Source: Pseudomonadota bacterium
Lineage (GTDB): Bacteria; Pseudomonadota; Gammaproteobacteria; Acidiferrobacterales; Acidiferrobacteraceae
NCBI GenBank assembly: GCA_021785035.1
Contig: JAJYGP010000066.1
Span: 1 to 62,591 of the forward strand
Direction: 5' to 3'
Length of the DNA stretch: 62,591 nt
The notes below the pieces were generated by a model. That model did not search any database. It saw nothing but the letters and a program-made list of their open reading frames with translations, and was not told the DNA's origin. The position numbers were made by a program, and so were the translations under genes. Each line of letters opens with the position of its first letter. The first letter of the stretch is position 1. Below, in pieces: positions 1 to 62,591 of this stretch.

Positions 1-69
1 CAGGGGGTTGATAAGAAAAAGAAACGGCCGGGCCTGCGGCTTGTGGTCGGGGGCAAGGTCAAGAGATAA
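1..69 (+). CDS. C-terminal end of an unidentified protein
   Basis: An open frame runs from the first base to a TAA at 67-69 and reads as a lysine/arginine-rich tail. There is too little to identify. It lies on the integrated-element side of the tRNA-Val attachment site, so it is probably a cargo or transfer gene of that element. It could also be a chance frame. Confidence 0.3.
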   Translation, partial: QGVDKKKKRPGLRLVVGGKVKR

Positions 70-517
70 GAAAGCGCGGGCGCACCCGGTTTGACGGGAA
101 GAATCTCGCAAAGGGGTTGGACGCCTCACCGCGAAAACGCTGCACGACAGCGAGCGGCCAATGCACAGCCGCGGGCGGGGCCCCAAAGAGCTCGCGCTCC
201 TCGGCGGTGCGCATGTCGATAAGGGCCGCGGGCGGCGAGCATTGATGCCGCGTGCTGATTTCCAGCTCGATGGAAAATGAAGCGCACGGGTCTCTGGGCG
301 CGGGGGACTTGCGTGACCAGTGCTGGAGGGGTGGGAGCAGTTATGGCCTTCTTGCGCAAGAGCCGAAGGTCGGAAAAACCCGCAGCTTTATGGGATGTCG
401 TTGTCCACAGATTCTGTGCACAACTTTGTGGATGAAAGTTTGGTATCGCTAAGGCGGGCAAGACGGATGCGACGTTTGTTGGATTGCCCGGTAAACTGGC
501 AGGGCTGTTGCGTGGTA
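70..517. other. Stretch without a recognisable gene
   Basis: No frame here reads like a protein. The only structure noticed is a cluster of DnaA-box-like 9-mers at 401-435. The stretch lies just downstream of the integrase stop codon, inside the integrated element. Confidence 0.5.
401..435. promoter_or_regulatory. Cluster of DnaA-box-like 9-mers
   Basis: TTGTCCACA at 401-409 differs from the DnaA box TTATCCACA at one base. On the opposite strand, 427-435 reads TCATCCACA, also one mismatch. Between them is a degenerate copy around the palindrome TGTGCACA (414-421). The cluster might serve replication or copy control of an excised element. Similarity to the consensus is the only evidence. Confidence 0.3.
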
Positions 518-1750
518 TCAGACCAGGCCGTTGTCTCGTAGTTCTCCTTCTTCCGGCGGTGGCATCGGCTTCTCCATCGCATCCAGTTTGTCGGCCAGCG
601 TGTCTGCGCGTATATGCGCATAACGCTGCACCATGGACGCCATGGTATGTCCGGTGATGGATTGTACCTCGGGCAGAGAGAGGCCACGTTCTAGTAGTCT
701 ACTCGTGCCTTCGTGCCGAAGGTCATGGAAATGGATATCGTGCAGAAAATCCGGGTTCGGCGTCTGTCCGTTTTCCTTGCACTGCTCCTTGTACAGTCTC
801 AGTGCTGCCGCGATGGACCGCTGCCAGGCCTTTTTTACACCGTCGGCAGTGGTATTGAAGACCAGTCCAGACTTCGGAAACATAGAGCTTGACGTTCTTG
901 TCTCCGATTGCCGCCCGGCGGAAACAGACACAAGCCCGGCCAGTATGTCGCGAATGGTCTTGTACAGAGGTAACGTGCGCGCCTTGCCACTCTTGGCGTT
1001 AGCGGCCGGGATGACGATGCGTTTGTCCTCCAGTTGCACGTGTTGCCAGTCGAGTGCCACGATTTCGCCGCGGCGCATAGCGGTGGCAATGGCAAACGCA
1101 ATAAGAGGCGCCAGATAGTGGTTGCGTAGTGTCCCGGCGCCCAGAAGCAGAAACTTTTCTTCCTCGGGTTGGAGTCGCCGGTCACGGCCTGGTGGCGCTT
1201 TCGGGCGGGACACGTCCGCTACGGGGTTGAGGAGGGAGAGCCCCCACTCCTTGCGGGCCAGCTCGAAGATACGGTGAAGCAAGTTGAGTTCGCGGTTCAC
1301 GGTGCCGGGAGTGACCTGCTTTAGTCGACCATCCCGCCACTTGGCGACATCCTTAGAAGCGACATCTACGGCGAGTATTTGCGCCAGTGCGTCTTCACGT
1401 AAGAATCGGTTGAGCCGAAGCGTTTCCGTTTCGGCGCCCCGGTGTTGTGGCGTCACCTCGTTCAGGTATCGCTGGACGAGATTGCCAACGTGGAGCCCGT
1501 GGGGCAGGCTCCGGCCGCTGCGCTTTTGTGCGCGCAACCGGAGTTCTAGGGGCTCCGCCCAGGCCTTTGCCTGCGCTTTCGTGTCGAAAGAACGCGATTG
1601 GATAGGGAAGCCCGCTACGCGAAGTATTGCGCACCAAGGGGCCTTTCGGCTTTTGCGGTATTGGTATGTCGGCACAGCGCCCGCGTCCTTAGAGGACTTA
1701 GGTGTCAACTGTATCAGATGACCCGGCAGCGGTGAAATTGCTGTAGCCAT
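518..1750 (-). CDS. int: Tyrosine site-specific integrase of a tRNA-Val element
   Basis: A 410-aa tyrosine recombinase expected to integrate and excise a genomic island or prophage. There is an N-terminal arm-binding region (about 25-75), a SAM-like core-binding domain (about 85-180) and a catalytic domain (about 190-400). The catalytic set is visible: Arg227 in MRRGE, His342-x-x-Arg345 in HDLRH, His368 in TGHT and nucleophile Tyr377 in QRYAHI. The gene looks intact. Its start lies 78 bases from the 3' end of tRNA-Val and it reads away from the tRNA, the usual arrangement for elements that use a tRNA 3' end as attachment site. The element therefore extends leftward out of the window. Three TGGCTACAG repeats cover its start and upstream region. 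Confidence 0.93.
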   Translation of the reverse strand: MATAISPLPGHLIQLTPKSSKDAGAVPTYQYRKSRKAPWCAILRVAGFPIQSRSFDTKAQAKAWAEPLELRLRAQKRSGRSLPHGLHVGNLVQRYLNEVTPQHRGAETETLRLNRFLREDALAQILAVDVASKDVAKWRDGRLKQVTPGTVNRELNLLHRIFELARKEWGLSLLNPVADVSRPKAPPGRDRRLQPEEEKFLLLGAGTLRNHYLAPLIAFAIATAMRRGEIVALDWQHVQLEDKRIVIPAANAKSGKARTLPLYKTIRDILAGLVSVSAGRQSETRTSSSMFPKSGLVFNTTADGVKKAWQRSIAAALRLYKEQCKENGQTPNPDFLHDIHFHDLRHEGTSRLLERGLSLPEVQSITGHTMASMVQRYAHIRADTLADKLDAMEKPMPPPEEGELRDNGLV

Positions 1751-1781
1751 TGCCGGAAAACTGTAGCCAAAACTGTAGCCA
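1741..1781 (-). repeat. Three direct repeats at the integrase start
   Basis: CTGTAGCCA occurs at 1741-1749, 1761-1769 and 1773-1781 (TGGCTACAG on the coding strand). The first copy contains the integrase ATG. Such arrays between an integrase gene and its attachment site are typical arm-type binding sites, and binding here could also repress the gene. The function is inferred from position and repetition. Confidence 0.6.
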
Positions 1782-1827
1782 AGCGTGAAAGCGAAGTGGG
1801 AAAAGTGCTGTAAGTGCTTGTTTTTAT

Positions 1828-1902
1828 TGGTGGGCGATAGTGGGTTCGAACCACTGACCCCTGCCGTGTGAAGGCAGTGCTCTACCGCTGAGCTAATCGC
1901 CC
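1828..1902 (-). tRNA. tRNA-Val(CAC)
   Basis: A cloverleaf folds on the minus strand with a perfect 7-bp acceptor stem (GGGCGAT with ATCGCCC), a D arm containing TAGCTCAGCGGTAGAGC, anticodon stem CTGCC/GGCAG with loop TTCACAC giving anticodon CAC, a T arm with GTTCGAAC and an encoded CCA end. It reads GTG valine codons. Its 3' end faces the integrase gene and is the likely attachment site; because the tRNA is complete, integration reconstituted it. Confidence 0.95.
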
Positions 1903-1914
1903 CAGTGCGTGGGC

Positions 1915-1943
1915 AGTCTACGAAAAATCAGGCCTTTGGTCAA
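1915..1943 (-). promoter_or_regulatory. Sigma-70 promoter for tRNA-Val
   Basis: On the minus strand TTGACC (1943-1938) and TAGACT (1920-1915) are separated by exactly 17 bases, placing a start point a few bases before the tRNA 5' end. The -35 side overlaps the region that would serve the divergent hugZ promoter. Confidence 0.7.
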
Positions 1944-1960
1944 TTTCGTGTCGGGTTTGT

Positions 1961-1972
1961 TACAATGAGCGC
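1961..1972 (+). promoter_or_regulatory. -10 element placing the hugZ transcript start at its start codon
   Basis: TACAAT at 1961-1966 lies six bases before the GTG start at 1973, so the expected transcript start coincides with the start codon. No Shine-Dalgarno sequence precedes the GTG. A -35 match is poor (GTCAAT, 16 bases upstream). Confidence 0.4.
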
Positions 1973-2725
1973 GTGAACGATTATCAAAAGGCTGTGAAAG
2001 ACGCGCGGGAGCTTGCTCGTTCCCATGAGAATGGGGTGTTGTCGACGTTGTCCGGCGAGATGGGCGGATGGCCCTTTGGTTCGGTGGCTCCCTATATCTT
2101 GGATCACGAAGGGAACGCCATTCTCTTACTTTCGGATTTGGCCCAGCATAGCCGGAATATTAAAAAGGACGATCGGGTAAGCCTTCTGGCCTGGGAGCAG
2201 GAGAAGGGAGATATCCAACAGGCGGGCCGGATCACCTTATTAGGTCGGGCCCGGGAGGTCGAAGGGACCGACACTCTCCGCGATCGTTACTTGCGCTACC
2301 TACCCCAAGCCCAGCAGTATTTTGCCATCCACGATTTTCGCTTCTACCAGATATTGGTTGAGCGTGTTCGCTTCATCGGGGGGTTTGGGGATATTCATTG
2401 GATACGCGGAGAGGATTATCGGCTGAGTCCGGAGTCTTTCGATCCGAGCTTCGCGGAGGCCGAAAGGGGCGCCGTTCTTCACATGAACGCGGACCATCGC
2501 GACGCCCTTGTTCAGTATTGTCGGGCCCTAGGCATTGAGGAGACAGAGCCCCGTCTCCTCGGTATTGATCCCGAGGGGTGTGACGTCCAGACCCGGGTGC
2601 GGCGCCTGCGCATTCGTTTTGAAAGTGCTGTGCGTGACGTCCCGGGTCTGCGGGCAGCCTTTATCCGACTTTCGCAGAATCTAAGGGCTTCCGGGGACGA
2701 GTTGCCACGTTCCGGTTCCCGATAG
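1973..2725 (+). CDS. hugZ: HugZ-family heme utilization protein
   Basis: A 250-aa protein of the pyridoxamine-phosphate-oxidase-like split-barrel family related to HugZ/HutZ. Residues 1-150 form the FMN-binding-like barrel (GVLSTLSG, FGSVAPYILD, LLLSDLAQHSRNI). Residues about 160-245 form the DUF2470-type helical domain (AVLHMNADHRDALVQYC). Family members bind heme and take part in heme breakdown or iron recovery; the substrate here is not shown. The GTG start gives the normal family N terminus. The last 45 bases overlap, tail to tail, the end of the ABC exporter gene on the other strand, so there is no room for a terminator between them. Confidence 0.85.
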   Translation: MNDYQKAVKDARELARSHENGVLSTLSGEMGGWPFGSVAPYILDHEGNAILLLSDLAQHSRNIKKDDRVSLLAWEQEKGDIQQAGRITLLGRAREVEGTDTLRDRYLRYLPQAQQYFAIHDFRFYQILVERVRFIGGFGDIHWIRGEDYRLSPESFDPSFAEAERGAVLHMNADHRDALVQYCRALGIEETEPRLLGIDPEGCDVQTRVRRLRIRFESAVRDVPGLRAAFIRLSQNLRASGDELPRSGSR

Positions 2726-4405
2726 CTCAAGGCGCGTCCTATGGTAGGCGTTGAGCGCCGATCTGTGCCCCACGCTCACCACTGTGCTTTGGGGTAGACG
2801 TTCGCGCAGGAGGGTATAGAGCTGGGCCTCGGCCGGTTCGTCCAAGGCCGACGTGGCCTCATCCATATAAATCCATTGCGGTTTTTGTAACAAAATGCGC
2901 GCAAAGGCGATTCGCTGTTGCTCGCCCAGTGACAGGATGAGGGACCATTGTTTGTGCGCATCGAGTTCTGTGGCAAGGCGCGGGAGCCCGACTGCCGTGA
3001 GCGCCTCGGCCAAGGCGTCCGTCGTGGTGTCTGGTGCGCCGTGCGGGTAGAGAAGGACGTCGCGGAGACTTCCAAGCGGCAGGTAGGGCTTTTGCGGCAA
3101 AAAGAGCGAAACGTCACGGGCTGGGGTGGCTACAAGGCCGCTCCCAAAAGGCCAGAGGCCCGCCAAGGCCCGTATCAAGGTACTTTTGCCGCTTCCAGAC
3201 GGGCCCGCCAGCAGTACCGTCTCGCCGGGTTTCACGGCGAGCGAGAGGTCGGAGAGAAGGGCGCGGCCTCCCGGGACATGGAGGCTCACCGATTGCAGTT
3301 GCAAGGCCTCTCCCGTGGTACGAGTGAGGGCGTTATATTTCTGTGTCTCGTTACGCACCCCTTGCATGTGTTCACTAAACCCCGTCAACCGATCGACCAC
3401 GGCGTGCCATGAGGCCAGATCGGGGTAGATCGTCACGATATAAGAAAGTCCCCCCTGCACCTGACCAAAGGCGGACGAGATCTGCATGACAAGGCCGAGT
3501 TGGATCTGTTTTGCAAAAAAGCTGGGGGCAGCTACGAGGAAGGGAAAGATGATGGCGGCCTGCCCATAACCGGAAGAGAACCAGTTTATGATTTTTTGCC
3601 GCTTCATGATGGCCCAGTAATTTTTGAAGATAAACGCAAATCGCGCTCCTAAGCCCTTATGTTCTTGATCTTCACCGTTATAGAGCGCGATGCTCTCGGT
3701 ATTTTCGCGGACCCTTACTAAGTTAAAACGAAAATCGGCATCAAAGCGCTGTTGGTTGAAGCTCAGACCGATTAAGGGCCGTCCAAGCTTTAACATGAGC
3801 CAGGTGCCGACGATCGAGTAAAGTAAGGCCGCCCATACGAGGTAGCCCGGGATATCCCAAATACGGCCGTCAAAGGGGATGGTGAGACGGCTTGAAAGGA
3901 CCCAAAGCATCGCGATAAAGGAGGCAATTGTGACGATTGAGCTTAGAAGACCGAGAGAGAGCTTCAAGGTGCCGCGGATAAAGGCGCTGATGTCGTCTGC
4001 GATACGCTGATCGGGGTTATCGGTGCCGTCGCCCAGAATTTGCATCCGATAATAGGTTTGGTCAGACAGCCAATCCTTGAGGTAGTGGTGGGTCATCCAA
4101 CGCCGCCAGCGGATCTGCAGCATTTCTCCTAAATACATTTGGTAAACAGACCCGGCGATATAGAGTCCGGCCAACCAGGAAAAGCGTAGCATGGCGCTCC
4201 AAAACGCGGGCTCGTTATAGTGCTGGAGGGCGTCGTAGAAGCCGTTGTACCACTCCGTGATCAGGACGTTGATATAGACAAGGCCTAAGCTTAACCCCAC
4301 GACTATGGCGAGTAAGCCATAGGCGCCCCAGCGTTCCTCGGATTGCCAATACGGCGCGGCGATACGCCACGCGCCGCGAAAGAATGCGCGATTAAACCGT
4401 TCCAT
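2681..4405 (-). CDS. SbmA/BacA-type ABC exporter (fused membrane and ATPase domains)
   Basis: A 574-aa half-transporter. The first ~330 residues carry the SbmA/BacA (ABC_membrane_2) fold with several membrane segments and the family motif EWYNGFYDAL near residue 52. The C-terminal ~200 residues are an ABC ATPase with Walker A GPSGSGKST, signature LSLGEQQRIAFAR and Walker B IYMDEATSALDE. Relatives import peptides or modified antibiotics, or act on very-long-chain fatty acids or cobalamin; the substrate cannot be told here. The gene stands alone on the minus strand and ends inside the hugZ coding end. Confidence 0.88.
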   Translation of the reverse strand: MERFNRAFFRGAWRIAAPYWQSEERWGAYGLLAIVVGLSLGLVYINVLITEWYNGFYDALQHYNEPAFWSAMLRFSWLAGLYIAGSVYQMYLGEMLQIRWRRWMTHHYLKDWLSDQTYYRMQILGDGTDNPDQRIADDISAFIRGTLKLSLGLLSSIVTIASFIAMLWVLSSRLTIPFDGRIWDIPGYLVWAALLYSIVGTWLMLKLGRPLIGLSFNQQRFDADFRFNLVRVRENTESIALYNGEDQEHKGLGARFAFIFKNYWAIMKRQKIINWFSSGYGQAAIIFPFLVAAPSFFAKQIQLGLVMQISSAFGQVQGGLSYIVTIYPDLASWHAVVDRLTGFSEHMQGVRNETQKYNALTRTTGEALQLQSVSLHVPGGRALLSDLSLAVKPGETVLLAGPSGSGKSTLIRALAGLWPFGSGLVATPARDVSLFLPQKPYLPLGSLRDVLLYPHGAPDTTTDALAEALTAVGLPRLATELDAHKQWSLILSLGEQQRIAFARILLQKPQWIYMDEATSALDEPAEAQLYTLLRERLPQSTVVSVGHRSALNAYHRTRLELSGTGTWQLVPGSP

Positions 4406-4612
4406 CTGCGATGAAGCCCTCGACGCCGTTATGGTTCCTGCCCCTCGGACCCTGTCGGGGCGGCTTTCGTTCCGTCATGATAGCATGCAGGCTAAGGTCC
4501 TAGGCGGTTCTATTGACCGCGGGGCCGCTTCTCCTTTAGGGTTTCTAGCCTGAGACGAAGCCCAAAGGGCGCGCCCCCGATAATAAAAAAGAGTATTAGG
4601 AGGAGACAAGAC

Positions 4613-6067
4613 ATGAAACTGCGACCCCCCAGCCGTTTTTCCCTTATATCGACCGTGACCGCCTTGGCTTTGCTATCGGGCTGCAGTCACAAGCCCGTGC
4701 CGGCTAAGTCCGCTCCGGCAAAGCCTGTGGCCGCAGGCCCGTCGCTCGCCTCACCCCATACCTGGCTCGCTTACGGGCGCAATGCTGCCCACGATGCGAG
4801 TTATGTCGGACCGAAAAAGGCGGCCGCCGTCAGCTGGATCTTCCGGGTACCTGGTGCGGTGCCAGGGCATATGTCGAAGGCCCAGATCAAAAAGACCTAC
4901 ATGAGCATGACTGCGGTGCGTGATCTCGTCGGAATTCCGATCGGCGTGTCGGTGGCCGATGGCACGGTCTATGTCCCGGACGACAACGGTTTCGTGTATG
5001 CCGTAAACGGTACTAATGGGCATGTCTTATGGCATTTTAATGCGCGTAACGAGATCATGACCACGCCACTTGTCGCCGGTCATGGGGCCCATAAGCTTGT
5101 CTATATCGGCGGCGGCAACTCCAACTTCAGCTATACCCAGGCTGTGAAATTCGGTGACAAGGGCGCACCGGTGGTACGCGGTACCGATATCAGCGGGATC
5201 TATGCCCTGCATGCACAAACCGGCCATTTGGCCTGGGTCTACCATACCCAGGGCGAAGATATGCCTACCCCCATCATCACCGCGGGTACGCTGGTCTTTG
5301 GCGGCGGCGACGGGCATGTCTACGGCTTGAACGCGGCCACTGGGCAGCTGAAGTGGAAGACCGGTATCAGATCGTTTGTCAGTATGTCGTCTGCGACCCG
5401 CTATAAGCATCTTGTCATCATGGCGGGCACCCACCCGAATGCGGTGTATGCGGTCAATGCGAAGACCGGTAAGCTTGTCTGGCACATGACGCCCGCGGGG
5501 GTCTTTTCGAGCAGCATGGGTGATTGTGCGCCGGCTCAAAGCCAGGGCGTGGTTGTGACCCAGTTCGAACAGCAAGGAAAGGGTGTGCATCGCGCGAAGA
5601 GTGTCGAGATTGGCTTGAGTGCCCAAACCGGCAAGACGCTGTGGGAGACCACTCTCGGGGCCGGAAAGGTCCCGCCGCGCAATAAGGATGCGGTGCCCAT
5701 GATCGCAGGGGGAGTCATCTATACTGGAAGCCCGGTCACGGCGAGCGCTTATGCCCTCAATCTTAAGACCGGAAAGATACTCTGGCATACGCCCCTTAAG
5801 GTCAAGATGAAGGCCGCCCCGAGCGTAGCCGGAAAGAACCTCCTTTATCCGGTCGGGAATGGCGCGATCTTTGTGGTGAATCGCAAAACCGGGAAGATCG
5901 CCGGTAAATACATGACTCATCACGGAGGATTCGGGCCGCAAAACGGGGTCGTGATCGATCATACGTTTGTAATTGGTAGCAATTTTGGGTGGCTTTACGC
6001 GGTGCCGATCAAGACCATCACGGCGAAGCGGATTAAAGCTCCCGTTGCCAAGTCTCAGCGATCATAG
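4613..6067 (+). CDS. Outer-membrane lipoprotein with a PQQ-type beta-propeller
   Basis: A 484-aa protein with a lipoprotein signal (hydrophobic 10-21, lipobox LSGC, Cys24). Ser25 predicts outer-membrane sorting. The rest is a series of PQQ/WD-like blades, each with the motif YALNA-TG-L-W (for example VYAVNGTNGHVLWHF, IYALHAQTGHLAWVY, VYGLNAATGQLKW), consistent with an eight-bladed propeller. The fold is that of BamB, but bamB is at 35272 in its usual place, so this is a separate paralogue. It may bind a cofactor or scaffold an envelope complex; no dehydrogenase catalytic motif is seen. A strong AGGAGGAG site precedes the ATG. Confidence 0.8.
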   Translation: MKLRPPSRFSLISTVTALALLSGCSHKPVPAKSAPAKPVAAGPSLASPHTWLAYGRNAAHDASYVGPKKAAAVSWIFRVPGAVPGHMSKAQIKKTYMSMTAVRDLVGIPIGVSVADGTVYVPDDNGFVYAVNGTNGHVLWHFNARNEIMTTPLVAGHGAHKLVYIGGGNSNFSYTQAVKFGDKGAPVVRGTDISGIYALHAQTGHLAWVYHTQGEDMPTPIITAGTLVFGGGDGHVYGLNAATGQLKWKTGIRSFVSMSSATRYKHLVIMAGTHPNAVYAVNAKTGKLVWHMTPAGVFSSSMGDCAPAQSQGVVVTQFEQQGKGVHRAKSVEIGLSAQTGKTLWETTLGAGKVPPRNKDAVPMIAGGVIYTGSPVTASAYALNLKTGKILWHTPLKVKMKAAPSVAGKNLLYPVGNGAIFVVNRKTGKIAGKYMTHHGGFGPQNGVVIDHTFVIGSNFGWLYAVPIKTITAKRIKAPVAKSQRS

Positions 6068-6098
6068 GGCGGGGATCCCGCGCGCCCTTGTACGTGCG

Positions 6099-6752
6099 GT
6101 GCGGGCCTGGAATGCGCGGCGGCGGCTCTTGGTGTCGACGCTGGTGGGCGTTGTCGCGTATATCCTTACTCCGGCCACGTATCTCGTCGATAGCCGCTTG
6201 TTGTTGGGCTGGGACGGGGCCTGCCTTACCTTTTTACTGATGGCTTGGACGGTCATGGGTCTTGCCAATGCCAAAGAAACGCGTCGCAGCACCCTGGAGC
6301 AAGATCAGAGCGGGTTTACGGTGCTTCTCGTGGCAACCTTGGCGGCTTGTGCAAGCCTCTTTGCGATCCTGTTTCTTTTGAGTCAGGGCAAAGGCGCGGC
6401 ATCGACCCTAAAGGTGGCGCACCTCGCCTTAGCGATATCGGCGGTGATCAGTTCCTGGTTTGTCGTTCATACTCTGTTTGCTTTTCATTATGCCCATAGT
6501 TTTTATCGCGGGCTTGCGGTGCAAGATGGGGTGCGGGACGAGGGCGGGATCCGCTTTCCGGGGGACGGGCTTCCGCACTACGTGGATTTTTTGTATTTCT
6601 CGTTTGTGATCGGCATGACGTCCCAGGTCTCGGACGTGTCCATTACCTCCCATAGTATCCGGCGCGCCGCGCTGATCCACGGCATCCTTTCGTTCGCCTT
6701 CAATACCTTGGTGCTGGCGCTCACGATCAATATCGTAGCCGGCATCGTCTAG
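6099..6752 (+). CDS. DUF1345 membrane protein
   Basis: About 217 aa with five likely membrane segments (VSTLVGVVAYIL, LTFLLMAWTVMGLA, VLLVATLAACASLFAILFLL, ALAISAVISSWFVVHTLFAF, ILSFAFNTLVLALTINIVAG) and the family stretches VDFLYFSFVIGMTSQVSDV and FHYAHSFY. DUF1345 proteins are inner-membrane proteins of unknown role. The frame is open upstream to 5973, inside the propeller gene; GTG at 6099 gives the usual family length and avoids a long overlap, while TTG at 6045 is an alternative. It probably shares a transcript with the preceding lipoprotein gene. Confidence 0.75.
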   Translation: MRAWNARRRLLVSTLVGVVAYILTPATYLVDSRLLLGWDGACLTFLLMAWTVMGLANAKETRRSTLEQDQSGFTVLLVATLAACASLFAILFLLSQGKGAASTLKVAHLALAISAVISSWFVVHTLFAFHYAHSFYRGLAVQDGVRDEGGIRFPGDGLPHYVDFLYFSFVIGMTSQVSDVSITSHSIRRAALIHGILSFAFNTLVLALTINIVAGIV

Positions 6753-6761
6753 CAGAAGCGC

Positions 6762-7802
6762 TTAGGGCGCGGGATTAGGTGAGTGGAGATGGACTGCATC
6801 GATTGCTGTGAGCATCTCGGGCGTCAACACAAGTTTCGCGTTCTCCAGATTCTCTTTTAATTGATCCAGGGTACGGGCCCCGACGAGAGTGGAGGCCGTA
6901 AAAAACCGAGAGCGTGCGAAGGCGAGCGCCAGTGCTCCGAGCGGAACGCCAAAATCAGTAGCGATCTGCGCGTAGGCGTGGACCGCCGCTTCGACCGGCG
7001 GCTTGCGGTAGCGGGGGCCAAATTGCGGGAAGCGGATAAGGCGCGCCGCGGGATCCGGGGAGCCCAAGTACTTTCCCGTGAGGAGCCCAAAGGCCAAGGG
7101 GCTATAGGCCAGAAGCCCCAGCTTTTCTTGGTGGCAGATCTCCGCCAAGCCGGCCTCGAACGAGCGGTTCAAGAGATTGTAGGCATTTTGTATGGTCACG
7201 ATGCGCGGAAGTTTATGGTGATCCGCCGATTGGAGAAACCGCAGAACCCCCCATGGGGTCTCATTGCTGAGCCCAAGGTAGCGAACCTTGCCTTCTTTGA
7301 CTAAAGCGCCGAGGGTGGCGAGCTGTTCGTCGATAAGCTCACCCTCGTTGCGTTCGTTGTGGGGCTCGTATTGCGTGTCCCCAAAGAGGGGCAGGGGCCG
7401 CGCTGGCCAATGGATTTGGTAGATATCGACGTAGTCGGTCTGCAGGCGTTTGAGGCTGTCGTGTAAGGCCGTGCGGATATTGGTTTCATCCAGCGCCTTG
7501 GGCCCGCCGCGTAGCCAAGTAAAGCCACGTGCTGGTCCGGCGACCTTGGTCGCGACCACAAGTTTGTCGCGGCCTTGCTTTTTCAGCCATTCGCCGACGA
7601 TCGCCTCGGTAGCGCCCTGGGTCTCGGCGCGTCCGGGGACCGGGTACATCTCGGCCATATCGAGAAGCGTGATGCCTTGGGCCACGGCGTAATCGAGTTG
7701 CTTGTGGGCGTCATCGCGATCGGTTTGTTCCCCGAACGTCATGGTGCCAAGGCCGATATCCGAAACGGTAAGATCGGTGCGCGGAAAGGTGTGGAGGATC
7801 AT
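6762..7802 (-). CDS. tas: NADP(H)-dependent aldo-keto reductase, Tas-like
   Basis: A 346-aa TIM-barrel aldo-keto reductase close to E. coli Tas. The catalytic tetrad is present: Asp in LLDMAEMY, Tyr in the same motif, Lys in VVATKVAG and His in YQIHWP. The C-terminal STLVGARTLDQLKENL matches the NADP-phosphate-binding helix. It reduces carbonyl substrates; the physiological one is unknown. The start at 7802 (MILHTF) matches relatives; the frame is open a further 18 codons upstream. It converges on the DUF1345 gene with only 9 bases between stops. Confidence 0.88.
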   Translation of the reverse strand: MILHTFPRTDLTVSDIGLGTMTFGEQTDRDDAHKQLDYAVAQGITLLDMAEMYPVPGRAETQGATEAIVGEWLKKQGRDKLVVATKVAGPARGFTWLRGGPKALDETNIRTALHDSLKRLQTDYVDIYQIHWPARPLPLFGDTQYEPHNERNEGELIDEQLATLGALVKEGKVRYLGLSNETPWGVLRFLQSADHHKLPRIVTIQNAYNLLNRSFEAGLAEICHQEKLGLLAYSPLAFGLLTGKYLGSPDPAARLIRFPQFGPRYRKPPVEAAVHAYAQIATDFGVPLGALALAFARSRFFTASTLVGARTLDQLKENLENAKLVLTPEMLTAIDAVHLHSPNPAP

Positions 7803-8121
7803 GGCGTGACTTTGCCAATTCGTGGGCAGGCTGTCAAATGAAGGGGAGGGGGCCAAGCTTGGGCGCCTGCCTCCAAAGGCGGTGTGCCTTTAGGGTCGCC
7901 TGATATACCCACGTTTCGCTATGATGGTGACGCGATTCGGCGTGGTTCTTTCTGAGCGGCTCTTAGAGTGTCTCCCGGGGTGTCTCGCGAGATTCACGGG
8001 TCTTAGGGGGGCGCGGACCGGCAGATCCGGGGCATGGTCGTGGGCTTTGGGTGTTGGGTTTACGTAGGGGGATAAGGAGCGACTTTCCCAGGCTTTGGGC
8101 AGGGCAGACATGGGGGTTTAG

Positions 8122-8787
8122 GTGACGATTGTGAATATGTTGGCCATAGAGACCGCAACGCCGATTGTGTCGGTGGCGCTCACGGTGGGTGGGCGGGTGT
8201 TTGAGCGGTGTGTAGAGGATCCAGCGGCGCGCGCCGAAGACGTGCTTGAGCGTTTGCAAGTATTGCTGAATGAGGCCGAGACCTCGCTCGTCGCTCTGGA
8301 TGCCATCGCCTTCGGGCGCGGCCCCGGATCTTTTACTGGGCTGCGTGTGGCCGCAGCGATAGCCCAAGGGCTTGCGTACGCGCAGGGCCTGCCGGTGGTT
8401 CCAATTTCGTCTTTGGCGGCCTTGGCCCAAGAGGCGACGGGCGATGACATTCTGGCGGCCATTGATGCCCGGCGCGACGAGGTCTATTACGGATTTTTCA
8501 CGCGCTCCGAGAATGGTTTGGTAGAACCGGTGGGAGCCGAGGCCCTAGGGCCGCCGGCCTTAGTCCGGCTGCCTGAGGGTCGCGCCTATCGGGGGATCGG
8601 CAGTGGTTTTGACCACTACCTGCAGGAGCTGCACGTGCGTCATGGTGTGTCCTACGACGCCCATAAGGCCCCCGGCGCGCGCGCGATCCTAAGACTTGCG
8701 CACGCGGCCTTCGAACGCGGCGCCTGGGTCGATGCGGCTCAGGCGCTGCCTATCTATTTGCGGGATAACGTGGCCCAAGGGGCTTGA
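8122..8787 (+). CDS. tsaB: TsaB, t6A37 tRNA modification subunit
   Basis: A 221-aa ASKHA-fold protein that dimerises with TsaD for threonylcarbamoyl transfer to A37 of ANN-decoding tRNAs. The N-terminal LAIETATPIVSVAL and the GRGPGSFTGLRVAAAIAQGLAY motif are diagnostic. A GGGGGT stretch six bases before the GTG at 8122 supports that start; an ATG at 8137 is possible. It is followed after 22 bases by the MutS2-like gene, probably on one transcript. Confidence 0.93.
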   Translation: MTIVNMLAIETATPIVSVALTVGGRVFERCVEDPAARAEDVLERLQVLLNEAETSLVALDAIAFGRGPGSFTGLRVAAAIAQGLAYAQGLPVVPISSLAALAQEATGDDILAAIDARRDEVYYGFFTRSENGLVEPVGAEALGPPALVRLPEGRAYRGIGSGFDHYLQELHVRHGVSYDAHKAPGARAILRLAHAAFERGAWVDAAQALPIYLRDNVAQGA

Positions 8788-8809
8788 GTGTTTGTGTTAG
8801 TATTTGCCC

Positions 8810-10402
8810 ATGGAAGCTGATGTAGACGCAGTCGAATTTGGTGCGGTCCGCCGTTTGGTGGAGCGTCTCACCGCCACCCCCTACGGGGCGGATGCCGCCC
8901 ACGCCCTGGCGCCGGCCCCGGACCGGGACACCGCTTTGCAGATGCAGCGCGCCGTGACCGCCGCCCGAATGGCCATAGAGCACGGGACAAGCGGCTTGGG
9001 GCGAGTCGCGGACGTACGTGCGGCGCTGCGCCAAGCGTCCCAGACCGGGAGCGCCTTGGCGGGGACTGCGCTTTGCAATATTGCTCAGTTTTTGCGCTTC
9101 GGTTGGGAGATAGAAGCCCTGGTAACGCGTTATAAGGACCTTTATCCAGGACCCCTGTCAGACCTTACGCCTTCCGCCTCTTTACTGACGTCGATCGACG
9201 GTATCGTTTTGTCTACCGGCCGGATTCGGGATACGGCGAGCCCTAAGCTTGCGGCTATGGCGCTTCAGGGGAAGGAACAACAGCAGGCTGTGCAAGCGGT
9301 GTTAAAGAAGCGGCTCCTAGAATTGGGAATCAAGGAGCCGCACACCGAATCGATCGTGACAAACGGGGCCCGCCTCATTCTTAGTGTGAGCCCCGAGCAC
9401 GCAGCGAAGGTCAAGGGTGTACGTCGAGGTCCGGCCGCCAATGGCCGCCTGCAGCTTGTCGAGCCCCTGGAGGCCGTGGCGTTGAATAACCGCCTCGAGG
9501 CAAGCGCAGGTGAGCGTGACGCCGAAGAGCTTGTGGTGCGCCGGGCCCTCACCACCGAGGTGCGCGCGGCCGCAGCGTCCCTGGAGACCTTGGTGGGGGC
9601 TTTGGCATGGATCGATCTCGCCTTTGCCGGAGGACACTTGAGTGTCCATATGAACGCCAGTCCGCCGCGGCTGGAGGCCACGCCGATACTGAGCTTGGCC
9701 GGGGCCTATCACCCGGCGATGTTGCTTGCGTTTGCCGATAAGCGCGGGCCCCAGCCGGTGCCTTTGTCCATTGCCCTTGATGCCTCATGCCCCATGTTGC
9801 TGATCACGGGGCCCAATACCGGTGGGAAGACCGTGGTGTTAAAGACCGTAGGCCTGCTCGTGACCATGGCCTATTGCGGCCTGCATGTGCCGACCGAAGG
9901 CGAGGCTGTCATCGGGAACTTCACGCGTCTTATCGTGGACATCGGCGATCGGCAGAGCCTGTTGCACCAGATCTCGACTTTCGCCGGCCATGTCGAGGTG
10001 TTAAAGCGCCTTTTGAGCGAAGCGGATGGCGATACCTTGGTGCTGATGGACGAATTAGGGACGGGCACCGATCCCGAGGAGGGCGCGGCGCTTGCTATGG
10101 CGGTGCTTGATGAACTGGCGGGGCGCCAGGTGCGCGGGATTATTACCACCCACTTGAGTCCCCTTAAGGCCTATGCCGCAGATCACGCCCATCTGACCAA
10201 TGCCACGATGCGTTTTGATACCGAACGCCTCGTTCCGACCTACGAGTTGGAGATCGGAAAAAGCGGCTCGTCGCACGGTCTTACGATAGCTGAGCGTCGC
10301 GGTCTGCCGCCGACACTCCTTGATGCGGCCCGTTCGCATCTGGCGCGGATTGCATCCGGCCCCATGGCTTCCCCCAAGGGCGGTCGGGGTGGCGAGTCGT
10401 AA
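8810..10402 (+). CDS. MutS2-like ATPase lacking the Smr nuclease domain
   Basis: A 530-aa MutS-family protein with the MutS2 core and lever regions (about 1-310) and a complete ATPase domain: Walker A GPNTGGKT at about 334-341, Walker B LVLMDELGTGTDPEEG near 408, and the TTHLSPLKAYA switch. Full MutS2 is about 780 aa and continues into a coiled coil, KOW-like region and Smr endonuclease; this one stops about 70 residues after the switch, with only 146 bases before the next gene, so the nuclease is absent rather than displaced. MutS2 acts on branched DNA or collided ribosomes; a nuclease-free form could keep only the ATPase activity. ATG 8810 is preferred to TTG 8804. Confidence 0.85.
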   Translation: MEADVDAVEFGAVRRLVERLTATPYGADAAHALAPAPDRDTALQMQRAVTAARMAIEHGTSGLGRVADVRAALRQASQTGSALAGTALCNIAQFLRFGWEIEALVTRYKDLYPGPLSDLTPSASLLTSIDGIVLSTGRIRDTASPKLAAMALQGKEQQQAVQAVLKKRLLELGIKEPHTESIVTNGARLILSVSPEHAAKVKGVRRGPAANGRLQLVEPLEAVALNNRLEASAGERDAEELVVRRALTTEVRAAAASLETLVGALAWIDLAFAGGHLSVHMNASPPRLEATPILSLAGAYHPAMLLAFADKRGPQPVPLSIALDASCPMLLITGPNTGGKTVVLKTVGLLVTMAYCGLHVPTEGEAVIGNFTRLIVDIGDRQSLLHQISTFAGHVEVLKRLLSEADGDTLVLMDELGTGTDPEEGAALAMAVLDELAGRQVRGIITTHLSPLKAYAADHAHLTNATMRFDTERLVPTYELEIGKSGSSHGLTIAERRGLPPTLLDAARSHLARIASGPMASPKGGRGGES

Positions 10403-10548
10403 CTTGAGGCGCAGCCGGGCTTTAGAGGCTGAGGCCTCGTCTCGCAAGGCATCTGGGGCGCCCGAACCCCTTGCCCGGAACGGATCGCAGTCCCTCAGGC
10501 TGACTGATAGGTAGATACGAGCTCCCGGCAGGAGAGGTATTGAAGCCG

Positions 10549-11835
10549 TTAGCCGTCGTTTTCTACGGATCGCGTCACGATCGTGTGTGGCATGATGCGC
10601 GCCACCTGGATCGCCGTTCCGCGCGTGCGCACGATTTCGACCAAATAGCCGTTTAAGAGGAGGCTTGTTCCCGGGGCCGGGATATCCTCGAGATACTCGG
10701 TGATGAGGCCGTTTAGGGTTTTTGGTCCATCGAGCGGCAATTGCCACCCTAAAGTGCGATTGATGTCGCGGATGCTGGTACTGCCATTGATGAGGAAGCT
10801 GCCGTCTGGCTGCTTAAAGATGTCATCTTGCGTGCCGGGCGCCTGAGTCGTAAATTCCCCTACGATCTCTTCTAGGATCTCCTCCAGCGTTACGAGCCCC
10901 ATGAGGTCGCCGTACTCGTCGACTACGAGCCCTATGCGGCGCCGCGAGGTCTTGAAGTTGAGGAGTTGGGTCGCAAGCACTGTACCCTGCGGAATATAGT
11001 AGGGCTCCAAGACCGCCGCTTGCAGGGTGTCGCGGGTGAGACGGCCGGCGAGCGCCAAATGTAGGGCTCGGCGCACGTGCAGCATGCCGATCACGTTATC
11101 CAGACTGCCGCGAAAGACCGGCAGGCGCGTGTAATGGCTGCTTCCGAGGATCTCGAGAATCTCGTCCCAGTCGGCTTCGACATCGATCCCTTCGACCTCG
11201 CGCCGTGGCACCATCACGTCTTCGACGGTACTTTTTTCGAGATCGAGGATGCCAAGAAGCATGGATTGGTGAGCCTTGGGGATAAGGGTTCCCGCCTCCA
11301 TAACCACGGCGCGCAATTCCTCGGTACTCAATTGGTCCGGAGTCTTCGGTTTTACCGAAATACCGAAAAGCTGTAAGAGGTGGTTTGCCAAGAAGTTGAT
11401 CAAGGCCACGAGCGGGTAGAGGACGCGCAGCAGCGGCGTTAGGATGTAGGCGGTGCTGAACGCCACGGGTTCGGGGTAGAGGGCGGCCAAAGTTTTGGGG
11501 GCCACCTCGGATATGATCAGGATCACGAGCGTCAGAATGCCAGTGACGAGCGCTAAGATTCCCGGACCGTACACTTTGACGGCCATGAGGGTTGCCACTG
11601 AGGAGGCGGCGATATTCCCGAAATTGTTACCGAGAAGAACGACTCCAAGGACCCGGTCGGGGCGGCGGAGCAGGCGTTGGGCCAGTCGTGCCCCTCTATG
11701 TCCGGACTCCGCCAGGTGTCGAACACGATAGCGGTTGACCGTCATGAGACCGATTTCAGCTGCGGAGAAAAAACCGGACAAGAAGATGAGAAACAGCAAT
11801 ACGCCAGCTAGCGTACCAAGGGGAACGTGGTCCAA
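10549..11835 (-). CDS. corB: CNNM/CorB-family membrane protein with CBS domains
   Basis: A 428-aa HlyC/CorC-family protein. The N-terminal DUF21 membrane domain (about 1-190) begins with a strong hydrophobic segment and FFSAAEIGLMTVNRYR. A CBS pair follows (about 200-330; VPRREVEGIDVEADWDEIL, VVDEYGDLMGLVTLEEILEEIVGEF), then a C-terminal CorC_HlyC domain. Relatives take part in Mg2+ or Co2+ export and resistance. Its location beside ypjD and ffh is the conserved gammaproteobacterial arrangement. It converges on the MutS2-like gene. Confidence 0.9.
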   Translation of the reverse strand: MDHVPLGTLAGVLLFLIFLSGFFSAAEIGLMTVNRYRVRHLAESGHRGARLAQRLLRRPDRVLGVVLLGNNFGNIAASSVATLMAVKVYGPGILALVTGILTLVILIISEVAPKTLAALYPEPVAFSTAYILTPLLRVLYPLVALINFLANHLLQLFGISVKPKTPDQLSTEELRAVVMEAGTLIPKAHQSMLLGILDLEKSTVEDVMVPRREVEGIDVEADWDEILEILGSSHYTRLPVFRGSLDNVIGMLHVRRALHLALAGRLTRDTLQAAVLEPYYIPQGTVLATQLLNFKTSRRRIGLVVDEYGDLMGLVTLEEILEEIVGEFTTQAPGTQDDIFKQPDGSFLINGSTSIRDINRTLGWQLPLDGPKTLNGLITEYLEDIPAPGTSLLLNGYLVEIVRTRGTAIQVARIMPHTIVTRSVENDG

Positions 11836-11994
11836 GGGCTGAGGCGGCTCCTGAGAGATAAAGGGGAGACGCTAACACATGGCGCGGATTTTTTCGAGAA
11901 AGGGGCTGCGAGGTGGTGTTTTGGGGAGCCGGTACTTTAGCGCCTGGGGTGGGCGTAGCCCGTTTAGCGGCCTGCGCTCGGACCGGCCTTAGGC

Positions 11995-12813
11995 TTAACG
12001 CGCCAATACCAGCTTCAGTAGGAACTCGGCGCTCAGGTAGGCGAACACCAGTAATACGAAGCCGCCTACTGTCCAGCGTACGGCATTGCGTCCACGCCAG
12101 CCGAATTGGCGGCGTCCGATCAGGAGGATCGCGAACGCAAGCCAGGCGATCAGCGATAAGACGCTGTGGTGGGTAAACGGGAGCGGTGTGCCAAAGAGCT
12201 GGTCGGAAAAAAAGAAGCCGCTTATGAGCGTGAGCGTGAGGAGGATGAATCCCACCCGGATCATTTCAAACATGAGGCTTTCCATGGTCTCCATGGGCGG
12301 GAAGGCCTGCATTAATTGCGCCGGTTGCCGGTGGCGGAGCCGGCTCTCCTGAATCCACAGCATGAGGCTTTGGACCACGGCGATGCTGAGCAGGCTATAG
12401 GCAAGGATCGAGATCACGACGTGGATGATGAGCCATGGGTCTTGGGTCGAAGGCGGGGCTAGCTTCTCATGGATGGGTAGGAAGATCTGGGCCAAGGCGG
12501 CGAGGGCGGCGCTTGGCATAATAAAGGTGCCTAGGCTTGCGATCGGCTTGCGCAGCGATGTCGCAAGAAAAATCGCGGCGACGGCCCAGGCGTCTAGCGA
12601 TAAGATGGTGCCGATACCGAGGGTGAGGTGTCCGTCCCGGTCGACATCGCCGGCCAAGAGGGCGCCCTGCAAAAGTACGGCTACGCTACCGAAGAGCGCG
12701 GCCTTTCGCTGTTCGGGGTGTGCGTGCGACCGCAAGCCAAAACCACGCCAGTAATAGACTCCTGCGAGCCCATACAGGACGATGGCTATGATGTGGAGGA
12801 TGAGTTGTATCAT
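11995..12813 (-). CDS. ypjD: YpjD, CcsA-like inner-membrane protein
   Basis: A 272-aa protein with about eight membrane segments and the cytochrome-c-assembly (CcsA/CcmC) fold: residues such as LIIHVVISILAYSLLSIAVVQ and the final HHSVLSLIAWLAFAILLIGR match the family. E. coli YpjD (CorE) is implicated in metal-ion export together with CorB; no heme-lyase role can be claimed. ATG at 12813 gives the hydrophobic N terminus MIQLILHIIAIVLYG. It is divergent from ffh and lies upstream of corB on the same strand. Confidence 0.87.
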   Translation of the reverse strand: MIQLILHIIAIVLYGLAGVYYWRGFGLRSHAHPEQRKAALFGSVAVLLQGALLAGDVDRDGHLTLGIGTILSLDAWAVAAIFLATSLRKPIASLGTFIMPSAALAALAQIFLPIHEKLAPPSTQDPWLIIHVVISILAYSLLSIAVVQSLMLWIQESRLRHRQPAQLMQAFPPMETMESLMFEMIRVGFILLTLTLISGFFFSDQLFGTPLPFTHHSVLSLIAWLAFAILLIGRRQFGWRGRNAVRWTVGGFVLLVFAYLSAEFLLKLVLAR

Positions 12814-12920
12814 ATAGGGTTTCCGGCCCTGATCATGGCACACCCAATGACTTGCGAAAAGGCCTTATTGAGCGCCCGGCCCAGTGCGAGCGCGTTTATC
12901 GCTAACGAGGGGAAAGATGT

Positions 12921-14276
12921 ATGTTTGAGACGCTGACTAACCGTTTACAGGGGGCTATGCGTAGCCTGCGCGGCGAAAGCCGCCTAACCGAAAAGAATAT
13001 GGGCGACGCCTTGCGCGAGGTGCGGATGGCGCTCCTCGAGGCCGATGTCGCCCTTTCGACCACCAAGGCCTTGATCGAGGCGATCCGTGTCAAGGCGCTG
13101 GGCCAAGAGGTTATGGAGAGCTTAAGCCCCGGGCAGGCGGTCATTAAGATCGTCTACGACACTTTGGTCGAAACCATGGGCGTGACCTGCGATCGCTTGA
13201 ATCTCGCTGCAAGGCCTCCGGCGGTGGTGTTGTTGGCGGGTCTGCAAGGCTCGGGCAAGACCACTAGTGCCGCGAAGCTTGGGCGCTTGCTGAAGGAGCG
13301 GGAGCGCAAAAAGGTCATGCTGGTGAGCGTTGACATCTACCGACCGGCGGCCATAGAGCAGTTGGAGCGGCTGGCAAGCGAAGTGGGGGTTTTGTTTTAC
13401 CCAAGTCACCCAGACCAAAAACCGGAGGCCATTGCGCGCGCGGCCCTCGATCAAGCGAAACGGGAATCAGTTGATGTCCTGATTGTGGATACCGCAGGTC
13501 GCCTGCATGTCGATGCCGATATGATGGCCGAGGTGGGTGCCCTGCAAGCGGCCGTCAACCCTATCGAGACCTTGTTCGTTGTCGATAGCATGACGGGCCA
13601 GGATGCTGTCAATACCGCCAAGGCCTTTAACGAGGTGCTTACTCTCACGGGGGTCATCCTTACGAAGACTGACGGTGATGCCCGTGGAGGGGCGGCACTG
13701 TCCTTGCGATCGGTGATCGGGAAACCGATTAAATTTTTAGGGGTTGGCGAAAAGACCGATGGCCTGGAACCCTTCCACCCTGAGCGCTTGGCCTCTCGGA
13801 TCCTCGGGATGGGGGATGTCCTCACGCTCATCGAAGAGGCCGAACGCAAAGTCGATCGCGAGAGTGCGGAACGATTAGCGCAGAAGTTTAAGAAGGGGAA
13901 GGGCTTTGATTTGGAGGATTTTCGGGAACAAATGGTGCAGATGGAACGTATGGGAGGGATGGCAAGCCTGCTCGATAAGCTTCCGGGCATGAGCGAGATC
14001 CCCACTGCGGCGCGTGAACAACTGAATAACCACGACACCAAACGACTGGTCGCGATCATCAATTCCATGACCCCCCATGAGCGGCGGTTCCCCGACGTGA
14101 TTCGCGGGTCCCGTAAGCGCCGCATCGCCTCCGGTTCTGGAACCGGCGTACCCGAGGTGAATCGCTTGTTAAAGCAATTTGCCCAGGCGCAGCGTCTCAT
14201 GAAGCAGATGGGCAAAGGAGGGATCCGGAAGATGATGGCGGGCATGAAGGGGAAAATACCCGGCCTGCCGTTCTAG
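12921..14276 (+). CDS. ffh: Ffh, signal recognition particle GTPase
   Basis: A 451-aa SRP54 protein that binds signal sequences and 4.5S RNA and docks with FtsY. The N domain (1-90), the G domain with GLQGSGKTT, DTAGRLHVDAD and TKTDGDARGG, and the methionine-rich M domain (about 300-440) are in standard order and length. In many gammaproteobacteria rpsP follows ffh; here rsd follows instead. Confidence 0.97.
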   Translation: MFETLTNRLQGAMRSLRGESRLTEKNMGDALREVRMALLEADVALSTTKALIEAIRVKALGQEVMESLSPGQAVIKIVYDTLVETMGVTCDRLNLAARPPAVVLLAGLQGSGKTTSAAKLGRLLKERERKKVMLVSVDIYRPAAIEQLERLASEVGVLFYPSHPDQKPEAIARAALDQAKRESVDVLIVDTAGRLHVDADMMAEVGALQAAVNPIETLFVVDSMTGQDAVNTAKAFNEVLTLTGVILTKTDGDARGGAALSLRSVIGKPIKFLGVGEKTDGLEPFHPERLASRILGMGDVLTLIEEAERKVDRESAERLAQKFKKGKGFDLEDFREQMVQMERMGGMASLLDKLPGMSEIPTAAREQLNNHDTKRLVAIINSMTPHERRFPDVIRGSRKRRIASGSGTGVPEVNRLLKQFAQAQRLMKQMGKGGIRKMMAGMKGKIPGLPF

Positions 14277-14464
14277 AGGAGGCGATGGCGTGTCCTCGGG
14301 GAGGATGAGGCCCCATACAGAGGGATTCCCCGACCATTCACCGAAACGGGAAGGGGAGGGCGGCTCCGCTTGTCGCCTGAGAGCTTGCCGAACTCAAGCG
14401 TCCGTTTTATAGTCGTATCCGTATTTTTTATAACAACCAAATTAGGATGTGAGGAGATAAGGGT

Positions 14465-14935
14465 ATGACGACAGTAATGGCTTCTCCCACGGAGAACCTC
14501 GAGAGGCGGTCGACCAGTCGCGAGGCCGTCGGGCGCCTGCTTTTGGAGCGCCGCGATATGCTGGTGTTGTTTTGCCGCGTCGCTGGACTCGATCCCTTCC
14601 CTCATAACGCCAAGGTTCAGGAGGTCTTGCAGGAATTTTGCCAGGTCCTCGTGGATTACGTCGCCGCAGCGCATTTTTCCTTATATGAGCGCATCGTGAA
14701 TGGAACCGAACGGCGCGCGGCGGTGGTGGCTTTGGCCCACGATCTTTATCCCCGGATCGAGATGTGTACCGAGACCGCCATTGTGTTCAACGATAAGTAT
14801 GATTGCGCGGATCAGTGCCAAGACATCGCTCATCTCCATGCCGACCTCTCCGAGCTTGGTGAAGCGTTGGCTACCCGGGTCGAGCTTGAGGATCGTCTCA
14901 TCGCGGCTCTTACGGGCGGCCGAAAAGCCTCATAA
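14465..14935 (+). CDS. rsd: Rsd/AlgQ-family anti-sigma-70 regulator
   Basis: A 156-aa all-helical protein of the Rsd/AlgQ family, which binds region 4 of RpoD and shifts RNA polymerase toward alternative sigma factors. The conserved Cys and Phe/His positions are visible in VLFCRVAGLDPF, DYVAAAHFSLYERI and ALAHDLYPRIEMCTETAIVFNDKYD. A GAGGAGAT ribosome site precedes the ATG. Its last 26 bases overlap the end of the convergent squalene-synthase-like gene. Confidence 0.88.
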   Translation: MTTVMASPTENLERRSTSREAVGRLLLERRDMLVLFCRVAGLDPFPHNAKVQEVLQEFCQVLVDYVAAAHFSLYERIVNGTERRAAVVALAHDLYPRIEMCTETAIVFNDKYDCADQCQDIAHLHADLSELGEALATRVELEDRLIAALTGGRKAS

Positions 14936-15755
14936 ACACAAGGCACCGCCACGCCGTAGTCGAAAGGCGTCTTTGCGGGAGAAGAACCTGCGCTTGAAGG
15001 AGTATATCCCTGCTGGCCGCCAGTTCCGAGAGCAGAGTGCGTCCGAGGCGTGCCAATACGATATGCGAGTAGAGGGCGCGCTGGCGGACCTTGGGCCAAA
15101 GCGCGAAGGCCTGTTCGTAGTGGCTTAGCGCTGTCTCGTAGAGGGCGGCGACGGCGCCTTGAAAGGCGTCTTCGGCAAAGACCACTTTCCGTCCCGCGTC
15201 CCGTTCTGCGTCTACGGTCACCGAACCGAGTGCCATAAGGCTTGAAAGCTCTTCCGGACGCCGCCGAAAGGTGAGGCCGATGTGTTGCAGGCGTTCGGTC
15301 AGGCCCCAGGCGAGCCCGATCGTGGTCGCAAAGTGGGCGCTTGCGGTTCCGCTTGCCCCTTGGACGTCGGCCGCGAGTCGCAGCGGAGCGCCCCATTCGC
15401 CAGCGAGAAGATCCAGAAACGCGGTCGCGGAAAAGCGGCCCGCATATTCGCCTTCGCGCTGCGCACACTCGATGACCTGCGCCAAATCCGGATGACTAAA
15501 GAGAGCGGGGGTGAGGTTTTTGGCCAGTGCTCGCGCCAGTGGGTGTTGGGCCGATCCGCACTGGGCCTGGGCCAATTCCCTTTGCCAGTAGCCCAGTTTG
15601 AGCAGACGAGTGTCCGGGCTCCGGGACTGGTTCAAGATGGCCTGGATCTCGTCTGCGTAGGCATAGAGGGCGCTGACCGCGTCGCGGGTCGAGGGCGTGC
15701 TAAAGCGGGCGCTGTACCGAAGCGGCGACAGCGCGCCGCGAGCGCCCGCTTCCAC
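14910..15755 (-). CDS. Squalene/phytoene-synthase-fold protein with degenerate active site
   Basis: A 281-aa protein of the trans-isoprenyl diphosphate synthase head-to-head family by overall pattern (SALYAYADEI, LKLGYWQREL, GLAWGLTERLQHIGLTFRRRP). The first Asp-rich motif is reduced to ADEIQAI and the second (normally D-x-x-x-D before the GLxxxLxD helix) reads DVQGASG, so metal-diphosphate binding should be lost. The pattern resembles the non-catalytic NDUFAF6-like complex I assembly factors more than HpnC/HpnD. GTG start at 15755. It stands alone on the minus strand upstream of no isoprenoid gene. Confidence 0.7.
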   Translation of the reverse strand: MEAGARGALSPLRYSARFSTPSTRDAVSALYAYADEIQAILNQSRSPDTRLLKLGYWQRELAQAQCGSAQHPLARALAKNLTPALFSHPDLAQVIECAQREGEYAGRFSATAFLDLLAGEWGAPLRLAADVQGASGTASAHFATTIGLAWGLTERLQHIGLTFRRRPEELSSLMALGSVTVDAERDAGRKVVFAEDAFQGAVAALYETALSHYEQAFALWPKVRQRALYSHIVLARLGRTLLSELAASRDILLQAQVLLPQRRLSTTAWRCLVFMRLFGRP

Positions 15756-15812
15756 AAGATCGCTTGGCGGCAGAGCAGGGCGCTCGCGCTTTAGGATGGC
15801 ATGCCTCCCGCC

Positions 15813-16136
15813 CTATTTCTCCAGGTAACCACGTTTGTCTTTCACCTCGTCCCATTGACCCGCATCCGGCGGCGCGTCTTTCTTTTCGAGGATGACGGGC
15901 CACTTAGACGCAAGTTCCGCATTGAGGCGAATAAAGTCCTTTTGGTCGTCCGGGACCTCGTCTTCGGCGAAGATTGCGCCGACCGGGCATTCGGGTACGC
16001 ACAGAGTACAATCGATGCACTCCTCGGGGTCGATCACGAGAAAGTTCGGACCTTCACGGAAGCAGTCGACAGGGCAGACCTCGACGCAGTCTGTGTACTT
16101 GCATTTGATGCAGCTTTCCGTGACCACATAGGTCAT
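15813..16136 (-). CDS. fdxA: Ferredoxin FdxA (3Fe-4S/4Fe-4S)
   Basis: A 107-aa seven-iron ferredoxin. The N terminus [21 protein letters not shown] and the second cluster [12 protein letters not shown] supply the cysteines for one [3Fe-4S] and one [4Fe-4S] centre; the C-terminal region (about 60-107) is the usual FdxA extension. It carries electrons in the cytoplasm; the partner is not indicated. It reads in the same direction as, and upstream of, the squalene-synthase-like gene with 57 bases between. Confidence 0.93.
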
Positions 16137-16252
16137 AACGTGCTCCTGTTAAAAACCGCCATATTAGGCGAAGCTGAGGCGCTAGGAAACCACCGCTTGC
16201 GGTCTGGATACAGGCCTTGTTAGTATGGTCGAGGTTGTTGGAGGGCTCGGCC

Positions 16253-17665
16253 ATGAAGGGAGTCGCAGATCCAAGTGTTCGTCGGCTGTCCTGGCGGGAG
16301 CGCCGTGTGCGCGAGTGGATCAGTGCTCTGCCGAGCGCGGAGCCTGTAAAGGCCATGAGTATGCTGGCCCAATCGGTCCGCGCCTTGAACGGAAGCGTCA
16401 TCGACGCGGCGACGCGCACCGCACTTTTGGCCTGTTACGAGGGGCCAGTCATGGATTTGGCCGCCATTCTCCGCCATCGCCCCGGCGAGGGACACGGCGC
16501 CGCTCTGGCAACGACCCTCCATTCAGAGATCGCCTACGGCTATCAGGCCGCCCTTTCCGCTGATTTGCCTGCTGAGTGGCGAGAGGTCGCGATACTGGGG
16601 GCCTTGCGCCAATTGACCGAGGTGATCCGTAGCGCCTATCGTGCCTATGTCCCAGCTCCCCCTGGCGTCTGGCGCCGTGTCCACTCCTTGTTTCGTGAAG
16701 CCGGTCCGCGCCCGGACGAGGCCATAGAACAGGCATATGTCACAGCTCTCCTGTTAGGGCTTTGCGACCCTTATGGTTTGTCAGTTGGTGGTATCGATGC
16801 GGTTCACGAGATCATTCTTGAGACGAGGCACCGCGCCGTTTTGAACGACACGGCCGGCTTTGCGATCGCAGCCGAGGCCGATAGGCCCGCCGATCCCACC
16901 GGCACGGAAGGGATCCTGTTCTTGGATACGAACGATCTCGTAGCCGAGATCGTTCGTATGCGGACTGTGTTGACCACTCGTAAGGTTTTACCGTCAAGGC
17001 TCGCGGGGGTGCTGTTGCCCGCGCTCGCTGATCGGCTTTTGATCTCCTTGAGCGAGACGTGGCGACCGGGTCCGCGGCGCAAATCGTTGCGCATCCGCTT
17101 GGGCGGAGAGCGCTTGGTTTGTCACGGTCTCGCCGCCCTTCAGCGTTTGGTGGCTGAGGATGTGGGGCGTCATTATGTGGATCTTGATGACGACTGGTGG
17201 AGCGCGACTCCGCACATTCTCGGGAGCGAAGTGCCGCAGACCATGCCGCGTGTTACGAGGTGGTATGTTCGAGATGCCGGACGCACCGGTCTGTGGTTGA
17301 GTACGCATCAGCTGGTAGGCGCCCCTCCGGCGCCAGGGACTTGGATTGGCGTAAAGGATCCGCAGCAAAACCAGGCGTGGCGGGCGGCGGTCGTGCGCTG
17401 GTTGAGACGATCACGCCCTCATGAATACGCCGTCGGGGTGGAGTTGTTGGGGGAGGCACAGACCGCGATGTTGCTGAAAAGGCTGTCCCCCATGAGTGCT
17501 CGGGCCGGGGCCCACGATGCCCGCTTCGCGAAATCCGCGGAAGGTTCGGAGGCGGAGCCGCGCAAGGAGGCGGTCATTGTGTCCTTACGCGGGGCCGAGA
17601 GGCCCGCGGGTCAAGGTTCTGTCGGCCCGCAGCGTCCGTCGCGGGTTCGGCCGTCGCGGGTCTAG
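16253..17665 (+). CDS. Hypothetical protein with a PilZ-like C-terminal region
   Basis: A 470-aa soluble protein. Residues 1-300 are mostly helical and not recognised. Residues about 325-425 (RWYVRDAGRTGLWLS, GTWIGVKDP, AAVVRWLRR, YAVGVELLG) have the strand pattern of a PilZ domain, but the RxxxR c-di-GMP-binding arginines are not clear, so ligand binding is uncertain. The last 45 residues are low-complexity and charged. ATG at 16253 has a GGAG site nine bases upstream; the frame is open a further 12 codons. The stop overlaps the suhB stop by 4 bases. Confidence 0.6.
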   Translation: MKGVADPSVRRLSWRERRVREWISALPSAEPVKAMSMLAQSVRALNGSVIDAATRTALLACYEGPVMDLAAILRHRPGEGHGAALATTLHSEIAYGYQAALSADLPAEWREVAILGALRQLTEVIRSAYRAYVPAPPGVWRRVHSLFREAGPRPDEAIEQAYVTALLLGLCDPYGLSVGGIDAVHEIILETRHRAVLNDTAGFAIAAEADRPADPTGTEGILFLDTNDLVAEIVRMRTVLTTRKVLPSRLAGVLLPALADRLLISLSETWRPGPRRKSLRIRLGGERLVCHGLAALQRLVAEDVGRHYVDLDDDWWSATPHILGSEVPQTMPRVTRWYVRDAGRTGLWLSTHQLVGAPPAPGTWIGVKDPQQNQAWRAAVVRWLRRSRPHEYAVGVELLGEAQTAMLLKRLSPMSARAGAHDARFAKSAEGSEAEPRKEAVIVSLRGAERPAGQGSVGPQRPSRVRPSRV

Positions 17666-18447
17666 CTCCTCGAGAAGTCGCTAAAGGCGCTGCGCATGAG
17701 TCCGTAGACGCGCGGGTTGGCGGCTAGGATATTTCCGCTTTCGAGTGGGTCACCCTCGGTGAAAAGGTCGCTCGCAAGCCCCCCGGCCTCGCGTATCAAA
17801 AGGCTCCCGGCCGCGATATCCCAGGGTTTTAGCCCGGTCTCCCAGAAGCCGTCCAAGCGCCCGCACGCGACATAGGCCAAATCCAGGGCCGCCGAGCCGG
17901 CGCGGCGAATCCCGCTGGTCTGCTGGGCTAGGCGCTCGAACATCGCGATCCATTCCTTCACCGAGTCGGTCTGACGAAACGGAAAGCCGGTGCCGAGTAG
18001 GGCCCCGTCGAGATCCGCAACCCGGCTCACCCGGATACGCCGGTCGTTTAATTGCGCGCCCTCGCCCCGGGTGGCGGTGAAGAGTTCATCACGGAGCGGG
18101 TCGAACACCACCGCCTGCTCCAATCGACCGCGTCGCCTCAGTGCGATCGAGACTGCGAACTGGGGGAACCCGTGTAGGAAATTGGTGGTTCCGTCTAAGG
18201 GATCTATGACCCATTCCCATTCATTACCGGCCGCGACCCCGCTCTCTTCGGCCAAAATTGCATGGTCTGGGTAGGCCCCCTTGAGGGTGTCGATAATCAG
18301 TTCTTCGGCATGTCGGTCCACTTCACTTACGAAATCGTGACGGCTCTTCGTTTCCACGTGGAGTCTGTCGATGTCCGGCAAGGCACGGACGATCATGGTT
18401 CCGGCCCGGCGTGCGGCCTTTATGGCAGTGTTTAGCATAGGGTGCAT
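17662..18447 (-). CDS. suhB: SuhB, inositol-1-monophosphatase family
   Basis: A 261-aa Mg2+/Li+-sensitive phosphatase-family protein. Metal-binding motifs EESG (residues about 67), DPLDGTTNFLHGFP (about 83-96) and WDIAAGSLLIREAGG (about 210) are complete. E. coli SuhB also joins the rRNA antitermination complex, a role that may apply here. It is divergent from trmJ, as in other gammaproteobacteria. Confidence 0.95.
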   Translation of the reverse strand: MHPMLNTAIKAARRAGTMIVRALPDIDRLHVETKSRHDFVSEVDRHAEELIIDTLKGAYPDHAILAEESGVAAGNEWEWVIDPLDGTTNFLHGFPQFAVSIALRRRGRLEQAVVFDPLRDELFTATRGEGAQLNDRRIRVSRVADLDGALLGTGFPFRQTDSVKEWIAMFERLAQQTSGIRRAGSAALDLAYVACGRLDGFWETGLKPWDIAAGSLLIREAGGLASDLFTEGDPLESGNILAANPRVYGLMRSAFSDFSRS

Positions 18448-18548
18448 AAGGGCGCCTCCGGAAAGCGGTGCATTGTAGCGGGCTGGGTCGGCTCTTGAAA
18501 GGCTCCGTGGTATTCTCGCCCGCGCAGAATCCGGTCTTCGAGGTATTT

Positions 18549-19283
18549 ATGGCCTTCCCCAACATCCGCATTGTTCTGGTGCGCCCTCAACATCCCGGTA
18601 ATATCGGCGCCACCGCCCGGGCCATGAAGAATATGGGTCTCTCGCAGCTCACCTTGGTGGCACCACGGACCTTTCCGGCGGACGAGGCGGTGGCTCGCGC
18701 GGCCGGGGCCGATGATATCTTGGCGGGCGCACGGGTCGTGGCGAGCGTGCGCGAGGCGGTGGCCGATTGTCCTGTGGTCGTGGCCACCAGTGCCCGTCCC
18801 CGGACCATCACTTGGCCGTGCCTGACCCCGAAGGCGGCCGCTTGCGCTTTATGGGACGGCGCCCAGACGGCGCCGGTGGCCTTGCTTTTCGGCGCCGAGC
18901 GGACCGGGCTTACCAATGATGAGATCGATTTCGCGCAGGCTCTGGTGCAGATTCCGGTCGATCCTGTGTTTCCGTCCCTCAATTTGGCGGCCGCCGTGCA
19001 AATCCTTTGTTACGAGATTCGCCTAAGCGCCGAGGCCGAGAGGCCGTCGGCAGGCAAAAGCGGCGCGGCCCACCAGCCGGCTCCGCAAGAGGCGCTCAAC
19101 CAATTGATCGATCACCTCGAAAAGGTGCTCATAGATATCGGGTTTTTAGACAGGAGTAACCCTAGGAAGCTGATGCGTCGACTGATACGCTTGTTTCGGC
19201 GGGCAGCCCCGGATACCAACGAGATCCTGATCTTGCGGGGGATACTGAGCGCCATCGAAAGGCCTTACCCCCCGAGCGAGTGA
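18549..19283 (+). CDS. trmJ: TrmJ, tRNA Cm32/Um32 2'-O-methyltransferase
   Basis: A 244-aa SPOUT methyltransferase. The N-terminal IRIVLVRPQHPGNIGATARAMKNMG and knot motifs ALLFGAERTGLTNDEI and IPVDPVFPSLNLAAAVQI are diagnostic. It methylates the ribose at position 32 of several tRNAs. ATG 18549 matches the family start; the frame is open upstream. It lies between suhB and cysE/iscR, the conserved position. Confidence 0.94.
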   Translation: MAFPNIRIVLVRPQHPGNIGATARAMKNMGLSQLTLVAPRTFPADEAVARAAGADDILAGARVVASVREAVADCPVVVATSARPRTITWPCLTPKAAACALWDGAQTAPVALLFGAERTGLTNDEIDFAQALVQIPVDPVFPSLNLAAAVQILCYEIRLSAEAERPSAGKSGAAHQPAPQEALNQLIDHLEKVLIDIGFLDRSNPRKLMRRLIRLFRRAAPDTNEILILRGILSAIERPYPPSE

Positions 19284-19306
19284 CGACCTCCGACTTCGCT
19301 AGGCTA

Positions 19307-19331
19307 ATACTTGACAAAATTAGTCGGGAAT
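19307..19331 (+). promoter_or_regulatory. IscR type-1-like box over the cysE promoter
   Basis: The 25-mer at 19307-19331 has the layout of the E. coli type-1 IscR site (ATA..-GAC-N7-GTC). Its core TGACAAAATTAGTC is identical, on the opposite strand, to the core of the box before iscR at 20139-20163. A -35-like TTGACA (19311-19316) lies inside it, with CTAATA or TAATAA 18-19 bases downstream, so bound IscR would cover the promoter. Confidence 0.7.
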
Positions 19332-19377
19332 GGCCTAATAAGAGAACTCTTAAAGACGGAAAGGAAAGAGGTCTCGC

Positions 19378-20139
19378 GTGACCGAGAAAGGCTATTTTGC
19401 CAGTATTTTCGCACGTGATCCAGCGGCGCGTTCGCGTTTCGAGATCCTGACGCTCTATCCGGGCGTCCACGCCGTGGGCTTGTATCGCGTGGCCCATAAG
19501 CTCTGGCAGCTGCGTGCCCGCTGGCTGGCCCAGGTGGTTGCGCATTTCGCGCGGTTTGTGACCGGCATCGAGATCCATCCGGCGGCCCGCCTGGGGCGGC
19601 GCTTATTCATCGATCATGGCTTTGGTGTGGTGATCGGGGAAACGGCCGAGGTCGGCGATGATTGCACCTTATACCAAGGGGTCACCCTGGGTGGCACGAG
19701 CTGGCAGCCCGAAAAACGGCACCCGACTTTAGGCAATAACGTGGTCGTCGGGGCCGGCGCCAAGGTCTTGGGTCCCATTACTATCGGAGATGGCGCCCGG
19801 ATTGGCTCGAATTCGGTGGTCGTAAAGAATGTTCCGGCGGGCGCTACGGTCGTTGGTATTCCCGGGCACGTGGTCGTAAAGCCCGAGGAGCGGGCGCGGT
19901 CGCGTGCGGCGCTTGCCCAAAGGATTGGTTTTGAGGCCTACGGTCAGGAAGCGCAGACCCCGGATCCGGTCGCCTATGCCATCGATTGCGTTTTGGACCA
20001 CTTGCAGGTCGTGGACCGACGCCTAGAGCGGCTGTGCGAGGAGTTGAGGAAAGCGGGTATCCCCTTGAGTCATACGGCCGACGCCCCGGCGGCTACCCGC
20101 CCTAACGGGGCCTCCGAGGCCGATCCCACGCCCCGTTAA
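19378..20139 (+). CDS. cysE: CysE, serine O-acetyltransferase
   Basis: A 253-aa left-handed beta-helix acetyltransferase that makes O-acetylserine for cysteine synthesis. N-terminal helices (1-60) precede hexapeptide repeats ([54 protein letters not shown]). A longer low-complexity tail follows residue 180. The GTG start has AAGGAAAGAGG upstream. Between trmJ and iscR it is placed to supply cysteine, the sulfur donor for IscS, and it has its own IscR-type box. Confidence 0.94.
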
Positions 20140-20163
20140 TAGTTGACTAATTTTGTCAGGCAT
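20139..20163 (+). promoter_or_regulatory. IscR type-1-like box at the iscR promoter
   Basis: This 25-mer begins on the last base of the cysE stop codon and contains TTGACTAATTTTGTCA. It fits the E. coli type-1 IscR site and overlaps a -35-like TTGACT (20143-20148) with CAGTAT 17 bases downstream. This suggests autorepression of iscR by [2Fe-2S]-IscR, as in E. coli. The reverse complement shares 14 consecutive bases with the box before cysE. Confidence 0.8.
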
Positions 20164-20198
20164 GACAGTATAGAGGCCGAATAGACGAGGATGTGGCC

Positions 20199-20672
20199 AT
20201 GAAATTGACGACCAAGGGGCGATATGCGGTAACCGCGATGTTAGATCTCGCTGTACACCAGCAGGATCAGACGGTTGCATTGGCTGATATCGCGTCGAGA
20301 CAGGGGATTTCGCTGTCCTATTTGGAGCAATTATTTGCCAAGTTGCGCCGCAAGGGTTTAGTCGCCAGTGTCCGCGGACCCGGGGGTGGGTATAGCCTCG
20401 CGGTGCCGGCTTCGGGGATTTCCGTCGCCCAGATTGTAGTCGCCATCAATGAGAATATCGATGCGACGCGTTGTGGGGGAGAGGAGAATTGCCAGGGTGA
20501 AGAGCGTTGTCTCACGCACCACTTGTGGACGGAATTGAGCCACAGGATCTATGAATTTTTGGACGGGATTACGCTTGCCGATCTGGTAAGCCAGCCAGGG
20601 GTGCAGGAGGTGGTGTTGCGGCAAGCAAGGCGTCCTTCAATTGCCGTGGATGTGCCTAATACTTGGGTCTGA
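20199..20672 (+). CDS. iscR: IscR, Rrf2-family Fe-S regulator
   Basis: A 157-aa winged-helix repressor. The N-terminal [18 protein letters not shown], the wing [10 protein letters not shown] and the cluster ligands Cys92, Cys98, Cys104 and His107 all match E. coli IscR position for position. It senses Fe-S demand through a [2Fe-2S] cluster. ATG 20199 is preferred over the ATG two codons earlier because it gives the family N terminus. First gene of the isc operon; iscS follows after 11 bases. Confidence 0.97.
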
Positions 20673-20683
20673 TGGGAGCCGAA

Positions 20684-21898
20684 ATGAGAAAGCCGATTTA
20701 CCTAGATTATTCCGCCACGACCCCGGTCGATCCGAGGGTCGCCGAGACCATGTGTCGCTACTTAACCCTAGACGGTGAGTTCGGTAACCCCGCATCGCGC
20801 TCCCATGCCTTCGGCTGGCAGGCAGAAAAGGCGGTCGAACAGGCGCGCGCCGATGTGGCCGCTTTGATTCATGCCGACCCCAAGGAGATCGTCTGGACGT
20901 CGGGCGCCACAGAATCGGATAACCTTGCATTAAAGGGTGCGGCCCACTTTTATCAGAACAAGGGGCGGCACATCGTCACGGTAAAAACCGAGCATAAGGC
21001 GATCTTGGATACTGCCCGGCAGCTCGAACGCGAAGGATTTTCGGTGACCTACTTGGATCCCGAACCCAATGGGCTTGTGGATATGGCGAAGCTCGAAGCG
21101 GCCTTGCGTCCGGACACGATTTTGGTGTCTGTCATGCATGTGAATAATGAGATCGGCGTAATCCAGGATCTGGCGGCGATCAGCAAGATCCTGCGCCCGC
21201 GGGGCATCATTTTTCATTCGGATGCGGCCCAAAGCGCCGGGAAGGTCGAGGTGGATGTTGCGGCGCTGGGCGTCGATCTCCTGTCTTTGAGCGCGCACAA
21301 GGTCTACGGACCGAAAGGCATAGGAGCTTTGTATGTGCGGCGCAAACCGCGGGTACGTCTTGAGGCGCAAATGCACGGCGGAGGCCATGAGCGTGGCATG
21401 CGTTCTGGCACCCTCGCGACCCATCAGATCGTGGGTATGGGAGAGGCGTTTCGCTTGGCGCGCGAAGAGATGGTGTCGGAAGCCAAGCGACTGAGTGGCC
21501 TACGCGACCAGCTTTTGCGCGGACTTTCGGACATCGAAGAAGTGTATGTGAACGGGGACCTCGAGCACAGGATCCCAGGTAACCTGAACATCAGCTTTAA
21601 TTTTGTCGAGGGTGAATCGCTCATCATGGCTCTGAAGGAACTCGCGGTGTCGTCGGGTTCGGCGTGCACGTCGGCGAGCCTCGAGCCCTCTTATGTCTTG
21701 CGGGCCTTGGGACGGAACGACGAGTTGGCGCATAGTTCGATTCGGTTCACTATCGGGCGCTTCACGACCGCCGAGGACATTGAATATACGGTGCGGCTGT
21801 TGCACGAAAAGATCGGGCGCCTGCGGGAGCTGTCGCCCTTATGGGAGATGTACAAAGACGGCATTGACCTCAATTCGGTGCAGTGGGCTGCTCATTAA
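20684..21898 (+). CDS. iscS: IscS, cysteine desulfurase
   Basis: A 404-aa PLP enzyme, the same length as E. coli IscS, converting cysteine to alanine and enzyme-bound persulfide for Fe-S clusters, thiolation and cofactors. [16 protein letters not shown] opens the protein; the PLP lysine lies in [12 protein letters not shown] and the persulfide cysteine in the mobile loop [12 protein letters not shown]. The ATG at 20684 has GGGAG upstream. Confidence 0.98.
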
Positions 21899-21924
21899 AT
21901 CTGTGATACCAGAAGGAGAACGAT

Positions 21925-22329
21925 ATGGCATACGGGACTAAGGTTTTGGATCATTATGAAAATCCGCGGAACGTCGGTTCGTTCGACAAGGCTGACCCCA
22001 CGATCGGTACCGGCATGGTCGGCGCCCCGGCGTGCGGGGACGTGATGAAGCTGCAGATTCGCGTGAATAGCGAGGGTGTTATTGAGGAGGCGCGTTTTAA
22101 GACCTACGGATGTGGAAGCGCTATCGCCTCGAGCTCGCTTTTGACGGAATGGGTCAAAGGTAAGACCTTGGAGGAGGCTGGCGCGATCAAAAACACCGAC
22201 ATTGCTGAGGAATTGGCGCTGCCTCCCGTCAAGATCCACTGCTCGGTATTGGCTGAGGATGCTATTAAGGCCGCTATCGCCGATTACCGTAAGAAGGCCG
22301 GTAGATCCGATAGTGCGAACGCGGCATAA
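21925..22329 (+). CDS. iscU: IscU, Fe-S scaffold
   Basis: A 134-aa scaffold on which [2Fe-2S] and [4Fe-4S] clusters are built. Cluster cysteines Cys37, Cys63 and Cys106 are at the E. coli positions, and the HscA-recognition motif LPPVK is at 99-103. AGAAGGAG precedes the ATG. A short extra C-terminal tail (about 6 residues) is present. Confidence 0.98.
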   Translation: MAYGTKVLDHYENPRNVGSFDKADPTIGTGMVGAPACGDVMKLQIRVNSEGVIEEARFKTYGCGSAIASSSLLTEWVKGKTLEEAGAIKNTDIAEELALPPVKIHCSVLAEDAIKAAIADYRKKAGRSDSANAA

Positions 22330-22343
22330 AGGAGTGAGATGAC

Positions 22344-22667
22344 ATGGCTGTGACATTGACCGAGAACGCGGCGCAGCATGTGCGTCGTTCGCTTGAGAAG
22401 CGCGGCCGGGGAGAGGGTCTGAGGCTCGGGGTGCGCACGAGCGGCTGTTCGGGGATGGCCTATGTCCTCGAATACGCAGACCAGATAGGGGCCGAGGACT
22501 ATGTCTACGAAAGTTACGGTGTGAAGGTTCTCGTGGACCCAAAGAGTCTCGTGTATCTCGAAGGGACACAGTTGGATTATACGCGCGAGGGCTTGAACGA
22601 AGGGTTCCGTTTCAATAATCCGAATCAGAAGGAGTCCTGCGGTTGCGGTGAAAGCTTCAGCGTATAG
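22344..22667 (+). CDS. iscA: IscA, A-type Fe-S carrier
   Basis: A 107-aa A-type carrier, identical in length to E. coli IscA, with the three conserved cysteines Cys35 (SGCSGMAY), Cys99 and Cys101 (CGCGESF). It carries iron or [4Fe-4S] clusters to targets. AGGAG lies 9 bases before the ATG; the gap from iscU is 14 bases. Confidence 0.97.
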
Positions 22668-22681
22668 AACGAGGGCACCGC

Positions 22682-23200
22682 ATGGCACGAAATTACTTCG
22701 AATTGTTTGGTCTTCCCGTCCGCTTTGATATTGATAGGGAAGATCTCGCGCGGCGCCATCGGGAGTTGATCCGAACCTGGCATCCCGATCGGTTCGCGCA
22801 AGGTTCGAGCCAGGAGCGCAGGCTTGCCGTCGAGATGAGCGCGGATCTCAACGATGGGGTGAAGGTCTTGCGCGATCCCATAGACCGCGCTCGTTATGTC
22901 CTAAAATTAAACGGTGTCTCGACCGACGAGGAGACGGATACCGTCATGGATGCCGCGTTTCTCCAAGACCAAATGACGTGGCGCGAGCGTCTGGAAGAGA
23001 GTCAGGGCGATGCTGTTGTTGTCGATGGTCTAGTCGCGGAGGTCGCGACCTTGCGGACGCACAAGGAAGCGGCCTTGAGTCGCGCCTTGGCGCAAGAGGC
23101 CGGGTCTGGCTTTGCGGGTGCGCGACAATTGGTTCGCGAGCTGCAGTTCCTCCGTCGGTTTGCCGACGAGCTCGACGACGTACAAGCCGGAGTATCGTAA
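22682..23200 (+). CDS. hscB: HscB, J-domain co-chaperone
   Basis: A 172-aa co-chaperone that delivers IscU to HscA. The J domain occupies residues 1-75 with His-Pro-Asp at 34-36; the C-terminal helical domain (90-170) carries the IscU-binding face. Stop at 23200 and hscA start at 23202 are one base apart, which implies coupled translation. Confidence 0.96.
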
Positions 23201-23201
23201 C

Positions 23202-25043
23202 ATGGCCTTACTGCAAATCAGCGAGCCCGGACAGTCGCCGCTTCCGCACGAACGGCGGCGCGCGGCGGGTATCGATCTTGGTACCACCAATTCCCTTATA
23301 GCGACGGTCCGCGACGGCCATGTACAGGTGCTCGGCGATGCCGAAGGCCGCATCCTCTTACCGTCGGTTGTGCGTTTCCATGCCGATGGCGCAGCGACGA
23401 TAGGGCAAGCCGCGGCTGAGGCCGAGGTTTCGGATCCGCTGAATACCATCGCGTCAGTCAAGCGGCTCATGGGCCGCGGCCGCGCCGAGATCGGCGCGAG
23501 CCCCTACGATCTGAGTAGTACGGATGAAGGCCCGGTGCGCCTGCGGACGGTGGCCGGGGAGAAGACCCCGGTGGAGGTCTCGGCGCACATCCTGCGTGCC
23601 CTCAAGGCGCGCGCCGAAGCGTATTTGGGTGGGGAACTGAGCGGGGTGGTCATCACGGTGCCTGCCTATTTTGATGAACCGCAACGCCAGGCGACCAAAG
23701 ACGCCGCGCGTTTGGCCGGGCTACCGGTTCTGCGGCTTTTGAACGAACCGACGGCGGCTGCGGTCGCCTATGGACTCGACCGCAATCCCGAGGGGCTCTA
23801 CTGTGTCTACGACTTAGGAGGCGGCACCTTCGATGTCTCACTTTTGCGGCTATCGCAAGGAGTTTTTGAGGTCTTGGCGACCGGCGGCGATGCCCTTCTG
23901 GGTGGGGACGATATGGATGCGGCGCTCGTGCGTCACTGGATGGGCGAAGGAGCGCGGGCGACTTCGCCTTCGGAGACTCGCCAGCTCTTGCGCGCAGCGC
24001 GCCACGCGCGCGAACGCTTGAGTGGGGAGACCGAAATCATGATCGACGTCCCTGGCGTGTTTCAAGGGCTGTTGAACCGCGCAACGCTCGAGGGTCTGAT
24101 CGATCCCTTAATCGAGCGTACCCTGGCCCCTTGTCGACGCGTTTTAAAAGACGCCGGTGTGAAAGTGGCCGACATTCACGAGGTCGTCTTGGTCGGAGGC
24201 GCCACCAGGACCCCGCGCTTGCGTGAAAGGATAGAGGGATTTTTCCGCAAGGCGCCCTTACACGACATCGACCCCGATCAAGTAGTGGCGATCGGGGCCG
24301 CGCGCCAAGCCGATCTTTTGATTGGTAATGCCGGCGCCGCTGATATGCTGCTCTTGGATGTCATTCCCTTGTCGTTGGGTCTTGAGATTATGGGCGGGCT
24401 GGTCGAGAAGATTATTCCGCGTAATTCTCCGATACCGGCCTCGCGTGCCCAGGAGTTTACGACCTACAAAGACGGTCAGACGGCCTTGGCGTTACACGTG
24501 GTGCAGGGGGAGCGGGACTTGGTGAGCGATTGTCGATCCTTGGCGCGTTTTTCCTTGCGCGGCATCCCGCCGATGGTGGCCGGTGCGGCCCGTATCCGTG
24601 TGACCTTTCGAGTCGATGCTGATGGACTTCTCAGTGTGACGGCGCGCGAACTGACGCAGGGCATAGAGAGCGAGATCACGGTCAAACCGTCGTTCGGCCT
24701 GTCGGACGCGGATATCGAACGGATGTTGGGGGATTCGATCATTCATGCGAGCGACGACGCTTTGATGCGCGCCCTTCGCGAACAACAAGTTGAGGCGGAT
24801 CGGATGATAGTAGCGGTAGAGGCGGCGATGGCCGAGGGCGCGGACCTTCTCATGGAAAACGAAAGGACCGCCATCGAGCGTCAGATGGTCCTTCTACAAA
24901 GCGTCAAAGGTGGCACCGACCCCCAGGCGATACGGGCGGCGATCGTTAGCCTCGATCAAGCCAGCGCGGACTTTGCGGCACGCCGCATGGACGCCGGTCT
25001 TCGGAAGGCGATGACGGGCCGCTCAGTCACCGAGTTCTCGTGA
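23202..25043 (+). CDS. hscA: HscA, specialised Hsp70 for Fe-S assembly
   Basis: A 613-aa Hsp70 that binds the LPPVK motif of IscU and uses ATP to release its cluster. The ATPase domain opens with [12 protein letters not shown] near residue 19, contains [15 protein letters not shown] and [11 protein letters not shown], and is followed by the substrate domain. Its frame is open about 30 codons further upstream inside hscB, but ATG 23202 gives the family start. It ends in TGATG, overlapping the fdx start. Confidence 0.97.
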
Positions 25044-25381
25044 TGGGCCGGATTCGCGTCTTGCCGCACCCGGAGATCTGTCCTGAGGGTGCGGAATTCG
25101 ACGCACCTGAAGGGATGAGTGTGTGTGATGCCCTTTTGGGTGCGGGCATATCCATAGAGCATGCCTGTGAGAAGGCCTGTGCCTGTACCACCTGTCATGT
25201 GTTGATCCGTCAAGGTTTTGAGGCCTTGACGCCGGCCGAAGAGAAGGAAGAGGATCTGCTGGACAAGGCTTGGGGGCTTGAGCCGGACTCCCGTTTAAGC
25301 TGCCAAGCCAAGATACCGAAGGAGACCCTGGTGGTGGAGATTCCGAAATACACCATCAACATGGTCTCGGAAGTTCATTGA
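25043..25381 (+). CDS. fdx: Fdx, isc [2Fe-2S] ferredoxin
   Basis: A 112-aa adrenodoxin-type ferredoxin giving electrons to Fe-S assembly on IscU. Ligands Cys42, Cys48, Cys51 and Cys87 match E. coli Fdx; Cys46 is the extra conserved cysteine. The ATG overlaps the hscA stop codon. Confidence 0.97.
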   Translation: MGRIRVLPHPEICPEGAEFDAPEGMSVCDALLGAGISIEHACEKACACTTCHVLIRQGFEALTPAEEKEEDLLDKAWGLEPDSRLSCQAKIPKETLVVEIPKYTINMVSEVH

Positions 25382-25400
25382 TTGCAAGGAGCTTCTTGAT

Positions 25401-25607
25401 ATGGGTCTAAAATGGAGCGACGCCTCCGATATCGCCATTGCCTTGAGTGAGCGCCATCCCGATATCGATCCCCGCTACATCCGCTACACCGATCTGCATC
25501 GCTGGGTGCTTGATATCGAAGACTTCGATGATGAGCCGGAGCGGTCCGGGGAGAAGCTGCTGGAAGCGATCCAGATGGCCTGGATCGAGGAAGTCGACCA
25601 GGACTAA
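25401..25607 (+). CDS. iscX: IscX, acidic Fe-S assembly modulator
   Basis: A 68-aa acidic protein (E. coli IscX is 66) that binds IscS and modulates desulfurase activity with iron. The pattern MGLKWSDASDIAIALSERHPDIDP and DLHRWVLDIEDFDDEP is unmistakable. The next gene, a GGDEF protein, starts only 2 bases after the stop codon. Confidence 0.96.
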   Translation: MGLKWSDASDIAIALSERHPDIDPRYIRYTDLHRWVLDIEDFDDEPERSGEKLLEAIQMAWIEEVDQD

Positions 25608-25609
25608 GT

Positions 25610-26536
25610 ATGGACACCGAAAATGCTCCCTCTCGGGCGCCGGGTTTTGTCATCGTTCGGTTGTGGATTCTCGTGGAGGCCGACCTCTTGCGTTTGGCGC
25701 GCTTGGCCTTGGACGCGACCCGGGCGTGTGGTGGGAATGTCTTTAGGGCAGCGGAGAACGTCAGCGCGGTCTTAGCGCGAATGCGCGAGGCGCGGGTCAC
25801 GGCCGGTGGTGCGCTCGAGGTCCGACTGATGGCAGGCGAACAGCAGCTTCATCTCGATTTTGCCGAGCAATGTCACGTGGTATCGGAGATGCAGGCGGTG
25901 GAGAGCGATCATTTGACCAGGCTTGCCGCGCGCTTGCGCGACGAAAGCGAAAGCCGTGACGCCGAGCTTCTGTGGCAGCGAAATCGCGAGGCGGCGCGGA
26001 TTGCAGCCGCCCAAGCCGAGGCCCTGGAGGCCTTGGAAAAAAGCCTCTTGGAAAAGCGCCAGGCCCTGGCTGCGGCCACTTTGCAGGCCGACACTGACCC
26101 TCTGACCGGTCTTTGCAACCGTCGTGCCTATGATGCGCGACTCGATCAGGCGGTGGCCCAAGCGGATTCAAGCGCGCGGCCGCTTAGCTTATTGCTTCTC
26201 GATTTGGATCACTTCAAGGACATAAACGATAGCGGGGGTCATGGTGCCGGCGACCGCCATTTGCAGCATGTAGGCGCGGTCTTACGGGCGGTCGTTTCCG
26301 ATCCCGGCGACAGCGCCTGTCGGACCGGCGGCGACGAGTTCGCTTTAATCATGGCCGCATCCTTGGGGCAGGCTTTAGAGGTCGCGCAAGGAGTCATTAG
26401 GGCCTTGGATGCGGGTGTCAGTATCGGTGTTTCTCTGTACCGTCAAGGGGACACCGCCCAGACTTTAGCCGGTCGCGCCGATCAAGCGCTTTACCGAGCG
26501 AAAGATGCGGGGCGCGGACGGGTCATGGTCGCCTGA
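25610..26536 (+). CDS. GGDEF diguanylate cyclase of a stressosome-like module
   Basis: A 308-aa cytoplasmic protein. Residues about 160-308 form a GGDEF domain with LTGLCNRRAYD, LLLDLDHFKDINDSGGHGAGD and an intact catalytic GGDEF at 240-244, so c-di-GMP synthesis is expected. The inhibitory RxxD site five residues upstream is absent (DPGD). Residues 100-160 look coiled-coil. Residues 10-90 are unassigned; EADLLRLARLALDA and the hydrophobic pattern weakly recall the start of RsbT-type HATPases, without the N and G boxes. It follows iscX by 2 bases and abuts the RsbT/RsbX fusion. Confidence 0.88.
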   Translation: MDTENAPSRAPGFVIVRLWILVEADLLRLARLALDATRACGGNVFRAAENVSAVLARMREARVTAGGALEVRLMAGEQQLHLDFAEQCHVVSEMQAVESDHLTRLAARLRDESESRDAELLWQRNREAARIAAAQAEALEALEKSLLEKRQALAAATLQADTDPLTGLCNRRAYDARLDQAVAQADSSARPLSLLLLDLDHFKDINDSGGHGAGDRHLQHVGAVLRAVVSDPGDSACRTGGDEFALIMAASLGQALEVAQGVIRALDAGVSIGVSLYRQGDTAQTLAGRADQALYRAKDAGRGRVMVA

Positions 26537-27601
26537 TTGGACAAACGCACGCTGTGTGATGTCCGGCTGCTATTTGACCAGACCCTCATTGCCGAGAGCG
26601 ATCTCATTCGTCTGAAGGCGAGGCTCAGCGCGGTCACTCTGCGGATGGGCTTTAGCCCGGCGCTCACCGAGCGTGCGCGCATGGTGGCGTCCGAGATGGC
26701 GACCAATCAGGGTAAGTACGCCGGCGGCCGCGGTTTGCTCCAGGTATGGGAGGCCAAGATCGGTGATCACCGGGCGCTGGACCTTTTTGCGCTCGACTAT
26801 GGGCCCGGTATTCCCAATCTCACCGCGGCGCTCGTGGATGGATATAGTACCAGCGGCACTTTGGGCAAGGGTCTTGGTGGCATGAAACGGCTTGCGCACG
26901 AGTTCGGGCTGATCACCCGGACCGCGGCCAGTCCGGAGATTCCCTGGCACGGCACGGCCTTGTGGGCCCGATTTCATTCCGATAGCGCGGGGGCGGGTCC
27001 GGGGCGGTTCGCGACCCATTGGCACCTGGGCCTCTATCGACGCAGTTACCAGGATGCGCGCGAAAACGGCGATGGTTTTGTGATCTGTACGCGCTCGGGG
27101 CTCCGGGTTCTCCATCTCGACGCGCTCGGGCATGGACCCTTGGCGGCCGATGTGGTGGACGCGGCTACCCAGGGTTTTGATTGTACGAGACCGCTTAGAC
27201 AGGCCCTGATTGAGCTTGAGTTGCACCCGCGCATGAAACGCGGGGCGGCCGCGTGTTGTTACGAAGCGACCGATCAGGGTGGTTTACTCTGGCTGGGGGT
27301 CGGGGACATGCAGGCATGTTTATTGCAAGGGATGTCTCGCCAGACCTTGGGTTTCGGACCCGGTATATTGGGCCAAGTGCGCGGTGGCTTGCATGAGGCC
27401 GAGTGGGCTTGGCCAGCAGGCGCTCTGGTGGCCACTGCGTCGGATGGCTTACGGAGTGATTGGTCGCGGGCCTTGGCCCTGTTGCCGGGTTCGCCGCCGC
27501 AATTGCTGGCTTATTTTCTGGGTCATGTGTTCGGGCGGCTCACGGACGACCGATCATGTGTCATTGTGAGACGGGGAGTGGGGAGAGACAATGGAAAATG
27601 A
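26537..27601 (+). CDS. RsbT-type kinase fused to RsbX-type phosphatase
   Basis: A 354-aa protein joining two stressosome activities. Residues 1-140 are an RsbT-like HATPase serine kinase: N box Glu53/Asn57 (SEMATNQGKYAGG), G1 box DYGPG at 87-91 and GKGLGGMKRLAHEF near 110-124. Residues about 160-350 are a PP2C/SpoIIE-type phosphatase like RsbX with DALGHG at 195-200 and TASDGL near 307. In Bacillus these are separate proteins that phosphorylate and dephosphorylate RsbR/RsbS. The TTG start at 26537 follows the previous stop immediately; the 3' end overlaps rsbR by 11 bases. Confidence 0.85.
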   Translation: MDKRTLCDVRLLFDQTLIAESDLIRLKARLSAVTLRMGFSPALTERARMVASEMATNQGKYAGGRGLLQVWEAKIGDHRALDLFALDYGPGIPNLTAALVDGYSTSGTLGKGLGGMKRLAHEFGLITRTAASPEIPWHGTALWARFHSDSAGAGPGRFATHWHLGLYRRSYQDARENGDGFVICTRSGLRVLHLDALGHGPLAADVVDAATQGFDCTRPLRQALIELELHPRMKRGAAACCYEATDQGGLLWLGVGDMQACLLQGMSRQTLGFGPGILGQVRGGLHEAEWAWPAGALVATASDGLRSDWSRALALLPGSPPQLLAYFLGHVFGRLTDDRSCVIVRRGVGRDNGK

Positions 27602-28457
27602 AGGGGCAATCCAGGCCTTATTGATAGCACAACTGCAGCTGAAGATCGGGACTCTCACGGAGACCATCGAGAAGCGTGGGCGGGATATTTTCGGGGACCG
27701 GAATCTCATGTCTCTCGATGAGATTACCGATGCGAGTGTTGAATTTTTGGAGCTCATTGTGGCTGTGCTCCAGTCCCCCGAACCCCTCCAGGCGCGCGGC
27801 CCGGCGTTCATGGCGCTGACCCGGTTTATTAGCGAAATCGCCCAGCAGATCCTTGTGCGGGGCGGGGATATGGAGCAGTTCCTTCGTTACATTATGTTCA
27901 TGCAACGCTTGTTCCTGGAGTCGCTTGAGGAGCGCGCGGATATGTCGTTTAGCGAGGCCCGGGCCGTACTTTTGCTGCTCGCGACCCTTTTTAACGAAAT
28001 GATGTTGTCGGTGTTTCATACCTATCTGGACGAGCGCGAAGAGACCATTCGCGCCCAACAAGACGAACTGAAGCAGACATCGACGCCCATCACCAGCATC
28101 TGGGATGGGGTACTGACCCTTCCTATCATCGGTACCTTGGATTCCCAGCGCGCCTTGGTGATCATGGAGCGGCTCCTCACCAAGATCGAATCCGAGCGGG
28201 CGCGTGCTGTGGTCATGGATGTGACAGGCGTCCAGACCGTGGATTCCCAGGTGGCCCATCACCTGATCCAGATGACGCGCGCCGTCCGGCTCATGGGCGC
28301 CAGCGCCATTTTGACGGGTATTCGTCCCGATATTGCCCGGGCGTTGACGAGCCTTGATATCGAATTGACTGATGTCACAACCCGCGCCACCTTGTCCGAT
28401 GGCTTGAAGGAGGCGTTTCGGCTTATGAATATCGAGGTCCGTGAGAAGCCGGTGTGA
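27591..28457 (+). CDS. rsbR: RsbR-like stressosome scaffold/sensor
   Basis: A 288-aa protein with a helical N-terminal sensory domain (about 1-150; no heme or flavin motif recognised) and a C-terminal STAS domain (165-285). The STAS domain aligns well with B. subtilis RsbRA: GTLDSQRA and DVTGVQTVDSQVAHHLIQ. Ser185 and Ser219 fall 34 residues apart, matching Thr171 and Thr205, so both phosphorylation sites are kept as serine. It should assemble into a stressosome-type complex with the next protein. Confidence 0.88.
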   Translation: MENEGAIQALLIAQLQLKIGTLTETIEKRGRDIFGDRNLMSLDEITDASVEFLELIVAVLQSPEPLQARGPAFMALTRFISEIAQQILVRGGDMEQFLRYIMFMQRLFLESLEERADMSFSEARAVLLLLATLFNEMMLSVFHTYLDEREETIRAQQDELKQTSTPITSIWDGVLTLPIIGTLDSQRALVIMERLLTKIESERARAVVMDVTGVQTVDSQVAHHLIQMTRAVRLMGASAILTGIRPDIARALTSLDIELTDVTTRATLSDGLKEAFRLMNIEVREKPV

Positions 28458-28795
28458 GACGGCCCTGGCATCTCACCAAGATCGGCTCCGCCGGCCTCTT
28501 GCTTGAGCCAAGCGAGGGTCTCGATCCGAGCGCGGGCCTGGACTACGTGGAGGACTTGGTCCGGGTCTTGCTTGCGAGCGACAGTCGCTATTTATACTAT
28601 GATGTCAAAGACGTTGCGGTCATTGATCCCGTCTACTACCAATGGCTATTGCAGCTGGAGAGAAGCTGTCGACTCTTGGGGACGGTCCTGGTCATCCTTC
28701 ATATGCGCCCCGAAACCGCCTTTGCCCTTGGTCGGGACCTCGACGGGCCGATCTCTTTCTCCTGCGCCCAAAGTCTCGATAGGCCGCCCGTGTAA
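28454..28795 (+). CDS. rsbS: RsbS-like STAS protein lacking the phosphorylatable serine
   Basis: A 113-aa stand-alone STAS protein in the position and size range of RsbS. The helix-capping motif that carries the phosphorylated Ser59 in B. subtilis reads DVAVIDPVYYQWLL here, placing Pro at residue 59. Phosphorylation by the neighbouring kinase at that site is therefore impossible. Its start overlaps rsbR by 4 bases (GTGA). It is the last gene of the run that starts at iscR; the stop is followed by the ndk promoter region. Confidence 0.78.
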   Translation: MRRPWHLTKIGSAGLLLEPSEGLDPSAGLDYVEDLVRVLLASDSRYLYYDVKDVAVIDPVYYQWLLQLERSCRLLGTVLVILHMRPETAFALGRDLDGPISFSCAQSLDRPPV

Positions 28796-28913
28796 GGGTG
28801 AGTCGGAAGGCTGGCGTATCAGAGTTTAGGGCTTCTGGTACACTGGCCGGAATCAATAAATTGCCGCCTCCCGAAGTAGGCGCTAGAATGCGCCCATTTC
28901 GGCACTCACCCTT
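28794..28913. repeat. Ten-base inverted repeat flanking the ndk promoter
   Basis: AAGGGTGAGT at 28794-28803 (overlapping the rsbS-like stop) pairs perfectly with ACTCACCCTT at 28904-28913, which is followed by TTT. The arms enclose 100 bases that contain the ndk promoter. In a read-through transcript the pairing could act as a weak terminator or fold the ndk leader; a chance repeat cannot be excluded. Confidence 0.35.
28861..28889 (+). promoter_or_regulatory. Sigma-70 promoter for ndk
   Basis: TTGCCG at 28861-28866 and TAGAAT at 28884-28889 are separated by 17 bases. The expected start near 28896 gives a leader of about 33 bases with AAGGA before the ATG. It marks a new transcription unit after the stressosome genes. 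Confidence 0.65.
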
Positions 28914-28928
28914 TTTAAGGAATTAGGC

Positions 28929-29360
28929 ATGGCCATCGAACGTACACTCTCCATTATCAAGCCAGACGCGGTTGGAAAAAACGCCATTGGGGCGATCTAT
29001 GCCCGTTTTGAGAAGGCGGGGTTGCGGATCGTCGCGGCCCGCATGATGCACCTGACCCGCGCCCAGGCGGAGGGGTTTTATGCCGTTCACAGGGAGCGGC
29101 CGTTTTTTGCCGATCTCGTCGCTTTCATGAGCTCGGGTCCGGTCATGGTTCAGGTGCTCGAGGGAGAGCAGGCGATCGCCAAGAATCGCGAGGTGATGGG
29201 GGCGACCAACCCCAAAGCGGCGGCACCTGGCACGATCCGTGCCGACTTCGCGGCCAGCATAGATGAGAACGCCGTGCATGGGTCCGATGGCCCCGACACG
29301 GCGCGCGCTGAGATCGCCTACTTTTTTGCGGATATGGATCTCTGTCCGCGTACTCGTTAG
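28929..29360 (+). CDS. ndk: Ndk, nucleoside diphosphate kinase
   Basis: A 143-aa NDP kinase equilibrating NTP and dNTP pools. The N terminus [15 protein letters not shown] and the C-terminal [21 protein letters not shown], with catalytic His in NAVHGSD, are diagnostic and the length is standard. First gene of the conserved ndk-rlmN-pilW-rodZ-ispG-hisS-yfgM-bamB-der block. Confidence 0.98.
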
Positions 29361-29387
29361 GAGGGTAGTCTGGAGGAAACGGGCTTT

Positions 29388-30461
29388 GTGAACTTGCTGG
29401 GCTTGGATCGGGCTGGTCTTGTGGATTTTATGCGCCAGATGTCCGAGCCTGCTTTTCGCGCGCAACAGATCTTCCCCTGGATGCACCAGCGCGGGGTCAC
29501 GAACTTTGCCGCTATGACGAATATCGGTAAGGCCCTGGCTGAGCGTTTGGGTGAGCGGGCGCGGGTCAGTCTTCCCGAGATCGTGACCGAGCATCTGTCG
29601 ATGGACGGGACCCGGAAATGGGTTTTGCGGCTCGAGGACGGGAATGCGATCGAAACCGTGTTCATTCCGGAGGTCGACCGCAATACCCTTTGTATTTCGT
29701 CGCAGGTCGGCTGCGCCCTTGATTGCGCCTTTTGCGCGACTGCCCAGGAAGGATTTAACCGGAATCTGACGGCCGCAGAAATCGTAGGCCAAGTGTGGCT
29801 TGCCGAACACACCCTGCGGCAACGCCAAGACGGCGCGGGACGGGTTATTACGAATGTGGTCTTTATGGGCATGGGCGAGCCGCTTTTGAACCTGAAAGAG
29901 GTGGGTCCCGCGATTCGGATCATTTTGGACGATCTTGGCTACGGACTGTCGCGTCGGCGGGTCACGGTCAGTACTGCCGGTGTCGTCCCTCACATCGACC
30001 GCTTGCACGAGGAGGCGCCGGTCAGCCTCGCGGTCTCTTTGCATGCCCCAGATGACGCCTTGCGCACAACCCTCGTGCCGCTGAACAAGAAATATCCTAT
30101 CGCAGAACTCCTCGAGGCCTGCCGTCGCTATGTAGCGCGGGACCCGCGCCGCCGCATTACCTTTGAGTACGCGATGCTAGCGGGCGTGAACGATAGTCCA
30201 GACCAAGCCCGCGCCTTGGCGCGCCTTTTGCGGACCGTGCCCGCGAAGATCAATTTGATTCCATTCAATCCGTTTCCGGGTACCCGTTTCGAGCGTTCCA
30301 CGGATTCGGTGATAGACGCGTTTCGGGATATCCTTCTCGCATCCGGCATCGTGACCATGACCCGACGCACGCGTGGGGACAGTATTCGGGCGGCCTGTGG
30401 GCAGCTTGCCGGGGTGGTTAAGGAACGGACTCGCCGCGTGGTGCCTATTCATGTTTCGTAA
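29388..30461 (+). CDS. rlmN: RlmN, 23S rRNA/tRNA adenine-C2 methyltransferase
   Basis: A 357-aa radical-SAM methyltransferase modifying A2503 of 23S rRNA and A37 of some tRNAs. The cluster motif CALDCAFC, the GMGEP motif in [12 protein letters not shown] and the resolving cysteine near RAACGQLAG are present. GTG start; the stop overlaps pilW by 11 bases. Confidence 0.96.
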
Positions 30462-31221
30462 AAAGCTTATTTGGACGGTGGTTTTTCTGGGTGGATTGGC
30501 CGGTTGCGCGACCGGCCCCAGACTCACCCCCCAGTCTCATAAGCTCGTCCAGTTGCGAGTCGCGCTTGGTGTCGGTTATATGCGCCAGGGGCAGTTGGGT
30601 CTCGCGCGTAATGAGCTGGCGCAGGCTTTGGCTACCGATCCCACTGACGCCGCGGCCTTGAGTGCGATGGCGATCGCCGAAGAACGGCTTCGAGAGCCCG
30701 CCAAGGCAGCACACTATTTTCGGAAGGGCTTGTCCCTGCATCCGCACGACGGCAACCTCCAGAACAACTATGGGGCGTTTTTGTGTGGGCAAGGCGATGT
30801 GAAACAGGCAATCCGGCACTTCAAGGCGGCTCTGCATTCGCCGCTTTACGCAACGCCTCAGATAGCCGATCTCAATATGGGCGTATGTCTTATGAGGACG
30901 ACTCAGAGAAAGGCCGCCATCCATTACTTTCATAGGGCCCAGGCCCTGGCGCCAGCTTTGGCCGACCCGTATTATTACTTGGCGCGAATCCGCTATAAGG
31001 GCCACGAATGGCACCGGGCCAAGGTCGATCTCCACCAATACTTGCAACTGACCCGGAGTGCCCAAGCGCTCTTTTTGGGGGTCAAGATCGGGCGCGCGCT
31101 CGGCGATAAAAAGCTTATTCGGTTTTGTGCCACTCGGCTTTTGGGTAATTACGGGCGTACCGCTCAGGCGCGCAGAGTCGAGGCGTGGCAGCGGAAGGGG
31201 CAGCTCTTTGGACATCCTTGA
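30451..31221 (+). CDS. pilW: PilW/PilF-type TPR lipoprotein
   Basis: A 256-aa lipoprotein (lipobox LAGC, Cys19) with about five tetratricopeptide repeats ([60 protein letters not shown]). The family pilots the PilQ secretin to the outer membrane for type IV pili. ATG 30451 is chosen because it begins the signal peptide. The ATG lies inside the end of rlmN. Confidence 0.9.
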
Positions 31222-31225
31222 CCCT

Positions 31226-32260
31226 ATGAATGGCGCCGCCGTGAATCCGGGCGAGCGCCTGAAGGCGGCGCGCGAGCGAGCCGGGTGGTCCCTTGAACAG
31301 GTGGCCTTGAAGCTGCGGCTCTCGGTAGTGCAGGTCGCAGCTCTCGAAAAAGGTGAACGCGAGGGCTTGCCCCCGGCCGCCTATGTCCGCGGCTATTTGC
31401 GCAGTTACGCGCAGCTCTTGGGGCTTGATCCCCAGGAATTCGCCAACGCACGCGTCATTGCCGAGCCCGCAGCAGTGGCTGGGGAGAGGCCGGCGGCGGC
31501 CAACAAGACGAAACTGCCATGGGAGCCCTTACTCTACACCTTGTTTGTCATAGGTCTCGTGGTGGGAGTGGTGTGGTGGCGTATGGATAGGCGCGTGTCT
31601 ACGAGGCCAGTCCATAACACGGTGTCGTCCGTGGAGGCAATCAGGGCGCTGCCGCCGCGCTTACGGTCACTTGCGATGCCAGGTGCGAACGACGGCCAAT
31701 TGAGTGAGTTTCCGTTGCGGCGCCGGGGGGCCGGCCCCCGCCCCCGCCCAACAGCCCCGGTGCCCGTCCAGCGCCAGCCGCTCTCGGCAGGGCCGGTGAG
31801 CGGGGTGTCGGCGGCCAGCGCGCCCCTCCCGCGGCCGCTTCCGATCCTGCACAGAGCGCCGGTCGGGAAGGCCTCGGCCCCGAAGGCCGTGCCGACTGCG
31901 AAGGGGTTCCTGGCACCCGGTGTTAAGACAAGGACCGAGGCCGCCCCTTCTCCGGTCTCGCCGCCTAGCGCTGTACCGAACCCTGGAGGATTGATAAGCT
32001 TACCCCAGGGTCGTCATTATGCGACCTTGCGCATCAGGGCGACATCCGGGGGCGTTCGGGTCTTGGTGCGCGATACCAAGGGGACGCGGCTCTTGGCGAC
32101 CCGTATTGCTGCGGGTCACAGTGTCCATGTCGTAGGTCTGCCGCCGTTTAGCGTGGTGTTGAGTCGATCCCGAGGGGTCTTCATGACGATCGGTGGACAC
32201 GCGGTGGCGCTCCCCTCGGCCCATAAAGGGCGCCGTTTACGGATCACAGTCGATCGATAG
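31226..32260 (+). CDS. rodZ: RodZ-like cell-shape protein
   Basis: A 344-aa bitopic membrane protein. An N-terminal Cro/CI-like helix-turn-helix (GERLKAARERAGWSLEQVALKLRLS) binds MreB in relatives. One membrane helix (LLYTLFVIGLVVGVVWW, about 97-113), a long proline-rich periplasmic linker and a C-terminal DUF4115 beta domain (about 250-340) follow. The start at 31226 gives the family N terminus and lies 4 bases after pilW. Confidence 0.9.
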   Translation: MNGAAVNPGERLKAARERAGWSLEQVALKLRLSVVQVAALEKGEREGLPPAAYVRGYLRSYAQLLGLDPQEFANARVIAEPAAVAGERPAAANKTKLPWEPLLYTLFVIGLVVGVVWWRMDRRVSTRPVHNTVSSVEAIRALPPRLRSLAMPGANDGQLSEFPLRRRGAGPRPRPTAPVPVQRQPLSAGPVSGVSAASAPLPRPLPILHRAPVGKASAPKAVPTAKGFLAPGVKTRTEAAPSPVSPPSAVPNPGGLISLPQGRHYATLRIRATSGGVRVLVRDTKGTRLLATRIAAGHSVHVVGLPPFSVVLSRSRGVFMTIGGHAVALPSAHKGRRLRITVDR

Positions 32261-32273
32261 GTGAGAGAATTCT

Positions 32274-33389
32274 ATGCATGAGACGACCCAGATTATACGT
32301 CGTAAGAGCCGCGCTATCCGCGTGGGACGGGTGACCGTAGGCGGGGATGCCCCCATCAGCGTTCAGAGCATGACCAATACTGACACCTGCGATGTCGCAG
32401 CGACCGTGGCGCAAATCCAGCGTTTGGTGGCGGCCGGGGCCGATATCGTCAGGGTGTCGATTCCGACGATGGAGGCCGCTCAGGCCTTTGCGCAGATTCG
32501 TAAACAGGTCGATGTCGCGCTCGTCACCGACATCCATTTTGATTATCGCATCGCTCTCGAGGTCGCGAAGCTCGGGGCCGATTGTCTGCGGATTAACCCC
32601 GGCAATATTGGGCGCGAAGATCGGGTTCGGCAAGTCGTCGATGCCGCTCGCGACCGCGGCATCAGTATTCGCGTCGGGGTCAATGCCGGCTCGCTTGAGA
32701 AGGACTTACAGAAGAAATACGGAGAGCCCAACTCCGACGCCCTGGTCGAGTCGGCGGAAAGGCATATGGAGATTCTTGAGCGCCTTAATTTCCGAGATTA
32801 CAAGATTAGTCTCAAGGCCTCGAATATCGCCATGACGGTGGCCGCTTACCGTAAGCTTGCCACCATGACCGAGCAACCCTTGCATCTCGGCATTACCGAG
32901 GCTGGGGCGCTCCGGGGCGGTACCGTCAAATCGGCGATCGGCCTGGGCATGCTCTTGGCCGAAGGTATAGGTGACACATTGCGGGTGTCCTTGGCGGCTG
33001 ATCCCGTCGAGGAGGTCAAGGTCGGTTTCGAGATTCTGAAAAGCCTCCAGTTGCGTAAGCGGGGCGTGAATCTGATCGCCTGCCCCTCGTGTTCTCGGCA
33101 AGAGTTCGACGTGATAGGAACGGTAAACGCCCTTGAGGCGCGGCTCGAGGACATTCAAGAGTCCATCGATGTTGCGGTCATCGGGTGTGTTGTCAACGGC
33201 CCCGGGGAGGCGAAGGAGGTGCAGGTCGGCCTAGCCGGAGGTTCGCCCAATCTGCTCTATAAGGACGGTAAGCCGCACGGTAAGGTGAATAATGCCGATC
33301 TCGTCGATACGCTCGAGCAGGCCGTGCGCGAGGAGCTGAAACGGCGCGCGTCCAGCGCCCCGATTATCCCGATCAAAGCCCTGCCTTGA
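32274..33389 (+). CDS. ispG: IspG, HMBPP synthase
   Basis: A 371-aa (E)-4-hydroxy-3-methylbut-2-enyl diphosphate synthase of the MEP isoprenoid pathway. The N-terminal TIM barrel ([30 protein letters not shown]) and the [4Fe-4S] ligands in [10 protein letters not shown] and [12 protein letters not shown] are complete. It depends on the Fe-S machinery encoded at 20-25 kb. Confidence 0.97.
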
Positions 33390-33396
33390 GGGTCGC

Positions 33397-34653
33397 TTGA
33401 ATCGCCAAATCGCCGGGGTACGGGGTGTCAGCGCGTTATTGCCCCATGACACGGCGACTTGGGCCGCCGTAGAGGATCTTGCACGTTCGGTGCTGGCGGC
33501 TTATGGCTATGCGGAAATTCGCTTGCCGGTGCTTGAACGTACCGAACTCTATGCCCGGGCCGTGGGCGAGGTGACAGATATCGTCGAAAAGGAGATGTAT
33601 ACCTTTCTCGACCGCAATGGCGAGAGCTTAAGTTTACGCCCCGAAGGAACGGCTGGGTGTGTGAGGGCCGGCATCGAAGCAGGGCTTTTTCATAACCAAA
33701 CCCAGCGGCTCTGGTACCAAGGCCCAATGTTTCGGCACGAGCGGCCACAGAAGGGACGTTACCGGCAATTCCACCAGTTGGGGGTCGAGGCCTACGGCAT
33801 GCGCGGGCCGGAGATAGAGGCGGAGCTGATCCTGCTCGGCGATCGACTGATGCGGATGCTGGGCGTCAAGACCCGCTTATTGATGAATTCCTTGGGGACG
33901 GCGGCGTGTCGGGCCCGTTATCGGGACGCCCTGGTCCAGTATCTGGAGGCCCACGCCTCGGCCCTGGATGAGGACAGTACCCGGCGTCTCCAGAGGAACC
34001 CCTTGCGGGTGCTCGACAGTAAGAATCCAGAGATGGCAGAAGTTCTTGCCGGAGCTCCTCAGATCGGGGACTATCTCAATGCCGATGCCCAGGCCCACTT
34101 CGAGCGATTGACGGACCAACTCTCGGTCCTTGGCGTGAGGTTCGAGGTCGTCCCACGTTTGGTGCGCGGGCTCGATTATTACACGCACACGGTCTTTGAA
34201 TGGGTGTCGGAGGACGGGGGCGCCCAAACCGCGGTCTGCGCGGGCGGGCGCTACGATGGGCTCGTGGCCGAGCTGGGTGGAGCCCCAACGGCGGCGGTCG
34301 GTTTTGCGATAGGGCTCGAGCGGTTTATGGGTTTGGTTACGAAGGTTTCCGCTGACCAAGCCCCCGATGTTTTTGTGATGACACCCGCGGCCTTGGGCGC
34401 TTCGGCGCTGGTGTTGGCGGAATCGTTGCGAAACAACGGGCTGCGGGTCGAGGTTCATCTGGCTGGGGCCAGCCAAAAGAGCCAAATGAAGCGGGCACAG
34501 GAAAGTCGGGCGCGCTGTATCGTGCAGGCGCAAGACGAGGAAGCGGTGGTGGTGATCTGCGCCGGCCGCAATGAGGGCACGGTGCCCTGGACGGACGCCG
34601 TAACGCGCGTCACAAAGGCCTTGGAGGCGAAGACGAAACACGATGACAAATGA
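33397..34653 (+). CDS. hisS: HisS, histidyl-tRNA synthetase
   Basis: A 418-aa class II synthetase. Motif 2 (FRHERPQKGRYRQFHQLGVE), the histidine-specific LVRGLDYYTHTVFEW and AGGRYDGLV and a C-terminal anticodon-binding domain are present. TTG is the apparent start (NRQIAGVRGVSALLP follows the family). It overlaps yfgM by 11 bases. Confidence 0.97.
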   Translation: MNRQIAGVRGVSALLPHDTATWAAVEDLARSVLAAYGYAEIRLPVLERTELYARAVGEVTDIVEKEMYTFLDRNGESLSLRPEGTAGCVRAGIEAGLFHNQTQRLWYQGPMFRHERPQKGRYRQFHQLGVEAYGMRGPEIEAELILLGDRLMRMLGVKTRLLMNSLGTAACRARYRDALVQYLEAHASALDEDSTRRLQRNPLRVLDSKNPEMAEVLAGAPQIGDYLNADAQAHFERLTDQLSVLGVRFEVVPRLVRGLDYYTHTVFEWVSEDGGAQTAVCAGGRYDGLVAELGGAPTAAVGFAIGLERFMGLVTKVSADQAPDVFVMTPAALGASALVLAESLRNNGLRVEVHLAGASQKSQMKRAQESRARCIVQAQDEEAVVVICAGRNEGTVPWTDAVTRVTKALEAKTKHDDK

Positions 34654-35275
34654 CCTGATCCAAGACGAGTGGGCGGAGCTTAAGTCCTTCTTCCAAAAGT
34701 ATGGCCGGTTTGTGGTATATGGCCTTCTGGCGGTGGCTATCGTGGTCGGTGGTGCCTTCTATTATCATCGCTACGAGGCCCGCCGTTCCTTGCTTGCGGC
34801 CGCTCTGTACAACGAAATGTTGGCGGCGACCAGCCAACAGCGTACGGGCTTGGCGACGGTCGCGGGCCACAAGCTCGAGAAAAGTTTCGCCGCGACCCCT
34901 TATGCCGGACAGGGCGCGCTGCTTTTGGCTCGACTGGATTATGAGCAAAATCGTATCCCGGGCGCGATTGCCAATCTCAAGTTCGCGGCCCATCACGCGA
35001 GCGAATGGACGATTCGAACCGTGGCGCGCTTGCGGCTGGCCGATGTGTTGCTGGCTGAAGGTCATCCCCATAAGGCGTGGGCCTACGGCGATATCGCACA
35101 GCCTTACGGATTTAAGGCCATGGTCTTAGGACTTAAGGCCCGGGTCTTGGCGCGCGAAGGCAAGAATGCCGCGGCCTATAAGGCCTTTGGGGAGGCGATC
35201 ACATTGGCGCCTAAAAAGTCGACGCTCACGGTCTTATGGCGCCGCGAGCAGGCCCAACTCCCGGTGTCCCCATGA
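34643..35275 (+). CDS. yfgM: YfgM, SecYEG-associated TPR protein
   Basis: A 210-aa protein with one N-terminal membrane helix (FVVYGLLAVAIVVGGAFYYH, about 23-42) and a periplasmic TPR-like region (TPYAGQGALLLARLDYEQNRI, VARLRLADVLLAEGHPHKAW). E. coli YfgM sits at the translocon with PpiD. Placement between hisS and bamB is conserved. It ends in ATGA overlapping bamB. Confidence 0.9.
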   Translation: MTNDLIQDEWAELKSFFQKYGRFVVYGLLAVAIVVGGAFYYHRYEARRSLLAAALYNEMLAATSQQRTGLATVAGHKLEKSFAATPYAGQGALLLARLDYEQNRIPGAIANLKFAAHHASEWTIRTVARLRLADVLLAEGHPHKAWAYGDIAQPYGFKAMVLGLKARVLAREGKNAAAYKAFGEAITLAPKKSTLTVLWRREQAQLPVSP

Positions 35276-36435
35276 GAAATGCGGCGATCCTCGCGCTCCT
35301 TCTTTTGGTGGGCGCCTGCGGTCTTTTTAGTAGCGATAGCAATCTTGCCCGCCCCCATCCGCTGACCGCCTTTAAGGCGACCTTGAAGGTTACGCGGGTG
35401 TGGTCGCGCGAGGTGGGTAATGGGACCGGTGGTTATGACCTGATCTTACGGCCGGCCTTGGCCCAAGGAACACTCTATGTCGCGAGCGAAAACGGGGTAG
35501 TGGCGGCTTTTCGCGCTCGCAACGGTCACCGCGTCTGGCGCATACATCTCAAGGCCCACATTACCGGCGGAGTGGGTGTCGGCCAGGGTCTCGTGGCGGT
35601 AGCGACGCGGCGGGGCCGGGTGCTGGCCCTCAAGGCCAAGAACGGGGCCCTAGCGTGGCGGGCGCAGGCTCCCAGCGAGGTTTTGGCGTCTCCCGCGATC
35701 GGGCCGCACGGCGTCTATGTGGCCTCGCTCGATGGACATGTGGCGGCGTTTGGCTTGAGTCACGGGAAGCGCCTGTGGATTACATCTCACATTGAGCCGC
35801 CGCTGAAGTTGTATCTCGCTTCACGTCCGGCGTTGGCCCACGGCTTGCTCTATAAGGGGTACGCCAATGGCGCGGTCGCTGCCCTGCGCATCCAAGACGG
35901 ACGGCGGCTGTGGACGAGTGTGATCGCCCGTCCGCGGGGCGGCGACGTCGTGGAGCGCCTCGTCGATGTGGCGCACCCTATCTGGCAACAGAATCTCGTG
36001 TACGCCAATGCCTATCACGGCAATGTCGTGGCTTTGGCGGCGCACTCCGGGGCCATTCTCTGGAGCCATCCACTGTCTTCGGACCGCAATATGGCCTTGG
36101 GCGGGCAGTCGCTTTATGTGGTCACGACAAACAGCCGGGTTATGGCCTTAGCGAATGCCAGCGGCGGGACCCTGTGGACTCAGAAGCTGTTAGTGAATCG
36201 GCGACTCGGAGATCCGGCCTTAGCGGGGCCTGCGGTGGTGCTTGGGGATTTTGCGGGCTATACACAGTGGCTTTCGCGCCAGACCGGGGCCCTTATAGCG
36301 CGCAAAAGGGTGGGCGAGGGAGCGATTCGGGCGGCACCTTTGGTGGCTTCAGTGGTTCCTGGTCTTCCCTACGTCTTTGTACTCAATACGAATGGGCGTC
36401 TCACGGCTTTGCGGTTTAAACCGAAGACCTCATGA
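35272..36435 (+). CDS. bamB: BamB, outer-membrane assembly lipoprotein
   Basis: A 387-aa lipoprotein (lipobox VGAC, Cys16) with eight beta-propeller blades (VAAFRARNGHRVWRI, VLALKAKNGALAWRA, VAALRIQDGRRLW, VVALAAHSGAILWSH). It is part of the BAM complex that inserts outer-membrane proteins. ATG 35272 starts the signal peptide. Translation is likely coupled to yfgM and der through 4-base overlaps on each side. Confidence 0.94.
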   Translation: MRNAAILALLLLVGACGLFSSDSNLARPHPLTAFKATLKVTRVWSREVGNGTGGYDLILRPALAQGTLYVASENGVVAAFRARNGHRVWRIHLKAHITGGVGVGQGLVAVATRRGRVLALKAKNGALAWRAQAPSEVLASPAIGPHGVYVASLDGHVAAFGLSHGKRLWITSHIEPPLKLYLASRPALAHGLLYKGYANGAVAALRIQDGRRLWTSVIARPRGGDVVERLVDVAHPIWQQNLVYANAYHGNVVALAAHSGAILWSHPLSSDRNMALGGQSLYVVTTNSRVMALANASGGTLWTQKLLVNRRLGDPALAGPAVVLGDFAGYTQWLSRQTGALIARKRVGEGAIRAAPLVASVVPGLPYVFVLNTNGRLTALRFKPKTS

Positions 36436-37832
36436 AGCCCGTCGTGGTACTTGTGGGCCGCCCCAACGTCGGCAAGTCCACGCTTTTTAACGCCCTAACC
36501 CGGTCGCGGCAGGCGTTGGTCGCCGATATGCCAGGCCTTACTCGCGACCGGCAGTACGGAGACGGACGGGTCGGTGGCCGCCCCTATATTGTCGTCGACA
36601 CCGGGGGTATGGTTCGTGGTGACCAGGACCCCCTGACCGCGCTCGTTTTGACGCAAACCCGCCAAGCTTTGACCGAGGCGGATGTGGTCGTTTATGTCAC
36701 TGACGGCCGCGAGGGACCCAACGCCGATGACTGGGCGATCGCGGATTTACTGCGGACTTTGAACCGCCGGGTGTTTTTGGCGGTTAATAAAACCGAGGGC
36801 CTGGAGGCCGATCTCGCGGTCGCCGAGTTCCATGCCTTGGGCCTCGGGCGGCCTTATGCCATAGCCGCCACCCATAATCGCGGCTTGGAAGAATTGATGA
36901 CGGCGGCGCTGGCCGTCTTTGGGCCGGAAGATCGCAGTTTCGAGCCCGGTGACGGCATGCGGATTGCGTTGGCCGGGCGACCCAATGTCGGTAAGAGTAC
37001 GCTCGTGAATGCGCTTCTCGGGGAGGACCGCGTCGTGGTTTCCGAAGTCCCCGGCACCACGCGCGACAGCGTCCATATTCCGTTCGAGCGCGAGGGCAAG
37101 CGCTATATTCTGATCGATACCGCCGGAGTGCGCAGACGCAGCCACGTTACCGACCCCCTAGAGCGCCATAGCGTGGCAAAGACCCTCCAGGCGGTCGACG
37201 AGGCGCATGTCGTGCTTTTAGTTTTTGATGCGCGCGAAGAAATTAGTGAGCAGGATGTGACGCTCGCAGGTCATGTCTTGGCGCAAGGGCGGTCCATCGT
37301 TCTTGTGGTCAACAAATGGGAAGGGCTGGAGGCCTCGCGCCGCGATTGGATCAAGCGCGAGCTGTCACGCAAGCTCCCGTTTCTTGCTTTTGCCCCCCCG
37401 CATTTCATCTCGGCGCTGGAAGGCCTGCATATCGGACCGTTGTTCCCAGCCATGGAACGTGCCTATCGGTCCGGGGGGCGCGCGCTTCCCACTCCGCAGC
37501 TGAACCGGCTTTTGAAAGACGCCATTGCCGCAACCGCGCCGCCCATGGTTCGGGGTCGACGCATCAAGCCGAAGTTCGCCCATCAAGGGGGCAAGCACCC
37601 GCCGCGCGTTATCGTCCATGGCAATCTCGTAAACGAGGTTCCGGACGCCTGGCGCCGCTATCTGGCACAGCGGGTTCGCGAGCACTTCCGGCTCGAAGGG
37701 ACGCCGGTCGAGATTGAGTTTCGGGAAGGGGATAATCCGTTTGCGGGGCGTGTCACAAGCTCTGCGCCCACCGCCCGGCAAGAGGCCAAAAGGCGCCGAC
37801 TCAAGCGCTTTCGCAAGGCGCACTACGAATGA
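36432..37832 (+). CDS. der: Der (EngA), double-domain ribosome assembly GTPase
   Basis: A 466-aa GTPase with two G domains (GRPNVGKSTLFNAL near 9 and GRPNVGKSTLVNAL near 184; NKTE and NKWE specificity motifs) and a C-terminal KH-like domain. It acts in 50S subunit assembly. Ten bases at the 3' end overlap the convergent xseA gene. Confidence 0.97.
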   Translation: MKPVVVLVGRPNVGKSTLFNALTRSRQALVADMPGLTRDRQYGDGRVGGRPYIVVDTGGMVRGDQDPLTALVLTQTRQALTEADVVVYVTDGREGPNADDWAIADLLRTLNRRVFLAVNKTEGLEADLAVAEFHALGLGRPYAIAATHNRGLEELMTAALAVFGPEDRSFEPGDGMRIALAGRPNVGKSTLVNALLGEDRVVVSEVPGTTRDSVHIPFEREGKRYILIDTAGVRRRSHVTDPLERHSVAKTLQAVDEAHVVLLVFDAREEISEQDVTLAGHVLAQGRSIVLVVNKWEGLEASRRDWIKRELSRKLPFLAFAPPHFISALEGLHIGPLFPAMERAYRSGGRALPTPQLNRLLKDAIAATAPPMVRGRRIKPKFAHQGGKHPPRVIVHGNLVNEVPDAWRRYLAQRVREHFRLEGTPVEIEFREGDNPFAGRVTSSAPTARQEAKRRRLKRFRKAHYE

Positions 37833-39313
37833 CCGGTCTTAACCTCGACCCGGAGTTCCCCCGATGCGAGGAGGATTCCTAATTCCTCTCCCGGTCGGCA
37901 CGAAGTGGCGGCCGAGACCACCCGGCCGTTCTGATCTGTGACGATCGCATAACCGCGTTCAAGGACTGCCCGTGGTCCGACAAGCGTCAGCGCCCGCGTG
38001 ATGTGTTCGACGTACTCTTTGCGGGCCTTGAGAGAGGAACCCATGGCGCGCACGAGCCGGTCGGTCAGGGTCTGGCGGGTCTTTCTCATGGGCTCGATGG
38101 CAAGGCCCGGGTGGTGTGCTGCTAAACGCGAAGGCAGGGTGGCAAATCGGGCTCGGCGGGCCTGTAGCTGCCGATGGATGGCGGTGTACAAGGTCGCAGG
38201 CATCGGGCTGAGACGGAGCCGGTCACGCTGAAGACGGCTTTGGGGAGAGTGCAGGACGAGCTTACGTGATAACACAAGCAGGCGATTCCTGAGCCGTTCC
38301 TGGGAGCGAGGGAGGGCCAGGAGGAGCCGTCTTTTCAGGGCGCTTAAGATCCCCTGGCGTTGGATGAGAGCGAGGGCCGGGGTCGATAATCGGCGTTTGA
38401 GCTCGTCCAATTTTTGAATGCGTTCTCGCATCGCCCGTTCACAGAGCCTTTGGAGGCGCCGCCGAGCCTCTTTGTGACGCTCTCGCCACAGGCTTTGGTC
38501 GGGACTTAAGAGCTCGGCCGCCGCCGTGGGGGTCGGCGCACGCACATCCGCGACCCAGTCGGCGATGGTGGTGTCGGTCTCGTGGCCGACACCCGATACC
38601 ACCGGAAGGCGCGAACGAAATATGGCGCGCGCCACGGCCTCCTCGTTGAACGGCCAGAGGTCCTCAAGAGAGCCGCCGCCGCGCGCCAATAACAGGACAT
38701 CGCACTCGGCGCGGGTATTAGCGAGATCGAGCGCCTCGGATATGCGGAAAGCGGCGTCCTTGCCCTGCACCGGGACTCCGTAGAGAAGGACCGCTATCGC
38801 CGGAAAGCGGCGTTTCAAGGTAGTCAGAATGTCGTGCAAAACCGCCCCATCAGGCGAGGTGATGACCCCAATTCTGCGAATGGTCTTCGGCAGGGCCTTT
38901 TTATGTTGGGCGTCAAACAATCCCTCGCTCGCGAGTTTTTTCTTCAGCACCTCGAAGGCGCGACGCAGGGCGCCTTCTCCCGCATCCTCCATTTGTTCGA
39001 CGATGAGCTGAAATTCGCCGCGTCCCTCATAAAGGCTGACGCGGGCGCGGACTAGGACCTGGCCGCCATTGACGACTGGACAGCAGAGGCGCTGGGCACC
39101 CCGAAACAGCGCGCAGCGCACCTGGGCGCGGCCATCTTTGAGGGTGAAATAGATGTGCCCAGACGAGGGCTGCGAAGAGTCGCCGATCTCGCCTTCCACC
39201 CATACCCGCCCCAGCTGGTCTTCCAGGAGCGCTCGGGCCTCCTGATTGAGGCGCGAGACGGTATAAACGGCACGGTCGGAAAAGGCGGGGGGAGGTGGGG
39301 TTTCAGGGTTCAT
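37823..39313 (-). CDS. xseA: XseA, exonuclease VII large subunit
   Basis: A 496-aa exonuclease VII subunit that degrades single-stranded DNA with XseB. The N-terminal OB fold (YTVSRLNQEARALLEDQLGRVWVEGEI), the catalytic region (GVITSPDGAVLHDILTTLKRRFP, LARGGGSLEDLWPFNEE, SGVGHETDTTIADWVAD) and the long coiled coil are complete. ATG at 39313 is preferred to 39325. Its usual reading direction opposite to der is kept. Confidence 0.96.
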   Translation of the reverse strand: MNPETPPPPAFSDRAVYTVSRLNQEARALLEDQLGRVWVEGEIGDSSQPSSGHIYFTLKDGRAQVRCALFRGAQRLCCPVVNGGQVLVRARVSLYEGRGEFQLIVEQMEDAGEGALRRAFEVLKKKLASEGLFDAQHKKALPKTIRRIGVITSPDGAVLHDILTTLKRRFPAIAVLLYGVPVQGKDAAFRISEALDLANTRAECDVLLLARGGGSLEDLWPFNEEAVARAIFRSRLPVVSGVGHETDTTIADWVADVRAPTPTAAAELLSPDQSLWRERHKEARRRLQRLCERAMRERIQKLDELKRRLSTPALALIQRQGILSALKRRLLLALPRSQERLRNRLLVLSRKLVLHSPQSRLQRDRLRLSPMPATLYTAIHRQLQARRARFATLPSRLAAHHPGLAIEPMRKTRQTLTDRLVRAMGSSLKARKEYVEHITRALTLVGPRAVLERGYAIVTDQNGRVVSAATSCRPGEELGILLASGELRVEVKTGHS

Positions 39314-39334
39314 TGGGCCCACCATAGCGCGAAA

Positions 39335-39357
39335 CCCCGGGGCACGAAACCCCGGGG
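39335..39357. repeat. CCCCGGGG direct repeat that can form a hairpin
   Basis: CCCCGGGG at 39335-39342 and 39350-39357, separated by seven bases, are part of a tandem CGAAACCCCGGGG duplication and can pair as an 8-bp stem. On the minus strand it is followed by GGTTTCG rather than a T run, so it is at best a weak terminator for the small lipoprotein gene upstream of xseA. Confidence 0.4.
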
Positions 39358-39373
39358 GCTAGGGCCTTGACCC

Positions 39374-39688
39374 TTAAGGATAATAGGGCTTCGCGTGGGC
39401 GTTGCTCGCAGCCTGGCGTTGGGCGACCCGACATTGGGTTAAAACGATATCGGCGGCCTTGATTGCTTGGGCGTAATGACCGTGGGCTGCGGCTTTGCGG
39501 GCCAGCCCCAATTCATGCGGCGTGGTAAGCCATAGGGCCCCCTTGGCGCGGGTCGTCTTGACCGCTAGGTCAGCCTGCTTTAGGCGTTGTCGGGCGATGG
39601 TGCTTTGCGATGGGCCGCTTGAGTGGGACATGCCGGCACAGCCCCCTAGGGCGAGCACACACACGGCAGTCAGGATCGTTTTTTTCAT
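39374..39688 (-). CDS. Small DUF4398-like lipoprotein
   Basis: A 104-aa predicted lipoprotein: signal MKKTILTAVCVLALGGC with Cys17. The mature part is a helical hairpin with alanine-rich heptads (IARQRLKQADLAVKTTRAKGALWLTTPHELGLARKAAAHGHYAQAIKAADIV) like the short coiled coil of DUF4398 envelope proteins. Function unknown. It lies upstream of xseA on the same strand and divergent from guaB. Confidence 0.75.
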   Translation of the reverse strand: MKKTILTAVCVLALGGCAGMSHSSGPSQSTIARQRLKQADLAVKTTRAKGALWLTTPHELGLARKAAAHGHYAQAIKAADIVLTQCRVAQRQAASNAHAKPYYP

Positions 39689-39774
39689 CTGGCAAGCTCC
39701 TCTGGGTGGAGTTTTATGTATAGACGCCCCCTATTAAAACACAAAGCGCCGAACGCGTCCCGAGGGGCTGGGCG

Positions 39775-39808
39775 TTTACGGCGGCACCGGCTTTCCGTAT
39801 AATGGCGC
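39775..39808 (+). promoter_or_regulatory. guaB promoter giving a probable leaderless mRNA
   Basis: TTTACG at 39775-39780 and a perfect TATAAT at 39798-39803 are separated by 17 bases. The guaB ATG is at 39809, only five bases after the -10 element, so transcription should begin at or next to the A of the start codon. No Shine-Dalgarno sequence is possible in between. Confidence 0.65.
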
Positions 39809-41266
39809 ATGCGTATCGTCCAAGAAGCCCTTACTTTCGATGACGTCCTGTTGCTCCCGGATCATTCCCGTATTCTACCGCGCGATGTCAACCTCAGGGC
39901 GTCGCTAACCCGCGGCATCCAGCTGAATATCCCTATCCTGTCGGCGGCCATGGATACCGTGACTGAGGCCCGCGCGGCCATTTGTTTGGCCCAGGAAGGG
40001 GGTTTGGGGGTTATTCATAAGAATCTGACCGCCATACGCCAGGCCGACGAAGTGCGGCGCGTGAAAAAGTTTGAGAGCGGCGTCATAAGTGACCCGATCA
40101 CAGCGAGTCCCGACATGACCGTGCGCGCGGTGCTTGGTCTCATGCGCAGCCATCACATCTCCGGGGTGCCGGTCATTCGCGACGGCCAGTTGGTAGGGAT
40201 CGTAACGAGTCGCGACCTACGTTTCGAAACCCGCAACGACGAAGTGATCGCGAAAATCATGACCCCGAAAGATCGTCTCGTAACGGTCAAGGAGGGGGCG
40301 TCTCGCGAGGAGATCCTGAAGCTTTTGCATCAGCACCGCATCGAGAAGGTCTTGGTGGTTGATGAGGCCTTCCGGTTGAAGGGCCTGGTGACTGTCAAAG
40401 ATATCCAGAAGTCGACCGAAAAGCCGAGCGCTGTAAAAGACAGTAAGGGGCGTCTTTTGGTGGGGGCGGCTGTGGGAGTCGGGGCGGGCACCGAGGAGCG
40501 CGTGGAGCGGCTTTTGGAGGCCGAGGTCGACGTGTTGGTGGTCGACACCGCTCACGGACATTCTGAGGGCGTTTTGGAGCGTATTCGCTGGATCAAGTCT
40601 CACTACCCGAATGCCCAGGTGGTCGGGGGCAATATCGCGACCGGTGATGCCGCTCGGGCGCTTGTCGATGCCGGGGTCGATGCCGTCAAGGTCGGTATCG
40701 GTCCGGGATCGATTTGTACGACCCGGATCGTGGCCGGCGTGGGGGTTCCACAGATCACGGCTATTGATAATGTAGCGGAGGCTTTGGCGGGTACCGATAT
40801 CCCCTTGATCAGTGACGGCGGCATTCGTTATTCCGGCGACGTGGCTAAGGCACTTGCGGCCGGTGCCCATACCGTCATGATCGGCAGCCTGTTTGCCGGG
40901 ACAGACGAGGCTCCCGGTACCGTCGAATTGTATCAAGGGCGGTCTTACAAGACCTATCGCGGCATGGGCTCCTTGGGGGCCATGCAAGATGGGTCGAGCG
41001 ATCGCTATTTTCAGGAGGACGGGGCTCCGGAGAAATTGGTTCCCGAGGGCATTGAGGGGCGCGTCCCCTATCGAGGCTCGCTTGTCAGTATCGTATACCA
41101 GCTGATGGGCGGCCTACGGGCCAGTATGGGCTATACCGGGAGCGCCGACCTAAAGACCCTGAGGACCCAGGCCAAGTTCGTGCGCATCACCAACGCTGGC
41201 ATGCATGAAAGTCATGTGCACGACGTGACGATTACCAAAGAGCCGCCGAATTATCAACGTGGTTGA
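39809..41266 (+). CDS. guaB: GuaB, IMP dehydrogenase
   Basis: A 485-aa enzyme oxidising IMP to XMP, the first step to GMP. The (beta/alpha)8 barrel is interrupted by two CBS domains (about 95-205). The catalytic loop [15 protein letters not shown] and the [17 protein letters not shown] phosphate site are intact. The start [20 protein letters not shown] aligns with the family, so it is not mis-set. The stop overlaps the longest guaA frame; guaA itself starts 20 bases later. Confidence 0.97.
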
Positions 41267-41285
41267 AAGGGTAGCCGTAAAAGAG

Positions 41286-42857
41286 ATGGCCGACGACCCG
41301 CGCTCGGAAAAAATTCTCATTATCGATTTTGGTTCCCAGTATACGCAGCTCATAGCGAGGCGTGTGCGTGAAGCAGGGGTCTATTGCGAAATCGCCCCGT
41401 GGGACGTGAACGATAAAACGGTACAGGGTTTTGCGCCCCGCGGGGTAATCCTGTCCGGAAGCCCCGAGTCTGTCACTGACCACGATACTCCCAGGATTCC
41501 AGAATCGGTGTTAACGAGCGGCGTCCCGGTGCTCGGTATCTGTTACGGTATGCAGGCGCTGGCGGCACAAATGGGTGGTCAGGTCGAGTCGGCTACGCGC
41601 CGGGAATACGGTTACGCGCGGGTACGGACCCTAGGCCGCTCTCGCCTTCTGCGAGGGTTGACGGACAGCGAGGGTACGGAGTCAGCACTGGACGTGTGGA
41701 TGAGTCATGGCGATCGGGTAGGGGTTTGCCCCCCGGGCTTTGTGGCGATCGCCGAGACCGACAATGCCCCTTTGGCAGCTATCGCCGATGAGTCGCGAGA
41801 CTATTACGGTTTGCAGTTCCATCCCGAGGTTACCCATACCCGTCAAGGGCAGCGGATTATCGAACGTTTTGTGCACGACATCTGCGGCTTGACGCGCGCC
41901 TGGACGGACAAGGCCATTATCGATGAGATTCTCGCCGATATCCGGCGTCAAGTCGGCGAGGACGAGGTCGTGCTCGCCCTTTCCGGGGGCGTGGATTCGT
42001 CTGTGGTCGCGGTTTTGTTACACCAGGCGATCGGCGACCGTCTGACATGCGTTTTTGTGGATAACGGTCTGTTGCGGTTGAACGAAGGCGATCAGGTGAT
42101 GGCGACCTTTGCCGATCATCTCGGGGTGCGGGTCATACGAGTAAATGCCGAACAGCGCTTTCTGCAGGCCTTACACGGCGTGAGTGATCCGGAACGAAAG
42201 CGCAAGGTGATAGGCGAGACCTTTATTGCGGTGTTCGAGGAAGAGGCCGCGAAGCTGCCGCAGGTTCAGTGGCTCGCCCAAGGAACGATCTATCCTGATG
42301 TGATCGAATCGGCGGGTGCCAAGGATGGTAAGGCGCGCGTCATCAAATCGCACCACAATGTCGGCGGGCTTCCCGAGCGCATGAAGCTCAAGTTGCTAGA
42401 ACCCCTCCGTCAGCTCTTCAAAGACGAGGTGCGTAGGATAGGCTTGGCGCTGGGTTTGCCGGCAGACATGATTCATCGCCACCCGTTTCCGGGTCCGGGA
42501 CTCGGAGTGCGGATTCTTGGGGCTATCGAGGAGCGCTATGCGGATATCCTGCGCTTGGCGGACGCGATTTTTATCGAAGAGTTGCGCCGCAGTGGCTATT
42601 ACGAAAAGGTGAGCCAAGCGTTCGCGGTCTTTTTGCCGGTGAGGTCGGTCGGGGTAGTCGGCGATGGACGGGCGTATGACTTTGTTATCGCCTTGCGGGC
42701 AGTACAGACAGTCGATTTCATGACCGCCAATTGGGCCGAGCTTCCGTACAGTCTCTTGGGTACCGTCTCCAATCGCATCATCAATGAAGTGCGTGGCGTA
42801 AGTCGCGTTGTTTATGATATTTCCGGTAAACCCCCGGCGACTATCGAGTGGGAGTGA
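41286..42857 (+). CDS. guaA: GuaA, GMP synthase (glutamine-hydrolysing)
   Basis: A 523-aa two-domain enzyme. The glutamine amidotransferase domain has Cys in GICYGMQ and the His-Glu pair in FHPEVTH; the ATP-pyrophosphatase domain has LSGGVDSSV and the dimerisation domain ends [11 protein letters not shown] 41286 gives the family N terminus. The 3' end of guaA is a known integration target for genomic islands, and an island integrase remnant begins 229 bases downstream. Confidence 0.97.
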
Positions 42858-42900
42858 TTTGAGGTCCTTCGGTGGCTATCGCCGGCCAGCGGAACAGGTT

Positions 42901-43060
42901 GGCGGTAGAACTGGCGGTAAGAACCGGAGGCCGGATTAAGACCCTCCCGTTCACTATTCAGACCAAAGCCGTCTTTGACGGTAAAAGTCTCCTCGGGAAA
43001 GCTTGTTTTATGCGACTTTCCGAGCATCAGCAGGTCTCCTGGCCCCTGACGGTAAAAGCC
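42901..43060. repeat. Four GRCGGTAAAAG-like repeats between guaA and the integrase
   Basis: GGCGGTAGAAC (42901-42911), GGCGGTAAGAAC (42913-42924), GACGGTAAAAGTC (42977-42989) and GACGGTAAAAGCC (43048-43060) are near-copies in one orientation. Placed between the attachment site and the integrase start, they look like arm-type binding sites for the integrase or an excision factor. Confidence 0.5.
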
Positions 43061-43085
43061 GTCATGAACCGGACGAAAAACCTCG

Positions 43086-44341
43086 ATGCTTACCGACACC
43101 GCGTTGCGCAACTTCAAGCCTAAGTCCAGGACTTACAAGGCTTTTGACCGGGATGGGATGTACGTGACGGTATCGCCTGTCGGTACCGTGACCTTCCACT
43201 ACGATTACCGTCTCAACGGCCGCCGCGAGACGCTGACCATCGGCCGCTACGGGTCGGCGGGCGTTTCGCTGGCCTTGGCCCGCGAAAAGCTGATCGACGC
43301 CAAGAAGGCCGTCGCCCAGGGCAAGTCCCCCGCGCTGGAGAAGCAGCGCGAGAAGCGCCGGCTGACCGCCCCAAGACCTTTGGCGAAATGACCCGGGAAG
43401 TGGCTGTTGGGTGCCCGGATGGCCGATAGCACGAAGGCGATGCGCAAGAGCATCGTCGATCGGGACATCCTGCCGGGCTTCGAGAACCGGCAACTCAACG
43501 AAATCACCGCCGATGATCTGCGCGCCTTGTGCAACAAGGTGAAGGCGCGCGATGCGCCTGCCACCGCGGTACATGTCCGCGACATCGTGAAGCAGGTGTA
43601 TGCCTTCGCCATCCTGCACGGCGAGAAGCTGGACAACCCGGCCGAGGACGTGGGCGCGGCGTCGATTGCCACCTTTGTGCCGAAGGATCGCGCTTTGTCG
43701 CCGCTGGAGATCCGCTTGATGGCGCGGCAGATGGAATCGGTGGCGACCTATCCGACCATCCGGCTGGCACTGCGCATGATCTTGCTGACCCTGGTGCGCA
43801 AGAGCGAACTAATCCAGGCCACCTGGGATGAGGTCGATTTCGAGAGCGCAACCTGGACCATCCCGAAGCAGCGCATGAAGGGGCGCAACCCGCACGTGGT
43901 CTATCTGTCGCGTCAGGCGCTCGACATCTTCGTGGCGCTGCGCACCTGCGCGGCTGATTCCAAGTTCGTGCTGCTTCCCGTTATGACGCCGACCGCTGCA
44001 TGTCGAATGCGACCTTGAACCGGGTCACGCAGATAGTGGCGGAGCGAGCCAAGGCTGCCGGCTTGCCGCTGGAGCCTTTCACCGTCCACGACCTGCGCCG
44101 TACCGGCTCGACACTGCTGAACGAAATCGGCTTCAACCGCGACTGGATTGAGAAGTGTCTGGCCCACGAGGACGGGCGTTCCGCACGCTCGATCTACAAC
44201 AAGGCCGAGTACGCCGATCAGCGGCGCCACATGCTGCAAGAGTGGGCCAACATGGTTGATGCTTGGATCGACGGGCAGACCTATGTGCCGAAGCTGGTGC
44301 CGGAGAACGTGGTGGTGCCGGTGCTACTTGCGACCGTGTGA
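43086..44341 (+). pseudogene. int: Frameshifted DUF4102/P4-type integrase of a guaA island
   Basis: The reading pieces 43086-43391, 43407-44018 and 44000-44341 join into one about 415-aa tyrosine integrase. The N-terminal piece (MLTDTALRNFKPKSRTYKAF, LNGRRETLTIGRYG) is DUF4102. The rest carries a catalytic Arg in LVRKSEL, HDLRRTGS, CLAHEDG and nucleophile Tyr in SIYNKAEY. Three frameshifts break it: near 43365, near 43401 (extra G in GGAAGTGG) and near 43985. All catalytic residues survive, so decay is recent. It would have integrated the island at the guaA 3' end. Confidence 0.88.
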
Positions 44342-44500
44342 GAGTGGGATGGCATGGAGATCCTGGTATGTGGTGCTGCCGATGGACGGAGGGTGGTTTA
44401 CCGTTATCGTAAAAAGATCACTGTAAGTGATCGAATTGCTCATTCATCGAACCATCGAGTCTTGGCAGAAGTTCGAAAAACTGTATTTTGAGCACTATGA
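44342..44500. promoter_or_regulatory. AT-richer regulatory gap before the AbiEi fragment
   Basis: GATCACT-GTA-AGTGATC at 44416-44432 is a perfect 7-bp dyad. It sits upstream of the larger CTGTATTTT/AAAATACAG dyad described separately. Two dyads in front of an AbiEi gene recall the two inverted repeats bound by AbiEi in its autorepressed promoter. Confidence 0.4.
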
Positions 44501-44515
44501 ATGACTAAAATACAG
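44481..44515. promoter_or_regulatory. Inverted repeat across the AbiEi start codon
   Basis: CTGTATTTT at 44481-44489 and AAAATACAG at 44507-44515 form a perfect 9-bp dyad with a 17-base centre; the start codon ATG is at 44501. Position and symmetry fit an autorepression operator for the AbiEi-type winged-helix antitoxin. Confidence 0.5.
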
Positions 44516-45150
44516 GAAAAATAAACCGCCTGCTGGCCGAATTGGGCGACACGCGCTTGGTGTCCAGTCGCTGGCTACGGGCGCATGGCTATTCCAACAG
44601 CCTCGTCGCGCGCTATGTGGGCAGCGGCTGGCTTGTATCGCCGTCTCGTGGCGTGTACACGCGCTAAGGCGGGCGCCTGCAGTGGGATGGGGTGGTGCGC
44701 AGCCTGCAGGCCGGGGAGGGGATGCCGCTACATGTGGGGGGGGGCGCTTCGCGCTGACCTTGCAGGGACACGAGCATTACCTGCGCTTGGGCGACGCCGG
44801 GACGATGACGCTCTACGGGCCGGAGCGGCCGCCAGGCTGGGTGGGCAAGCTGCCGTTGCAGGAGCGCTTCGCGTTCCTGGGCAAAGGGCCATTCGATCTG
44901 CCTGCCGTGCCGTTCACGGCCGAGGTGTCCGAGTCCGTGCTGTCCGGGCAGGGGCTGGCGTGGCATCGGGTCAACTTGGGCGCCGATGCGCTGGTGTGCT
45001 CGACGCCCGAGCGGGCCATGCTGGAGCTGTGCGACGGCGTGTCGGACGCGGCGTTGGTCTACGAGGCCGATGCGCTGATGCAGGCCATGACGACGCTGCG
45101 GCCGCAGCGAGTCGGCCTGCTGTTGCGCCACTGCCGCAGCATCAAGGAAG
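44501..45150 (+). pseudogene. abiEi: Broken AbiEi-family antitoxin (type IV toxin-antitoxin)
   Basis: Starting at ATG 44501, the frame reads an N-terminal winged-helix (INRLLAELGDTRLVSSRWL, YVGSGWLVSPSRGVYTR) to a TAA at 44665. The same protein continues beyond it (GGRLQWDGVVRSLQAGEG, HVGG) and shifts frame in a run of nine G at 44736-44744. It resumes as FALTLQGHEHYLRLGDAG, through LVCSTPERAMLELCDGVSDAALVYEAD, until the left end of the IS3 element at 45151 cuts it. The toxin partner abiEii is missing. Confidence 0.8.
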
Positions 45151-45178
45151 TGACCCTGCTACACTTTTTCAGACACCT
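45151..45178 (+). repeat. Left inverted repeat of the IS3 element
   Basis: Starts TGACCCTGCTACACTTTT and ends GACACCT. It pairs with the right repeat; it abuts the truncated AbiEi frame. Confidence 0.85.
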
Positions 45179-45213
45179 CCGATCCAGAAGATGTGCGTAA
45201 AATGGAGAGTGTG

Positions 45214-45441
45214 ATGACCAGCAAAAGCCGAGTACCTATGACAGAACATAAACGTATCTATACACCCGAATTCAAGAGAGAGGCCGTGCACTTGGTCGAA
45301 ACTGCCGGTAAGCCCGCGACACAGATCGCCCGCGAACTTAAGATTTCCGATAAAACCCTACACGGGTGGATGGCCGACCACCCAAGGGGCCATGATGTCT
45401 TGGTCGAAGCGGGAGCGTTCTTTCGCAAAGAACGGTCATGA
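45214..45441 (+). CDS. IS3-family OrfA (helix-turn-helix protein)
   Basis: A 75-aa transposase component with helix-turn-helix YTPEFKREAVHLVETAGKPA and LKISDKTLHGWMAD. GGAG six bases before ATG 45214 supports this start; GTG 45193 is possible. OrfB starts at ATGA overlapping the OrfA stop, in the -1 frame. No A6/A7 slippery run is visible, so reinitiation rather than the usual frameshift may make OrfB. Confidence 0.85.
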   Translation: MTSKSRVPMTEHKRIYTPEFKREAVHLVETAGKPATQIARELKISDKTLHGWMADHPRGHDVLVEAGAFFRKERS

Positions 45442-46292
45442 GGTATCAGGCCATTTCTGAGAATGTCGCCCGCTTTCCCATACGCCTGATGTGTCGGTGC
45501 CTTGAGGTCTCGCCAGCTGGCTTCTACGCCTGGCAAGGTCGTCCCGAGAGCGCCCACCGTAAGGAGGATCGCACCCTGGCCCATGCTGTCGCCGTGGCCC
45601 ATCACGAGAGCCGTCAAACCTATGGGACGCCGCGTATTCAAGCGACTCTGAGGGCCTGTGACGTCACGGTCAGTCGGCGCCGGATCGGTCGTCTGATGCG
45701 TTGGCAGGGCTTGCATGCCCGTGTCCGCCGACGTTTTAAGGCTACTACCCACAGTCAACACCACCACCCCGTGACGGAGAATATCTTAGATCGGCAATTT
45801 ACGGTAAATAAACCCAATGTCACGTGGGTAGGGGATATTACCGCCGTTGCCACGGCTGCGGGTTGGCTGTATTTAGCGGTCGTGATTGACCTCACTTCCC
45901 GACGGGTGGTGGGTTGGGCTATGCAGGAGCGCATGACCCAAGACCTCGCCCATACCGCCTTACTTATGGCCATTCACGATCGCAAACCATCACCGGGAAC
46001 GCTTTATCATACCGATCGCGGCAGTCAATATTGCGCCGAGGCCTCTCAGCAGATCCTGGCAGACCATGGCTTGATTGCGAGCATGAGTCGTAAGGGAAAT
46101 TGTTGGGATAATGCCTGCTCGGAGAGCTTCTTTGGCAGCTTAAAGCAGGAACTTGTTTACCACACACACTATACTACTCGTGAGGAGGCCCGCCAAGATA
46201 TATTTAACTATATTGAAGTATTCTACAACCGTCAACGGAGACATTCCACTATTGGCTATATGTCACCAGTCGAGTTCGAGAGAACGGTGTAA
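45438..46292 (+). CDS. IS3-family OrfB transposase (DDE)
   Basis: A 284-aa retroviral-type integrase-fold transposase. HTH_21 region (QTYGTPRIQATLRACDVTVS) and rve domain with Asp in TWVGDITAVAT, Asp in YHTDRGSQYC and Glu in DNACSESFFGSLKQE. All three catalytic acids and the ending RRHSTIGYMSPVEFE are intact, so the element may still be mobile. Confidence 0.95.
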   Translation: MRYQAISENVARFPIRLMCRCLEVSPAGFYAWQGRPESAHRKEDRTLAHAVAVAHHESRQTYGTPRIQATLRACDVTVSRRRIGRLMRWQGLHARVRRRFKATTHSQHHHPVTENILDRQFTVNKPNVTWVGDITAVATAAGWLYLAVVIDLTSRRVVGWAMQERMTQDLAHTALLMAIHDRKPSPGTLYHTDRGSQYCAEASQQILADHGLIASMSRKGNCWDNACSESFFGSLKQELVYHTHYTTREEARQDIFNYIEVFYNRQRRHSTIGYMSPVEFERTV

Positions 46293-46310
46293 GAGTGATT
46301 CCTGTAAACT

Positions 46311-46338
46311 AGGTGTCCATTAAAGTGTTGCAAGGTCA
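46311..46338 (-). repeat. Right inverted repeat of the IS3 element
   Basis: Reads AGGTGTCCATTAAAGTGTT and ends GCAAGGTCA. It mirrors the left repeat. The IS1380-type fragment starts immediately beyond it. Confidence 0.85.
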
Positions 46339-47075
46339 CTCTTACGGGCCGACAGTGGTTTCTGCGATCAGGCCTTTTGCAGGAATTGGAGCAGAAAGAG
46401 CTCCACCACATCATCGCCCTGCGCTTGAATCGACCCCTCCAGAGGGCCTTGGTCGAATCTTCCGGCTGGTGGATGTTTGATGACGGTATCGATCTCGTGA
46501 GTCTCGATTATCAGGCCCCGGGCTGGTCACAACCTCGCCGAGTGGTCGGTATCCGGCAACATAGCGAAAGACGGGCAACCGCCAAAGGCAAGACTCTCTC
46601 CTTATTCGCAGACGACCCCCAGTGGGGCCAGTATCGATTCGCCGCCCTGGTGACCGATTTGGATCTCCCATCCGTTGAGATTTGGCGCCTCTATCGCGGC
46701 CGTGCCGACTGTGAGAATCGCATCAAGGAATTACAGTACGACCTCGCTTTTGACAGCTTTTGTTTGGAGGATTTCTGGGCTACCGAGGGCGCTCTCAACA
46801 CCGCCCTTCTGGCCTACAACCTAATGAGTCTCTTCCGCCAGGCCGTGCTGCGGGCGAGCGTCCTAGAAAGTGGCGGCAAAGATGTCCAGCACACCTTGAA
46901 GACCCTTCGCTACAAACTCTTTGCCAAGGCCGGCTACACCACCACTGAAGGCCGTAAGGACATCTTGAAACTCGCGATCGCCATGCGCCAACGGCAATGG
47001 ACGGAGGGCCTTTGGGACCGGTCCAAGACCTTCTCTCTGCCCGTCCGTTTTACACCTACCTTTTCCTCGGCGTAG
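46339..47075 (+). pseudogene. IS1380-type transposase, N-terminal half lost
   Basis: About 240 codons are open up to TAG at 47073-47075, starting at the right edge of the IS3 element. The end of an IS1380-like transposase is recognisable: EIWRLYRGRADCENRIKEL (the catalytic Glu region), then FWATEGALNTALLAYNLMSLF. A TTG at 46377 could start translation but the first catalytic Asp domain is missing, so it is inactive. Loss of its 5' half matches the deletion suggested by the IS3 flanks. Confidence 0.8.
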
Positions 47076-47261
47076 AGGCCTAATGGAAAATCTGGGATAA
47101 AAATCGGTTAAGTCTGTTGAAAAGATGTGGGTTTTGTATATCATACGCGGGCGCCGGTAGACCACGGACATAAGAAAGTCGGTGGGGCTGGGGGACCGGG
47201 GTTCCGTTTGGTACGGATCAGGGCGCCGTTTCCTATCGGAATTTCTTTTTTTAGAGATGTC

Positions 47262-47289
47262 TTGCTGTCTGGCCAAAAGCTTTTATACT
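47262..47289 (+). promoter_or_regulatory. Promoter for tRNA-Lys
   Basis: TTGCTG at 47262-47267 and TATACT at 47284-47289 with 16 bases between them lie just before the tRNA, with a start expected around 47296. Confidence 0.6.
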
Positions 47290-47303
47290 TCCACCCGTTG
47301 TAC

Positions 47304-47379
47304 GGGCCGTTAGCTCAGTTGGTAGAGCAGCTGACTCTTAATCAGGTGGTCCCAGGTTCGAGCCCTGGACGGCCCACCA
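47304..47379 (+). tRNA. tRNA-Lys(CTT)
   Basis: A 76-base cloverleaf: acceptor GGGCCGT/ACGGCCC, D arm TAGCTCAGTTGGTAGAGC, anticodon loop CTCTTAA giving CTT, T arm GGTTCGAGCC, and encoded CCA. It reads AAG lysine codons. It marks the return to chromosomal backbone after the guaA island. Confidence 0.96.
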
Positions 47380-48057
47380 AAAACCTCAAAAAATCCGCAG
47401 AGTTACATCAATCGCCTTTTTTCTTCCCCACCCCTGTCACGTCTTTTGGGGGGATCAATGGTAAAACGGGCGCCATGGCGACGATTGTCTATCGTCTCGG
47501 CAGGTCTTGCCGGGGTTCTGGCGGGCAAAAACCAAGCGCGTCTGTTGGCGATGGCAGGCGGATGCCTTTCAATAGCAAGGCCCGTGCCGAGGCCTAGGCA
47601 CGGCACGCCGAAAAGACAGCGCCCCCGTGTCGCGACACCTCGATCCCGCATTCGTCGACGACGAGCAGGTCCGCCTTTTCGCCGCGCAGACCTGTGGCGG
47701 TGAATAGTCCCTCTTCATCACCTGGGCCATTGAGACCGCCATACCTTGTAGGGGGAGATCCGGGCCATGCAGGGAACGGCCGGCCCCAGCTGCCAGGATC
47801 GGAAGGCGCGGGGCCCCTGGTGCCGGATACGGAGAACGGGATTCCTAACGCGGCGCACGGCTTAAGCGCGATACGCCGCCATCTAGAGGGCTTTTGGGCG
47901 GTTCTGGGACTTTTTTTGAGTCCCATAAAACCCCGATCCGAGAATGGTCCTTAGTATCGGAGGTATCTGCGGAAGTGGGCAGAGTCATAAGGTGCTTAGA
48001 CAAGACAGCCGGTGTGCGGACTCCCGATTTGCTCGGGCTCGATTGGCGATGTGGGCT
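47380..48057. other. Gene-poor gap after tRNA-Lys
   Basis: No convincing gene. A minus-strand frame (47594-47926) ends with ADLLVVDECGIEV, which looks protein-like but has no recognisable domain and may be a remnant. GGGACT-N7-AGTCCC (47906-47924) forms a small hairpin without a T tail on either strand. Confidence 0.5.
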
Positions 48058-49932
48058 TTAGGCTGACCGAAGGGGTTTAGCGGGCGCCACCGGTCGCGCC
48101 TTTAGGCGGCGCATAATCTCCTGCTGTTTTGCGTAGGCATCCGGCAGGTTCCCAAAGCGTAGGGAGGCGGTGCAGTCCGCGAGTGCGCGGTGGAGTAGTC
48201 CTAAGTGCATCTCCGCGTAGCAGCGGTTGTTGTAGGCTATGGCGATATCCTCTTTGTGTTCGAGGACGGGTTTATAGAGGTAGCTATAGCGATTTAAGAC
48301 TCGCAGCATGCTGTGCAAGCGATTCTCGTTACCGTAAATCACGGAGATATTGAGCGCAGATGGCGCTCGGAAACGGCTTTGGGAATCCGCTACGCGGCGA
48401 AAATCATGCAGAGCCTTTCCGGTGCGGCCGGTCATCTGATAGGCCCGGGCGCGCCAATAGAGCGCCTGCCTATTACCGCCATTGTGGATCTGGCGCGTAC
48501 ACGCTTTTATGGTCGCTTCGTAATACCCGAGCTTAAAGAGGGTCGCACACTCGATATTGCTACTATCGGCACCCGTTAAGATATCGGCGGCGCGTTGGTA
48601 GATGAGAAGCTTTCGATAATGGTGCGTGTAGCTATAGACGGAGGCGAGATCATGGTAGAGACCGGCCCGGACGCGGTCTTTTTCGCCTCGAGTCGGAAAA
48701 CGGGTCCGGCCGAGATCAGCGAGGGCGCGTTGTAAAAGGCGTTTGGCGTTAGAAAATTGCCCCTGGTCATACCATACCATGGCGGCCAGCTTATCCACCA
48801 TGAAGTTGTGTTGGCGTTTAGGACCCGTAACGAGCGCATCATCGGCGCCAAGGGCGGTTGAAAAGGACTGGAGAAGTGGGCCTACGTAGGCACCGGTGCT
48901 GTCTTCGTAGACCATGTTATTGAGGATATCACCGGCCTTAAGGACGAAGGGAAGTGGAGCGGTCGGCCCATAGGTGGTGATAAGGGTGTGTACATGTCTT
49001 TGGAGGGCCGGGGTGATGAGGTGAGTCAGTACGTAGGTTGTGCAAAGCTTTTGGAGCTTGGGTGTTGTGGGGCACATGATCGCCGGTATGCCCAAGAATT
49101 CAGAGTAGAGTTTGAGATAGAGCATTTTGAGGGGTGAGGTGAAGGCGGCCGGTCCCGCATACCGAGAGACAAAGGCCTGCATGGCCGCGAGCGAACCGCC
49201 CCACTTGGGTTCCAGGGCCCCGAGCCGTACCGCGTATAATGGGTAATAGGTCGGAAAGCGCTGTATCGATTGTTGGAAAAAAGTGCGCATATCCTGGCCG
49301 TCCCCTTCGGTCTTTAGGATTTTGAGCGCGAGATAACGCGGGTATGGGTCTTGCGGGTCCCTGTCGATGGCCGTCACGCAGTCAGCTGCGGCGGCAGAGA
49401 TATCTTTTTCAAATCGGGCCGCATTTTGAGGCAGGATATGGTTGGCGGACCCATAACCACGAGCAATCCAGGCCGTGTCGAAGAAGTACAGGGAGCGTAA
49501 GAGGTAGGGAGTTGCGGCGTGCGGATCTTGGGCCACCCAGGTCGTCAGGCGCTGCTGGAAGTGAGTATTGCTCGGTTCCGGGACATTCACTATGAATCGG
49601 GCAAACGGGGTAAAATGCCAGCCTTCGATGCGACTACGCTGCAGGACGCCTCCTATAATGCGCCCGGCCTGGTTGAAATGGCCCCGATTGATGAGGGCTC
49701 GCACTTTAAGGGCTTTACGCGCTAGGGGAACAAAGTGGTGTTGGGGTCCTACCAGTGTCCTGGCGGCGCGATCGATGGTCTTCATTGTGGCGCTGGCGGC
49801 TGGCTCAGCGGATGGTGCAGCCGAACGATGGGTCCCGTAGTATGCGGCGATTACCAAAAGACCGACGCCGGCCACCATGATGGCGGTTCGCCCCTTACGC
49901 CATCCCTTCTCTTTATTATTGTGGTATCCCAT
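48058..49932 (-). CDS. Membrane-anchored DUF4034/TPR-like protein
   Basis: A 624-aa protein with one N-terminal membrane helix (TAIMVAGVGLLVIAAYYG, about 17-34) and a large, probably periplasmic part. Residues about 60-260 show DUF4034-like features (WVAQDPHAATPYLLRSLYFFDTAWIARGYG, LEPKWGGSLAAM). Residues about 400-600 contain tetratricopeptide-like helix pairs (KLGYYEATIKACTRQI, YWRARAYQMTGRTGKALHDF, RCYAEMHLGLLHRALADC). Function unknown; a scaffold role is a guess. No operon partner is apparent on the minus strand. Confidence 0.65.
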   Translation of the reverse strand: MGYHNNKEKGWRKGRTAIMVAGVGLLVIAAYYGTHRSAAPSAEPAASATMKTIDRAARTLVGPQHHFVPLARKALKVRALINRGHFNQAGRIIGGVLQRSRIEGWHFTPFARFIVNVPEPSNTHFQQRLTTWVAQDPHAATPYLLRSLYFFDTAWIARGYGSANHILPQNAARFEKDISAAAADCVTAIDRDPQDPYPRYLALKILKTEGDGQDMRTFFQQSIQRFPTYYPLYAVRLGALEPKWGGSLAAMQAFVSRYAGPAAFTSPLKMLYLKLYSEFLGIPAIMCPTTPKLQKLCTTYVLTHLITPALQRHVHTLITTYGPTAPLPFVLKAGDILNNMVYEDSTGAYVGPLLQSFSTALGADDALVTGPKRQHNFMVDKLAAMVWYDQGQFSNAKRLLQRALADLGRTRFPTRGEKDRVRAGLYHDLASVYSYTHHYRKLLIYQRAADILTGADSSNIECATLFKLGYYEATIKACTRQIHNGGNRQALYWRARAYQMTGRTGKALHDFRRVADSQSRFRAPSALNISVIYGNENRLHSMLRVLNRYSYLYKPVLEHKEDIAIAYNNRCYAEMHLGLLHRALADCTASLRFGNLPDAYAKQQEIMRRLKARPVAPAKPLRSA

Positions 49933-50396
49933 GCTCTTTTGGCGCGGTGACGTTATCAGATGTTATAGGATATCGAGAGGGTTTCGTCTAGTTTTGAGGG
50001 TCGTGAGGCCCCCTGTGTGGCGGCGTCCGACTGGCGCAGGGCCGCGGTATCGAGGCGTAGACCGCAGTCGTTCCAGGGGTCGGATCTTGGGGCCTTCCGA
50101 ATCCTGACTTTGGCCGGCCCGCTCGTGTCGTGATGGGAAGCTTGATCCTCGCCGCTTTTCTTGGCAGCCTGTATTCGCTGGAAGGGCTGCGCTTTCCCAA
50201 GAGTCGCCATCGTCTGTGGCGAGGGAGAAGGGTCCGCGGAAAGCGGAGTGTTTTCGATGAAATCGCAGGCAGCCTGACTGATAGCGGCTTTCGAAAGACC
50301 GCGTGGATCGATGTATGTGTTAGGGAATCATGGTGTCGCGGACTTTGGGGCGGCGCGTTTTTGGACGATGGCGTCCTTCAGTCATGAGGTAGTGCT
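49933..50396. other. Gene-poor region between divergent genes
   Basis: Only short frames occur, such as 50130-50387 (+), with a hydrophobic start but no family resemblance and an Arg-rich middle typical of chance frames. Promoters for the two divergent flanking genes should be here but no clear -35/-10 pair was picked out. Confidence 0.45.
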
Positions 50397-51212
50397 GTGA
50401 AGTTCATGAATAGGCTCGAAAGGCGGTTTGGGCGCTACGCGATTCCCAATCTCATGGGTTATATCGTAGGCCTTGAAGGTCTCGTCTTTCTTCTGTCGCA
50501 CGCGCCAGAGGGAAGTCGCCTCATAGAACAATTTCGGTTCGTTCCCGCTTTAATCCTGCAGGGCCAGCTCTGGCGGCTTGTGACGTTCGTCTTTATTCCA
50601 CCCGGGACATCTATCTGGGTGGTCTTCATCCTGTACTTTTATTATGTGTTGGGAACGCGACTCGAACACGAGTGGGGCAGTTTCCGATTCAACATTTATT
50701 ACCTCGTCGGGATGATGGCGACAGCACTGGCCGCCTTCCTCGCAGGCGAGAGTGCGAACGCCTTTTTCTTGAATCTGTCGCTGTTTTTGGCCTTTGCCAC
50801 CATTGAGCCCGATTTCACCATACTGCTGTTCTTTATTCTCCCTGTAAAGATCAAGTATCTTGCCTGGCTGACCTGGGGCGCGATTGCTTTTGCCGTGCTC
50901 GTCGAGCCTTTGCCGAGTAAGGTGATGGCGGGGGTTTCGACACTGAACTATTTCCTGTTTTTTGGTCGAGACGTCAGGATTCGGTGGAAAAGCCGGGCGC
51001 TTTCTTATCCCCGCAGGCGCGCCTTTAAAGCGCAAAGCCTAGGGCAAAAGGGAGTCTCGCTTCATAAATGCACAGTGTGCGGGATGACGGAAAAGGACGA
51101 TGCGCAGATGGACTTTCGTTATTGTTCGCAGTGCGCCGGATACTACGAATACTGCATGCCTCATCTGACGATGCATGAGCATGTGCGCAGCGAGGACGGG
51201 CCCAAGGCCTAG
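50397..51212 (+). CDS. Rhomboid-fold membrane protein with C-terminal zinc ribbon, catalytically dead
   Basis: A 271-aa protein with about six membrane segments in a rhomboid-like pattern (ALILQGQLWRLVTFVFIPPG, VFILYFYYVLGTRLEHEWG, YYLVGMMATALAAFLAG). The GxSG serine is replaced (GESANAFF) and no second catalytic His is seen, so proteolysis is unlikely. The C-terminal 60 residues form a zinc ribbon: C-x-x-C in HKCTVCG and C-x-x-C in YCSQCAGYYEYC, followed by HLTMHEH. GTG start with GAGGT seven bases upstream. It ends before a strong terminator at 51353. Confidence 0.75.
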   Translation: MKFMNRLERRFGRYAIPNLMGYIVGLEGLVFLLSHAPEGSRLIEQFRFVPALILQGQLWRLVTFVFIPPGTSIWVVFILYFYYVLGTRLEHEWGSFRFNIYYLVGMMATALAAFLAGESANAFFLNLSLFLAFATIEPDFTILLFFILPVKIKYLAWLTWGAIAFAVLVEPLPSKVMAGVSTLNYFLFFGRDVRIRWKSRALSYPRRRAFKAQSLGQKGVSLHKCTVCGMTEKDDAQMDFRYCSQCAGYYEYCMPHLTMHEHVRSEDGPKA

Positions 51213-51913
51213 GCAATCCCTAGGGACCGCGGGGCATAAGAGCGTTTCTGGCGATCATCGGTTCGCTTGTTATCGTGCCGTGGTGGGTGCAATCCTCGTA
51301 GGCCCTCGGCCGGTCGACGAATGGCTTCAAGAGAGGCAAAGGGATACGCACGCGGGCACGCAAGGGCCACTGTGCCCGTTTTTTGGTAGGAGGCCGGCCT
51401 TTTTCCTTGGGGTAAGCGGGCACCGCAAGGTGGGCTTCATGAGCGCTCATCCCGGCTGCCTTGCGTGCATGCCTTTGCAGAGGGCGGGGTACAAGACCTA
51501 CTTCGGTTGCGAGATTTCGTGCCCCCGATCGGGTGTTGTTGCGCAGCCATCCTTTCTGCCACCTGATCTGCTTAAGCGTGCTCACCGTCGGATTCACAAC
51601 GCTTCCCAAGGGACTATGCTCTAGGTAGAGACCGCACGGCAAGAGGTCGGACCCTTTGGACCAAAAGCCTGAACATTTCAGTCACGGCGCTAGACCCACG
51701 CGGCGGCCCCGCCGTCTCTGGGTGGATAAGGATTGGAACGATTTGCAAAGGATTGCATCAAAGAGGGCGAGGGCCCGTAGGAGTTGTGGGGTCTCGTTTG
51801 TAGCTCATCTTCACAGCACCAAGGCGAACCAAGAGGACGGGGAGGGGTTTTTGGGTGATGCTTGGAAAGCCGGTATGGGGTAGAGGCAGTGACAATACGG
51901 CAAGGGGTGGATC
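51213..51913. other. Long gene-free leader region before prkA
   Basis: About 700 bases with no convincing gene; a short frame at 51656-51883 is Arg-rich and unlike known proteins. It contains the terminator at 51353-51384. No sigma-54 (TGGCAC-N5-TTGC) or other clear promoter was found, although prkA operons are normally stress-regulated. Confidence 0.5.
51353..51384 (+). terminator. Rho-independent terminator
   Basis: CGGGCAC (51353-51359) and GTGCCCG (51372-51378) form a perfect 7-bp GC-rich stem with a 12-base loop followed by six T. It ends the rhomboid-like transcript and insulates prkA. A second palindrome, AGGCCGGCCT followed by TTTT, lies just beyond (51391-51404). Confidence 0.8.
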
Positions 51914-53848
51914 ATGGCATTATTTGATCGGTATCAAGAACGTTTCTTGCAGCAAAGAGAGGCAACCCTCAGTCTCGACGAGTATCTAGAACTCTGCGCG
52001 AAGAACCCCTTGGCATACGCTTCGGCGGCTGAGCGCATGTTAGCTGCGATCGGCGAGCCGCAGGTTGTCGATACCCAGGCCGACCCGCGTTTGGCGCGGA
52101 TCTTCATGAATCGCAAGCTGCTCACGTTCCCGGCGTTCGCCGATTTTTATGGCATAGAAGATGTGGTTGAAAACCTTGTTGCCTATTTTCGCCACGCCGC
52201 GCAAGGACTCGAGGAGCGTAAGCAGATACTGTACCTTCTGGGTCCGGTCGGGGCCGCCAAGTCGTCTTTGGCCGAGCGTCTCAAAAGTCTTATGGAGCGC
52301 CACCCTATCTATTGCTTGGCAGCCCACGGCAAGGTCTCACCTTTGTATGAGTCGCCCTTGGGTCTCTTTGATCCGAAAGAGGACGGACCGGTCTTGGAGG
52401 ACCGTTACGGAATTCCTCACCGAGTTTTGCAAAACGTCATGTCGCCTTGGGCCGCTAAACGACTGCGCGAGTTTGGTGGTGATATCCGCAGGTTTAGCGT
52501 GGTACGACTCAACCCCTCGCAACTCCATCAAATCGGAATCACCAAGGTCGAACCGGGAGACGAGAATAACCAGGACATTGCAAGCCTTGTGGGTAAGGTC
52601 GATATCCGCAAACTCGAGGATTTTTCCCAGGATGATCCCGATGCCTATTCCTATGCGGGCGGCTTGAACGTCACGACTCAGGGTGTGCTCGAGTTCGTCG
52701 AGATGTTCAAGGCCCCAATCAAGATGCTGCACCCGTTGCTTACCGCGACCCAGGAAGGGACCTACAACGGAACCGAAGGGTTCGGGGCCATGCCTTATCA
52801 GGGCATCATTTTAGCGCACAGCAACGAGTCTGAATGGGCGGCTTTTCGGAACAACAAGCGCAACGAGGCCTTTCTCGACCGAGTCTACATTGTGAAGGTG
52901 CCCTATTGCCTGCGGGTGACGGAAGAGACCCAGATTTACCGTAAACTCCTGGAAAACAGCACCCTGAGCGACGCCCCCTGCGCGACCGATACGCTCGAGA
53001 TGCTGGCGCGGTTTTCGGTTTTAAGCCGTCTGAAAGACCCTGGCAACAGCAGTCTTTGGTCGAAGATGGAGATCTATGACGGGAAAACCCTTAAAGATCG
53101 AGATCAACAGGCCAAGAGCCTCCAGGAATATCGGGATATGGCCGGGGTAGACGAGGGTATGGACGGCATTTCCACGCGCTTTGCCTACAAGATCTTGTCG
53201 CGCACGTTTAATTTCGACAACGAGGAAGTGGCAGCGAATCCGGTCCACTTACTCCTTGTGCTCGAAAATCAGATTCGCGCCGAACAGTTCCCAGCCGAGC
53301 TCGAGGCGCGTTATCTTGGTTTTCTGAAGGATGAATTGGCGGCGCGCTATGCAGAATTCCTTGGGATGGAGATCCAAAAGGCCTATCTCGAAAGCTACGG
53401 GGATTATGGCCAAAATCTTTTTGACCAATATATTCAGTACGCCGATTTCTGGCTCCAGGACACCGAATTTCGGGATCCCGACACCGGGCAAGTCATGAAT
53501 CGGACCTTGCTTAACGAAGACTTGGAGAAGATCGAAAAGCCGGCCGGGATCGCGAACCCCAAGGACTTTCGCAATGAGGTCGTCAATTTTGTCCTGCGCG
53601 CCAAGGCCAGCAACGGTGGCAAAAGTCCGGCATGGACAAGCTATGAGAAGCTCCGGGTGGTGATCGAACGAAAAATGTTTGCCAATACTGAAGATCTGCT
53701 TCCCGTCATCTCGTTTGGGAAGAAGCGCACCTCAAACGATGAACGCAAACACCATGATTTTGTGGTACGCATGCAACAGAAGGGCTACACAGAAAAGCAG
53801 GTGCGGTTATTGGTCGACTGGTACATGCGCTACCGAAAGCACCACTAA
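51914..53848 (+). CDS. prkA: PrkA (YeaG) AAA+ serine protein kinase
   Basis: A 644-aa PrkA family protein (AAA+ core, then kinase-like C-terminal domain) used in nutrient and stress adaptation. The P-loop reads GPVGAAKSSLAERLK (about residues 111-125): Ala replaces the usual Gly before the Lys. LLTATQEGTYNGTEGFGAMPY and LAHSNESEWAAFRNNKRNEAFLDRVY are typical. C-terminal PVISFGKKRTSNDERKHHDFVVRM is conserved. First gene of prkA-yeaH-spoVR. Confidence 0.95.
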   Translation: MALFDRYQERFLQQREATLSLDEYLELCAKNPLAYASAAERMLAAIGEPQVVDTQADPRLARIFMNRKLLTFPAFADFYGIEDVVENLVAYFRHAAQGLEERKQILYLLGPVGAAKSSLAERLKSLMERHPIYCLAAHGKVSPLYESPLGLFDPKEDGPVLEDRYGIPHRVLQNVMSPWAAKRLREFGGDIRRFSVVRLNPSQLHQIGITKVEPGDENNQDIASLVGKVDIRKLEDFSQDDPDAYSYAGGLNVTTQGVLEFVEMFKAPIKMLHPLLTATQEGTYNGTEGFGAMPYQGIILAHSNESEWAAFRNNKRNEAFLDRVYIVKVPYCLRVTEETQIYRKLLENSTLSDAPCATDTLEMLARFSVLSRLKDPGNSSLWSKMEIYDGKTLKDRDQQAKSLQEYRDMAGVDEGMDGISTRFAYKILSRTFNFDNEEVAANPVHLLLVLENQIRAEQFPAELEARYLGFLKDELAARYAEFLGMEIQKAYLESYGDYGQNLFDQYIQYADFWLQDTEFRDPDTGQVMNRTLLNEDLEKIEKPAGIANPKDFRNEVVNFVLRAKASNGGKSPAWTSYEKLRVVIERKMFANTEDLLPVISFGKKRTSNDERKHHDFVVRMQQKGYTEKQVRLLVDWYMRYRKHH

Positions 53849-53932
53849 AGCAAGGGGGAGCTAGACGAACCGGGAGGGGCTAACGAAAGGACGGAGTGCG
53901 GCGGCGCCTTGCCGCCCGGGAGGAGGGCGACT

Positions 53933-55249
53933 ATGAGCATTATTATCGACAGACGCAATTCCGGGACCCGCTCGACGGCCAATCAGGATCGCCTTCAGCG
54001 ACGTGTACGCGGACGGATCAAGGCCGCGGTAGAGAAGCTGGCGCGTTCACGTTCCATGAACGATATCCTCGATGTTCAGCAGCCCATATCGATTCCCACC
54101 AAGGATCTGCATGAACCCAGTTTTCGGCGCGATCTACGCGACGCGCCTAAGGAGCAGGTTTTACCAGGGAATAAGCAGTACCGACGGGGGGACCTCATCC
54201 CAAAACCTGACGATGGGGGCGGAAGCGGGAAACAAGGTGATGCGGGTGGTGGCATAGACGGCCTCGGCGACGACGAGATCGCCATTGTGCTGACGGCCGA
54301 CGAGTTTCTGGCGCTTCTATTTGACGGCCTGGCACTCCCCAATCTCCGCCAAACGCACCGTGAGGACGTGGAGGTCGAGAAATGGCGACGGGCCGGATTC
54401 ATAAAGGATGGGAGTCCCTCGCGCATGCACATCGGACGCACTATGCGCACGGCACGCGCGCGACGCATAGGGCTTAGGGCGCGCAAAAAGCGCGAGTTGG
54501 AGGATCTTTTAGAACAGAGTCTTGTTCTCGAAGAGGAGATTCGCACGCGAGGTCTGCAAGGCCAAGATACCAGTATCGAGCGCTTTCGTCTGAGTGAGAT
54601 TCAGGCCGATGTCAAGGTTTTGGAGAGAAAGATTCGAGCGATTCCATTTATAGACGAGTCAGATTTGCGTTTCGCCCACATAGACCAGAAGCCTTTTCCG
54701 ATCACAAGTGCTGTGATTTTTTGTGTTATGGACGTCTCCGGGAGCATGGGGGATATCGAAAAAGATCTCGCGAAGAGGTTCTTTCTGCTGCTCTATCTCT
54801 TTATCCACCGCCAATATCGAGCGGTGGAGCTCGTGTTTATTAAGCACCATACCGAGGCCTCCGAATGCACTGAACAGCAATTCTTTGGTTCCCGGGAGGG
54901 TGGCGGTACGCTTGTTTCGCCGGCTCTGGCTTTGGTCGGGGAGATTATAGCGAAGCGCTTCGTGCCCGATAACTGGAATATCTATGTCGCGCAAGCCTCG
55001 GATGGCGACAACGCCAACGAAGATCTGCCCGCGGTACAGGAGCGTCTACAGAGCCTTTTGCCGCAGTTGCGCAATATGTTTTATCTGGAGGTCAATCAGG
55101 AGCAGAAAAGTGATCTGATGCGGATCTATCTCGATACCGCTCAGGAATATCCCGGGCTTCTTACAGCCAGGGCGTCACAAGTGGCAGATATCTATCCGCT
55201 TTTTCGGAAGCTTTTTGCCGAACGTGAGGAGGCTCGCCATGATGGATAA
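53933..55249 (+). CDS. yeaH: YeaH/YhbH-family protein (DUF444, VWA-like)
   Basis: A 438-aa DUF444 protein co-occurring with PrkA. It begins MSIIIDRRNSGTRSTANQDR, has an acidic glycine-rich segment, and contains a von Willebrand-like MIDAS in VIFCVMDVSGSMGDIEKDLA. The ATG at 53933 follows AGGAGG. It probably works with PrkA and SpoVR; E. coli yeaG-yeaH are induced by stationary phase and nitrogen stress. Overlaps the spoVR start by 11 bases. Confidence 0.93.
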   Translation: MSIIIDRRNSGTRSTANQDRLQRRVRGRIKAAVEKLARSRSMNDILDVQQPISIPTKDLHEPSFRRDLRDAPKEQVLPGNKQYRRGDLIPKPDDGGGSGKQGDAGGGIDGLGDDEIAIVLTADEFLALLFDGLALPNLRQTHREDVEVEKWRRAGFIKDGSPSRMHIGRTMRTARARRIGLRARKKRELEDLLEQSLVLEEEIRTRGLQGQDTSIERFRLSEIQADVKVLERKIRAIPFIDESDLRFAHIDQKPFPITSAVIFCVMDVSGSMGDIEKDLAKRFFLLLYLFIHRQYRAVELVFIKHHTEASECTEQQFFGSREGGGTLVSPALALVGEIIAKRFVPDNWNIYVAQASDGDNANEDLPAVQERLQSLLPQLRNMFYLEVNQEQKSDLMRIYLDTAQEYPGLLTARASQVADIYPLFRKLFAEREEARHDG

Positions 55250-56729
55250 CAAAGGCCTGCTTTTTTCCGACAACGATTGGACATTTGAGCGGATAGACGC
55301 CGCCTGCGAGCGCATCGCCGTGATCGCGGAGCGCGAACTCAAGCTCGATACCTACCCAAACCAGATCGAGGTCATAAGCGCCGAGCAAATGCTCGACGCC
55401 TACGCCTCTACCGGCCTTCCCATGTACTACCCGCACTGGTCTTTCGGTAAACAGCGGGCGATAGAATCTGGACAGTATCGCCGGGGAGAAATGGGTTTGG
55501 CCTACGAGCTCGTTATCAATAGCAATCCTTGCATAAGTTATCTCATGGAAGAGAATACGATGATCATGCAGACCCTGGTGATCGCGCATGCAGCGTTTGG
55601 ACACAACGCGTTTTTTAAGAACAATATGTTCTTTCGGCAGTGGACTGACGCCGATGGAATTCTGGATTATCTAGAGTTTGCTAAGGGGTATATCGCGCAG
55701 TGCGAGGACCAATACGGCATAGACACTGTAGCCGATGTTTTAGACGCGGCGCATGCGATCAACCGCAATGGCGTAGACCGCGCTCCCCGGCCTCAAAAGC
55801 TATCAGCTCGCGAGGAGGAGGCGCGCAGGAAGGAGAGAGCCATTTTCTTGGAGCAGCATTTGTTGGATGTTTGGCGGACACTGCCCAATAGGCCTGTTAC
55901 ATCAGGTGATCGCAACGAAGGTGTATTTCCGGGAGAGCCGCAGGAAAACCTCATTTACTTTATAGAGAAAAATGCGCCGCATCTTGAGACTTGGAAGCGC
56001 GAAATCTTGCGTATTGTGCGCAAAATCGCCCAGTATCTCTATCCGCAAGGGCAGACAAAAATAATGAACGAGGGATTTGCATGTTTTGTTCATTACCATG
56101 TGTTGCATATTTTGCATGCCCAGGGGTCCATAAGCGACGGGTCTCTTATGGAATTTTATGCGAGCCACACCGCCGTCACCTTTCAGCCGGATTTCGATAG
56201 TCGCCACTATAGCGGCATAAACCCCTATGCGCTGGGGTTTGCGATCTTCCAGGACATCAAACGGATTTGTCTCGAGCCGACTGACGAGGATTATCGGTGG
56301 TTCGACTTCGCGGGTGACCCGGATTGGCTTAAGCAGATTCATTTTGCGATGCGCGAGTTTCGCGACGAAAGCTTTGTTTTACAGTACTTGTCTCCGAAGG
56401 TGATGCGCGACTTTCATTTTTTTGTACTCACTAACGATCCGGACGCGGACGTCTTTGAGGTGGCGGCGATTCACGACGATGTTGGGTATCGCGCGGTACG
56501 CAGCGCGCTCGCTCAGCAAGTTGCAGAAAGCGTGCGCTCTCCCGACATTGAAGTGGTGGCCGTGAATCGCTGGGGTGATCGCCACCTCCATTTACGAAAT
56601 ATGGATCACTATCCGCTCGATCGAGGCGAGGCGAAAAAGACCTTGGATCATATCCGGACCTTGTGGGGATATGATGTGCATCTGGACATGTCCCCGTCTA
56701 GCTTGATTTCAAAGGCTTTGGATCGCTAA
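55239..56729 (+). CDS. spoVR: SpoVR-family protein (YcgB-like)
   Basis: A 496-aa SpoVR/YcgB protein. Conserved elements are YYPHWSFGKQ, ELVINSNPCISYLMEENTMIMQTLVIAHAAFGHNAFFKNN, GFACFVHYHVLH and HYSGINPYALGFAIFQDIKR. Conserved His/Glu suggest a metal site, though the activity is not established. ATG 55239 (or 55242) follows GAGGAGG. Third and last gene of the prkA operon; srkA converges 61 bases on. Confidence 0.94.
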   Translation: MMDNKGLLFSDNDWTFERIDAACERIAVIAERELKLDTYPNQIEVISAEQMLDAYASTGLPMYYPHWSFGKQRAIESGQYRRGEMGLAYELVINSNPCISYLMEENTMIMQTLVIAHAAFGHNAFFKNNMFFRQWTDADGILDYLEFAKGYIAQCEDQYGIDTVADVLDAAHAINRNGVDRAPRPQKLSAREEEARRKERAIFLEQHLLDVWRTLPNRPVTSGDRNEGVFPGEPQENLIYFIEKNAPHLETWKREILRIVRKIAQYLYPQGQTKIMNEGFACFVHYHVLHILHAQGSISDGSLMEFYASHTAVTFQPDFDSRHYSGINPYALGFAIFQDIKRICLEPTDEDYRWFDFAGDPDWLKQIHFAMREFRDESFVLQYLSPKVMRDFHFFVLTNDPDADVFEVAAIHDDVGYRAVRSALAQQVAESVRSPDIEVVAVNRWGDRHLHLRNMDHYPLDRGEAKKTLDHIRTLWGYDVHLDMSPSSLISKALDR

Positions 56730-56790
56730 GGCGGGCTTGCGGCCTTCGCGGCAACAGTGTCTGGCCTTCGATAAGGGGCAGGGCGATGAT

Positions 56791-57789
56791 CTAGAAGGAG
56801 GTGACCTCGATCGGCGGGTCCCGGAGGCGCTGTTCCTGACTTTGGAGTAGGGAAAGGAGTTCGCGAAAATGACGGTCTTCACGAAACCACGGGAAGATGA
56901 GCGGGAAGGCTGGGTCGTGCCAACGGCGCGCGATCCAGGCGTTGTAGTGCAGTAGGCGCAGGGCCCGCAAGGGCTCTATGAGGCGCAGTTCGCGGCGGTC
57001 GAACGGCCGGAAGATCTCGTAGCCGCTGATCAAGGCTCCTAAGGCCTCCTCTTGCTCGGCCCGATCTCCCGGGAGCAGCATCCAGATGTCTTGAATGGCA
57101 GGACCATTTAAACAGTCATCGAAATCGACAATTGCGAAGTGTTCGCCATTAAAGAGCACGTTTCCGGCGTGACAGTCGCCATGAATCCGGAAGATGGCCG
57201 GCTCAACTTCAGAAAACGCGGCCTCGATGGCGGCCTGGAGGCGCGTGGCGCACTCGAGAAAGGGGGAGCGTAAGTCCGGTGGGAGAAAGGGGCAATCGCG
57301 TAGGGCCGCGATTGCGGGTGCCACAAGCGAGGCGGCGTCGAGCGAAGGCCGGTTCGTGAACCGTCCCTGCCCCACGCCGTGCAAGCGTCCAAGATAGTGT
57401 CCGAATGCGGTTCGCTCCGCCACGGTTTCTAAGCCACCGGTGCGCCCGGGGCGCCACGGGAAGGCCGCAAAGCGAAAACCCTGCTCCGTGAACAAGGTCG
57501 TGTTGTGGTGGCAGAGCGGGGCTACGGCGGGTATTTCGGCCGCGCAAAGCTCCTCGGTAAAGCCGTGCTCCTCGAGAATCGCGGCATCGGTCCAGCGGTC
57601 TGGTCGGTAGAATTTCATGGCCCAGGGTGCGCCCTCGGTCTCAATTTTATAGACGCGATTCTCATAACTATTGAGGGCCTGGAAGCCGCCCGTGGGTTGC
57701 AGATTGAGGGATTCGGCGGCGCTTAGGATGGTGTCCGGCGTGAGGTCGGAGTAGGGGGGTGTAACCGAGCGCGGGCTGTGGGAGGTCAT
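56791..57789 (-). CDS. srkA: SrkA (YihE/RdoA) stress-response kinase
   Basis: A 332-aa choline-kinase-fold Ser/Thr kinase related to E. coli SrkA, which protects against stress-induced toxin-mediated death. Catalytic HGDCHAGNVLF and metal-binding VDFDDCLNGPAIQDIW are intact. ATG at 57789 (MTSHSPRSVTPPYSDLTPDTIL) gives the family length; the frame is open about 58 codons upstream. Confidence 0.93.
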   Translation of the reverse strand: MTSHSPRSVTPPYSDLTPDTILSAAESLNLQPTGGFQALNSYENRVYKIETEGAPWAMKFYRPDRWTDAAILEEHGFTEELCAAEIPAVAPLCHHNTTLFTEQGFRFAAFPWRPGRTGGLETVAERTAFGHYLGRLHGVGQGRFTNRPSLDAASLVAPAIAALRDCPFLPPDLRSPFLECATRLQAAIEAAFSEVEPAIFRIHGDCHAGNVLFNGEHFAIVDFDDCLNGPAIQDIWMLLPGDRAEQEEALGALISGYEIFRPFDRRELRLIEPLRALRLLHYNAWIARRWHDPAFPLIFPWFREDRHFRELLSLLQSQEQRLRDPPIEVTSF

Positions 57790-57900
57790 GCCGAAGTATA
57801 GCGATGAACGAAGATCTGGGCAAAAGGCCGGCCTTTCGGTTTTGTCGGCAGCGAGCTGCACCCACTGTCTCAGTGGTATCCCGATGGCGTCGCTTAATAA

Positions 57901-57928
57901 ATACGCCGCCGCGTGTAAGTCGGCGTAT
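57901..57928. promoter_or_regulatory. Inverted repeat upstream of the small basic protein
   Basis: ATACGCCG (57901-57908) and CGGCGTAT (57921-57928) form a perfect 8-bp dyad with a 12-base loop, 34 bases before the ATG at 57962 and upstream of divergent srkA. It could be an operator or a leader hairpin; no T run follows. Confidence 0.4.
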
Positions 57929-57961
57929 GCTAGGGGATTCTCAAAGAGTAGGGCAACAGCC

Positions 57962-58099
57962 ATGGCTAAAGGTCAGTTACGGGGAAATAAGGAAGCCAAA
58001 AAACCCAAGCAAGTGAAAAAGCCGGCGGCGCCAGGAGGGGGTTTGGCTAGCGCGGTATCGAGGCTCGGGGTGCGCACGAGCGAGTCCAAGAAGTCCTAA
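57962..58099 (+). CDS. Small conserved basic protein
   Basis: A 45-aa lysine-rich protein starting MAKGQLRGNKEAKKPKQVKK. Very short proteins with the start MAKGQ-R-NKE-KKPK recur in proteobacteria and are annotated hypothetical. Function unknown; its charge suggests nucleic-acid or ribosome contact, as a guess only. Confidence 0.7.
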   Translation: MAKGQLRGNKEAKKPKQVKKPAAPGGGLASAVSRLGVRTSESKKS

Positions 58100-58172
58100 T
58101 CATCGCGGCCCTGCGACCAAGGCTCGGGCACAAGGCAGGAGCAAGCGGATCTAAGCAGGTCCGGCAAAGATT

Positions 58173-59522
58173 TTAGCGCATCGTCACAAGCTCCTCGGCG
58201 CTTGTCGGATGGATCGCCAGGGTGTCATCGAAGTCGCGCTTGGTGGCCCCAAGACGCAGGGCGACCGCGAACCCCTGGAGCATCTCGTCTGCGCCTTCGC
58301 CTATAATATGGAGGCCGACAATGCGTTCATTGCGACCTACGGTGATGAGCTTCATGGCGGTCTTGTCGGGCTCTTTGGCAAAGGCGTTTACGAGCGGTGT
58401 GAATTCGGTACGGTAGACCTTTATGCCGTCGTCACCGTGTTGTTCGCGGGCCTCTTCTTCCGTAAGGCCCACCGTGCCCAGAGGCGGGTGACTAAAGACG
58501 ACGGTGGGGATCTGACTGTAGTCGAGGTGCCTATCGGTCATGCCGCCAAACAGGCGATCGGCAAGCCGACGTCCGGCGGCAATGGCGACCGGCGTGAGCG
58601 CGATGCGCGATGAGACATCGCCCAGGGCGTATACGCCAGGAGCGCTCGTGTTCTGATGGTCGTCGACCAGGATATAGCCGTCGCTATCGGTGCCAATGCC
58701 GGCCGCGGCGAGTCCTAGATCCCCGCTCCGAGGTGCCCGACCGATCGCCCAGATAATGCTATCGAGACCGGATAGTGTTTCGCCGTCGCGCGCAATAAGT
58801 GAGAGTCCGGACGGGTCTTTACGAGCCTCTGTGACCTGTCTGTGTGTGAGTATATCGATCCCAGAGTGCATCATAGCGTTCATGAGACCCTCCCTTAACA
58901 GAGTGTCGAAACGGTCTAGAAAGTGTTTACGTCTGAGGACGAGCGAGACATCGGCCCCGAGGCTATTGAGGACGCCGGCGAGCTCGACTGCGATATAACC
59001 GGCACCTACAATCGCGACCCTTTGGGGTCGTTCCGTGAGATCAAAAAATCCATCCGACGTGATGCCAAGATTCGCCCCCGGAATGTTCGGCACCAAAGGG
59101 CGGCCCCCGGTTGCCACGACCACGTGCTCGGCCTCGTAGGTGTGGTCTCCTACCGCCACATGGTGGCTATCGACAAAGCACCCGCGGCCCCGTAGGAGCT
59201 CGACACCGTTGTCGCGAAGCCCCAGGCCGTAGCGGTCGTTGAGCCGAGAAATATAGGCCTCGCGGGCGGATTTGAGGGCCATCCAGTCAAGCGATCCCGA
59301 AAATGACGGGAAGCCGTAGTCCGGTGCCCTATCGACGCTGTTTTGGATGGCTGCGGCGTTCCAAAGGATTTTTTTCGGTACGCATCCTAGATTCACGCAG
59401 GTTCCGCCGAGGGGTCCAGGCTCAATAAGCGCGCATCGGGCTCCGTAGCGGGCGGCGCGATTCGCGGTCGCTATGCCGCCACTACCCCCACCTATCACAA
59501 TAAGATCGTAATGCCCCGCCAT
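58173..59522 (-). CDS. gor: Gor, glutathione reductase
   Basis: A 449-aa flavoprotein disulfide reductase. FAD-binding GGGSGGIATANRAA, redox disulfide Cys42-Cys47 (GGTCVNLGCVPKK), NADPH-site GAGYIAVELAGVLNSLG and C-terminal HPTSAEE with the catalytic His are present. It keeps glutathione reduced, the electron source for the neighbouring peroxiredoxin-glutaredoxin. It starts 66 bases after that gene. Confidence 0.94.
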   Translation of the reverse strand: MAGHYDLIVIGGGSGGIATANRAARYGARCALIEPGPLGGTCVNLGCVPKKILWNAAAIQNSVDRAPDYGFPSFSGSLDWMALKSAREAYISRLNDRYGLGLRDNGVELLRGRGCFVDSHHVAVGDHTYEAEHVVVATGGRPLVPNIPGANLGITSDGFFDLTERPQRVAIVGAGYIAVELAGVLNSLGADVSLVLRRKHFLDRFDTLLREGLMNAMMHSGIDILTHRQVTEARKDPSGLSLIARDGETLSGLDSIIWAIGRAPRSGDLGLAAAGIGTDSDGYILVDDHQNTSAPGVYALGDVSSRIALTPVAIAAGRRLADRLFGGMTDRHLDYSQIPTVVFSHPPLGTVGLTEEEAREQHGDDGIKVYRTEFTPLVNAFAKEPDKTAMKLITVGRNERIVGLHIIGEGADEMLQGFAVALRLGATKRDFDDTLAIHPTSAEELVTMR

Positions 59523-59588
59523 GTGTGGTCCTTTGGGATGCGGCCAAATATCTACGGAACTTCAAGTACCAAGACCGAGGTCTGGGCC

Positions 59589-60332
59589 TTACTTCGTCTC
59601 CAGGTAGCGCGCAAGATCGTCTGCGCCGCCGATATGTCGCCCCCCGATGAAAACCTGGGGCACGGTCGAGCGGCCGGTGGTAGCGCGTAGGGTCCGCGAG
59701 GAGACACCGGTGCCTTGGCCGGTCTTAATTTCCTCAAAAGCAATATTTCGCTCCTTGAGCAAAGACTTGGCGCGATAACAATGGGGACAGCCCTCGCGTG
59801 TAAAGATGGTGACGAACTCCGGCCCTTTCGCCTTCGGGTCGATATAGGACAGCATGGTATCGGCATCGGAGACCTCGAACGGGTCACCCGGCCTGTCTTG
59901 CTCAATGAACATCTTCTTAATAACGCCATCTTTGACCAACATCGAATAGCGCCAGGATCGTTTGCCAAAACCTATGTCGGATTTATCGACCAGCATCCCC
60001 ATCCCGGCGGCGAATTCGCCGTTGCCGTCGGGAATGAAGCGGACGTTTTCTGCGTTTTGATCTTTGCTCCAGGCGTCCATGACAAAGGCATCGTTGACCG
60101 AGAGGCAGAGTACATCGTCTACGCCACAGGATTTGAAGACCGGGCCGAGTTCGTTGTAGCGGGGGACATGGCTCGATGAGCAAGTTGGGGTGTAGGCGCC
60201 GGGAAGCGCAAAGACGACGATGGTCTTACCCTTAAATAGCATGTCGCTCGTGACGTCTTGCCATTCGCTTCCTTTGCGGGTTTTAAAGGTCACCTGGGGT
60301 ACGGATTGTCCTTCCTTATTGGTGTGAGGCAT
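59589..60332 (-). CDS. Hybrid peroxiredoxin-glutaredoxin
   Basis: A 247-aa Prx5-type peroxiredoxin (about 1-165; peroxidatic Cys51 in PGAYTPTCSSSH) fused to a glutaredoxin (about 170-247; active site CPHC with Cys182/Cys185 and TVPQVFIGG). Family members reduce peroxides directly with glutathione. ATG 60332 has AAGGA seven bases upstream and is preferred over ATG 60347. Lies between ovoA and gor in one leftward run. Confidence 0.95.
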   Translation of the reverse strand: MPHTNKEGQSVPQVTFKTRKGSEWQDVTSDMLFKGKTIVVFALPGAYTPTCSSSHVPRYNELGPVFKSCGVDDVLCLSVNDAFVMDAWSKDQNAENVRFIPDGNGEFAAGMGMLVDKSDIGFGKRSWRYSMLVKDGVIKKMFIEQDRPGDPFEVSDADTMLSYIDPKAKGPEFVTIFTREGCPHCYRAKSLLKERNIAFEEIKTGQGTGVSSRTLRATTGRSTVPQVFIGGRHIGGADDLARYLETK

Positions 60333-60419
60333 GCGGGATTCCTTCATGGTCGGGGGAACGGAATGGGCGTAGGGGACGGCTAGGATCCCAGAAAATTACG
60401 CGAGAGTGGGCTGTGGGGG

Positions 60420-62564
60420 TCATAGGCGTTCCCATATCGTCATTTGGGCGAGAGAGTGCTGGAATTTGCGGGCGGTCTCGCGGATGACAAACGGCACATC
60501 GCGCGGGCTTCCGTCGAGTAGCCGAAAGCGGTCCCCAAGAAGGCTGCGGAGTGCGTCGAAGGTCGTCCAGGTTTCTCCGTTGCGTTTGTATCCCCCCAAC
60601 CACTCTTCGCGTGCGGTATGTTCGCTAAGCCAGGTATAGGGCGAAGTGAGCACCAGGAGGCCGCCCGGCAGAATGCGCGCGCCAATATCTTCTAGAAATT
60701 GTCGCGGTTGGTAGAGGCGATCAATGAGATTTGCGGCAATGACCAAGTCGTAACCGCTGAAGTGGGGCTTCAGATTACACGCGTCTCCCTGAAAAAACTC
60801 CACACGCTCGGCCGCTTCGCCAAGAGCTAGATCCTGGAGGTGCACGGTGCGATAGCTTTTGAGTTCGCCCTCGTCGGTCAGCGTGTAGGAATAGTGTCCT
60901 TTTGTCCGCAGGCGCGTGCCGACTTGGATGAATCGCGCCGAGAAATCGATCCCGGTGACATGGGCCCCGGTGCGCGCCAGCTCAAAGCTCGTGCGTCCAA
61001 CCGCGCACCCGAGGTCGAGAGCGCGCCGGAAAGGTCGTCCCTTCATGGCGAGAATGGCGATCTCGGCTACCGTGGTGGGGAAGTTTTTGACCCCGAAATA
61101 GTCGGCACCATAGTGGAATTCCGCGTACTGCGACACCGCGTCATCAGATTCGTAGACTGGGGCGTCTGGCAGTGGGTTCGTGGATTCGACGTAGCGAAAG
61201 CCGGCGTGCTGGAAAAAGTGCCGGCGGAAGGCGTATCGGGCGCTTATGTGGGTCTCATTGCCAAGGCTTATGAAGGACCCGCCTTTCATCAGGTTATGCT
61301 GTTGGTCAAAGGTCGGCACGGAAAAATCGTCATAGGCGGGATGGACCGCAAAGTCCTTGAACGGATAGATCGGTGAGGCGGTCCATTGCCACACGTTTCC
61401 CAAAACATCGTAAAAGTCGCCATGCCGAAACTGGTCGACCGGACACGGTGAGGCCGCGTAGCTCAGTCCAATGTTGGCGGGTGCCTCGTTCCAAAACTGC
61501 GTGTCCGGAATACCGCTTAGGTCCCGCAATCTTCGCCACTCATCTTCCGTAGGTAGACGCAATAGCAGTCCGGTTTGTTGCGATTTCCAGGCGCAGAAGG
61601 CTTGGGCTTCGTGGCAATTGACTTCCACCGGCCAATTCCACGGCATGGGCCCCTCTTCTCCAAGGACGCGTAAGCGCCAATCCGTGCCGTTCGCAACCCA
61701 GAAAGAGGGGTGTGAGGCCTGGGCGAAGGCGCGCCATCGGGCTCCTTCCTCGGTCCACCATCGCGCCTCTTCGTAGCCACCGGACTGTACAAAGGTCAAG
61801 TATTCCTCGTTGCTGACGAGATAGCGGCTCGCGGCGAAATCGGCAAGGATGGCTTCGTGAGTCCCGTATTCGTTGTCCCATCCATAGAGCGGACTGTGGC
61901 GCTGTTTACCGCAGGTTACGCGACCCCCGGGTACCGGAAGAAGAGCATTGGCGGGCGTCTTTCCCTGCCCTTTGTGGCGCGGGAAATCCGGCAGGGTGCG
62001 AACGTGCGACAAGGGGAGTTGGCGTATGAGCACTGAACTCGTTTCGAGATGGATATATTCGTGCTCTATCCCCATCAAGATCACCCACCAGGGAGACTCC
62101 CAAGTGATAGGCAGCGTCAGCGGCAAGGTCTGGATTTGCTGGTCTACGAGCTCGCGCACGTGGTTTCGGTACGCCCGCACGGCCTCAACGCTCGGCCATT
62201 CGCCGTTATGCTCCTCGAGGTCGTCCCAGGACATCTCGTCGACCCCGACTGCAAAAGTCGCCTCTAAGGCGGAGTCCAGGCGATAGTCGACAAGGCCTGC
62301 GACCCGCAGCTTATTGACGAAAAAGGCCGCCGTGTGCCCGAAATAGAAAATCAGCGGATGACGAATCGGGATCGCTTTTTCATACCAGGCGCGTGGGTCT
62401 GTAAGGTGCTCAAAGAGACGCTCATAGAGAGAGAAGGTGGTGTGAAAGACCTCCCGGATATGGGCACGTTTTTCGGACGGGTCGTCGCCTAGAAGACTGA
62501 CGAGGGGAATACGCAAGCGGGCACCGGCCTGGTAGGGGGCCTGGTCGGATTTTACCAGGGCCAT
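60420..62564 (-). CDS. ovoA: OvoA, 5-histidylcysteine sulfoxide synthase / methyltransferase
   Basis: A 714-aa ovothiol biosynthesis enzyme. An N-terminal DinB-like part (about 35-180) supplies the iron ligands H-x3-H-x-E (His168, His172, Glu174). The middle FGE/sulfatase-modifying-type domain (about 230-470; WDNEYGTHEAILADFAASRYLVSNEEY) catalyses cysteine-histidine coupling. The C-terminal SAM methyltransferase (ALDLGCAVG at about 515-523) makes the 4-thiohistidine N-methyl product. The fusion and length separate it from EgtB. Start ATG 62564, 27 bases from the window end. First visible gene of ovoA-prx/grx-gor. Confidence 0.93.
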   Translation of the reverse strand: MALVKSDQAPYQAGARLRIPLVSLLGDDPSEKRAHIREVFHTTFSLYERLFEHLTDPRAWYEKAIPIRHPLIFYFGHTAAFFVNKLRVAGLVDYRLDSALEATFAVGVDEMSWDDLEEHNGEWPSVEAVRAYRNHVRELVDQQIQTLPLTLPITWESPWWVILMGIEHEYIHLETSSVLIRQLPLSHVRTLPDFPRHKGQGKTPANALLPVPGGRVTCGKQRHSPLYGWDNEYGTHEAILADFAASRYLVSNEEYLTFVQSGGYEEARWWTEEGARWRAFAQASHPSFWVANGTDWRLRVLGEEGPMPWNWPVEVNCHEAQAFCAWKSQQTGLLLRLPTEDEWRRLRDLSGIPDTQFWNEAPANIGLSYAASPCPVDQFRHGDFYDVLGNVWQWTASPIYPFKDFAVHPAYDDFSVPTFDQQHNLMKGGSFISLGNETHISARYAFRRHFFQHAGFRYVESTNPLPDAPVYESDDAVSQYAEFHYGADYFGVKNFPTTVAEIAILAMKGRPFRRALDLGCAVGRTSFELARTGAHVTGIDFSARFIQVGTRLRTKGHYSYTLTDEGELKSYRTVHLQDLALGEAAERVEFFQGDACNLKPHFSGYDLVIAANLIDRLYQPRQFLEDIGARILPGGLLVLTSPYTWLSEHTAREEWLGGYKRNGETWTTFDALRSLLGDRFRLLDGSPRDVPFVIRETARKFQHSLAQMTIWERL

Positions 62565-62591
62565 CCCCGGGCTTTTTCGATCGATTCCGTG

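Follow-up and report, generated by a model that had tools for sequence, protein, structure and literature searches.

Why should genes for a stressosome and a diguanylate cyclase follow directly on those for iron-sulphur cluster assembly? This question is raised by the window, the whole stretch of 62,591 nt that was analysed, in which the isc operon was originally predicted to run on into a stressosome and c-di-GMP module. Open reading frames and Pfam matches confirmed twelve co-directional genes on the forward strand, from iscR through an rsbS-like gene (Table 1), with a gap of 2 nt between the iscX stop at 25607 and the cyclase start at 25610. As predicted, the cyclase and RsbT:RsbX genes abut (0 nt) and the next two junctions overlap, by 11 nt between the RsbT:RsbX and RsbR-like genes and by 4 nt between the RsbR-like and RsbS-like genes. 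Downstream of the RsbS-like gene lie 133 nt, then ndk at 28929 and rlmN at 29388. The explanation that we favour, at a probability of about 55%, is that a one-time ancestral insertion placed the four-gene cassette between iscX and the ndk promoter, where it would now form the tail of the isc transcript, with a dose set by IscR and with its cyclase controlled through a scaffold and a kinase.

Table 1. Features of the isc-ndk region of the window. Within the operon, iscS, iscU, iscA, hscB and hscA were named by position and by the conserved order in relatives.
Feature	Position	Strand	Basis or remark
isc promoter region with IscR type-1-like site ATAGTTGACTAATTTTGTCAGGCAT (site 20139-20163)	20115-20198	+	
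iscR-iscS-iscU-iscA-hscB-hscA-fdx-iscX	20199-25607	+	ORFs; Pfam for iscR, fdx, iscX
iscR	20199-20672	+	Pfam Rrf2
fdx	25040-25381	+	ORF and Pfam
iscX	25401-25607	+	Pfam Fe-S_assembly, 1.4e-31
GGDEF diguanylate cyclase gene	25610-26536	+	Pfam GGDEF, 2.2e-36
RsbT:RsbX fusion gene	26537-27601	+	TTG start codon; family profile matches
RsbR-like gene	27591-28457	+	Pfam STAS, 1.3e-13
RsbS-like STAS gene	28454-28795	+	STAS 0.0046 in the window, below cut-off; family profile
ndk promoter-like TTGCCG-17-TAGAAT, downstream boundary of the cassette	28861-28889	+	Consensus scan; also before ndk in empty-slot relatives

The RsbR-like protein combines a helical N-terminal domain (Pfam RsbRD_N 0.0046, below its cut-off) with a STAS domain and is closest to solved stressosome RsbR chains (3.6e-34). 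Both the STAS domain and the phosphosites of a stressosome RsbR are present, S219 being Ser in 35 and Thr in 2 of 37 sequences and T242 being Thr in all 37. Haem or Fe-S ligands in RsbR found no support: no column of the N-terminal domain has Cys in at least 18 of the 37 sequences, and its best His column, H143, reaches 23/37. The RsbT:RsbX fusion joins an N-terminal GHKL kinase half (E53, N57, D87, G89, G91) to a C-terminal PP2C phosphatase half (D179, D195, D303, D337, D338). Of 37 fusions, 36 or 37 have each of these residues, and the wider set of 17 positions checked across kinase and phosphatase is conserved in 35-37. An RsbT kinase with its N-box and G-box residues is present, though fused to a phosphatase, and a separate RsbX protein is replaced by the fused domain. 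By itself, the window protein has no Pfam match; among 12 members of its family, ten match HATPase_c_2 and ten match SpoIIE. The fusion profile matches RsbX 3w40 (2e-9) and 3zt9 (1.2e-18), which we take to be a Moorella protein and which is the best solved relative of the X domain. A genome search for an RsbU-type phosphatase returned one weak SpoIIE match at the cut-off, on another contig, in a search insensitive enough to miss the fused phosphatase of the window itself.

In the RsbS-like family, 26 of the 32 sequences match STAS at E 0.05, and the family profile aligns with RsbS (8.6e-5), which supports the STAS relation and locates the phospho-Ser position. The window protein has Pro at this residue, 59, where RsbS has its phospho-Ser, and a phosphorylatable Ser59 is not a feature of the family (P 7, T 4, E 4, N 4, Q 4, S 3, R 3, G 2 and A 1 among the 32 members); a mostly conserved Y-Y-x-W follows. 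In B. subtilis, an RsbS S59A mutant still signals and S59 is not essential (PMC3944199, in extract), so a system without Ser59 can work.

The cyclase comprises an N-terminal domain (residues 13-95), a helical stalk (about 99-160) and a GGDEF domain (160-303) whose GGDEF residues are kept in 36/36 cyclases. Its AlphaFold model (mean pLDDT 90.7, pTM 0.61) predicts for the N-domain a beta-alpha-alpha-beta-beta-beta fold. In the ten best structure-match rows this domain agrees with the beta-alpha-alpha-beta-beta half of the GHKL kinase fold, with a weak Foldseek match and disagreeing sequence profiles; the predicted fold may resemble half of an RsbW/SpoIIAB-type kinase. As to an ATP-binding N-box or G1-box, columns 40-95 of the alignment of 36 cyclases hold no conserved Glu/Asn pair or DxGxG, and hhalign, local or global, found no sequence homology between the N-domain and the RsbT domain (positive control, RsbS-like against the RsbR STAS domain, 96.1%). 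An RsbU_N domain was considered and rejected: Pfam, which we take to contain an RsbU_N model, returned none among the matches of 30 members at E 1, and the predicted fold has four beta strands. The Moorella route described for MtG, in which RsbT binds an RsbU_N-type domain of the cyclase, is very improbable here on both counts, RsbU having a four-helix bundle (PMC12143880, in extract). The predicted stressosome-cyclase module is thus real and tightly packed behind iscX, but it has an RsbS-like protein without a conserved phospho-Ser, a fused kinase and phosphatase and a cyclase without an RsbU_N match; its sequences suggest an atypical form of the bacterial stressosome that departs from the textbook RsbRSTX.

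Judged from gene content and order across genomes, the cyclase, RsbT:RsbX, RsbR and RsbS-like genes are a conserved four-gene cassette. The fusion protein was matched in 19 of the 57 genomes of the order, in 15 of them beside the cyclase, RsbR and RsbS-like genes; two of these 15 loci, both on short contigs, show three of the four genes (L009 without the RsbS-like gene, L015 without the cyclase). A pattern scan of named GTDB genomes found 36 loci, of which 34 carry the complete set, ordered cyclase, RsbT:RsbX, RsbR, RsbS-like, and two (L120 and L135) have one gene missing at a contig end. Their record titles include Thiobacillus, Sulfuricaulis, which is placed in Acidiferrobacterales (PMC5024460, in extract), Gallionellaceae, Thioalkalivibrio denitrificans and Desulfobotulus alkaliphilus, several being just Proteobacteria. 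In a class sample of 276 genomes at least 90% complete, the fusion was matched at 1e-30 in 14, of which 13, the window included, have the full cassette and one (G049) has another module. Outside the family, 31 loci searched over up to four mechanical ORFs per side revealed no conserved fifth partner: neighbour clusters comprised at most four loci, except for one of ten loci that holds apparently unrelated response-regulator/GGDEF proteins, judging from one representative and GGDEF matches. Among the matches listed in open PMC papers, there was no report of a cyclase in or beside an isc operon, or of an RsbT:RsbX-GGDEF cassette.

Conserved linkage to isc in relatives, on which the prediction depended, held in part. 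Within the window's family, 4 of 18 genomes (G000, G004, G006 and G017) have the whole cassette between iscX and ndk, behind a conserved IscR-type site; besides the window these are three genomes, whose RsbT:RsbX proteins are 89, 59 and 47% identical to that of the window. A fifth genome, G011, shows only the start of the cassette, at a contig edge about 100 nt past the iscX stop. There, a GTG 25 nt past that stop opens a cyclase-like frame (profile E 1.2e-5 among six frames) that short-query blastp relates to the proteins of G004 (7e-8) and the window (2e-7), at E 3.1 in an ordinary two-sequence blastp; neither RsbT:RsbX nor RsbR was found elsewhere in this assembly. In the other 13 genomes, however, the slot is empty, with 108-279 nt between iscX and ndk, and no cassette remnants were found in 16 gaps (12 of the window's family, 4 of other families). 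The ndk promoter-like element or a close form precedes ndk in 15/16 family loci and, by the expression used, in 0/4 loci of other families; G017 has TTGCCG-17-TACAAT, a form outside the search expression, and the element of G009 was found among the iscX-ndk gaps. Since this promoter is kept behind the cassette, the limits of the slot are the iscX stop on one side and the ndk promoter on the other. Moreover, the window and three diverged genomes have all four genes in this slot, and dN/dS of the genes against the nearest relative, G004, is 0.08-0.13, so the arrangement is beyond chance.

Presence is patchy inside one genus, as it would be if the cassette had been acquired independently into one slot, via homologous recombination in the flanking isc and ndk genes. 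We consider this quite unlikely, because the cassette and isc-gene trees agree for the four complete carriers, although four tips are few. These carriers form one clade in the cassette tree, every split having support 100, in an order matching the isc tree. In the latter, G017 is deepest in the family, G011 groups with G000 and G004 (support 86), G006 is sister to ten genomes with an empty slot (100) and a second genus contributes a group of three that are likewise empty (100). The matching trees suggest a single old insertion followed by two losses; with G011 counted as a carrier, no more than one gain and two losses are needed.

Beyond the family the linkage failed: no isc gene was found in the available DNA beside the cassette in 33/36 named loci, or within 1.5 kb in 12 of 13 class-sample loci. 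The three isc-linked named loci, L105-L107, correspond to G004, G006 and G017 and so add no independent cases to those counted in the family. Linkage to isc is specific to this lineage, and the cassette itself is the more general novelty. This distribution suits a passenger position, in which the isc operon gives steady expression, control of the cassette is wholly post-translational and the IscR logic is incidental. So do the RsbR N-terminal domain, with its lack of a Cys column and its best His column at H143, and the 160 nt before the cyclase in 31 non-isc loci, where no IscR-like site was found (best 8/25 mismatches; L109 and L135 could not be scored). The slot, however, has been kept in three family lineages though RsbT:RsbX identity falls to 47%, and we regard a passenger position as possible but as having less than an even chance.

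IscR control of the operon is suggested by the region 5' of iscR. The window site ATAGTTGACTAATTTTGTCAGGCAT has 2/25 mismatches to the 25-letter consensus that we take to be that of IscR type-1 sites, where the best of 100 shuffles has 7. Across all 20 loci, including 16/16 family genomes, the consensus is found 5' of iscR with 0-4 mismatches of 25, whereas the best of 100 mononucleotide shuffles per locus has 5-9, and the 11-mer ATAGTTGACTA recurs 5' of iscR in 16/16 family genomes having the region and in 17 of the 20 loci. Because this site is conserved, IscR control of the isc operon is likely in the window's family. From the packing, such control likely extends to the cassette, in this family only and not in general, and the IscR state may set the level of the complex.

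The predicted absence of promoters and terminators inside the run proved to be weak evidence. A consensus scan of 19500-30500 listed 4 promoter-like sites where chance predicts 3.4, and 9 terminator-like sites where it predicts 10.8; one terminator-like site, at 25632-25644, falls within the first codons of the cyclase. With sites at chance rate and the isc promoter itself unlisted, the scan is uninformative either way. A cassette promoter of its own, within iscX or fdx, would leave the cassette outside the isc transcript. Consensus scans are blind to unusual promoters, and G017 has 71 nt between iscX and the cyclase. The gap is 2 nt in the window and G004, however, and the best sigma-70-like scores in the 160 nt before the cyclase of the four isc-linked loci (5, 6, none and 7 of 12) are within background, though the non-isc loci as a group score no better. 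We think a separate promoter unlikely. Nothing clear emerged as a conserved promoter before seven Thiobacillus cassettes.

Taken together, the gene content, order and packing, the catalytic residues, the slot conservation, the matching trees and the IscR type-1-like site are the sequence-based parts of the insertion reading, and the four-gene unit probably controls c-di-GMP. Most cassette expression would come by read-through from the isc promoter, which holo-IscR would repress, so that Fe-S shortage or oxidative stress would raise the cassette dose. RsbR and the RsbS-like protein may build a STAS scaffold to which RsbT:RsbX attaches by its kinase half. Upon a signal at the RsbR sensor domain, the kinase would phosphorylate RsbR (S219, T242), and the fused phosphatase would reset it. 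The cyclase would be the output: its N-domain, with a predicted fold shared with partner-switching kinases, may dock to the STAS proteins or the RsbT domain and thereby order or break the coiled-coil stalk dimer that governs c-di-GMP synthesis, by analogy with SiaC-SiaD and RsbT-RsbU. A more tentative and rather doubtful extension makes the cyclase itself a stressosome client, whose degenerate half-kinase N-domain would mimic RsbT and either dock on the STAS scaffold, at the Y-Y-x-W face after the lost Ser59, or pair with the RsbT domain. c-di-GMP would then be made or withheld at the stressosome, and the number of complexes would be set by Fe-S status via IscR in the window's family. Little is known of how Gram-negative stressosomes deliver their output. 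With its built-in cyclase, fused kinase-phosphatase and predicted docking domain, this compact conserved unit provides a route that can be tested directly; in the window's family, its position behind isc would link c-di-GMP to iron-sulphur status.

Among known systems, the Gram-negative RsbRSTX modules of Vibrio vulnificus and others share with the cassette RsbR and RsbS STAS proteins, RsbT, RsbX and an adjacent output gene, in some a GGDEF gene; their outputs are diverse, one Vibrio stressosome being tied to iron metabolism, and some but not all of their downstream proteins have an RsbU_N-like domain (PMC9237108, in extract). The cassette differs in its kinase-phosphatase fusion, in having the output gene first and in its lack of a conserved Ser59. 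Two genomes of the same taxonomic order as the window, G042 (L101) and G040 (L102), carry besides the cassette a module of separate R, S, T and X genes with Ser at the site (VMDSF), the domain content of L101 being checked by Pfam. The Moorella thermoacetica stressosome with its cyclase MtG shares an RsbT-type kinase and a diguanylate cyclase output, c-di-GMP in Moorella being the subject of PMC4976288 (in extract). MtG, however, is depicted with RsbU_N and GAF, neither of which was found in the cassette cyclase; the paper that depicts it also describes cyclases with an RsbU_N domain and the ordering of the RsbU coiled-coil linker by RsbT (PMC12143880, in extract).

SiaD of Pseudomonas aeruginosa matches the stalk and GGDEF of the cassette cyclase (residues 92-305; 110.9 bits, below the SiaD cut-off of 290), which has an extra N-terminal domain before the aligned part. 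We know of no RsbR-type scaffold in the Sia system. In SiaABCD, as may be the case here, control of a stalked GGDEF cyclase lies with a STAS-like protein and its kinase, and SiaC stabilises the SiaD stalk dimer (PMC8457831, in extract). Finally, the locus shares with the isc operon iscRSUA-hscBA-fdx-iscX its gene order and IscR-type promoter site, and differs from it in that, in the window's lineage, four signalling genes follow iscX.

Alignment of 36 cassette cyclases placed RxxD, the usual inhibitory-site motif, at the expected position in just one protein, and the window cyclase lacks the motif there (window 26300-26341), suggesting that product inhibition may be missing. For the cyclase of G006, a family genome with the complete cassette between iscX and ndk, no in-frame ATG, GTG or TTG was found directly after iscX (L106:6990-7120); the start candidates lie inside iscX, at a non-standard ATT or at codons farther downstream in frame. 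The ndk promoter is strongly conserved across the window's family.

Coordinates of the ndk promoter and of RsbR-RsbS-RsbT-RsbX modules in which T and X are encoded by different genes
Feature	Position	Strand	Detail
ndk promoter	window 28861-28889	+	TTGCCG-17-TAGAAT
Module	L101:2947-5232		genome G042
Module	L102:7460-9759		genome G040

Several RsbT-like and kinase-phosphatase-like stretches lie one after another at three loci (L016, L017 and L026) of genomes G033 and G049. Genomes G042 and G040 each harbor the cassette together with a separate-gene module, and the RsbS of both modules carries Ser at site 59, the phospho-Ser position.
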